Source: a virus
DNA: 29,145 bases
IMG/VR virus record: IMGVR_UViG_3300021354_000026
Span: 1 to 29,145 of that record
Reading direction: 5' to 3' (one strand)
In this document: in pieces, positions 1 through 29,145 of the stretch
How positions within the stretch are numbered: position 1 is the stretch's first letter
Layout of the letters: every line of letters begins with the position of its first letter
Position numbers and translations under genes: made by a program
The notes under the pieces: model-generated
What the model was told of the DNA's origin: nothing
The model's database searches: none
Seen by the model: only the letters and a program-made list of their open reading frames with translations

Positions 1-1
1 T

Positions 2-163
2 ATCGAAGAGCTATTAACTGAGATGCTATTTGATTTTAATGATTTGGCACTAGGTAATACATACAAGGATGTGGGATACGATACCAAAAAAGAGTTTTTT
101 GAAGAAATGAGCAGAAAAGTAAACGAGTTGTATTCTAGGCTATCAACCGAGGAGGCAGAATGA
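2..163 (+). CDS. 3' end of an unidentified small phage protein
   Basis: A reading frame is open from the left edge to a TGA at 161-163, giving the last 53 residues of an acidic, probably helical protein that ends STEEAE. The start lies outside the window. The stop overlaps the next start as ATGA, and the GGAGG inside its last codons serves as that gene's ribosome binding site, so the two are in one operon. I do not recognise the family. Confidence 0.55.
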   Translation: MEELLTEMLFDFNDLALGNTYKDVGYDTKKEFFEEMSRKVNELYSRLSTEEAE

Positions 164-372
164 AACCTAATTACTCACACCTAGAAATTGCTATTGAATG
201 CGCGTGGCAGATTGGTGACATTCTCTCTGATTCACCGCGCGCTGAAAGCCGGTGGCATATTGCTGATTTGGCTGAGATGATTATTAAAGCCGGAGTGATT
301 ACACCGGAGAGCGAAGATATTGATGAAATTATTGCAGCATGGATTAACACCAACATACCGGAGGCAGTATGA
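160..372 (+). CDS. hypothetical small acidic phage protein, 70 aa
   Basis: ATG preceded by GGAGGCAGA, overlapping the previous stop by 4 nt and the next start by 4 nt. The protein is soluble and acidic, with an amphipathic helical look and no cysteine cluster or membrane segment. Family not recognised. Being in a tight run of ATGA-coupled genes with strong GGAGG sites is the main evidence that it is real. Confidence 0.75.
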   Translation: MKPNYSHLEIAIECAWQIGDILSDSPRAESRWHIADLAEMIIKAGVITPESEDIDEIIAAWINTNIPEAV

Positions 373-596
373 CTAAACGATACGAAGTGCAAGAGCTCAC
401 AATCTGCGATGGCTGGACTAATACCTGGCATGAATGGGACGATGACAACGAAGAGATACCAATGACCTTCGACTCATTCGCCGAAGCGCTAGAGCAGCTA
501 GACGAGCACTTGTATGATATGCAAAAAGCGTATAACATGGGCGATATCTCTACGCCGGATGATAGGGATAATTTTAGAATAGTGGAGGTTAAATAA
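369..596 (+). CDS. hypothetical phage protein, 75 aa
   Basis: Starts at an ATGA overlap with GGAGGCAGT upstream. The opening (YEVQELTICDGWTNTW) and the ending (DNFRIVEVK) look like a widespread class of short acidic phage proteins of unknown function. The many Asp/Glu and Trp residues suggest a small folded protein. Its stop TAA overlaps the next ATG by one base (TAATG), which implies translational coupling. Confidence 0.75.
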   Translation: MTKRYEVQELTICDGWTNTWHEWDDDNEEIPMTFDSFAEALEQLDEHLYDMQKAYNMGDISTPDDRDNFRIVEVK

Positions 597-703
597 TGCA
601 GCACCTAATTAAATTTAACAGTGTAAAGGCTATGCTTGCATGGCTAGAAGAAAACGACCTTAACGAAGCACCAGTCGACCTTATCATTCATATAGGAGAA
701 TAA
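596..703 (+). CDS. small hypothetical protein, 35 aa
   Basis: A short frame begins in a TAATG stop-start junction and ends 2 nt before the next gene. The protein starts MQHLIKFNSVKAML and ends LIIHIGE. It fills an otherwise empty slot between two coupled genes, has GTGGAGG upstream as ribosome binding site and keeps the operon spacing, so it is probably real. Function unknown. Confidence 0.6.
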   Translation: MQHLIKFNSVKAMLAWLEENDLNEAPVDLIIHIGE

Positions 704-705
704 CC

Positions 706-1020
706 ATGTTACAAGAACTAACATTACGCGCAGTAGAGGATTACTTTCAAAAACCGACCGATGTAATCGATGAGCTCGGCCATATTGATCAAGAGATTAA
801 GCAGCTAGAGGCAAGAGCACGCATTCTTAAGGCCGCATTGATTGAGCGTGGCCAAGGTAAGTACGAAGGCATGCGCTTTATGGCCGAGGTGCAAGAGTAC
901 GACCGCAATACTATCAGCGCGATATTGGTCAAAGAGTACGGCAGTAAAGAATTTGTGCAACAAGTGACTCAGGTGCAGCATGTTAAATCAGTCACAATGA
1001 AACCATTGGAGGCCGCATGA
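706..1020 (+). CDS. conserved-type phage protein with coiled-coil N-terminal half, 104 aa
   Basis: ATG with ATAGGAGAATAACC upstream. Residues about 20-50 (HIDQEIKQLEARARILKAAL) form a clear heptad-like helix. The second half contains YEGMRFMAEVQEYDRNTISA and a Val/Thr-rich end. Proteins of this shape are common beside phage replication genes, but I cannot name a function. It ends in an ATGA overlap with the next gene. Confidence 0.8.
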   Translation: MLQELTLRAVEDYFQKPTDVIDELGHIDQEIKQLEARARILKAALIERGQGKYEGMRFMAEVQEYDRNTISAILVKEYGSKEFVQQVTQVQHVKSVTMKPLEAA

Positions 1021-1229
1021 TTAACTTGAATGAAAACATCAACACTAACCGGTTTGCTATCAGCATGGACGCAGAGGAGATGTTAGCAACACTTCGCGCC
1101 CTCCACTGGTACCAAGATAAGATAACCAACACAGAGCGCAGTAAAGGCCGCGATGATAGCGAATGGGATATTGTGGTATACTTAAGGCAGCAATTGGCCG
1201 ATGTGGTCAGAAAGGATGTATTCCTATGA
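1017..1229 (+). CDS. hypothetical protein, 70 aa
   Basis: ATGA-coupled at both ends, with TTGGAGGCCGC before the start. The protein is soluble, with Asn-rich first residues and a central helix (AEEMLATLRALHWYQDKI). No recognisable motif. Probably a small early protein of this phage operon. Confidence 0.7.
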   Translation: MINLNENINTNRFAISMDAEEMLATLRALHWYQDKITNTERSKGRDDSEWDIVVYLRQQLADVVRKDVFL

Positions 1230-1396
1230 AGATAGTCGGATTCTTTTTAGTTATTACCTCATTCGTTGAACTAAGCAGAGGTTTTGTATTTAGTGAGCTG
1301 CTATGGTTTATTTTTGGTATACTATTGCTATCAGGTGAAGCCTGTTTTGAATTTTTCTTACACACAGAAAGGTTTATCCATAGAGATAAAAGATGA
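1226..1396 (+). CDS. small membrane protein, 56 aa
   Basis: I start it at the ATG overlapping the previous stop (ATGA) rather than upstream in the same frame, because this keeps the operon spacing. Two hydrophobic stretches (IVGFFLVITSF and LLWFIFGILLLSG) are followed by a basic tail (HRDKR), consistent with an inner-membrane protein with a short cytoplasmic tail. No holin signature beyond size and hydrophobicity; function unknown. Confidence 0.65.
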   Translation: MKIVGFFLVITSFVELSRGFVFSELLWFIFGILLLSGEACFEFFLHTERFIHRDKR

Positions 1397-1572
1397 GCAA
1401 TTATAGGTACATTCTAATAGACGAGTTTGGAGGGGCATGTAGGAAGTTTGCCAGTAAGGTGGAGGCAACCCCTTACCTTACCACTGGCATGGTCTTACAG
1501 CCCCTTCCTCGTCAGCCTAAAGCCAATCCGTACGCAGTAGCATTACTTACACTTAAGGAGGCACCATTTTAA
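1393..1572 (+). CDS. hypothetical protein, 59 aa
   Basis: Begins at an ATGA overlap and ends in TAATG with the sigma-like gene, so it is probably translated with it. The sequence opens MSNYRYILIDEFGGACRKF and has a Pro-rich middle (LQPLPRQPKANP). Its end carries the AAGGAGG that acts as the sigma gene's ribosome binding site. Family not recognised. Confidence 0.65.
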   Translation: MSNYRYILIDEFGGACRKFASKVEATPYLTTGMVLQPLPRQPKANPYAVALLTLKEAPF

Positions 1573-2144
1573 TGGCAAGCGAAAACGACATAAAAACCGA
1601 CTACTTACAATCCCTTTTTGGTATAGAACCATTAACCCTAGCAGAAGAAAAGCAACTAGCGTATCAGATAGCCAACGGGGACGACCAAGCGCTGGAGAAG
1701 CTAGTCACCCACAACCTGCGCTTTGTGCCCCACGTGGTCACTAAGCTAACCCTGTGGGAGCACAGTAAGGTACCGCAGGAGGATATACTGGCCATTGGTA
1801 ATGAGAAGTTATTTGAGGCCGCTAAGAAGTGGAAGCCAATGGGCAACATCCGATTCTCAGCGTTCGCCCGCCCGTTCATTGAGCGTGGTGTGCGTCGGGA
1901 GGTGGACAATACCGCCAACATCATTCGGCTACCCATCAATGTGGTGGAGGACATATACCGCATGAACTACAACGAGCGCGTGCTCACCCAGTTATTAGGC
2001 CGCAAACCAAGCGTTACTGAACTGGCCAAGATACTGAATTGCAAACCCGATAAGATTCACCGGCTGCGCGGCTGCGTATCACGCGAACCAATCTCATTAG
2101 ACAATTTAAACAACGAGAACTATAATGAGGAGAACGAGGAGTGA
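1572..2144 (+). CDS. sigma-70-family RNA polymerase sigma factor lacking region 4, 190 aa
   Basis: Redirects host RNA polymerase to phage promoters (inferred). Residues 9-42 resemble region 1.2. Residues 43-112 resemble region 2, with HNLRFV, the core-binding QEDILAIGNEKLFEAAKKW and the FSAFARPFIERGVRREV helix. Residues 117-168 resemble region 3 (RKPSVTELAKILNCKPDKIHRL). The chain stops shortly after the EPISLD linker with an acidic, Asn-rich tail. There is no region 4, the domain that reads the -35 box and binds the beta flap. AAGGAGG precedes the start, and the stop overlaps the next gene as GTGA. Phage sigma factors without region 4, such as T4 gp55, are known to use -10-only promoters. 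Confidence 0.88.
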   Translation: MASENDIKTDYLQSLFGIEPLTLAEEKQLAYQIANGDDQALEKLVTHNLRFVPHVVTKLTLWEHSKVPQEDILAIGNEKLFEAAKKWKPMGNIRFSAFARPFIERGVRREVDNTANIIRLPINVVEDIYRMNYNERVLTQLLGRKPSVTELAKILNCKPDKIHRLRGCVSREPISLDNLNNENYNEENEE

Positions 2145-2494
2145 TACAACTAACCGACGAGCAACAAAAGGCGTACAAGAGATTCATTATTGCACGCGAT
2201 AAGGTGGGCATTGTGCGTACACTGGGCTATACCAAGCGTAAATGGGTAAGACAAGCCGATGTGCTGCAAACAGTAGATATCGCGGGGTTTAATCACCCTT
2301 TCTTTGAAGTAAACCATGATTGGCTAGAATACAAGGAGGCAAGCCTGGCCTGGTGGGCAATTGAACCTGAGTTTAGAAAGACCGAGCGTATGAGCGCCAT
2401 TCGTGGTGACTATGGGTCTAGTGATTCGTGGGAAGAAGGATCACCGCGCATAAGAGACATTTATTCAGTAATCAATGAGGAGGAAGCACAATGA
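2141..2494 (+). CDS. hypothetical protein, 117 aa, GTG start
   Basis: The start codon is GTG, set in a GTGA overlap with the sigma stop and preceded by GAGGAGAACGAGGA. The sequence contains YTKRKWVRQADVLQTVD and a Trp-rich acidic middle (HDWLEYKEASLAWWAIEPEF). Family not recognised. Direct coupling to the sigma gene makes a role in transcription takeover possible, but nothing in the sequence proves it. Confidence 0.72.
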   Translation: MIQLTDEQQKAYKRFIIARDKVGIVRTLGYTKRKWVRQADVLQTVDIAGFNHPFFEVNHDWLEYKEASLAWWAIEPEFRKTERMSAIRGDYGSSDSWEEGSPRIRDIYSVINEEEAQ

Positions 2495-2688
2495 AAAAGG
2501 CAATTCCAGTGGATGTGTATGACAAAGAGGGCAATATGCTCAAGATTGAGTTTAATGATGGTAATGGAGACCATGTGGTTGATGCACACTGGGATCCAAT
2601 AGATGAACAAACCAGTGAAAACCGCATCGAGTTTCGTAAATGGGCATACACAATGTTAAACCGCAAAGGCTATGAGGTGCTAAGATGA
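2491..2688 (+). CDS. hypothetical acidic protein, 65 aa
   Basis: ATGA-coupled at both ends, with GAGGAGGAAGCACA upstream. It opens KKAIPVDVYDKEGNMLKIEF, which suggests a small beta-rich domain, and ends with a basic helix. No motif recognised. Confidence 0.7.
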   Translation: MKKAIPVDVYDKEGNMLKIEFNDGNGDHVVDAHWDPIDEQTSENRIEFRKWAYTMLNRKGYEVLR

Positions 2689-2852
2689 GCAAACACACTA
2701 AATCAGATCGTTATATCAAATGGTTATTACTTTTCGCTGCCTTATACTTTTTAGGGCATATGGTAGCGGCAGTGGCGCAGAGTAACCCGCCACCCCCAAC
2801 CATCCGATGTATACCAGCGGGTGGTGGCACAGTGACCTGTTTTCCTATCTGA
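2685..2852 (+). CDS. small exported or membrane-anchored protein, 55 aa
   Basis: Starts in an ATGA overlap. Basic N-terminus, hydrophobic core WLLLFAALYFLGHMVAAVAQ, then a short Pro-rich segment with two cysteines (RCIPAGGGTVTC). This looks like a signal peptide or signal anchor with a small periplasmic tail whose cysteines could form a disulfide. It ends the leftmost operon and overlaps the minus-strand HNH gene tail-to-tail by 8 nt. Function unknown; a small host-envelope effector is one possibility. Confidence 0.6.
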   Translation: MSKHTKSDRYIKWLLLFAALYFLGHMVAAVAQSNPPPPTIRCIPAGGGTVTCFPI

Positions 2853-3222
2853 CAGCGCTATGCTTGAGCATAAATTCGTAGATGGCTTTATGCTCACTCA
2901 TGGTACCATCATTCTTGATTCTGTTTGCCCTATTGGATAACCAAATAACATTACCAACAATGTAACCCAACTCAGGAATTATTCTGTCTATTGTGGGTGA
3001 GTTATCGGAATGTGATTGGCCTTGAACACACCAAGACAATGGTGTGTCAAAAATAGGACAACAATCAGGAGCTATTGACTCAATGTATTCAAGAGTTAAG
3101 TTAAAAGGGATATTGTATTTTTTAGCGTGGTGCTTACGAGCATGAAATCTTTTATAGATATGACCCGATTTTGTGCTCATCAGGTTATTGTTGTTTCTTT
3201 GGCCTATTGTTAGGTTTTGCAT
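2845..3222 (-). CDS. HNH endonuclease, 125 aa, on the opposite strand
   Basis: Free-standing homing-type nuclease. Residues 55-60 (CCPIFD) begin the beta-beta-alpha-metal fold. Residues 76-105 carry the signature PTIDRIIPELGYIVGNV followed by WLSNRANRIKNDG, which I recognise from many phage HNH proteins (D79, R80, N91, N100). It is the only minus-strand gene in the left 22.9 kb. A TGGAG site lies about 9 nt upstream of the start. It has its own copy of the phage promoter motif at 3316-3330 and a structured leader. It lies head-to-head with the primase gene and overlaps the preceding plus-strand gene by 8 nt at its end. Confidence 0.88.
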   Translation of the reverse strand: MQNLTIGQRNNNNLMSTKSGHIYKRFHARKHHAKKYNIPFNLTLEYIESIAPDCCPIFDTPLSWCVQGQSHSDNSPTIDRIIPELGYIVGNVIWLSNRANRIKNDGTMSEHKAIYEFMLKHSAVR

Positions 3223-3250
3223 TGTTGATACTCCAGTATAGTAGTTTGAA

Positions 3251-3315
3251 TGTAGATAGGTTAGTCCTCGATACTGGCAAAGACAAAGTTTTCGAACACT
3301 CTGTCCCTATCTACA
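3251..3315 (-). promoter_or_regulatory. structured 5' leader of the minus-strand HNH mRNA
   Basis: TGTAGATAGG at 3251-3260 is the exact reverse complement of CCTATCTACA at 3306-3315, immediately downstream of the minus-strand promoter motif. Inside it, GACAAAG (3282-3288) pairs with CTCTGTC (3299-3305), with one G-U pair in the RNA. The transcript would therefore begin with a two-tier hairpin 28 nt before the start codon. The TGGAG site is outside the stem, so an effect on stability or elongation is as likely as translational control. Confidence 0.5.
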
Positions 3316-3330
3316 TATAATAATACAAAG
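3316..3330 (-). promoter_or_regulatory. phage promoter motif, minus-strand copy
   Basis: Read on the minus strand this is CTTTGTATTATTATA, matching the consensus TTTTGTATTATTATA at 14 of 15 positions, followed by TGTA, which also fits the extended consensus NGTA. It points toward the HNH gene starting at 3222, about 90 nt away. No recurrent -35 element is seen upstream. Confidence 0.75.
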
Positions 3331-3363
3331 AACCAATGAAAACCGCCCTAAGTACCATTTTCA

Positions 3364-3514
3364 TTTCACATCGTGGTAAAGTGCAAGGGTTGCAGGGGTT
3401 GCGAGGCTTAAAACCAGTTACTCCATACTTTTATTTTTTATTTTTTAAAAATATCAAAAAGAGTAAATAAGGTCTGCAACCCCTGCAACCCTTGCACTTT
3501 TTCATCATGTGAAA
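3364..3514. repeat. large nested inverted repeat with AT-rich centre; replication origin candidate
   Basis: Arms 3378-3402 and 3476-3500 are a perfect 25-bp inverted repeat (left arm begins AAAGTGCAAGGGTTGC). Outside them TTTCACAT (3364-3371) pairs with ATGTGAAA (3507-3514) across symmetric 6-nt internal loops. Inside, TTACTC (3418-3423) faces GAGTAA (3461-3466) around the palindrome ATTTTTTAAAAAT (3440-3452). The left arm also reads as near-tandem 9-mers TGCAAGGGT, TGCAGGGGT, TGCGAGGCT. It lies between two divergent phage promoters and directly upstream of the primase-helicase gene. Iteron-like arms, an easily melted centre and that neighbour suggest an origin; a bidirectional terminator or operator is the alternative. 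Confidence 0.7.
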
Positions 3515-3529
3515 CGCAACCCCCCGAAA

Positions 3530-3544
3530 TTTTGTATTATTATA
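3530..3544 (+). promoter_or_regulatory. phage promoter motif upstream of the primase-helicase gene
   Basis: Exact copy of TTTTGTATTATTATA, followed by GGTA. The primase ATG is 19 nt downstream, with GAAAGGA between as ribosome binding site. TGTGAAACGC lies just upstream at 3508-3517 and recurs in the leader at 15189. Confidence 0.8.
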
Positions 3545-3563
3545 GGTAGATTGAAAGGATTAC

Positions 3564-5870
3564 ATGACTAACAAGCCATTTTGCTTACCAGTAGAGCTGA
3601 CCAACATCCCCTTAGAGCTAAGAAGTGTGCCTAGGTGGGTGATGTGGTCATTCGTCGAGGTAGGCGACCAAGAAAACAAGCGATGGGCTAAGATGCCCCT
3701 ACAAACAACCGGACGATATGCCTCGTCCACCGACCCCAAAACATGGACAGACTTTATTGCTGTAGAGCAGGCATACAATACCAACAAATTCGATGGTGTG
3801 GGTTTTGTGTTCAGTGAGGACGACAATTTAGTAGGCGTCGACTTAGATGATTGCTATGACCACCTCAATGCCCGTTTCATAAATGCTGCAATGCAGCAAT
3901 TAGCCAATCAAATTGACGGGTATATGGAGGTTAGTCCATCGGGCACTGGTGTGAAGATATTCACGCGCTCTGACCCGTTTGCATCACACGCTGACCACGC
4001 AATTGGGTTTGAGGCCTACTCTAAGGGTAGGTTCTTTACAGTAACAGGCAGACACCTAACAGGCGCGATTCCCCAGGACGCTCAAGACCTAACAAGCGTT
4101 ATACCTGAGCGCACCCTGCGCTCGACGGGTGATGCGTTTGGTGACTATGTGGCCCCAGTAGATAACTGGGATATTACCCGCGTGGAGGCCGAGCTGTTAT
4201 CTAAGCTAGATCCTGAGTGTGGCTACCATGAGTGGCTTAAGATAGGCGCTATGCTGCATCACCAGTTCTCAGGCGATGTAGAGGCCTGCGAGGCGTGGGA
4301 TAGATGGAGCTCACAAGGTGCAAGTTACTCATCGACGGGTGACTACTCCTGCGAGGCCAAGTGGAAAACATTTAAGGGATCAGGCGCCACGCTACGCTCT
4401 CTTATCTTCTTAGTGAACAGTCAAACACGAAAGGAGGCGCTCGCTCGAGGAGAAATCGTGCTGGACTCGGGCGCGATGAATCATGCACGAACATTCCTGG
4501 ACGGGTACTATACTAGCGAGGAAGGCTACTCATTGGTGCACTACGCAGATGATTTCTTTATCTACGTTGGCACACACTATGAGGTTATCGAGGAGGCAAC
4601 CATTCGCTCTAAGGTATACGCATTCTTAGATAAGTGTAAGAAACCGGCCAAGCAGGGATCACTGGCACCATTCAACCCATCACCGGCAACTGTCAGTGGT
4701 GCGATTGATGCCATTAAGTCGATTGTGCACTTAGCCAATCATCCCAACACTAAGCCGCCGATTTGGTTAGAAGATTATTCTGCTGCTAAACCGAACGCCT
4801 CCAAGTTGGTATCCCTGCGCAATGGTATTTTTCATTTAGAAGACAGCATTATGCTGCCGCATTCGTTGGGGTTTTTTACTCAGAACTCATTACCCTTTGA
4901 GTACAATCCAGCGGCAACATCACCAATATGGGATCACTTCTTACAATCAGTATGGCCGGACGATTCAGAATCTATTGAATGCCTACAAGAAATGTTTGGT
5001 TATATTCTATCGGGAGATACAAGGCAGCAAAAATTCTTTAACATTATCGGACCACGTCGCTCAGGTAAGGGTACGATTAACAAGGTGCTCGTTGCCTTAT
5101 TAGGACAACACAACACAGTGGCACCCGAGCTAGGAGAACTATGTGATACCTTTGGTTTGCAGCCTTGGCTGGGTAAGCTCCTCGCTTCTTTTACTGACGC
5201 AAGAGCGCCTGAACGAAATAGATCTGCTGTTGTATCTCAGCTCCTTCGTATTGTGGGTGGTGACACCATTACTGTCAACCGCAAGAACAAAGAGAGTTGG
5301 AATGGTTATTTGCCTACTCGTCTTGTCATATATAGTAACGAGGTATTACAGTTAACTGAGAACTCCAACGCGCTCACTGGCCGCATGATCGTACTAAAGA
5401 TGACCAAGTCATTCTTTAACAAGGAAGACACCGACCTGTCACACAAGCTAGAGCAAGAGCTCAGTGGTATTTTTAACTGGGCGATGGAGGGGCTAAAGCG
5501 CAGACTAGCGCGTGGTGGTCATTTTGTACAACCACAGTCAGGCAAGGAGTATTTAAACCTGATGGCCGAGCTGGGTAATCCAATTGGTACGTTTGTGGAG
5601 GATGCGTTAGAGTTTGACCCTAAAGCATTTGTTAAGAAGGAAGACGTATTCTCTGCGTTCAAGCACTGGGCACTTAAGAAGTCAATGACCCCAGGAACTG
5701 AGCAGGCATTTAAGCGTAGGTTCCTAGCAGCAACGCAGGAGCAGTGCGTGAAGGCCGACCAGGTGCAGGTACAGGGCGAACGCATGAACGTATACCAAGG
5801 CATTCGGTTTAATGAGAAGGCACAGAAGTACATTGACTCAATCGAAACATTTGACGAAGGAATATTTTAA
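3564..5870 (+). CDS. PrimPol - PriCT-2 - D5/SF3 helicase replication protein, 768 aa
   Basis: Replication initiator combining primase-polymerase and hexameric helicase. The N-terminal PrimPol domain (about 1-190) has the metal-binding GVDLDD (91-96), SPSGTGVKIF (124-133) and FEAYSKGRFFTVTGR (149-163). A PriCT-2-like domain follows (about 205-285, CGYHEWLKIGAMLHHQF). A D5_N-like linker leads to the SF3 ATPase with Walker A GPRRSGKGT (496-504, K502), a Walker B-like segment LLASFTDAR (539-547) and VIYSNEVLQL (588-597). Length and order match P4-alpha/D5-type primase-helicases. It has its own promoter copy and adjoins the origin candidate. Its TAA overlaps the next ATG by one base. Confidence 0.93.
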   Translation: MTNKPFCLPVELTNIPLELRSVPRWVMWSFVEVGDQENKRWAKMPLQTTGRYASSTDPKTWTDFIAVEQAYNTNKFDGVGFVFSEDDNLVGVDLDDCYDHLNARFINAAMQQLANQIDGYMEVSPSGTGVKIFTRSDPFASHADHAIGFEAYSKGRFFTVTGRHLTGAIPQDAQDLTSVIPERTLRSTGDAFGDYVAPVDNWDITRVEAELLSKLDPECGYHEWLKIGAMLHHQFSGDVEACEAWDRWSSQGASYSSTGDYSCEAKWKTFKGSGATLRSLIFLVNSQTRKEALARGEIVLDSGAMNHARTFLDGYYTSEEGYSLVHYADDFFIYVGTHYEVIEEATIRSKVYAFLDKCKKPAKQGSLAPFNPSPATVSGAIDAIKSIVHLANHPNTKPPIWLEDYSAAKPNASKLVSLRNGIFHLEDSIMLPHSLGFFTQNSLPFEYNPAATSPIWDHFLQSVWPDDSESIECLQEMFGYILSGDTRQQKFFNIIGPRRSGKGTINKVLVALLGQHNTVAPELGELCDTFGLQPWLGKLLASFTDARAPERNRSAVVSQLLRIVGGDTITVNRKNKESWNGYLPTRLVIYSNEVLQLTENSNALTGRMIVLKMTKSFFNKEDTDLSHKLEQELSGIFNWAMEGLKRRLARGGHFVQPQSGKEYLNLMAELGNPIGTFVEDALEFDPKAFVKKEDVFSAFKHWALKKSMTPGTEQAFKRRFLAATQEQCVKADQVQVQGERMNVYQGIRFNEKAQKYIDSIETFDEGIF

Positions 5871-6028
5871 TGGATGATAAGGACACACTACTAGCATTCG
5901 CAATGGTGAGCGTCATGGGCCTAGTTGCCCGTGGTGCAACACCGGCGGAGGTACGAGACATGGCATGGGTATATGCCCAATTTGCAATGAACGGAAAACC
6001 CGATGAAAGCAATAGTAATAGCAACTAA
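5870..6028 (+). CDS. small hypothetical protein, 52 aa
   Basis: Starts in TAATG with the primase stop. Helical, with LLAFAMVSVMGLVARGATPAEVRDMAWVYAQF and a Ser/Asn tail. The last 26 nt overlap the start of the glycosyltransferase-like gene in another frame. The helical core looks like a small phage accessory protein, but I cannot assign a function. Confidence 0.65.
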   Translation: MDDKDTLLAFAMVSVMGLVARGATPAEVRDMAWVYAQFAMNGKPDESNSNSN

Positions 6029-6635
6029 GGGATCAAAGTCGTTGCCAGTTCTGCTGGCCTCGATCAACGCCTACGTGCCCGATGATGTAGTAATTTACAT
6101 CGCCGGTGAGGAACGCTGGGGTATTGGCAGGCACATCAAGTGCTTTCCCAATACATCTACTAATTATGGCGACGCATACAACGCGGTTGTGCATGAGGCA
6201 TTTAAAAAGTATGATGAGATCATTGTGGCTAATGATGATGTGGTGCTAACACCAACAACGTACGGGCTATTAGCTTATGACGTTGCTACACTTCAAAAGC
6301 CAGGCTGGGTAGTGGCACGCGCTGATTACGTTAGGCCCGCGCAAATTGCTGCTCGCTTAAATCCGAACTTGGTTTATGAGGTTCAAAGATGTTCGCCTCT
6401 GTTTGGTTATGTCACCAAACAAGCATGGGTAGATTACTCACCCATTAACTGGTATAGTGACGACATACAATGCTTGGATATGATCAATAAAGGGTATAAC
6501 CATTTTATTTCTCGTAGTTATGTGCATCATGCCGGGAGTCAAACTATTGGAATGGACAACACAGCAAACCATTTAGCAGCAGAACCATGGATTAAAGCCA
6601 ACAGACCCGAACTACATAAGGAGTGGTTTAAATAA
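6003..6635 (+). CDS. glycosyltransferase-like protein (GT-A fold), 210 aa
   Basis: Likely transfers a sugar from a nucleotide-sugar. Evidence is the N-terminal beta-alpha pattern KAIVIATKGSKSLPVLLASI, a later DEIIVANDDVVLTP (D78, D79) that fits the DxD-type metal site of GT-A enzymes, and PLFGYVTKQAW with WYSDDIQCLDM, typical of GT2-like catalytic segments. It is short for the family but complete. Its TAA overlaps the methyltransferase ATG, so the two are coupled. Target unknown: DNA, a virion glycan or host envelope are all possible. A role other than glycosyl transfer cannot be excluded. Confidence 0.7.
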   Translation: MKAIVIATKGSKSLPVLLASINAYVPDDVVIYIAGEERWGIGRHIKCFPNTSTNYGDAYNAVVHEAFKKYDEIIVANDDVVLTPTTYGLLAYDVATLQKPGWVVARADYVRPAQIAARLNPNLVYEVQRCSPLFGYVTKQAWVDYSPINWYSDDIQCLDMINKGYNHFISRSYVHHAGSQTIGMDNTANHLAAEPWIKANRPELHKEWFK

Positions 6636-7159
6636 TGTCACATCAATCTCAATTAGATTTTGTAGCGCGTGTGTGCGATAAGTTTCCAAAGCAGTTTGTT
6701 AACAGCAAGGTGCTCGAGGTGGGTTCACTAAACATCAACGGCACTGTTCGTATCTTCTTTCAAGACTGCAACTACACTGGCATTGACGTGGGTTTGGGCA
6801 AGGACGTTGATGTAGTATGCCCAGCCCATGAGTTTGAGGCAGAGCCAAATAGTTTTGATACCACAATCTCATGTGAGTGCTTTGAGCACGATAAGTATTG
6901 GGTGCGCTCGTTTAAGAAAATGTATGACTTAACTAAGCCAGGGGGCATTGTTGTTTTCAGCTGCGCCACTACCGGCAGACCTGAGCATGGCACCACACGC
7001 ACCAGCCCAGCCGATGCGCCGTTTACTAACGACTACTACCGCAACCTAACAGCAGAAGACTTTGAGGGCGCATTTGATTTGTACGACATGTTCAGTGAGT
7101 ATGAGTTTCAAACCTGCCAATGGCCAGCAGATCTTTACTTTTATGGCGTTAAAAAATGA
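6635..7159 (+). CDS. class I SAM-dependent methyltransferase, 174 aa
   Basis: Motif I is VLEVGSLNINGTVR (from residue 26), the acidic residue after strand beta-2 is D51 (YTGIDVG), and FDTTISCECFEHD (74-86) with LTKPGGIVVFS match the Methyltransf_11-type Rossmann fold. There is no DPPY or NPPY motif, so an N6-adenine DNA methylase is unlikely; a small-molecule, sugar or peptide acceptor fits better. It is coupled to the glycosyltransferase-like gene upstream, suggesting they act on one substrate, and ATGA-coupled to the basic protein downstream. Confidence 0.85.
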   Translation: MSHQSQLDFVARVCDKFPKQFVNSKVLEVGSLNINGTVRIFFQDCNYTGIDVGLGKDVDVVCPAHEFEAEPNSFDTTISCECFEHDKYWVRSFKKMYDLTKPGGIVVFSCATTGRPEHGTTRTSPADAPFTNDYYRNLTAEDFEGAFDLYDMFSEYEFQTCQWPADLYFYGVKK

Positions 7160-7398
7160 AACGTTTTAACTTTCGTAAGATAATCAAACGCAACGACTTT
7201 ACCAGCGTCTTTGGTAACGTTGGAGTGCGACGCACCATTACAAGAAAAAAACCAAAGAGTCTAGTACTGCGGTTTAAGATGCAGCAAATACGCAGAGCAC
7301 ATCAAGGCTGGCGTAACAAAGTATTTGGCATGAAGACAGCGCTGCGCATTCGCAAGACGTACGGCAGACGTAAACCAATCGGATCATTTAGGAGATAG
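7156..7398 (+). CDS. very basic small protein, 80 aa
   Basis: ATGA overlap with the methyltransferase. About a third of residues are Arg or Lys (for example RRTITRKKPKS, RKTYGRRKPIGSFRR) and there is almost no acidic charge. This composition suggests nucleic-acid or ribosome binding, or association with an anionic surface. No zinc motif and no signal peptide. Family not recognised. Confidence 0.65.
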   Translation: MKRFNFRKIIKRNDFTSVFGNVGVRRTITRKKPKSLVLRFKMQQIRRAHQGWRNKVFGMKTALRIRKTYGRRKPIGSFRR

Positions 7399-7399
7399 C

Positions 7400-7597
7400 A
7401 TGGAATTATATAAATTAAAACGTGGTGATAACTTCAAGGTCATTGACGAAGAGACCAAGGTGCCACCAGCCGCGCCACAACCAGCCGACAACGTAACGTA
7501 CAAGTACACCCACGTCGATGGCATGTACGCACCATGTCAGGGGACAGACGGAGAGCGATACTACTTTGCCGCATGGACAGAGGTGGAAAAGGTATGA
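7400..7597 (+). CDS. hypothetical protein, 65 aa
   Basis: ATG with AGGAGATAGC upstream. The protein has a Pro/Ala-rich linker (KVPPAAPQPADN), then VTYKYTHVDGMYAPCQGTDG and an aromatic ending YYFAAWTEVEKV, suggesting a small beta domain. Its stop overlaps the first gene of the modular array as ATGA. Function unknown. Confidence 0.7.
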   Translation: MELYKLKRGDNFKVIDEETKVPPAAPQPADNVTYKYTHVDGMYAPCQGTDGERYYFAAWTEVEKV

Positions 7598-8100
7598 ACG
7601 CAAATGAACTAGCTGATGTATTAGAAAACATCACAACTTACAAAGAAGCAGAACATGACATATTTTCTGACAAAGAAAAACTAACAGAAGCAGCCACCAC
7701 GCTACGCCAGCAACAAGTACGAATTGAACAACTACTAGAAACACAGGACTACTTGTATAAAAGGCACGACAAGCAACAAGCCGAAATAGAAGCGTTGAAA
7801 TTGCGTGTTGGGGCTGTCAAATTAACCAATAGTCAGCTTGTAGACTTGGTGCAGTTACATCGTGAAGAGGCAGAAAAGATGCGTAACGAGATACTGGCAT
7901 GGGAAAACGCTGAAGTGCCTGCTGAGGTAATGGCAGAAACAATAGTGGAATTGGAAAAGCGAGGCTTTATTACCCATCCAGCAGACTTAACAGATGAGGA
8001 AATAATGCAAGAGTGGACTTGGAAATACTCAGACTGTTTTGAGGATTTTTTGCTTCAATTTGCTAGAGCAATACTAAGAAAGGCACAAGAGAATGGCTGA
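7594..8100 (+). CDS. modular coiled-coil protein, 168 aa (array gene 1)
   Basis: I start it at the ATG in the ATGA overlap because the first eight residues (MNANELAD) recur at the starts of the genes at 9338 and 9550. Module order: MNANELAD head; LRQQQ segment and QQAEIEALK coiled coil (about residues 30-110); HPADLTDEEI; tail FARAILRKAQENG. It is the longest and most complete member of the array. No enzymatic motif. The coiled coil suggests oligomerisation or partner binding. Confidence 0.75.
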   Translation: MNANELADVLENITTYKEAEHDIFSDKEKLTEAATTLRQQQVRIEQLLETQDYLYKRHDKQQAEIEALKLRVGAVKLTNSQLVDLVQLHREEAEKMRNEILAWENAEVPAEVMAETIVELEKRGFITHPADLTDEEIMQEWTWKYSDCFEDFLLQFARAILRKAQENG

Positions 8101-8278
8101 TATAACAATGTGTCGTGATGAAACCTGTAAGAAGCGTGAGAGGTGTTATCGCTTTACTGCTAGGGCTACACCAGAGTACCAGTCTTACTTTGTGGATAGC
8201 CCAAGACAAGGTAAGGATTGTAAATACTTTAGTGATAACGAGGATAAGACTAAACGACTAAGGAAGAACTGCGAATGA
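8093..8278 (+). CDS. cysteine-rich small protein, 61 aa (array gene 2)
   Basis: Five cysteines lie in TMCRDETCKKRERCYRF and, further on, KDCKYF plus a terminal NCE. This looks like a small metal-binding fold. It carries none of the array modules but sits between modular genes, overlapping the previous gene by 8 nt and the next by 4 nt. Function unknown. Confidence 0.72.
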   Translation: MADITMCRDETCKKRERCYRFTARATPEYQSYFVDSPRQGKDCKYFSDNEDKTKRLRKNCE

Positions 8279-8628
8279 ACAATGAACCAGTAGCGTGGAT
8301 GCTTGCAGACAAAGAAAGTGAATATATCCGTAGCATTATGGCGGTTCAACATGATTTTGTTCCTGAAGGATGCGTTGAAATTCCACTCTACACCCATCCA
8401 GAAAAAGAACTACACCTATCACTTCAAAAAAGTAAAGAAACGGGTGAACTGCTAGCTGTTACTTATACAGATGATGAGCATAGGATTGTGGAAGTGTTAT
8501 GGAAAAAACCACCAGCAAAGACACTAACAGATGAGGAAATATTGCAAGTTCGTAAAGATTTAGATTGGGAAACTGATGAATGGATTGATTTTGCTAGAGC
8601 AATACTAAGAAAGGCACAAGAGAAATGA
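8275..8628 (+). CDS. modular EPVAW/LTDEE protein, 117 aa (array gene 3)
   Basis: Module order: MNNEPVAWM head, IPLYTHP, KTLTDEEILQVR and tail FARAILRKAQEK. The EPVAW...LYTHP...LTDEE pattern is familiar from many small, mosaic accessory proteins of Proteobacteria phages (Ea22-like), which have no established activity. The head matches the gene at 8825 and the tail matches those at 7594, 8825 and 9237. ATGA junctions at both ends. Confidence 0.75.
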   Translation: MNNEPVAWMLADKESEYIRSIMAVQHDFVPEGCVEIPLYTHPEKELHLSLQKSKETGELLAVTYTDDEHRIVEVLWKKPPAKTLTDEEILQVRKDLDWETDEWIDFARAILRKAQEK

Positions 8629-8828
8629 AGTCTGATAAGAAAAACATAAGCCAAGATTCATTGGAAAACCTATTGATTGTTTTGATGAATTGCAAAGATA
8701 AAGATGGTTTGTTGTTGAACATAAACCCAGCCAATGCGTTTCAAGACTGGTTAATTGATATGTATCCTGAGTCTATGCGTCAGCATTGGTTTAATTTACA
8801 TACCTATGTAAAGGAACAAGAGAAATGA
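8625..8828 (+). CDS. small protein with shared terminal module, 67 aa (array gene 4)
   Basis: Unique body (SLENLLIVLMNCKDKDGLLL, then FQDWLIDMYPESMRQHWF). It ends in VKEQEK from GGAACAAGAGAAATGA, a variant of the tail module shared by its neighbours. ATGA-coupled both sides. Function unknown; the shared ending suggests insertion of a new body into a conserved junction. Confidence 0.68.
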   Translation: MKSDKKNISQDSLENLLIVLMNCKDKDGLLLNINPANAFQDWLIDMYPESMRQHWFNLHTYVKEQEK

Positions 8829-9058
8829 ACGATGAACCAGTGGCGTGGGCTAGAGAAGATGGTGTTATTGCTTTTCACAAACAAAAAGAAGTGGATAGTC
8901 AAGGATTTAAATGGTTTCCACTCTACACCCATCCAGCAAAGACACTAACAGATGAGGAAATAATCAAAGTAAATGAAGATATTGGGACTTGTTGGGATGT
9001 TCCTCATAGGTTTGCAATTCAAATTGCAAGAGCAATACTAAGAAAGGTACAAGAATGA
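8825..9058 (+). CDS. modular EPVAW/LTDEE protein, 77 aa (array gene 5)
   Basis: Short paralogue of the gene at 8275: MNDEPVAWA head, FPLYTHPAKTLTDEEI, then IARAILRKVQE. It has lost the middle insert present at 8275, so the two differ mainly by module content. Overlaps both neighbours by ATGA. No catalytic motif. Confidence 0.73.
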   Translation: MNDEPVAWAREDGVIAFHKQKEVDSQGFKWFPLYTHPAKTLTDEEIIKVNEDIGTCWDVPHRFAIQIARAILRKVQE

Positions 9059-9240
9059 ATGCTCACACACATTGTTGGCACTCAACAAATACAATGCTTT
9101 GCTCTATGCCACCACAAAGAGTAGAAGTTTGCTGTGTTTGCGGAGAAAAAAGAAACTTGGTAATTAAAAGCATGGAAGATAACCCTGAAGGACATGGGCA
9201 GTTTCACCCAAATGCGATAAGAAAGGCACAAGAGAAATGA
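9055..9240 (+). CDS. putative zinc-ribbon small protein, 61 aa (array gene 6)
   Basis: Contains HCWHSTNTMLC near the start and VCCVCGEKRN, whose CxxC pair and flanking His/Cys could hold a zinc ion. The end is AIRKAQEK, the shared tail module. ATGA overlaps at both ends. Function unknown. Confidence 0.7.
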   Translation: MNAHTHCWHSTNTMLCSMPPQRVEVCCVCGEKRNLVIKSMEDNPEGHGQFHPNAIRKAQEK

Positions 9241-9341
9241 TATATCTGTTAATTGGATTGCATATTACATTTTTTGTTGTAGCAGGATTTTTGGCTGGAT
9301 TATTGTATTCAATGGCAATACTAAGAAAGGCACAAGAATGA
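9237..9341 (+). CDS. 34-aa single-pass membrane protein ending in the array tail module (array gene 7)
   Basis: The frame starts at an ATG overlapping the previous stop and reads MIYLLIGLHITFFVVAGF, continues hydrophobic to about residue 25, then ends SMAILRKAQE. The C-terminal nine residues match the tail of the soluble neighbours almost exactly at DNA level. ATGA junctions on both sides make it very likely to be translated. It would place the shared tail on the cytoplasmic or periplasmic face of the membrane. Confidence 0.65.
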   Translation: MIYLLIGLHITFFVVAGFLAGLLYSMAILRKAQE

Positions 9342-9553
9342 ACGCAAATGAACTAGCTGATAAGTTGATGTCAAACCTTACTATGGAATACGACTGCGAT
9401 AAGTATATGGAACAAGCCGCCACCATGCTACGCCAGCAAAAAGCTGAAATAGAACGCTTAATAGGTGCTGAACCAATAACCTATGGGATGCTTACTGTCT
9501 GTAAAAATTGCGGACAACAGAATCCTTATTTTGAAAAGGCACAAGAGAAATGA
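9338..9553 (+). CDS. modular protein with coiled coil and CxxC, 71 aa (array gene 8)
   Basis: The first 24 nt are identical to the start of the gene at 7594 (MNANELAD). Then AATMLRQQKAEIERL (coiled coil), VCKNCGQQNPYF (possible half zinc site) and the tail EKAQEK. ATGA junctions on both sides. Confidence 0.73.
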   Translation: MNANELADKLMSNLTMEYDCDKYMEQAATMLRQQKAEIERLIGAEPITYGMLTVCKNCGQQNPYFEKAQEK

Positions 9554-9753
9554 ACGCAAATGAACTAGCTATTTTATTGGAAGTGGATAGTTGGTACAAG
9601 CTGGTAACTAGAGAAGAAATAGCCAACATGCTACGCCAGCAACAAGCTGAAATAGAGGCGTTGAAAGACATTATGGTGGCCGCAATTAAGGCGGGTGACT
9701 GGATTGTTGACGGGGCTTGTGACCCAGACCAATACATTGGAGATAGATTATGA
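9550..9753 (+). CDS. modular coiled-coil protein, 67 aa (array gene 9)
   Basis: Head MNANELA shares 21 nt with the genes at 7594 and 9338. The middle NMLRQQQAEIEALK is the shared coiled-coil module. The C-terminus (GDWIVDGACDPDQYIGDRL) is unique and the tail module is absent. ATGA-coupled. Confidence 0.73.
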   Translation: MNANELAILLEVDSWYKLVTREEIANMLRQQQAEIEALKDIMVAAIKAGDWIVDGACDPDQYIGDRL

Positions 9754-10223
9754 AAACAGCATACCAAATAGCTGATGAATTGGAAGAGCGCAATGCTCCG
9801 TATGAAAACGATACGGCCAACTTTATACGCCAGCAACAAGCTGAAATAGACCAACTAAACTATGACCTTGATGGATTCAAACAGAACTTTTTTGTTAGCG
9901 GATTTCACTTGCAAATCAAGATGGCTAACGAACAGTTGGTAAAGCAACAAGATGAAATAGAGGCGTTGAAAAAGCGATGCTTGGATGAAATATTTAACAG
10001 AACATACGCAGATCGCAGCGCAGAGGTGATGTGTGAGTATTGGGAATTGGCACAGGCTGAAGTAGATGGACTAAAGGTGCGCATTGAGCGCATGATTGAA
10101 AAAGCAAGCCACCACGAAGCTCTTGCACACGCCGGTGGTTTTGAGGCTGGCAGGCAACAAGGCATGAAGCAAGAGCGGGCATTGTGGAAACTAGCCGCGT
10201 CAACACAGGAGATTGAGAAATGA
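9750..10223 (+). CDS. long coiled-coil protein, 157 aa (array gene 10)
   Basis: Head MKTAYQIADELEER, then FIRQQQAEIDQLNYDLDGF and a second KQQDEIEALKKR, so the coiled-coil module occurs twice. The rest is predicted helical (QAEVDGLKVRIERMIEKA). It ends in STQEIEK. Probably a rod-like scaffold or adaptor. Same junction style as its neighbours. Confidence 0.75.
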   Translation: MKTAYQIADELEERNAPYENDTANFIRQQQAEIDQLNYDLDGFKQNFFVSGFHLQIKMANEQLVKQQDEIEALKKRCLDEIFNRTYADRSAEVMCEYWELAQAEVDGLKVRIERMIEKASHHEALAHAGGFEAGRQQGMKQERALWKLAASTQEIEK

Positions 10224-10393
10224 CCACATTCACCACAGAAGACAGATTACATGCAGGGGAATACCCATTAACCGATGAGCAGATTAAAGAACTGATGCCA
10301 CTTAAACCATACGAAGAGTATACAGAGATGGAAGCGCCGGATTTAATTGCGTTCGCCCGCGCCATCGAGCGAGCCCACGGAATAGGGGAATGA
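10220..10393 (+). CDS. modular LTDEQ/FARAIE protein, 57 aa (array gene 11)
   Basis: Starts at an ATGA overlap. Contains YPLTDEQIKEL and DLIAFARAIERAHGIGE, a diverged version of the LTDEE plus FARAILRKAQ modules. The FARAIE..HGI ending is the form I associate with enterobacterial-phage mosaic proteins, so this may be closer to the ancestral tail. It closes the array. Confidence 0.68.
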   Translation: MTTFTTEDRLHAGEYPLTDEQIKELMPLKPYEEYTEMEAPDLIAFARAIERAHGIGE

Positions 10394-10394
10394 A

Positions 10395-10583
10395 ATGATT
10401 GACACATTTTTAGCCTTCTTATTTGGTGTACTACTGGGCTACTGGGCCAAACCCAAAGACCCGCAGATTGATTTATACAACCGAAACTACGAGAAATATG
10501 AAAAAGAAATTAAGTACTATAAAGAGCTATGTCAATGGCACGCAGAAAGGAAAACAAATGACCAAAAAAACAATAGAGTTTGA
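10395..10583 (+). CDS. membrane-anchored small protein, 62 aa
   Basis: N-terminal hydrophobic helix FLAFLFGVLLGYWA, then a charged, Tyr-rich helical tail (YNRNYEKYEKEIKYYKELC). A short anchor with a cytoplasmic helix is a common phage layout, but function is unknown. The last 26 nt overlap the next gene in another frame. Confidence 0.68.
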   Translation: MIDTFLAFLFGVLLGYWAKPKDPQIDLYNRNYEKYEKEIKYYKELCQWHAERKTNDQKNNRV

Positions 10584-10764
10584 GGAGGGCTGGGCTGATG
10601 AGCTTGACCTAACACCCGATGAATTGCTTGAGCTCGTACGTGGCATTACGCAGCTAGTAGAGACGGGCGAGATCTTTGAGGAGGCCATTCCAGTGGAGGA
10701 GTTAGATGACGATGAACGTGAAGAGATATATGAACGCCTTAGCAAAAAGAATACGAGACATTGA
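10558..10764 (+). CDS. acidic helical protein, 68 aa
   Basis: I start it at the ATG after AGAAAGGAAAACAA rather than further upstream in the same frame, because the upstream part is a shadow of the membrane-protein gene. The sequence is strongly acidic (FEEGWADELDLTPDELLELV, PVEELDDDEREEIYERL) and has the look of a protein that mimics DNA or binds a basic partner. Its TGA overlaps the next ATG. Confidence 0.68.
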   Translation: MTKKTIEFEEGWADELDLTPDELLELVRGITQLVETGEIFEEAIPVEELDDDEREEIYERLSKKNTRH

Positions 10765-11342
10765 TGAAACCAAAAAAGTATGACTACTACAAGCTAGACG
10801 TTGGGTTCTACCCTGACGTGATGAAGCTATGCTTTGATGATAAGGTATTCCAGCAAATCCTCAAGGACCACAGCATCACGCTCAAGGCCAGCGCCTTAGA
10901 CACTGGCTGCGCAGAGACACATCAGATTGGTGATGGCAAGCAAGGTATCATCATCTTGGTGTTTAACATCAACGAAATTGGTGATACAACGCCGGAGGTG
11001 TTTGATACGATTGCGCATGAGGTATCACACGCCGTGGATCACCTGGCCGAGTTTATTGGTGAGGAGGACGGCATCGGTGGTGAGACACGTGCGTACCTCA
11101 CAGGTTCGTTGGTTAAACAGATCTTTAAGATTTACGAGCATGAGAAAGAAAAGAATGCTAGAAAAACAAGTAGAAAAGTACCTGATCAAAAGGGTAAAGG
11201 AAAACAACGGCCTGTCGTTCAAGTGGATCAGCACGGTCTCGGGAGTGCCGGACAGGATCGTGTTCTTGAACAACTCGGCATACTTCGTGGAGCTCAAGAC
11301 GTTAACGGGGGTGCTCAGCCCACGCCAGATCCTAGTGTTTGA
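10764..11342 (+). CDS. zinc-metallopeptidase-like protein with an overprinted tail, 192 aa
   Basis: Residues 80-115 contain FDTIAHEVSHAVDH (HExxH: H85, E86, H89) and GGETRAYLTG, whose E107 could be the third zinc ligand, as in zincins. The recognisable domain ends near residue 130. From about residue 131 the frame runs through the start of the VRR-NUC gene in another frame and becomes a Lys/Arg/Pro/Gly-rich tail. A TTG at 10761 is an alternative start; I prefer the ATG. Substrate unknown. Loss of an ancestral stop would explain the tail. Confidence 0.72.
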   Translation: MKPKKYDYYKLDVGFYPDVMKLCFDDKVFQQILKDHSITLKASALDTGCAETHQIGDGKQGIIILVFNINEIGDTTPEVFDTIAHEVSHAVDHLAEFIGEEDGIGGETRAYLTGSLVKQIFKIYEHEKEKNARKTSRKVPDQKGKGKQRPVVQVDQHGLGSAGQDRVLEQLGILRGAQDVNGGAQPTPDPSV

Positions 11343-11430
11343 TGAGTTAGGTGAGCAGGGCTTTCCTGTTCATATACTACGTAGCAAAGAAGACGTTGAG
11401 GACTTTATAAATGAAGCGACTAAATCCTAA
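11155..11430 (+). CDS. VRR-NUC domain nuclease, 91 aa
   Basis: Stand-alone nuclease of the PD-(D/E)XK superfamily. Visible: W..TVSGVPDRIVFL (catalytic Asp in PDR), then AYFVELKTLTGVLSPRQ (E and K of the ExK motif). The frame is open further upstream, but the domain begins near MLEKQVEKYL and AGAAAGAAAAG lies before this ATG, so I start here. Phage VRR-NUCs are structure-specific nucleases, usually near helicase genes, as here. The first 188 nt overlap the metallopeptidase-like frame and the last 20 nt overlap the HNH gene. Confidence 0.87.
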   Translation: MLEKQVEKYLIKRVKENNGLSFKWISTVSGVPDRIVFLNNSAYFVELKTLTGVLSPRQILVFDELGEQGFPVHILRSKEDVEDFINEATKS

Positions 11431-12196
11431 AACAAACAAACCTTTTGAGCGCGGCGACGTTCGAGAAGATGGACATGTTTTTTGGGGGTATAAAAAACAT
11501 ATTAAGCGTAATGGTTTATTTTCAGAAACTTGGACACATCCTGAAAAAATACCTAAAACACGTTCAGCAAAAAATCACAAAACCCCCACTGGAAGAGCTT
11601 ATAATCTTTTAAGTTCTGCAAAAGATCGAGCCGAAAGAAAAAATTTAGAATTTAATTTATCAGTAGATAAAATAATTGCCACTATTAAAAAAGGGTATTG
11701 TGAATTAACAGGGTTAAAATTTAATATGAATAAAACTACTAATACACACATAAATCCATATTCCCCATCAATTGATAGAAAAGATAGCAGCAAAGGATAT
11801 ACTGATGACAATGTTAGAGTTGTATTAAGCGCAGTAAATTCTGCACTTGGTCAATACGACGATAAAACAATATTACCAATTTTAAAAGCGATGGTTAAAG
11901 CCATAGAAAAAAATGCTAAACAGAACACAGTTACATCAGTATCAGAAGGAGATTATATCCAAGGCGCAGTCGGTGCCGAACTTGGGTCTGTTTCTACCCC
12001 CTGGACTTGGGAAGACTACGATCACACTGACGATTATAGCGGAGCAACTCAAGGGGAAAACGCTTATCATAGCGCCAAAGAGGGTAGCGGAGACGGTGTG
12101 GGACACCGAAGTGCAGAAGTGGGAGCACCTCAAGCATCTCAGGGTATCGAAGATGATTGGCAGCTCCACCCAACGTATGGCTGGATTAAAAGCTGA
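11411..12196 (+). CDS. HNH endonuclease with a C-terminal tail overprinted on the helicase gene, 261 aa
   Basis: HNH core at residues 95-140: YCELTGLKF, then SPSIDRKDSSKGYTDDNVRVV (D122, N134). The N-terminal 90 residues are basic and include KPFERGDVRED and RAYNLLSSAKDRAERK, plausible DNA-binding parts. DNA from about 11430 to 11925 is clearly more AT-rich than both flanks, which marks an insertion between the nuclease and helicase genes. After residue 168 the frame continues over the helicase start for 284 nt, changing to an acidic, Gly/Ser-rich composition. The natural protein may have ended near residue 170. Confidence 0.82.
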   Translation: MKRLNPKTNKPFERGDVREDGHVFWGYKKHIKRNGLFSETWTHPEKIPKTRSAKNHKTPTGRAYNLLSSAKDRAERKNLEFNLSVDKIIATIKKGYCELTGLKFNMNKTTNTHINPYSPSIDRKDSSKGYTDDNVRVVLSAVNSALGQYDDKTILPILKAMVKAIEKNAKQNTVTSVSEGDYIQGAVGAELGSVSTPWTWEDYDHTDDYSGATQGENAYHSAKEGSGDGVGHRSAEVGAPQASQGIEDDWQLHPTYGWIKS

Positions 12197-13256
12197 GGCT
12201 GACATCTACCTGATAAACCTTGAAAACGTAGCATGGCTTTGTGGCCTTTCAGATAAGTTAGTGTTTACTAACTTAGTAATAGATGAGAGCAGCCGGTTTA
12301 AGGATCCCAGCACCAAGCGTTTTAAGGCGCTTAAGAAGCATTTAAAGGGGTTCTCACGGCGTTTAATTCTTACGGGTACACCTACCCCTCAAGGTATAGG
12401 CGATCTCTGGTCACAGGTGGGTATATTGGACTTAGGGCAGCGTTTAGAGACCAGTCTTACCCGCTTTAGGGATAAGTACATGCAGCCGGACCAAATTAAC
12501 CGCCATACACGGGTGGTGTATAGCTGGAAATTAAAGCTGGGAGCCGACCTGCAAGTGCAGGAGAAGATCTCAGACATCTGCTACTCACTTAAAGCAGGGG
12601 ATTATCTACAACTACCTACATTAAGTACCATTTACCATAAGATTGAAGTAGACAAAAACGTAAGGGCAAAGTACGATGAACTTAGAAAAACGATGGTCGT
12701 TGAAGTCAAGAAAGAAAAGATCACAGCTCCAACAGCAGCGGCACTGGCGAACAAGCTACTGCAATTCACATCAGGAGCGGTTTACAACGAAGATGGAGAG
12801 GCTCAAGAAGTACACCGCAGTAAGCTGGAATATCTTGAGTCGATCATGGAGGAATCTTCTTCCCCGACGCTCGTATTCTATCACTTCAAGCACAGCCTCC
12901 AAAGGCTACGCCTTACGTTCCCACAGGCTGTGGTGCTGGACGATGACAACATTGCAGCGTGGCGTCGTGGCGAGATTCGTATGCTCCTGGCCCATCCTCA
13001 ATCAGGAGGCATCGGGCTCAATCTACAGTGCAACGTTGGAGAGACAGCACAGACAGTGTGGTACGACCTCCCCTGGTCATCTGAGAACTATATCCAGGCA
13101 AACGCCAGGATTTACCGCCAGGGGCAAGAGAAACCGGTTATTATACATCACTTAACAATGTCTAATAGTATCGACGAACAAGTAGTTAAGGTTTTAGAAG
13201 GCAAAATAAATTTACAGGATGCCCTGCTAAACTCCCTAAATTTTGTATTATTATAG
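11913..13256 (+). CDS. SNF2-family (SF2) DNA helicase/ATPase, 447 aa
   Basis: ATP-dependent DNA translocase, probably for replication-fork or recombination processing. Motif I is LPPGLGKTT (28-36, K34), motif Ia LIIAPKRVAETVW (51-63), motif II VIDESSRFK (122-130, DESS rather than DEAH), motif III LTGTPTP (153-159). The C-terminal lobe has LAHPQSGGIGLNLQ and motif VI QANARIYRQGQ. Length is typical of phage SNF2 helicases. The start lies within the HNH frame and its ribosome binding site is weak, consistent with displacement of the original upstream sequence. The last codons (NFVLL and stop) are written over the next promoter motif. Confidence 0.93.
   Translation: MLNRTQLHQYQKEIISKAQSVPNLGLFLPPGLGKTTITLTIIAEQLKGKTLIIAPKRVAETVWDTEVQKWEHLKHLRVSKMIGSSTQRMAGLKAEADIYLINLENVAWLCGLSDKLVFTNLVIDESSRFKDPSTKRFKALKKHLKGFSRRLILTGTPTPQGIGDLWSQVGILDLGQRLETSLTRFRDKYMQPDQINRHTRVVYSWKLKLGADLQVQEKISDICYSLKAGDYLQLPTLSTIYHKIEVDKNVRAKYDELRKTMVVEVKKEKITAPTAAALANKLLQFTSGAVYNEDGEAQEVHRSKLEYLESIMEESSSPTLVFYHFKHSLQRLRLTFPQAVVLDDDNIAAWRRGEIRMLLAHPQSGGIGLNLQCNVGETAQTVWYDLPWSSENYIQANARIYRQGQEKPVIIHHLTMSNSIDEQVVKVLEGKINLQDALLNSLNFVLL
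13241..13255 (+). promoter_or_regulatory. phage promoter motif embedded in the end of the helicase gene
   Basis: Exact TTTTGTATTATTATA copy, overlapping the helicase stop TAG (13254-13256). The next ATG is at 13259, so a start about 7 nt after a -10 placed at TATTAT would fall on or near the A of that ATG and give a leaderless mRNA. There is no Shine-Dalgarno sequence in the gap. Confidence 0.75.
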
Positions 13257-13258
13257 GC

Positions 13259-13576
13259 ATGAAACTTAAAACAATAACAAAGTACAAGGTTAGCGCAATA
13301 GCTCCCCGGCTGTCAGACGAAGACATTGATCCAATAGAGCAGGACGACTCGGATAATTTCTCGTCTCAGGTGGTGGAGGGGTGGTTGCCGTGGGACCCGG
13401 AAGATATAGCAGACATTCGACGATTGATTACAGAAAAAATGCCGCTAAAGCAACAGTTTATTGTTGATTCGTTTTTAGATGGATTAAGTTATGTAGATAT
13501 ATCAGTGACAGAAAAACACTGGAGATACCATTTTTCTAAGGGTATTGAGTTTATTAAAAAGGAACTAAAACTATGA
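13259..13576 (+). CDS. sigma-region-4-like helix-turn-helix protein, 105 aa
   Basis: Residues 45-105 read DPEDIADIRRLITEKMPLKQ, then FIVDSFLDGLSYVDIS and TEKHWRYHFSKGIEFIKKEL. The order (Leu-rich helix, xxGLSYxxI, then a basic recognition-type helix ending in IKKEL) resembles sigma-70 region 4, although the turn is shorter than in host sigmas. The N-terminal 44 residues are acidic and low complexity. It opens the operon 13259-15139 directly behind a promoter copy. With the sigma at 1572 missing region 4, it may supply the missing function; a general HTH regulator is the alternative. Confidence 0.6.
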   Translation: MKLKTITKYKVSAIAPRLSDEDIDPIEQDDSDNFSSQVVEGWLPWDPEDIADIRRLITEKMPLKQQFIVDSFLDGLSYVDISVTEKHWRYHFSKGIEFIKKELKL

Positions 13577-13767
13577 GTCATTTTATTGTAGAGCATAGGT
13601 ACAAAGGTAACTATGTTATGGAAAGTATCACTGGTGTGGAAGACATTGACACTAGCCGGTATGAAAATCTACTAGGTATTTGGGTTTGCGATAGCTTTGA
13701 GGAAATGCAAACCATGGAAAAAGAACTTAAGGAGATGAGACATGCACGATCCAGTCAATCATCCTAG
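13573..13767 (+). CDS. hypothetical protein, 64 aa
   Basis: ATGA overlap with the preceding gene. It opens MSHFIVEHRYKGNYVMESI and ends with a charged helix (FEEMQTMEKELKEMRHA). The 3' end overlaps the next gene by 26 nt and holds its GGAGATGAG ribosome binding site. No family recognised. Confidence 0.65.
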   Translation: MSHFIVEHRYKGNYVMESITGVEDIDTSRYENLLGIWVCDSFEEMQTMEKELKEMRHARSSQSS

Positions 13768-13966
13768 ACATTACACAGACCATCCATCGGGTATTGAATG
13801 TATTCAGATTACTGAGCACATGGGATTTAATCTCGGCAATGCGCTAAAATATATCTGGCGTTGTGATTTAAAACGCGATGCCGTAGAAGATTTAAACAAA
13901 GCAATCTGGTACGTTCAGCGTGAAATTGAGAAGCGTCAAAATAGAGATTCGGAGTGTGGCAAATGA
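13742..13966 (+). CDS. DUF3310 family protein, 74 aa
   Basis: The sequence DPVNHPRHYTDHPSGIECIQ, followed by NLGNALKYIWRCDLKRDAVE and DLNKAIWYVQREIE, is a textbook DUF3310 (SaV-like) match, a short protein found in many phages and often loosely described as nucleotide-kinase-related without proof. Single domain, full length. The ATG has GGAGATGAGAC upstream and the stop overlaps the next start as ATGA. Confidence 0.9.
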   Translation: MHDPVNHPRHYTDHPSGIECIQITEHMGFNLGNALKYIWRCDLKRDAVEDLNKAIWYVQREIEKRQNRDSECGK

Positions 13967-14151
13967 ACGCATTTATTTTTGTGTCTATTATCTGTATTGG
14001 CCAATCCTGTAGTTTTTTCACATCCAGTAAACCAGTAACAGAAAAACACTGTATGCAAATGAAACAACAATTTTTAGCATTACCGTTTAAGCCCGAGATA
14101 ACATTGGCAGCTACTCAGTGTATGGAATTTAATGAAGGAACAAAAGTATGA
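13963..14151 (+). CDS. small exported protein with cysteines, 62 aa
   Basis: I start it at the ATG overlapping the DUF3310 stop. N-terminal hydrophobic stretch AFIFVSIICIGQSCSFF looks like a signal peptide or anchor. The remainder has two further Cys (KHCMQMKQQF and ATQCMEF) that could pair in the periplasm. Unknown function. ATGA-coupled downstream. Confidence 0.63.
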   Translation: MNAFIFVSIICIGQSCSFFTSSKPVTEKHCMQMKQQFLALPFKPEITLAATQCMEFNEGTKV

Positions 14152-14384
14152 TAATTGAAATTGATGATGACATGGTTGATATTGTTATACAAGGCGCATT
14201 GGTTAAGGATTACATTTACTTAACGGATGATTTAAGACTGTTTAAAAAGAACCCGGAGCACTTGCATGAAGACGACGCGGAGGCGTACAAAGAAGTAGTT
14301 AAAGGCATTGAGATTTTAGCTAGGTGGTACTTTGTACAGGGTGAATTTGAAAAAGCGGTCAAGGCCGCAAGGAAAAAGAAATGA
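14148..14384 (+). CDS. hypothetical phage protein, 78 aa
   Basis: ATGA overlaps at both ends. Pattern: acidic start MIIEIDDDMVDIVIQG, then KDYIYLTDDLRLF, and a basic helical end (AVKAARKKK). Proteins of this form appear in phage early operons, but I know no function. Confidence 0.7.
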   Translation: MIIEIDDDMVDIVIQGALVKDYIYLTDDLRLFKKNPEHLHEDDAEAYKEVVKGIEILARWYFVQGEFEKAVKAARKKK

Positions 14385-14695
14385 TACTATTTTCTCAGTA
14401 TGATAGGTTTGAGTTAGAGCAAGATATTCTCAAGCTCTGGGAAACCAACGAAGCGATTGATGAATTGGTTCGTCAGCACCTAGACAGAGAAGAGGGCCCG
14501 TTCTCAGACGACGAGTTTGCTAACCGATTAGACGGCATAAAGTACGTCAACGAACTAAAACTCCAACGCCTGTGGGATGGCTTTGAAATGATGATTAAAA
14601 ATAAACACTTTGCAAAGACCAGATTTGGTGATACACCACAAACAGCAGTACCAGATGTTTTATTCCCAATTAAAAAGAAAGGAAGTAAAAAATGA
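14381..14695 (+). CDS. hypothetical phage protein, 104 aa
   Basis: ATGA-coupled at both ends. Mostly helical and acidic (ELEQDILKLWETNEAIDELV) with a basic C-terminal tail (FPIKKKGSKK). No motif recognised. Confidence 0.7.
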   Translation: MILFSQYDRFELEQDILKLWETNEAIDELVRQHLDREEGPFSDDEFANRLDGIKYVNELKLQRLWDGFEMMIKNKHFAKTRFGDTPQTAVPDVLFPIKKKGSKK

Positions 14696-14931
14696 GTAAT
14701 GAAGTAAGCAATAATTTATTAGATGATGTAAGCATTACCTTGGAGTACACAATCAAGGAAGTAAACGCGTTACTAACCGCTTTGGCGCAGTTACCATTCG
14801 GTGAGGTGGTTGGCGTTATTAACTCCATTCACACACAGGTTGGTCCTCAGTTTGAAAAAGCTAAGGCCAGCATGGACGCCGTAGTTAAAGCATCAGAAGA
14901 GGCAGCCAATGAATCTAAGACAGCTTCTTAA
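14692..14931 (+). CDS. small helical protein, 79 aa
   Basis: ATGA overlap upstream, AAGGAAGTAAAA as ribosome binding site. Two amphipathic helices are likely (ISITLEYTI-like start, then NALLTALAQLPFGEVVGVI) with an Ala/Ser-rich acidic end. The last 23 nt overlap the next gene in another frame. Function unknown. Confidence 0.7.
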   Translation: MSNEVSNNLLDDVSITLEYTIKEVNALLTALAQLPFGEVVGVINSIHTQVGPQFEKAKASMDAVVKASEEAANESKTAS

Positions 14932-15139
14932 AAACGCAGGCATCAGCAATGACATCATTAAGGAAGTAGAGAAAAAGGCCAAACAGTCCAGTGCTCAGAT
15001 GGAACAAGAGCACCAGGAAAAGGCCCTAGCTATGACCAAGATGATGCTAAATGATGCGTTGAAGTACCGGAGGGAACATGGGGATAATACCCCACCATCC
15101 GAAAAACTTCGCACTATTATCATGCCGGACGATAAGTAG
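14909..15139 (+). CDS. charged helical protein, 76 aa
   Basis: The ATG lies inside the previous gene, with AGAGGCAGCCA upstream. Strong helix AGISNDIIKEVEKKAKQSS, then a Gln/Glu/Lys-rich stretch and a Pro-containing tail. Last gene of the 13259 operon. No motif recognised. Confidence 0.68.
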   Translation: MNLRQLLKNAGISNDIIKEVEKKAKQSSAQMEQEHQEKALAMTKMMLNDALKYRREHGDNTPPSEKLRTIIMPDDK

Positions 15140-15156
15140 GGCGGATTGAAGTAAGT

Positions 15157-15171
15157 TTTTGTATTATTATA
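15157..15171 (+). promoter_or_regulatory. phage promoter motif upstream of the 15244 gene
   Basis: Exact TTTTGTATTATTATA copy, followed by TATAGGGGTAGA. It begins 17 nt after the stop of the preceding operon. The gene starts 72 nt downstream, so the mRNA has a roughly 65-nt leader, which is structured. Confidence 0.8.
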
Positions 15172-15173
15172 TA

Positions 15174-15219
15174 TAGGGGTAGACTCGTTGTGAAACGCTC
15201 GTAAATCCCCTATTTCACA
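15174..15219 (+). promoter_or_regulatory. structured leader with interleaved (pseudoknot-type) pairings
   Basis: TAGGGG (15174-15179) is complementary to CCCCTA (15207-15212), and TGTGAAA (15189-15195) to TTTCACA (15213-15219). The order a-b-a'-b' permits a pseudoknot or two mutually exclusive stems, with a' and b' directly adjacent. CGTT-GTGA-AACG (15186-15197) could form a small alternative hairpin with a GNRA loop. The AGAAAGG ribosome binding site at about 15231 is outside the stems. Confidence 0.45.
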
Positions 15220-15243
15220 CACAACACACAGAAAGGTATTACC

Positions 15244-15501
15244 ATGAACCCATTTGAATTAAGATTTGCCACATTCTATCAAGCTAAAGAGCTTTTAGAG
15301 AACCAGTACAAAGCCAACGTGGCCTCCTGGGAATTAATGGATGCAACATCCAAACAACTAACCGGCCTCGCACCAAAGTTTCCTACTATGGAAGAGATCA
15401 TTGGTGCAGCAGCAGAAATCAATAAATTCGTCAGTGAAAACACTGAAAAAGAATTAGGAAAAACAGTCAAGGCATTAAAAGGCATTGGCGCGGCGTTTTA
15501 A
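15244..15501 (+). CDS. small helical (phasin-like in appearance) protein, 85 aa
   Basis: ATG with CAGAAAGGTATTACC upstream. Entirely helical, low in Cys/His, with an aromatic N-terminus (MNPFELRFATFYQAKELLEN) and an Ala/Lys-rich end (KELGKTVKALKGIGAAF). The overall look resembles short phasin-type or structural helical proteins, but I do not claim homology. It is monocistronic, with a private promoter and structured leader, suggesting high or separately timed expression. Confidence 0.75.
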   Translation: MNPFELRFATFYQAKELLENQYKANVASWELMDATSKQLTGLAPKFPTMEEIIGAAAEINKFVSENTEKELGKTVKALKGIGAAF

Positions 15502-15508
15502 GTTTTAA

Positions 15509-15577
15509 TGAGGGGGTGGTACCGCGGACCGGTAACTTAAACGTTGGTAACCCACAAAAGTATTCCCGGCCCCCTTA
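15509..15577 (+). other. GC-rich stem-bounded intergenic element
   Basis: TGAGGGGG (15509-15516) can pair with CCCCCTTA (15570-15577), with one G-U. The interior carries GC-rich palindromes (GGTACC, CCGCGG). It directly follows a stop codon, in the place of a terminator, but no T-run follows. The upstream TTTAAGTTTTA also follows the DUF2815 gene at 18925. Possible processing or termination element; function not shown. Confidence 0.4.
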
Positions 15578-15602
15578 TCCGATATTATAATTAGAAAAGA
15601 TT

Positions 15603-15989
15603 ATGACCACCAAAAAACCCCCAACTAAGTATAGTCCAGCAATGTGCGAACGCATGATTGAGCTGGGTAAACTAGGCTCGTCTCAAAAAATGATTTGGTC
15701 TGACTTAGGTATCTCTAAGTCTACTGCCGAAACATTTAAAAAGAAACACGAAGACTTTGCCGAGGCGCTGGATATGGCTTTAGTACACTCTCAGGCGCAC
15801 TGGGAGCGCGAGCTTTTAGCTAACATTGAGAACAAGGGATACAACAGTCGCTTAGCGGAGATTGCCTTACGTGGCCAGTTCCAGCAAGACTACCGCGAGA
15901 CACGTGATACGAAATTAGATGCTCGAATAGAGCTCAAAGTGGATTTCAACAAAGAAGTTTCAGATCTAATTAAAGCATTAAAAGAGTAG
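15603..15989 (+). CDS. terminase small subunit-like DNA-binding protein, 128 aa
   Basis: The N-terminal half has the pattern of TerS helix-turn-helix domains: KYSPAMCERMIELGKLGSSQ, then IWSDLGISKSTAETFKKKH and FAEALDMALVHSQAHWEREL. The C-terminal half has NSRLAEIALRGQFQQDYRET and an acidic/basic tail that could mediate oligomerisation. TerS binds packaging sites and hands DNA to TerL. No TerL is visible in this window; an HNH gene follows instead. A host-derived regulator with the same fold is an alternative. TTAGAAAAGATT precedes the ATG. Confidence 0.7.
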   Translation: MTTKKPPTKYSPAMCERMIELGKLGSSQKMIWSDLGISKSTAETFKKKHEDFAEALDMALVHSQAHWERELLANIENKGYNSRLAEIALRGQFQQDYRETRDTKLDARIELKVDFNKEVSDLIKALKE

Positions 15990-16022
15990 CACCAATCAAC
16001 GGGGAATGGGCTTAGCGGCCTT

Positions 16023-16042
16023 GCCAGCGCTCCTTCGCTGGC
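16023..16042 (+). other. perfect 7-bp hairpin between the TerS-like and HNH genes
   Basis: GCCAGCG (16023-16029), loop CTCCTT, CGCTGGC (16036-16042). No T-run follows, so it is not a standard terminator. It lies in the 85-nt gap before the HNH gene and could mark an insertion or processing site. Confidence 0.5.
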
Positions 16043-16074
16043 TACCCACCAAATTGCCAAGGGGGGCAACATCA

Positions 16075-16440
16075 ATGGATAAAAAATCCTACCAGCATCA
16101 ATACTATCTTAAAAATAAAGAAAAAATAATATCCCAAGCTAAAAAATGGGCAAAAGACAATCCAGAAAAAAGGACAAAAATTGCTAGAAATAGCCACATT
16201 ACTATAAAATATGGAATAAATATTGAGCAAGAACAAGATATAAAACTAAAGCAAAACAACAAATGTCCAATTTGCAAAGCCGAACTTGGTGCTGGATATA
16301 AAACACACATAGATCATTCCCACACAACAGGTGAAATTAGAGGAATTTTATGTCACGCCTGTAATGTTCTTTTAGGGCACGCACGTGAATCTGCAGAAAT
16401 ATTGCAATCCGCCGTAAAATACTTAAAAAAATATAATTAA
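16075..16440 (+). CDS. recombination endonuclease VII-type HNH nuclease, 121 aa
   Basis: The signature is CPICKAELG (C64, C67), then HIDHSHTTGEIRGILCHACN (D80, H81, C93, C96, N97), the zinc-bound beta-beta-alpha fold of the T4 endonuclease VII family. The N-terminus is Lys-rich and helical. The frame is open further upstream, but the ATG at 16075 follows AAGGGGGGCAACATCA and starts the basic domain, so I use it. The gene is much more AT-rich than its flanks. With no dimerisation domain of full-length endonuclease VII, a mobile nicking or homing nuclease is the likelier role. Confidence 0.88.
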   Translation: MDKKSYQHQYYLKNKEKIISQAKKWAKDNPEKRTKIARNSHITIKYGINIEQEQDIKLKQNNKCPICKAELGAGYKTHIDHSHTTGEIRGILCHACNVLLGHARESAEILQSAVKYLKKYN

Positions 16441-16465
16441 GAAATCGGTCAAAAAAGTACCTAAA

Positions 16466-16480
16466 ATTTGTATTAATATA
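16466..16480 (+). promoter_or_regulatory. phage promoter motif (variant) upstream of the DUF2800 gene
   Basis: ATTTGTATTAATATA matches TTTTGTATTATTATA at 13 of 15 positions and is followed by TGTA, fitting the extended consensus. The DUF2800 ATG is 29 nt downstream with AAGGCAAAA between. This is the most diverged of the six copies. Confidence 0.65.
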
Positions 16481-16508
16481 TGTACCGAAACAGACTAACA
16501 AGGCAAAA

Positions 16509-17642
16509 ATGACCGCACATGCACTCTTAAGCGCTTCAGGCAGTAAACGGTGGCTATCCTGCACACCCTCTGCCAGACTAGAAGCAACACTTCCCGAACA
16601 AAAACGTGGTACTGGCTCTTTTGATTTTAGTCAGGAAGGCACAATGGCCCACTCCTTAGCGGAGATTAAATTAAGGCACCACTTTGAACAAATAGGAATA
16701 GAGGAGTACGAACGTGAATACGAGATCATTAAAAACACACCCTACTACAACGACGATTTCGAGGCTAACGTCGACAATTACGTACTATATGTCCGTAGCC
16801 AAATCGGTGAGGGAGACACTCCGCTCTTTGAGCAGCGAGTTGACTTTAGCGATTGGGTTCCCGACGGTTTCGGTACAGCGGATGTGGTCATACTTTCTAA
16901 GTATTCCATTCGCGTCATCGACCTTAAGTTTGGTAAAGGTGTGCCAGTATCAGCACTCGACAATACACAGCTACGACTATATGCTCTTGGTGCATATTCA
17001 AAATTTAAGGAAGATTACCCAGACATCAAAGAGGTTAGCTACACGATCCACCAGCCTCGCCTGGACAGCATATCAACTGACGGCACGACCATCGCTAAAT
17101 TGGTCGATTGGGCAAATTACTTCGTCAAACCAAAGGCCAAGAAAGCCTGGAGTGGAGCTGGCGAATTCCTTCCCGGTGAGTGGTGTCAGTTCTGCAGAGC
17201 TAAGGCGCAGTGTCGCGCCCGTAGCGACTTTAACACCGAACTCGCGCGTCAAGAGTTCAAAGCCCCGGCCCTCCTCTCTGAAGAAGAAGTTAGCGAGGTC
17301 CTAGTAAAAGCAGGCCAGCTAAGAACGTGGGCCAACGACGTGGAAGAGTTTGCGCTTACTCGGGCAATAGAGCAGGAGATTATTCCTCCAGGATTTAAAC
17401 TATCAACCACAACGACGCACCGTAAGATTTCAGACAGCGCCCTAGCGGCGGTTGTTTTAGTAGAGAAGGGCATGAGCTCAGAAGTAATTTGGGAGCCTCC
17501 TAAGCTAAAATCCATAGCAGCACTGGAAAAGCTAGGACCGAAGGGCCAAGTAGCCGCATGGCTAGGAGACTTGGTGCTACGTCCGGAAGGTCAACCAAAG
17601 TTAGTACGCACTAAAGAAGATGCTAAGGAGGACTTCGCATGA
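16509..17642 (+). CDS. DUF2800 family PD-(D/E)XK nuclease (Cas4/AddB-like), 377 aa
   Basis: Single-strand DNA exonuclease or end-processing nuclease by family. Catalytic residues: D125 in GTADVV, D138 and K140 in IRVIDLKFGKG, Q154 in NTQLRLYALG. Four cysteines in the Cas4/AddB arrangement, C18 near the start and C226, C229, C235 in WCQFCRAKAQC, probably hold an iron-sulfur cluster. The opening MTAHALLSASGSKRWLSC is characteristic. In phages it usually travels with DUF2815 (ssDNA-binding) and PolA, as here. It has its own promoter and is ATGA-coupled to the next gene. Confidence 0.93.
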   Translation: MTAHALLSASGSKRWLSCTPSARLEATLPEQKRGTGSFDFSQEGTMAHSLAEIKLRHHFEQIGIEEYEREYEIIKNTPYYNDDFEANVDNYVLYVRSQIGEGDTPLFEQRVDFSDWVPDGFGTADVVILSKYSIRVIDLKFGKGVPVSALDNTQLRLYALGAYSKFKEDYPDIKEVSYTIHQPRLDSISTDGTTIAKLVDWANYFVKPKAKKAWSGAGEFLPGEWCQFCRAKAQCRARSDFNTELARQEFKAPALLSEEEVSEVLVKAGQLRTWANDVEEFALTRAIEQEIIPPGFKLSTTTTHRKISDSALAAVVLVEKGMSSEVIWEPPKLKSIAALEKLGPKGQVAAWLGDLVLRPEGQPKLVRTKEDAKEDFA

Positions 17643-17890
17643 CTAGAGAAGAACTAGCCGAGCAGTACCCCGAGCTTTTAGTCTTGGACCCAAATTACTT
17701 TGACGAGGCAATCATTGGGGTAATCCATGACTTTGACAGAACAGCGGTTTGCTACAACGAATCCAAAGTTATTGAAATACTGATGAAGGAGGACGGCATG
17801 GATTACGACGACGCCGTTGAATATTATCAGTTTAATATTCTTGGTGCTTGGTTGGGTGAGCATACGCCAATGTATCTGGAGGCACTGTGA
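17639..17890 (+). CDS. conserved-type phage protein, 83 aa
   Basis: ATGA overlap with DUF2800 and AAGGAGGACTTCGC upstream. Contains YFDEAIIGVIHDFDRTAVCY, KVIEILMKEDGMDYDDAVEY and a GAWLGEHTPMYL end, a pattern I recognise from many phage small proteins of unknown function. The stop overlaps a GTG start as GTGA. Confidence 0.82.
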   Translation: MTREELAEQYPELLVLDPNYFDEAIIGVIHDFDRTAVCYNESKVIEILMKEDGMDYDDAVEYYQFNILGAWLGEHTPMYLEAL

Positions 17891-18030
17891 GCACATGGTT
17901 AATAGCAGCAATGGGTGTGGTGTACTTTGTCGTGGCCATCGACCAATTTTATAAAGGTGGCCTTGGCACAGGCATCATGTTTTTAGGATATGCCATGGGC
18001 AACGTAGGATTGGTCATGGTAGCTAAGTAG
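17887..18030 (+). CDS. small membrane protein, 47 aa, GTG start
   Basis: Begins at GTG in a GTGA overlap after GGAGGCACT. Two hydrophobic helices: TWLIAAMGVVYFVVAI and Gly-rich GIMFLGYAMGNVGLVMVA, joined by DQFYKGGLGT. Probably an inner-membrane protein; function unknown. Confidence 0.65.
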   Translation: MSTWLIAAMGVVYFVVAIDQFYKGGLGTGIMFLGYAMGNVGLVMVAK

Positions 18031-18038
18031 GAGCTATT

Positions 18039-18296
18039 ATGAAGGTAGAGTACTGTGGTTCAGAGTTTGATATACCGGACCTGGTTATTGCAAAGTTTAC
18101 AAAAGATTTTGATTCTCTACCAGGAAGTGGGTATCGTGAAGGTATTTGCCAATTAAGAGACAGCATTGAAGATATTTTAGATATAGTAGCAGAGGAGCCA
18201 ACTGTTTTAGATGAAGTAGAGTACCACACAGACTTTTTACGGGCGTTGGCAATGCGTCAAGCAATGCGCACATTAGGTATTTTTCATGATGCCTAG
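18039..18296 (+). CDS. hypothetical protein, 85 aa
   Basis: TAGGAGCTATT before the ATG. Acidic, with MKVEYCGSEFDIPDLVIAKF and a helical second half (IEDILDIVAEEPTVLDEV) ending RQAMRTLGIFHDA. Last gene of the DUF2800 unit. No motif recognised. Confidence 0.72.
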   Translation: MKVEYCGSEFDIPDLVIAKFTKDFDSLPGSGYREGICQLRDSIEDILDIVAEEPTVLDEVEYHTDFLRALAMRQAMRTLGIFHDA

Positions 18297-18330
18297 ACTA
18301 TTTCACATTGTGCAATAAAAAGCAGTGGCA

Positions 18331-18345
18331 TTTTGTATTATTATA
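18331..18345 (+). promoter_or_regulatory. phage promoter motif upstream of the DUF2815 gene
   Basis: Exact TTTTGTATTATTATA, followed by AGTA. TTTCACAT (18301-18308), also found in the origin-candidate repeat, lies 22 nt upstream. The gene starts 64 nt downstream, leaving a leader with a hairpin. Confidence 0.8.
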
Positions 18346-18358
18346 AGTACGGGAAGAC

Positions 18359-18385
18359 AGACTGGCCCCGATTGAAGTTCAGTCT
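18359..18385 (+). promoter_or_regulatory. leader hairpin of the DUF2815 mRNA
   Basis: AGACTG (18359-18364) pairs with CAGTCT (18380-18385) across a 15-nt loop, close to the inferred 5' end of the transcript. The AAAAAGGAAATACC ribosome binding site follows outside it. It may stabilise the mRNA. Confidence 0.4.
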
Positions 18386-18409
18386 TAAAGTTAAAAAGGA
18401 AATACCATC

Positions 18410-18928
18410 ATGGCATCAAAATCAGTAAAAACCAAGTTTGTAACTGGCAAAGTACGTTTCTCTTACGCTAATGTGTTCGCACCAGCGGAGACACCTAACG
18501 GTGTATTGAAGTACTCAGTATCAATCTTGATTCCTAAGTCTGACACAGACACGGTAAATCGCTTTAAGAAAGCATTTGAGGAAGTTAAGGCAGCCAACGC
18601 CGCGGTATGGGGTGGCTCAGTTCCTAAGTTGCTTAAAGGTGGCTTACGTGATGGTGATGCAGAGAAGGATGACCCAGCGTACGCAGGTCACTACTTTATC
18701 AACGCCAGCTCTAACGAGCGTCCTGGCATTGTCGATATGGATTTAAACCCAATCATTGACACAAGTGAATTTTACAGCGGTTGCTATGGCCGTGCCTCAA
18801 TCACATTGTATCCGTACGATACAAGCGGTTCCAAAGGCATTGCAGCAGGACTTAACAACGTTCAGAAATTAGAGGACGGTGAGAAATTCGGAGGCACAAC
18901 CTCCGCAGCAGCAGACTTCGCAGTTTAA
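18410..18928 (+). CDS. DUF2815 single-stranded DNA-binding protein, 172 aa
   Basis: Coats ssDNA during replication and recombination, by family. Characteristic features: VRFSYANVFAPAETPNGVLK with YSVSILIPKSD (OB-fold start), LRDGDAEKDDPAYAGHYFIN, and YSGCYGRASITLYPYD, then GIAAGLNNVQKLEDGEKFGG and an Ala/Asp end FAV. Full length for the family. Monocistronic with its own promoter, and followed by a strong terminator, which suits a protein needed in high amounts. Pairs functionally with DUF2800 and PolA. Confidence 0.93.
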   Translation: MASKSVKTKFVTGKVRFSYANVFAPAETPNGVLKYSVSILIPKSDTDTVNRFKKAFEEVKAANAAVWGGSVPKLLKGGLRDGDAEKDDPAYAGHYFINASSNERPGIVDMDLNPIIDTSEFYSGCYGRASITLYPYDTSGSKGIAAGLNNVQKLEDGEKFGGTTSAAADFAV

Positions 18929-19006
18929 GTTTTACGGGGGAAAAGGGTGAGCGCCGGCATGTAGGCTCTTTCATGGATCATGCCACCCCCACCTATTAGT
19001 AGTACC

Positions 19007-19041
19007 AGGGAGTGTCCGTAGAAACTGCGGCCTCCCTTTTT
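19007..19041 (+). terminator. Rho-independent terminator after the DUF2815 gene
   Basis: AGGGAG (19007-19012) pairs with CTCCCT (19032-19037), and CCGTAG (19016-19021) with CTGCGG (19025-19030, one G-T) around loop AAA, followed by TTTTT. A second stem upstream, GGCATG (18956-18961) with CATGCC (18979-18984), lies in the same 142-nt gap. No promoter copy lies between this site and the reductase gene, so readthrough or attenuation must supply reductase mRNA unless there is an unrecognised promoter. Confidence 0.75.
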
Positions 19042-19070
19042 CATCAACCATATAACACAGAGAATAATAA

Positions 19071-20945
19071 ATGGACCAGTACCAGCAATATATCGGGATG
19101 AGCAGATATGCCCGCTTTCAAGACGACAAAGGCCGTCGTGAAAATTGGGGAGAAACAGTAGATCGTTACGTTGATTATATTTTTAGCCGCACACCAGCAA
19201 TCGCTGATAAAACAGATTTAAAAACAGAATTACGTAGTGCTATTTATAACCTAGAACTAATGCCATCCATGCGAGCCGTTATGACGGCTGGAAAGAGTGC
19301 TGACCGTGATAACACATGTGTATACAACTGTGCGTACATGCCTGTTGATGATCCTAAGTCGTTTGATGAGGCAATGTTTATTTTGCTCTGTGGAACGGGC
19401 GTCGGCTTCTCGGTTGAGGCTAAATGTATTAATAAACTGCCCGAAGTGCCAGAGAAGTTATTTGAATCTGATGGGACAATCAGTGTCCACGATTCTAAGG
19501 AAGGATGGGCCAAGTCATTGCGTCTTCTCCTCGCACACTTATGGGCAGGAGAAATTCCCAAGTGGGACGTATCAGCCGTTAGAGCTGCCGGAGCACGACT
19601 CAAAACTTTTGGTGGAAGAGCTTCCGGGCCGGAACCATTAGTAGATTTATTTAAGTTTACTGTAGCTACATTTAAACACGCACAAGGTCGTCGCTTAAAC
19701 TCATTAGAGTGCCACGACCTGATGTGTAAAATTGGTGAGGTGGTAGTGGTTGGGGGTGTTCGCCGATCAGCTATGATTTCACTTTCCGACCTGGATGACG
19801 AAAGGATTAGACATGCTAAAGCAGGACCATGGTGGGACACAGCGCCTCACAGAGCGCTTGCGAACAACTCTGCGGTTTATAATGAAACACCTACGGTCGG
19901 AAAGTTTATGGAAGAGTGGCTTTCACTCTACAATTCTCATTCCGGAGAGCGCGGGATATTCAATCGAGAAGCCGCTAAGAAGACTGTTGAGAAATACGGG
20001 CACCGAGATCCAAATTTCGAGTTTGGGACAAACCCTTGTAGTGAAATTATCTTACGCCCCTATCAATTCTGTAACCTTTCAGAATGCGTTGTAAGACATG
20101 ATGACAACAAAGAAACCCTATTGCGAAAAGTGCGTCTCGCGTCTGTACTTGGTACAATCCAATCCACCTTCACTAAATTTCCCTACCTGCGCAAAGTGTG
20201 GCAACGTAACACTGAAGAAGAACGACTCCTCGGGGTCTCGCTCACAGGTATCTATGATAATCCGTTACTTACAACAGAAGGGCCTGAGTTAAATGAACTA
20301 CTTACAGAACTTAGAGAAGCAGCAAGAGCATCTAACAAAGAATTTGCACAGCTACTTGGTATACCTGAATCGGCTGCAATTACATGTGTTAAACCAAGTG
20401 GGACTGTATCCCAGCTTGTGGACTCGGCATCTGGAATCCATCCAAGACACAGTCAATTCTATATCCGCCGAGTTAGAGGAGATAAAAAAGACCCTCTCAG
20501 CCAATTCTTAATTGAACAAGGAGTACCAAATGAAGCATGCGTTTATAAACCTGATCAAACAGTGGTGTTTAGCTTTCCTCAAAAAGCACCCGCCGGAATC
20601 ACCCGAGGAGATGTCACTCCTATTGACCATTTATCACTGTGGCTTACTTATCAGCGGCACTGGTGTGAGCACAAACCATCCGTTACCATCTCCGTCGAAG
20701 AAAAAGACTGGCCAAGTGTCGGAGCCTGGACGTGGGACCACTTCTCCGAAATTTCCGGCGTTTCCTATCTTCCCTATGACGGAGGAACGTATCGTCAAGC
20801 CCCGTACGAGGAGTGCACCGAAGAAGAGTACGAAAAGCTCAAAGCCTACATCCCACACATCAACTGGGAAGACCTCAAAGAAAACACAGACAACGTAGAG
20901 GGTGCCCAGATGTTAGCTTGCTCAAGTGGATCGTGCGAGATTTAA
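19071..20945 (+). CDS. nrdJ: class II (adenosylcobalamin-dependent) ribonucleotide reductase, 624 aa
   Basis: Makes deoxyribonucleotides for phage DNA synthesis. The monomeric class II pattern is clear: C87 in NCAYMP, GTNPCSEIILRPYQFCNL with N321, thiyl-radical C323, E325 and C334, and the C-terminal reducing pair C617/C622 in ACSSGSCEI, equivalent to the cysteines of the L. leichmannii enzyme. GGVRRSAMISLSD and KPSGTVSQL are substrate-site segments. At 624 residues it is shorter than the 739-residue Lactobacillus protein, as is usual for viral forms. No NrdB-like small subunit gene is present, as expected. The ATG follows CACAGAGAATAATAA. Confidence 0.93.
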   Translation: MDQYQQYIGMSRYARFQDDKGRRENWGETVDRYVDYIFSRTPAIADKTDLKTELRSAIYNLELMPSMRAVMTAGKSADRDNTCVYNCAYMPVDDPKSFDEAMFILLCGTGVGFSVEAKCINKLPEVPEKLFESDGTISVHDSKEGWAKSLRLLLAHLWAGEIPKWDVSAVRAAGARLKTFGGRASGPEPLVDLFKFTVATFKHAQGRRLNSLECHDLMCKIGEVVVVGGVRRSAMISLSDLDDERIRHAKAGPWWDTAPHRALANNSAVYNETPTVGKFMEEWLSLYNSHSGERGIFNREAAKKTVEKYGHRDPNFEFGTNPCSEIILRPYQFCNLSECVVRHDDNKETLLRKVRLASVLGTIQSTFTKFPYLRKVWQRNTEEERLLGVSLTGIYDNPLLTTEGPELNELLTELREAARASNKEFAQLLGIPESAAITCVKPSGTVSQLVDSASGIHPRHSQFYIRRVRGDKKDPLSQFLIEQGVPNEACVYKPDQTVVFSFPQKAPAGITRGDVTPIDHLSLWLTYQRHWCEHKPSVTISVEEKDWPSVGAWTWDHFSEISGVSYLPYDGGTYRQAPYEECTEEEYEKLKAYIPHINWEDLKENTDNVEGAQMLACSSGSCEI

Positions 20946-20982
20946 AAAAGTATTTTACTTGAATATCTAATTAAACATCAAA

Positions 20983-20998
20983 GCTAGATACGTCTAGC
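20983..20998 (+). other. hairpin just upstream of the DNA polymerase gene
   Basis: GCTAGA (20983-20988), loop TACG, TCTAGC (20993-20998), ending 7 nt before the TAGGAGG ribosome binding site of the polymerase. No T-run. Could stabilise the downstream message after processing or tune translation. Confidence 0.45.
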
Positions 20999-21014
20999 GC
21001 CCTTAGGAGGCATT

Positions 21015-22967
21015 ATGAAAGAAGTAATTTTTAGCTGTGACTTTGAAACCCGCAGCACCATCGACCTTGTTGACCAAGGGCTAGACATCTACGCCAACGA
21101 TCCCACAACAGAAGTGTTGTGTATTGCGTTTGGCACCAACCCAACTGATGTAAGAGTTGGATCCCCATATAAAATAGAAGTTGCCAGCCCACACCAAGGA
21201 ACCTACGGCTCCCATGGGTTGCTAAAGCACGTTGCTGATGGCGGCAAAATCCAAGCATGGAACGCCATGTTTGAGTACGCCATCTGGAACTGCGTCTGTG
21301 TGCCTAAGTACGGCTGGCCACCACTAAAGCTAGAGCAGTGCATTGACACGATGGCCATAGCAGCAGCCAACAACGTGCCACAGAGCTTAGGTGACGCCTC
21401 AGTATTTATGGACGCCAGCCATCAAAAAGATACCCGTGGTAGGTACCTTATCCAAAAGCTGTGCAAGCCCCATAAAGGCGTCTTTAATAATGACCCAGAA
21501 TTGATGCGTGAGATGTTTGAGTATTGCGCACAGGACGTACGCACAGAGATGGCCATAGGAAGCGTTTTAAGGCCCCTCACACCGTCCGAACAGGAAGTTT
21601 GGACCCTTACCCAGCGGATTAATTTGAGGGGCGTACCGGTCGATCCAGAGGAGCTCCAGAACGCGTGTAAGGCCGTACTGGATGCCCAGGGTCAACTAGA
21701 CAACGAATGCGTCGCCTTGACCGGTTTTAAGCCGTCTGAGAGGGCTAAATTGCTGGCTTGGATTAACCAGAAAATCCCCCATGAGCCAATGAAGGATTTG
21801 ACTGCAGATACCGTATCAAAAATGCTGCAGTGCAACATATTTCCGGTAATTAAAAAGGCGCTATTATTACGCCAAGAAGGAAGCCAAACTAGCGTGGCTA
21901 AGTACGCTAAGATGATGGAGATACAACGTGAAGGAAGAATTAGGAATACACTGGTATATCATGGCGCTAGTACTGGCCGCTGGGCGAGCCGTGGTGGGCT
22001 TAACTTACAAAATATTGCACGTCCCACAATCAGCGATGAAGAAATTGAATTGGCAATACCAAGAGTATTTAGTGAAGGAGTGGGAACGATGCAACAGCTC
22101 TCTTCAACGGTACGAAGCGCTATTGTGGCCCCGCGAGGAAAGACCTTCGTTGACGTGGATTTTAGCTCAATTGAAAACCGAGTTGGGGTCTACCTGGCTG
22201 GGCAAAAAGATAAAGTAGAACTATTTAGAAAGGGATTAGATGAGTACAAAGTATTCGCTTCGGAAAGTTTGTACCATGTACCCTATGAGGAAGTCACGAA
22301 GGAACAACGCCAGATTAGCAAGTCTGCGGTCCTTGGTGCGATGTTTGGCCAAGGGGCCAAGGGCCTGGTTAAGTATGCTGAGGGAATGGGTGTCAAGCTA
22401 AATGAGGTGCAGGCTAAAACGGCAGTAGATGGTTACCGCAGTTCCTATGCGAAAGTGAAGGAGCTATGGGCATTGTGCGAATCCGCAGTGATTGCTGCAG
22501 TAGAGAATCCCGGTAACCCGTTTCGCGCTGGCAGTAAGATAACTCTGAAAATGGCAAAGAACGCACTGTGGATGCAGTTACCATCAGGCAGACTTATCTG
22601 CTGGCAGCGGCCACAGCTCGAGCTGCTCACCACTCCGTGGGGTCAGCAAAAGGTTGGTGTCACTGTTCACAGTCAAAACACCTACACTCGACAGTGGAGT
22701 AGGAACGCTTTGATTGGTAGTAGTATTTTTCAGTCCGCTGTACAGGGTACCGCTCGGGACTGTCTTGCCGTAGCTATGATTAACCTTGATAAAGCCGGTT
22801 ATGAGATGGTCAACATCGTGCATGATGAGGTTTTACTCCTAGTGGAAGAACAAAGCGCGGAGTCCGCATTGGAGGACGTCACTAGAATTATGACAGTACC
22901 ACCAACGTGGGCTCCCGACTTTCCTCTTGCCGCGGAGGGCTGGCATGGAAAACGTTACCGCAAATAG
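21015..22967 (+). CDS. polA: family A DNA polymerase with 3'-5' exonuclease, 650 aa
   Basis: Replicative phage polymerase. Exonuclease: Exo I D9/E11 (CDFETRS), Exo II N83 (NAMFEY), Exo III Y170-D174 (YCAQD), so proofreading looks intact. Polymerase: motif A VDVDFSSIE (D382), motif B R432-K436 in RQISKSAVLGAMFG, motif C HDEV (603-606). The O-helix residue matching E. coli Phe762 is Leu440, and the Tyr766 position is Phe444. No 5'-3' exonuclease domain. LTTEGRWASRGGLN-type thumb/palm segment (GRWASRGGLNLQNIARP) confirms the family. It ends tail-to-tail with the minus-strand virion operon, overlapping by 13 nt. Confidence 0.96.
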   Translation: MKEVIFSCDFETRSTIDLVDQGLDIYANDPTTEVLCIAFGTNPTDVRVGSPYKIEVASPHQGTYGSHGLLKHVADGGKIQAWNAMFEYAIWNCVCVPKYGWPPLKLEQCIDTMAIAAANNVPQSLGDASVFMDASHQKDTRGRYLIQKLCKPHKGVFNNDPELMREMFEYCAQDVRTEMAIGSVLRPLTPSEQEVWTLTQRINLRGVPVDPEELQNACKAVLDAQGQLDNECVALTGFKPSERAKLLAWINQKIPHEPMKDLTADTVSKMLQCNIFPVIKKALLLRQEGSQTSVAKYAKMMEIQREGRIRNTLVYHGASTGRWASRGGLNLQNIARPTISDEEIELAIPRVFSEGVGTMQQLSSTVRSAIVAPRGKTFVDVDFSSIENRVGVYLAGQKDKVELFRKGLDEYKVFASESLYHVPYEEVTKEQRQISKSAVLGAMFGQGAKGLVKYAEGMGVKLNEVQAKTAVDGYRSSYAKVKELWALCESAVIAAVENPGNPFRAGSKITLKMAKNALWMQLPSGRLICWQRPQLELLTTPWGQQKVGVTVHSQNTYTRQWSRNALIGSSIFQSAVQGTARDCLAVAMINLDKAGYEMVNIVHDEVLLLVEEQSAESALEDVTRIMTVPPTWAPDFPLAAEGWHGKRYRK

Positions 22968-23956
22968 CCTAACGATTTTAGGAAGCTCAAAATGTCTTGT
23001 TCTGAAGGTTGTGCGGTATTGGTAGAACCTCCAGCGGCCAAGTGCATGTCTGGGTGTTCTTTTGCCATTCTTTCTAAATAGTCATTAAGATAGTGAGACC
23101 CGACTGCAGCCCCTATTCCTAAAGGCATTACTAACGGATGGCGAGTCAAAGCAGCAGCGCCACCAACAGCGCCAAGAGTATTAGACAAACCACGTCCAAT
23201 TTCACCTTTGCTAAAATGTTCAGCAGCTCTAGTCCCTTGAAGGCCAACATCAAGACCACCTAAAGCACCCAATAAGTGAGTACCTTTAGTAGCTAATCCT
23301 TGAGGTGAAATAACACGATTTAAAAACTCACCAGTTTTTTCAATACCACCTTTAAGCGCAGAACCGGGAGCTGTACGTAAATTTTGAAGTACTCCGGGTT
23401 TTGCAGCTTGAGTTTCTTTTGCTAATTCAGAAATATCTACAGGCGGTTTGTAAGGAATGTCTTCGTAACGAACAATTGTTGGGACACCATTAACCATTTT
23501 GGTTATTGGTTTACGTTCTCCAGGGACTGCTTTAATGGCTTTTAACGCATCTTGAGCTTCAGATTCTATGCGAATAGGCATTTTTAGTTTTTCACCTAAA
23601 GCCTCTACAGTTACATGCCCCCTCGGATCATGTAACTGTGTATTCAAATAAGTTTGTAAACTGCCAGGACCTTTAGTTACATCTGGACGTAACCCTGGAA
23701 GACCATACTTTTCCACTTCCATTTTAATACCCGGGGCAGCTGCGGCGCCCAGTGCAGTGCCAGCGACGCCGTGTATAAAACTAGGACCAACATAGTCTTT
23801 AGCTTTATCTATTAAAGTTTTTGGTTCTTCAGTTGGCTCTACTTGTTTATTGGCCGCAGCATCTACTATAGAATGTTGCTGATCCTCACTTAAACTAGCA
23901 AAATTATCAGGAACTTCCGTTGGTACTCCGTTAACATCAATAGTAATTGTTCCCAT
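22955..23956 (-). CDS. putative internal/ejection virion protein with glycine-zipper segments, 333 aa
   Basis: Last gene of the minus-strand structural operon. Gly/Ala-rich hydrophobic stretches (FIHGVAGTALGAAAAPG near residue 60; LGAVGGAAALTRHPLVMPLG and IGAAVGSHYL near 270-300) resemble membrane-inserting glycine zippers of ejected podovirus proteins. The N-terminus ITIDVNGVPTEVPDNFASLS is a common opening for such large virion proteins. AAGGTAA precedes the ATG. Function inferred from position beside the transglycosylase gene and composition. Confidence 0.7.
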   Translation of the reverse strand: MGTITIDVNGVPTEVPDNFASLSEDQQHSIVDAAANKQVEPTEEPKTLIDKAKDYVGPSFIHGVAGTALGAAAAPGIKMEVEKYGLPGLRPDVTKGPGSLQTYLNTQLHDPRGHVTVEALGEKLKMPIRIESEAQDALKAIKAVPGERKPITKMVNGVPTIVRYEDIPYKPPVDISELAKETQAAKPGVLQNLRTAPGSALKGGIEKTGEFLNRVISPQGLATKGTHLLGALGGLDVGLQGTRAAEHFSKGEIGRGLSNTLGAVGGAAALTRHPLVMPLGIGAAVGSHYLNDYLERMAKEHPDMHLAAGGSTNTAQPSEQDILSFLKSLGYLR

Positions 23957-23958
23957 AT

Positions 23959-26211
23959 TTACCTTGGAATAGTATAAGTGTTACCGCTTTTTGTCGATTT
24001 TTCATTTTCCGTTGAGCCCGTTGGAATTTGATATGCGTCATTAGCTTTTAATTTGCTAGGTTCCATATTAAGAACAGTAGCTAAACGAGTATTGTGACGA
24101 TCTTGTAAAGAATTAAATTGGTCACTATCTAAATAATCCCCAAAACTCACATTTCTTCCGTTTGCTTTTCTAAAATCTATTAAGCCTCGGTTAACTTCTG
24201 CATCAAACAAAGCACGTTCGCGCATTACCGCAGTTAAAGTTTTAAGTTTGCCCACTGGGTCATTGACAGAACCAACCGCTTGTTTAACGGTATCAGCTTC
24301 CATATTAGATACAGAACCTTGGCCTTTAAGGTAATTAGTTCTCCATTCTAATTCGTTTTGCTTTAAGAAACTTTCTAATTGCGAAAATTTACGGATTGCG
24401 GCAGGGCTGGCGTTTTCTTTAGCAAGATTTTCTTGTAGGCTAGTTAAACCAATATTACCAAAATTACCTGCCATAATACCGTCTTGCATTTGACGAATAA
24501 ACGCATCTCCTTTAGCACCGGTTTGGAATTTACCTACCATTCCTTGAAGTTCTTTATCATCAAGCAATTTCATTGCAGCATTATGCCGAACTTGACGCTC
24601 ACCCGATGTTCCAGCTTTAGCACGAATATCTGTTTCTGCAGCAGCGAATGCTTCGCCTTGTTTACCAGCTTCAGCAACACCGCGAGCTTCATTAATTTTA
24701 GCTTGTTGTCTTTGCTCTAGGGGTGTTAATTCTAAAGGAGCAGCAACTGGCCTAGGAGGAGCTATAGGAGGAGCTATAGGAGGAGCTACAGGAGCCGCTA
24801 CAGGAGCCGCTACAGGAGGAGCAACTGGCCTAGAAGGAGCTACAGGAGGAGCTACAGGAGGAGCTACAGGAGCCGCTACAGGAGGAGCAACTGGCCTAGA
24901 AGGAGCTACAGGAGGAGCTACAGGAGGAGCTACAGGAGGAGCTACAGGAGGAGCCGCAACAGGAGGAGCCGCAACAGGAGGAGCCGCAACAGGAGGAGCC
25001 GCAACAGGAGGAGCCGCAACAGGAGGAGCCGCTGGTGCACCGGGACCCGCTGCAACTTGTGCTCTAGCAGTAGAAATATCTACCGGAGGTAATTGCATTC
25101 CTCCACGGATATCATTAACATATTTACCAACGGAAGTGCCTAAAGCATCTCTACGACCTACGTTAATAGATCCATCAGGATTAATTGCTCCTGGGCCACC
25201 ATGATATTCAGCAGCAATTTTATTGATATCGCCGCCATGTGTTTTATGTAAGTCATTTAAGATTAAAATACCGGCTGCATGAAGTTGATTTTGGTCATCA
25301 AATGTGTAATCTTTTGGAATAACACCTTTACGTTGATAAGTCTCAAACGTATCTTTGGTAACTTGCATTGGGCCTTTAGCACCACCAACTCCAGGTTGGC
25401 TAGTATCTGCTTTACCAGATGAGCTTTCTTTTGCCCAAAATGAATTTGGTAAACCTTCCAAAGGTACTTTTGTTGGTGACAACAATGCTTTTTCATTTGA
25501 AGTGCCTGTACCTAAATTTTCTAATTTCTTTTCACTTTCAGGTGTTAAACTGTAGCGACCTGGATTGTTAAAATATTCAGCTGCAGCCACAGTGGTATAA
25601 CGTTTACCCGCTGGACGTGTTCTATCATATACTTCAACGTCTGCTTTAAGCATATTGGGGTCAATCATTTTTTCAGCACGTTTTTGTATGTATTGGCTTC
25701 TAAACTTATTAGCCGCATCTACACCTTGCGTGTTAAAAATAGTATTGTATTGCTGCATAACATCTGTAGGTATTGGTGCTTGGCCAGAAGTTCCAGTTCC
25801 AGTACCGCCACCCCACCCAGAAGATAAATCTTGTTCTCTTTGTGCTTGAATTAGTTTTCGCTGTGTTTCGTTTTGAGCAACAGCATTACGCATATTAAAC
25901 AATTCAGCATTTTGGCTTTCACGATCAGCTGCTCGTTTAGAAAGCGCTTCACCCGGACCTGCCATACCGCCAGACCACCATGCTGTAGCATCTTTTAGAT
26001 TTTCCATGAAACTGCCTTGTTGCGCTTCTTTTTGCGCAATCAATTTTTGCATGTTTTCTAAAATGTTTTCATTAATACCTACAGAGCCCATAGGTGTGGG
26101 ATATGAATACCCAGCTTTACTTTTAATTGCAGCAGCTTTAGCAGTAGGTGTTTCGTCTATTGATAAATTGCTGTCTGGTGAAGGCAATCCGCCTTGTACT
26201 GTATCTGTCAT
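23959..26211 (-). CDS. internal virion protein with lytic transglycosylase domain, 750 aa
   Basis: Probably carried in the particle and ejected to open the peptidoglycan during DNA entry. Residues about 255-370 hold an SLT-type domain: FWAKESSSGKADTSQPG (catalytic Glu in KESSSG), GAKGPMQVTKDTFETY and IAAEYHGGPGAI. Residues 1-130 are helical with Gln/Glu repeats. Residues about 393-490 are a Pro/Ala/Val repeat linker, and the rest is a helical region rich in Gln and Lys. AAGGAAAAATT precedes the ATG. The order transglycosylase then glycine-zipper protein fits an ejection cassette. Confidence 0.85.
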   Translation of the reverse strand: MTDTVQGGLPSPDSNLSIDETPTAKAAAIKSKAGYSYPTPMGSVGINENILENMQKLIAQKEAQQGSFMENLKDATAWWSGGMAGPGEALSKRAADRESQNAELFNMRNAVAQNETQRKLIQAQREQDLSSGWGGGTGTGTSGQAPIPTDVMQQYNTIFNTQGVDAANKFRSQYIQKRAEKMIDPNMLKADVEVYDRTRPAGKRYTTVAAAEYFNNPGRYSLTPESEKKLENLGTGTSNEKALLSPTKVPLEGLPNSFWAKESSSGKADTSQPGVGGAKGPMQVTKDTFETYQRKGVIPKDYTFDDQNQLHAAGILILNDLHKTHGGDINKIAAEYHGGPGAINPDGSINVGRRDALGTSVGKYVNDIRGGMQLPPVDISTARAQVAAGPGAPAAPPVAAPPVAAPPVAAPPVAAPPVAAPPVAPPVAPPVAPPVAPSRPVAPPVAAPVAPPVAPPVAPSRPVAPPVAAPVAAPVAPPIAPPIAPPRPVAAPLELTPLEQRQQAKINEARGVAEAGKQGEAFAAAETDIRAKAGTSGERQVRHNAAMKLLDDKELQGMVGKFQTGAKGDAFIRQMQDGIMAGNFGNIGLTSLQENLAKENASPAAIRKFSQLESFLKQNELEWRTNYLKGQGSVSNMEADTVKQAVGSVNDPVGKLKTLTAVMRERALFDAEVNRGLIDFRKANGRNVSFGDYLDSDQFNSLQDRHNTRLATVLNMEPSKLKANDAYQIPTGSTENEKSTKSGNTYTIPR
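24741..25035 (-). repeat. tandem coding repeats encoding a Pro/Ala/Val linker
   Basis: Five 15-nt GCCGCAACAGGAGGA units (24953-25027, plus strand; protein AAPPV) are followed, toward lower coordinates, by 12-nt GCTACAGGAGGA units (APPV) and larger blocks containing AGCAACTGGCCTAG (SRPVA and PRPVA). Copies are near identical, which suggests recent expansion and length instability. It lies wholly inside the transglycosylase protein. Confidence 0.85.
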
Positions 26212-26220
26212 AATTTTTCC

Positions 26221-27279
26221 TTAAGGTCCTACGTAGCCGTCGCCAGAACCCCAGCCACCGCCGCTATAATCAATTGTACCATCAGTATTTGTTGGGTTTG
26301 CCCCCTCAATGGTTGCATTACCTTGATTGTCAAAAGTAGAAATTTGACCTGCACCATCAGTAATTGTTCTGGAACCATCAGCATTGATAACCATTGAACC
26401 ACCATTTGCTAATGGATATGAGCCAGGGTTTAAGTCTTGAGTTAAGCCAGAAGAGCCACCAGTACCAAACAATCCAGATAAACTAGACAAGCCAGGGATA
26501 CCACTTAACGCGCCCTTAGTTGTGGCAGTACCGAATAGTTTACCAAGTAAATTATTTGCTGCTGTTCCTGTAGCTCCACCACTTAGCATTGAGTATAATC
26601 CTGCGGCTTGATTTAATGGGGATAATTGTGTTTGGTTAGACACTGTTTGCGGGGCTTGAATACCACCAAGTACTTTACCATAGTTAGATACGTTAGTAAA
26701 CGGAGCAGCTTGTTGATATTGACCAGTTGTAAGTAAGTTGTTGATATTTTGTTGACCAACATTACCAGCACCAATACCCGCCTGAACACCAGTCTGTTGA
26801 TTTTGTAGTGCAGCTGTGTTTTGTTGTGCAAAAAGTTGAGCCTGTGCGTCGGCCATTGCTTTATTAGTTGCTGTTTGACCGCGTAGGCTACCAAACTGAC
26901 CAGTTCCGATAGAGTTAGCGCCAGGTTGCGCGGTTACGTTAGGCATTAACTGTTGAAGCTGTTGGTTTTGCGCTTGGAATAATCCACCCATGGCGGTAGA
27001 GGTATCCGGCGTTACTTGCCCTGTAGCTTGATCAGTAATCCAAGGGTTAGCCGCGCCAGAGGCAATATTTTGCAGTGTGTTACCTGCAGTAGTAAAGGCG
27101 TTTGTTGGTCCAGACAAAGCGTTAACCGCGTTTTGACCAACAGTTTGCTGTGGCGTTGGAGCCGCGCCCATTGCTGAGCCCGCTTGATTGACAACGTTCT
27201 GTTGTGCAGTGTCAAACCAACTTGGGAGTGTGGTCGTTTGCTGCGCCGTGTTGGAGATTAAATTATTTAAACCAGCCAT
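26221..27279 (-). CDS. Gln/Ala/Gly-rich virion protein, 352 aa
   Basis: Composition and layout match internal or neck-region virion proteins: QNQQLQQLMPNVTAQPG, GTGQFGSLRGQTATNKAMAD, then AQAQLFAQQNTAALQNQQTG and a Gly/Ser-rich C-terminus with INADGSRTITDGAG. Low in Cys and charge. A 9-nt gap follows to the transglycosylase gene; its ATG overlaps the HNH stop as TAATG with GAGGTAG upstream. A gp14-like ejection component is plausible, but I see no definite homology. Confidence 0.72.
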   Translation of the reverse strand: MAGLNNLISNTAQQTTTLPSWFDTAQQNVVNQAGSAMGAAPTPQQTVGQNAVNALSGPTNAFTTAGNTLQNIASGAANPWITDQATGQVTPDTSTAMGGLFQAQNQQLQQLMPNVTAQPGANSIGTGQFGSLRGQTATNKAMADAQAQLFAQQNTAALQNQQTGVQAGIGAGNVGQQNINNLLTTGQYQQAAPFTNVSNYGKVLGGIQAPQTVSNQTQLSPLNQAAGLYSMLSGGATGTAANNLLGKLFGTATTKGALSGIPGLSSLSGLFGTGGSSGLTQDLNPGSYPLANGGSMVINADGSRTITDGAGQISTFDNQGNATIEGANPTNTDGTIDYSGGGWGSGDGYVGP

Positions 27280-27758
27280 TATACTACCTCATAAGTGTTG
27301 TGTTTTTCTGCATTCATTTTAGCAGACAATATTTGAAGATTACTAGGATGATGAAAACCAGAAACGGATTTTCCCTGCAGTGGGATAATATGATCTATAT
27401 GTTGTTTCCACGAAAATACTGTTTCTAATTCTTTTGCCATTTTGTATATATCTTTTATTTGTTGATGTTGTTCAGCTGTTAACCACTTAGGTGTTCTTTG
27501 TAATTTTGAAGATCTTCTTCTTGCTGTACGCGCGTTAGCCGCAGCCGGATGTTGTTTTTGCCACTTTATTGAAGATTTTCTAGATATTATTTTAATACTT
27601 TCAGAATTTTTGGCCCGGTATTCATTAGCTAATATTAAATTACATATTGTGCATTTTTTAGTAATAACAAATCTTTTTGCAATATGTCCCCTAATACAAG
27701 GTTTTCCTGTAAAGTAATATTTATTACCTAAAAAAATGGCTTCTTGTCTTGGTTTCAT
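27279..27758 (-). CDS. HNH endonuclease inserted in the virion operon, 159 aa
   Basis: Core HIDHIIPLQGKSVSGFHHPS followed by NLQILSAKMNAEKHN (H120, D122, H123, N140, N149). N-terminal CxxC (C36, C39) after GKPCIRGHIAKRF may bind zinc or DNA. I recognise this type from many phage genomes, usually free-standing near structural or packaging genes. It fits between two virion genes with an ATGA overlap upstream and TAATG downstream, so it does not interrupt translation coupling. Confidence 0.92.
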   Translation of the reverse strand: MKPRQEAIFLGNKYYFTGKPCIRGHIAKRFVITKKCTICNLILANEYRAKNSESIKIISRKSSIKWQKQHPAAANARTARRRSSKLQRTPKWLTAEQHQQIKDIYKMAKELETVFSWKQHIDHIIPLQGKSVSGFHHPSNLQILSAKMNAEKHNTYEVV

Positions 27759-29145
27759 CTAACTTTTCTTTTAGCGTCTAAGAGATAGGCCAAAGCACCC
27801 TTGCTCTTTGGTGGTAGTTGACCACCATTAGATTGAGCATGAGTCCGAATTGTTTTTAAAAGTTGATCTAGTACACCCGCACCAGATTCATTACTACCGT
27901 TACCTAATTTTGCTACTACATCCGCTGGTATTACAAACTCACCATTAGCTAACATTGCAGGAACAGAGTCACTTGTACCGTCACCAGGTCCTTGAACGTA
28001 GCGATTTTGAATAGAACCTAAACCACCTTCACTAAAGAACTGTGGATTGTGTCCCTCAATGGAGCCACCATCAGCTTTATGATCCAGAGACTCCAATAAA
28101 TTGCCAGGGAGTCCAGTTAAAAGATAATTAATATGTGCTTTAGTTAAACTAGGTTTTAATGGTAGCGATTTATCTACTGCATAAGGGTCATACTCGTTAT
28201 CTGTTTTAGTAACTTCACCACCACCTACAAAATGCGCTAAAGGCGCATCTGTTTCGTGAATTGTGGGTAATCCAGTTAATGTGTAATCTGTAGCTTTTGT
28301 TACATTACCTGTTAAATTTTTAATACCGCCGGTCACTGGATCTACACCCTGTTGCATAAAGTTTAAACCGGCAGTTCTTTGCGCTCCAGCGGCAGCAGAT
28401 TGCGCACCGGCGGCTTGCACAGCAGCTGCTTTTGCTGCAGCGGTTTGCTGGGCTGCAGCAGCAGCTTGTTGGGCAGCTGTTTGTGCTGTAATTGCATCAG
28501 TAAGCCCAGTGAAGCCGGTTGACATTTGTGTATTGGTTTGTGCTGCGCTGTCACTTACTGCTTTTGCCAATGTTGTGGTATCAAGACCCATTTGGGTTGC
28601 AATACGGTTAATTGCTTCATTAGTAGATTCACCAGTTGCAGCCACAGTATTTGCCACAGCTTTAACAGCACTATTAATATCACCGAGGGCTCCGGTAGTA
28701 GCTGCTGTTCCAGCACCAATTTGTTGACCAATGTTGGATAAACCAGTTTGAACTTGTTGACCTAAGCCAGTAAATCCAGCGCCCAATTGAGTTGTTAGCT
28801 GACTTGTCATATCAGCTGTCGATGTCCCAAATTGGGTAGCTAAATCATTAATAGCCTTGGTAGTGTCACCACCGTTTTTAGCAAGGGCCGCAGTAAAGGC
28901 TGTGGATAGATCACCAATAGCGCCTGTTGTGGCAGCAGTTCCAGATGTTACTTGTTGACCTAAAGTATTAAGACCAGCGCTTGTCTGTGACGCAGCGTCT
29001 GAAATGCTCTTAGCTAGTGTTGTATTGCCAGAAGTTAAGGCATTAATAACATCTGTATTGCCACCTTGAACTGCTTTGATAATGCTCTGATCACCAGTGG
29101 CCATAGCGGCCTGTAGCGCTGCGCTACTAGAGCTAACTGTGCCTG
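27755..29145 (-). CDS. tail or tape-measure-like virion protein, C-terminal part, runs off the window
   Basis: The frame stays open to the right edge. A Met at 29102-29104 has no ribosome binding site, and the codons before it (GTVSSSSAALQAA) match the protein's composition, so the true start is outside. Visible from that Met: about 200 residues of Gly/Thr/Ala repeats, a poly-Ala/Gln stretch, then a C-terminal domain with VQGPGDGTSDSVPAMLANGE and FVIPADVV, a motif typical of phage virion proteins in tape-measure or baseplate contexts. The SVPAMLANGEFVI motif is the strongest clue to its type. Confidence 0.75.
   Translation of the reverse strand, partial: GTVSSSSAALQAAMATGDQSIIKAVQGGNTDVINALTSGNTTLAKSISDAASQTSAGLNTLGQQVTSGTAATTGAIGDLSTAFTAALAKNGGDTTKAINDLATQFGTSTADMTSQLTTQLGAGFTGLGQQVQTGLSNIGQQIGAGTAATTGALGDINSAVKAVANTVAATGESTNEAINRIATQMGLDTTTLAKAVSDSAAQTNTQMSTGFTGLTDAITAQTAAQQAAAAAQQTAAAKAAAVQAAGAQSAAAGAQRTAGLNFMQQGVDPVTGGIKNLTGNVTKATDYTLTGLPTIHETDAPLAHFVGGGEVTKTDNEYDPYAVDKSLPLKPSLTKAHINYLLTGLPGNLLESLDHKADGGSIEGHNPQFFSEGGLGSIQNRYVQGPGDGTSDSVPAMLANGEFVIPADVVAKLGNGSNESGAGVLDQLLKTIRTHAQSNGGQLPPKSKGALAYLLDAKRKVR

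Follow-up and report, generated by a model that had tools for sequence, protein, structure and literature searches.

The window analysed here is the entire IMG/VR record IMGVR_UViG_3300021354_000026 (29,145 bases), and its gene content is that of a tailed-phage-like genome. Its products include a PrimPol-helicase, a SNF2-type helicase, a DUF2800 nuclease, an Enc34-type ssDNA-binding protein, a class II ribonucleotide reductase and a family-A DNA polymerase. The PrimPol-helicase gene (3564-5870, + strand), which encodes the proposed initiator, comprises AEP, PriCT-2, a D5_N/DUF5906 SF3 helicase and a C-terminal winged helix; the closest PDB sequence match of the protein is 7ola, titled ‘DNA primase’. 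No PrimPol with at least 60% identity was found among the cultured phages of the collection searched. A search of genome contigs gave four matches, two of them in betaproteobacterial MAGs, which is too few for a host claim. A short distance upstream of PrimPol lies a gene resembling a sigma factor (1572-2144, + strand; phrog_351; Sigma70 regions 2 and 3). Further along, a series of small ORFs (~7534-10223, + strand) shares the start MNANELA... and the end ...ARAILRKAQE, and probably represents a tandemly duplicated gene family of unassigned function.

Directly before the PrimPol-helicase gene lies a nested inverted repeat, and all the components listed in the initial annotation are present. 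The perfect 25-bp arms (AAAGTGCAAGGGTTGCAGGGGTTGC; left 3378-3402, + strand; right 3476-3500, - strand) are separated by 73 nt and embedded in a 44-nt pair (3359-3402/3476-3519) that is 86% complementary. The outer 8-bp pair, TTTCACAT (3364-3371, + strand) and ATGTGAAA (3507-3514, - strand), belongs to a flanking motif of the type TTTCACA..TGTGAAA, which is enriched near the elements of relatives. It has the same centre (3439-3442) as the inner 6-bp pair, TTACTC (3418-3423) and GAGTAA (3461-3466). An outermost pair (3309-3329, + strand; 3531-3551, - strand) extends over 21 nt at 95% and is centred at 3430. Its left arm contains TAATAATACAAA, and its right arm the AT-rich, promoter-like TTTGTATTATTATA, which recurs directly before PrimPol in relatives. 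On the upstream side the element adjoins an HNH/endonuclease VII-like gene (phrog_3322; 2845-3222, - strand). This gene is absent from the inspected upstream sequences of relatives and, judged from sequence, is probably a homing-type insertion next to the candidate origin.

The suggestion that the arms also read as 9-bp iteron-like repeats is correct, and the pattern is stronger than had been claimed, with three tandem units in each arm. The left iteron arm (3382-3408, + strand) consists of TGCAAGGGT (3382-3390), TGCAGGGGT (3391-3399) and TGCGAGGCT (3400-3408), as defined by sequence, placement and period-9 autocorrelation. The right arm (3470-3496, - strand), assigned by sequence and placement, consists of TGCAAGGGT (3488-3496), TGCAGGGGT (3479-3487) and TGCAGACCT (3470-3478). 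Between them lies the AT-rich core of about 61 bp (3409-3469; 84% AT), T-rich on the left and A-rich on the right of the + strand, a composition like that seen in 47 relatives. This core is a probable unwinding element.

The repeat is not a product of chance: it reaches an inverted-repeat score of 35.5, whereas the highest among 20 dinucleotide shuffles was 11.0. It is the top inverted repeat of the window, in which no other of comparable strength was found. Folded as single-stranded DNA, the element reaches z = -10.3, and none of 200 shuffles was as strong. Nor does a coding gene explain it, as no ORF of at least 60 aa spans the element. The claim of ‘divergent promoters’ fared less well. For the copy next to PrimPol this setting is not conserved, being absent from the relatives' upstream sequence inspected, and it holds in the window only because the minus-strand HNH-type gene sits upstream. 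No sigma-70-like promoter adjoining the element and no intrinsic terminator at it (short GC-rich stem, small loop, T-run) were found, and an Rfam search of the element returned no family above the gathering score, with sub-threshold miRNA hairpins only. These three readings were dropped, as nothing convincing emerged for any of them.

The conservation of the element was examined at 40 loci from a PrimPol search and in 80 of the 330 encoding stretches given by an alignment search. Most of the roughly 80 relatives first examined that have enough upstream DNA carry the layout upstream of PrimPol, and wider scans revealed further elements of the same layout (element-score cutoff 29.5; best of 60 shuffled loci 27.0). 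In 47 non-redundant phages, 27-bp arms flank a spacer of median 63 (interquartile range 62-65), the core has a mean AT content of 82%, T being in excess towards its left end and A towards its right, and the mean autocorrelation at 9 nt is 0.71, compared with 0.19-0.29 at other periods. Short-unit arrays flanking an AT-rich region are found in the window and in its relatives alike.

In contrast to the layout, the unit sequence is phage-specific. Examples are TGCAGGGGT, AGTATGGGT, AGTCACAGT, ATCCATAGT and AGACACAGA, and the relatives add TGCTAGGGT, AGACAGGGT, AGTACTAGT, TGTCACACT and ATCCGATGT. Arms agree at 21 of 27 positions within one phage and at 13 of 27 between phages, the within-phage values being somewhat favoured by the search because the placement score rewards pairing and periodicity. 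Among relatives, the third unit matches less well from left to right (0.66) than units one and two (0.82-0.86). Compensatory arm changes, which the initial annotation had proposed to look for, are seen: the arms stay complementary as their sequence shifts.

The position of the element is not uniform. In a marine clade found by further searches, such elements as were located lie about 4-6 kb upstream of PrimPol rather than adjoining it, and in many marine relatives the 6 kb scanned contained just a distal copy or no copy at all. None was detectable in the scanned DNA of L112, L113, L119 and L121, and in cultured relatives (21-32% identity) no 9-bp element near PrimPol stood clearly above shuffles. 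In Marinobacter phage PS6 (L124), GTCCC-containing repeats are inverted about an AT-rich stretch at ~5095-5259, downstream of PrimPol. These repeats, which score weakly (27.5; shuffle maximum 26.0), are a possible cultured counterpart of the element. In two relatives, L029 (4992-7295) and L115, the PrimPol frame is broken or untranslatable from the assumed start, reflecting either an assembly error or a true disruption.

A large stem-loop whose structure is conserved and whose sequence is little conserved stands beside the AEP-SF3 gene. It could be argued that this stem-loop, as an extruded cruciform or a transcript hairpin, is what matters in a structural origin or RNA element, and that the arms vary under a complementarity constraint alone. 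Such a reading would account for the arm complementarity kept despite sequence change and for the strong fold, and has precedent in pRN1 and BIP-1. In addition, units in mirror-image positions resemble each other more closely (0.84) than non-mirrored units do (0.73), as measured with a detector that favours pairing, which suggests that pairing may matter too. However, pure pairing predicts neither units in common with a copy kilobases away nor covariation with a protein domain, both described below. Arms that pair poorly and still hold valid units (L072, L074 and L011, with a register shift in L009/L024) also speak against it, as do the lack of an Rfam family above threshold and of a terminator. 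We therefore consider this explanation rather unlikely.

Most long relatives carry two copies built from the same unit, one directly upstream of PrimPol and the other 5-11 kb away, the distal copy usually lying between a leftward and a rightward gene block in a divergent arrangement. Such pairs occur in G002 (35254-35376 and 44484-44606), G003 (8510-8632 and 13630-13745), G004 (42273-42381 and about 48.4 kb), G005 (6804-6928 and 17912-18032) and G006 (44418-44537 and 51174-51390). They also occur in G001, whose second copy is divided between both contig ends, and in G009, with one full copy and a half copy at the right contig end. Scan matches within long repetitive coding genes (e.g. G003 53-57 kb) were set aside. 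The arms of the two copies are near-identical and the flanks diverge at once; both copies are largely intergenic and lie ahead of genes. G008 has one copy, on a contig that starts just 5 kb upstream of PrimPol, and no clear copy was found in G007. The window, in which the element is preceded by no more than 3.4 kb, contains no second copy.

Two copies per genome, each with the look of terminal inverted repeats, might recall a functionless mobile repeat of the MITE type, or else chance. This is hardly credible for a layout that is conserved at comparable places in diverged phages despite different sequence, and that covaries with PrimPol. Iteron arrays also serve parS and some packaging sites, and the contigs of G001 and G009 terminate within an AT core, in or beside the distal copy of the element, as a partition, packaging or terminus site made of iterons might. 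However, ends in a homopolymer-rich core are as expected for assembly breaks at a two-copy repeat, which these probably are, and G003 has a different terminal overlap of 101 nt. Moreover, the covarying protein is a primase-helicase and not a partition or terminase protein, which makes such a site very improbable.

Several short motifs cluster around the elements of relatives, some of them mirrored on both sides. A AATCAAGGACTTA-type motif occurs 35 times near elements and 6 times far from them, TTTCACAWTGTGAAA 26 and 13 times, and TAACTAAAAGTAATA 7 and 2 times. A Fur-box-like palindrome, TGAGAATNATTMTCA, was observed near the elements of L009, L010, L011, L020, L029, L056, L064, L080, L087, L093 and G006, in most cases at a distance of 90-110 bp from the centre of the core (in L020, 60-74 bp). 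It occurs 13 times in the 24.5 kb that lie no more than 250 bp from an element, and 6 times in 418 kb elsewhere. This palindrome could reflect an unexpected link of iron regulation to a phage origin, or be the site of a phage regulator.

The clustering of AATCAAGGACTTA, TGAGAATNATTMTCA and the conserved TTTCACA..TGTGAAA around the element, together with the mostly intergenic location of the copies in front of genes, would also suit an operator or enhancer array. Here PrimPol or another phage regulator would bind the iterons to regulate early promoters at the two copies, and the array would play no part in the start of replication. Since both copies lie in likely promoter regions, an operator role is possible, and it may exist alongside origin function. 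On its own it leaves the fixed layout of two inverted arrays around an AT core unexplained, and it is with the replicative primase-helicase that the iterons covary, a protein with a domain resembling an origin-binding domain. As the sole function it is unlikely.

The relation between iterons and initiator was assessed by comparing arm distance with the distance of each PrimPol domain with adjustment for the remainder of the protein (partial Mantel). Only the C-terminal winged helix (residues 681-768; 5604-5867, + strand) stands out among the domains, its divergence tracking that of the iterons (r=0.416; 0/5000 permutations), and a sliding window places the peak at residues 721-750 (r=0.49). 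Shared ancestry can inflate partial Mantel tests. In control comparisons, 1000 divergence-matched column sets drawn from residues 1-650 reached at most 0.156, none equalling the winged helix, and the best contiguous 88-residue window outside it gave 0.213. By a k-mer measure, the arms (0.33) exceed the core (0.18) and the flank DNA (0.11). In 17 held-out relatives the winged helix was again the top domain (r=0.365; 0/2000), followed by PriCT-2 at 0.27. Physical linkage predicts the wrong domain, as about 2.1 kb separate the coding region of the winged helix from the element, whereas that of the AEP domain is closer. In a sister-pair test every distance grows with divergence, so that the domains cannot be told apart. 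At the residue level, position 714 pairs with unit positions 6-8, and 733/735 with 3-5, in a suggestive, lineage-dependent way; held-out relatives break the 714 rule, so that no recognition code is claimed. A cognate specificity between the C-terminal domain of the initiator and the iterons is suggested by this covariation of sequences, and the proposal that the PrimPol winged helix reads the iterons is well supported, if indirectly.

An AlphaFold2 model of residues 651-768, built from 43 relatives (pLDDT 82), places the recognition helix at 713-723 and the wing strands at 730-736 and 739-749. The covariation peak maps to the end of the recognition helix and the wing. The closest structural neighbours of the model are the DNA-binding domains of RFX1 (Z 10.8) and RFX5 (10.6), the origin-binding domain of phage P4 (1ka8; Z 9.1, 84 residues aligned, 2.8 A) and, from a further PrimPol-helicase, the tail of AsfvPrimPol (Z 8.2). 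RFX1 contacts DNA chiefly through its wing. The D5_N/DUF5906 matches and the model together describe an SF3-helicase initiator with a C-terminal winged-helix DNA-binding domain. A full-length AlphaFold model was poor (pLDDT 58) and was left unused, the C-terminal model being used alone.

We propose, with a probability of about 0.72, that the element serves as a replication origin, or belongs to a pair of initiator-binding cis sites, in a dsDNA phage with a self-loading PrimPol-SF3 helicase. This reading is the best supported because the inverted iterons and AT core are conserved, a second copy has the same units, the winged helix covaries with them and its fold resembles the P4 origin-binding domain. 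The candidate origin bound by the primase-helicase, as put forward in the initial annotation, therefore stands as the preferred explanation, without its ‘divergent promoters’ and without the GC-skew inflection that had been named beforehand as a check. The window has none at the element, and across the window and nine long relatives' contigs GC skew follows the direction of the genes and does not inflect consistently at either copy.

Initiation might then proceed as follows. The winged helix of each PrimPol subunit would read one 9-mer through the wing and the start of the recognition helix, and the facing arrays would load two helicase hexamers head to head. Both hexamers would melt the T-rich/A-rich core, the AEP domain would prime the exposed strands, and the family-A polymerase (PolA) of the phage would extend the primers into two forks. 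Hexamer loading, core melting and origin function are inferred here from P4, SaPI/SCCmec and pRN1 (PMC7581432, PMC4234260). With iterons specific to each phage, an initiator would be held to its own genome during mixed infections. More tentatively, and at somewhat less than even odds, we suggest a co-evolving inverted-iteron pair, an ori with a distant crr-like partner. Its 9-bp code, near-identical within a genome and diversifying fast between phages together with the PrimPol wing region, would set up mutually exclusive replication specificities, perhaps out of competition in mixed infections. If so, dozens of natural initiator-iteron pairs would become available for studying DNA reading by SF3 initiators and double-hexamer loading, and the same pairs could show whether diversification of replication specificity serves to exclude rivals. 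For a large group of uncultivated phages, the analysis yields a predicted origin, a predicted initiator and matched site-protein pairs, all from sequence.

Like the long relatives studied here, satellite phage P4 has two distant cis sites, ori and crr. In its system (ori1/crr and alpha), as in the present one, the primase-SF3 helicase is self-loading and has a winged helix at its C terminus; that of P4, an origin-binding domain, has the same fold (1ka8, Z 9.1), and repeats occur at the origin in both. However, P4 alpha has a Toprim primase in place of the AEP (PMC4234260), and, unlike in P4, every site here has a short AT core flanked by the two halves of an inverted 3+3 array, with units that vary from phage to phage. 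In the SaPI and SCCmec Cch2 systems, the C-terminal domain of a D5-type helicase binds short iterons, and loading of two hexamers has been proposed (PMC7581432). Those origins lie downstream of rep, whereas here one copy lies upstream of PrimPol and another is distal; the 9-bp iterons and the phage's own family-A polymerase are further differences.

In pRN1, a stem-loop near the PrimPol-helicase gene is required for replication. Origins of this type, proposed also for Bordetella phage BIP-1, consist of an inverted repeat of about 100 nt, conserved in structure and little in sequence (PMC4234260). As here, pRN1 combines an AEP-SF3-winged helix initiator with an inverted repeat adjoining its gene. 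It is described as lacking iterons, and no specific binding was seen; in contrast, the arms in the phages studied here are iterons with 9-nt tandem units, which sets them apart from the pRN1 type, covary with the protein and occur twice. The NrS-1 phage primase-polymerase has an AEP and a C-terminal region related to those here, and two recognition sites on opposite strands at its genome centre are a suggested origin (PMC7102993). Those are single 8-nt sites known as a priming recognition sequence, unlike the present arrays.

Iteron origins read by the C-terminal domain of a self-loading helicase were thus already known (SaPI, SCCmec Cch2, P4), and a fast-changing stem-loop beside an AEP-SF3 gene had already been proposed as an origin (pRN1, BIP-1). 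We found no earlier description of the element in the open-licence literature searched. New are the inverted 3+3 array of 9-bp units, the two same-unit copies, the wide diversity of units within one phage group and the covariation with the winged helix. Iteron origins (P4, SaPI) and stem-loop origins (pRN1, BIP-1), which are separate in the literature, are brought together here, and the stem-loop of these phages may be a by-product of facing iteron arrays.
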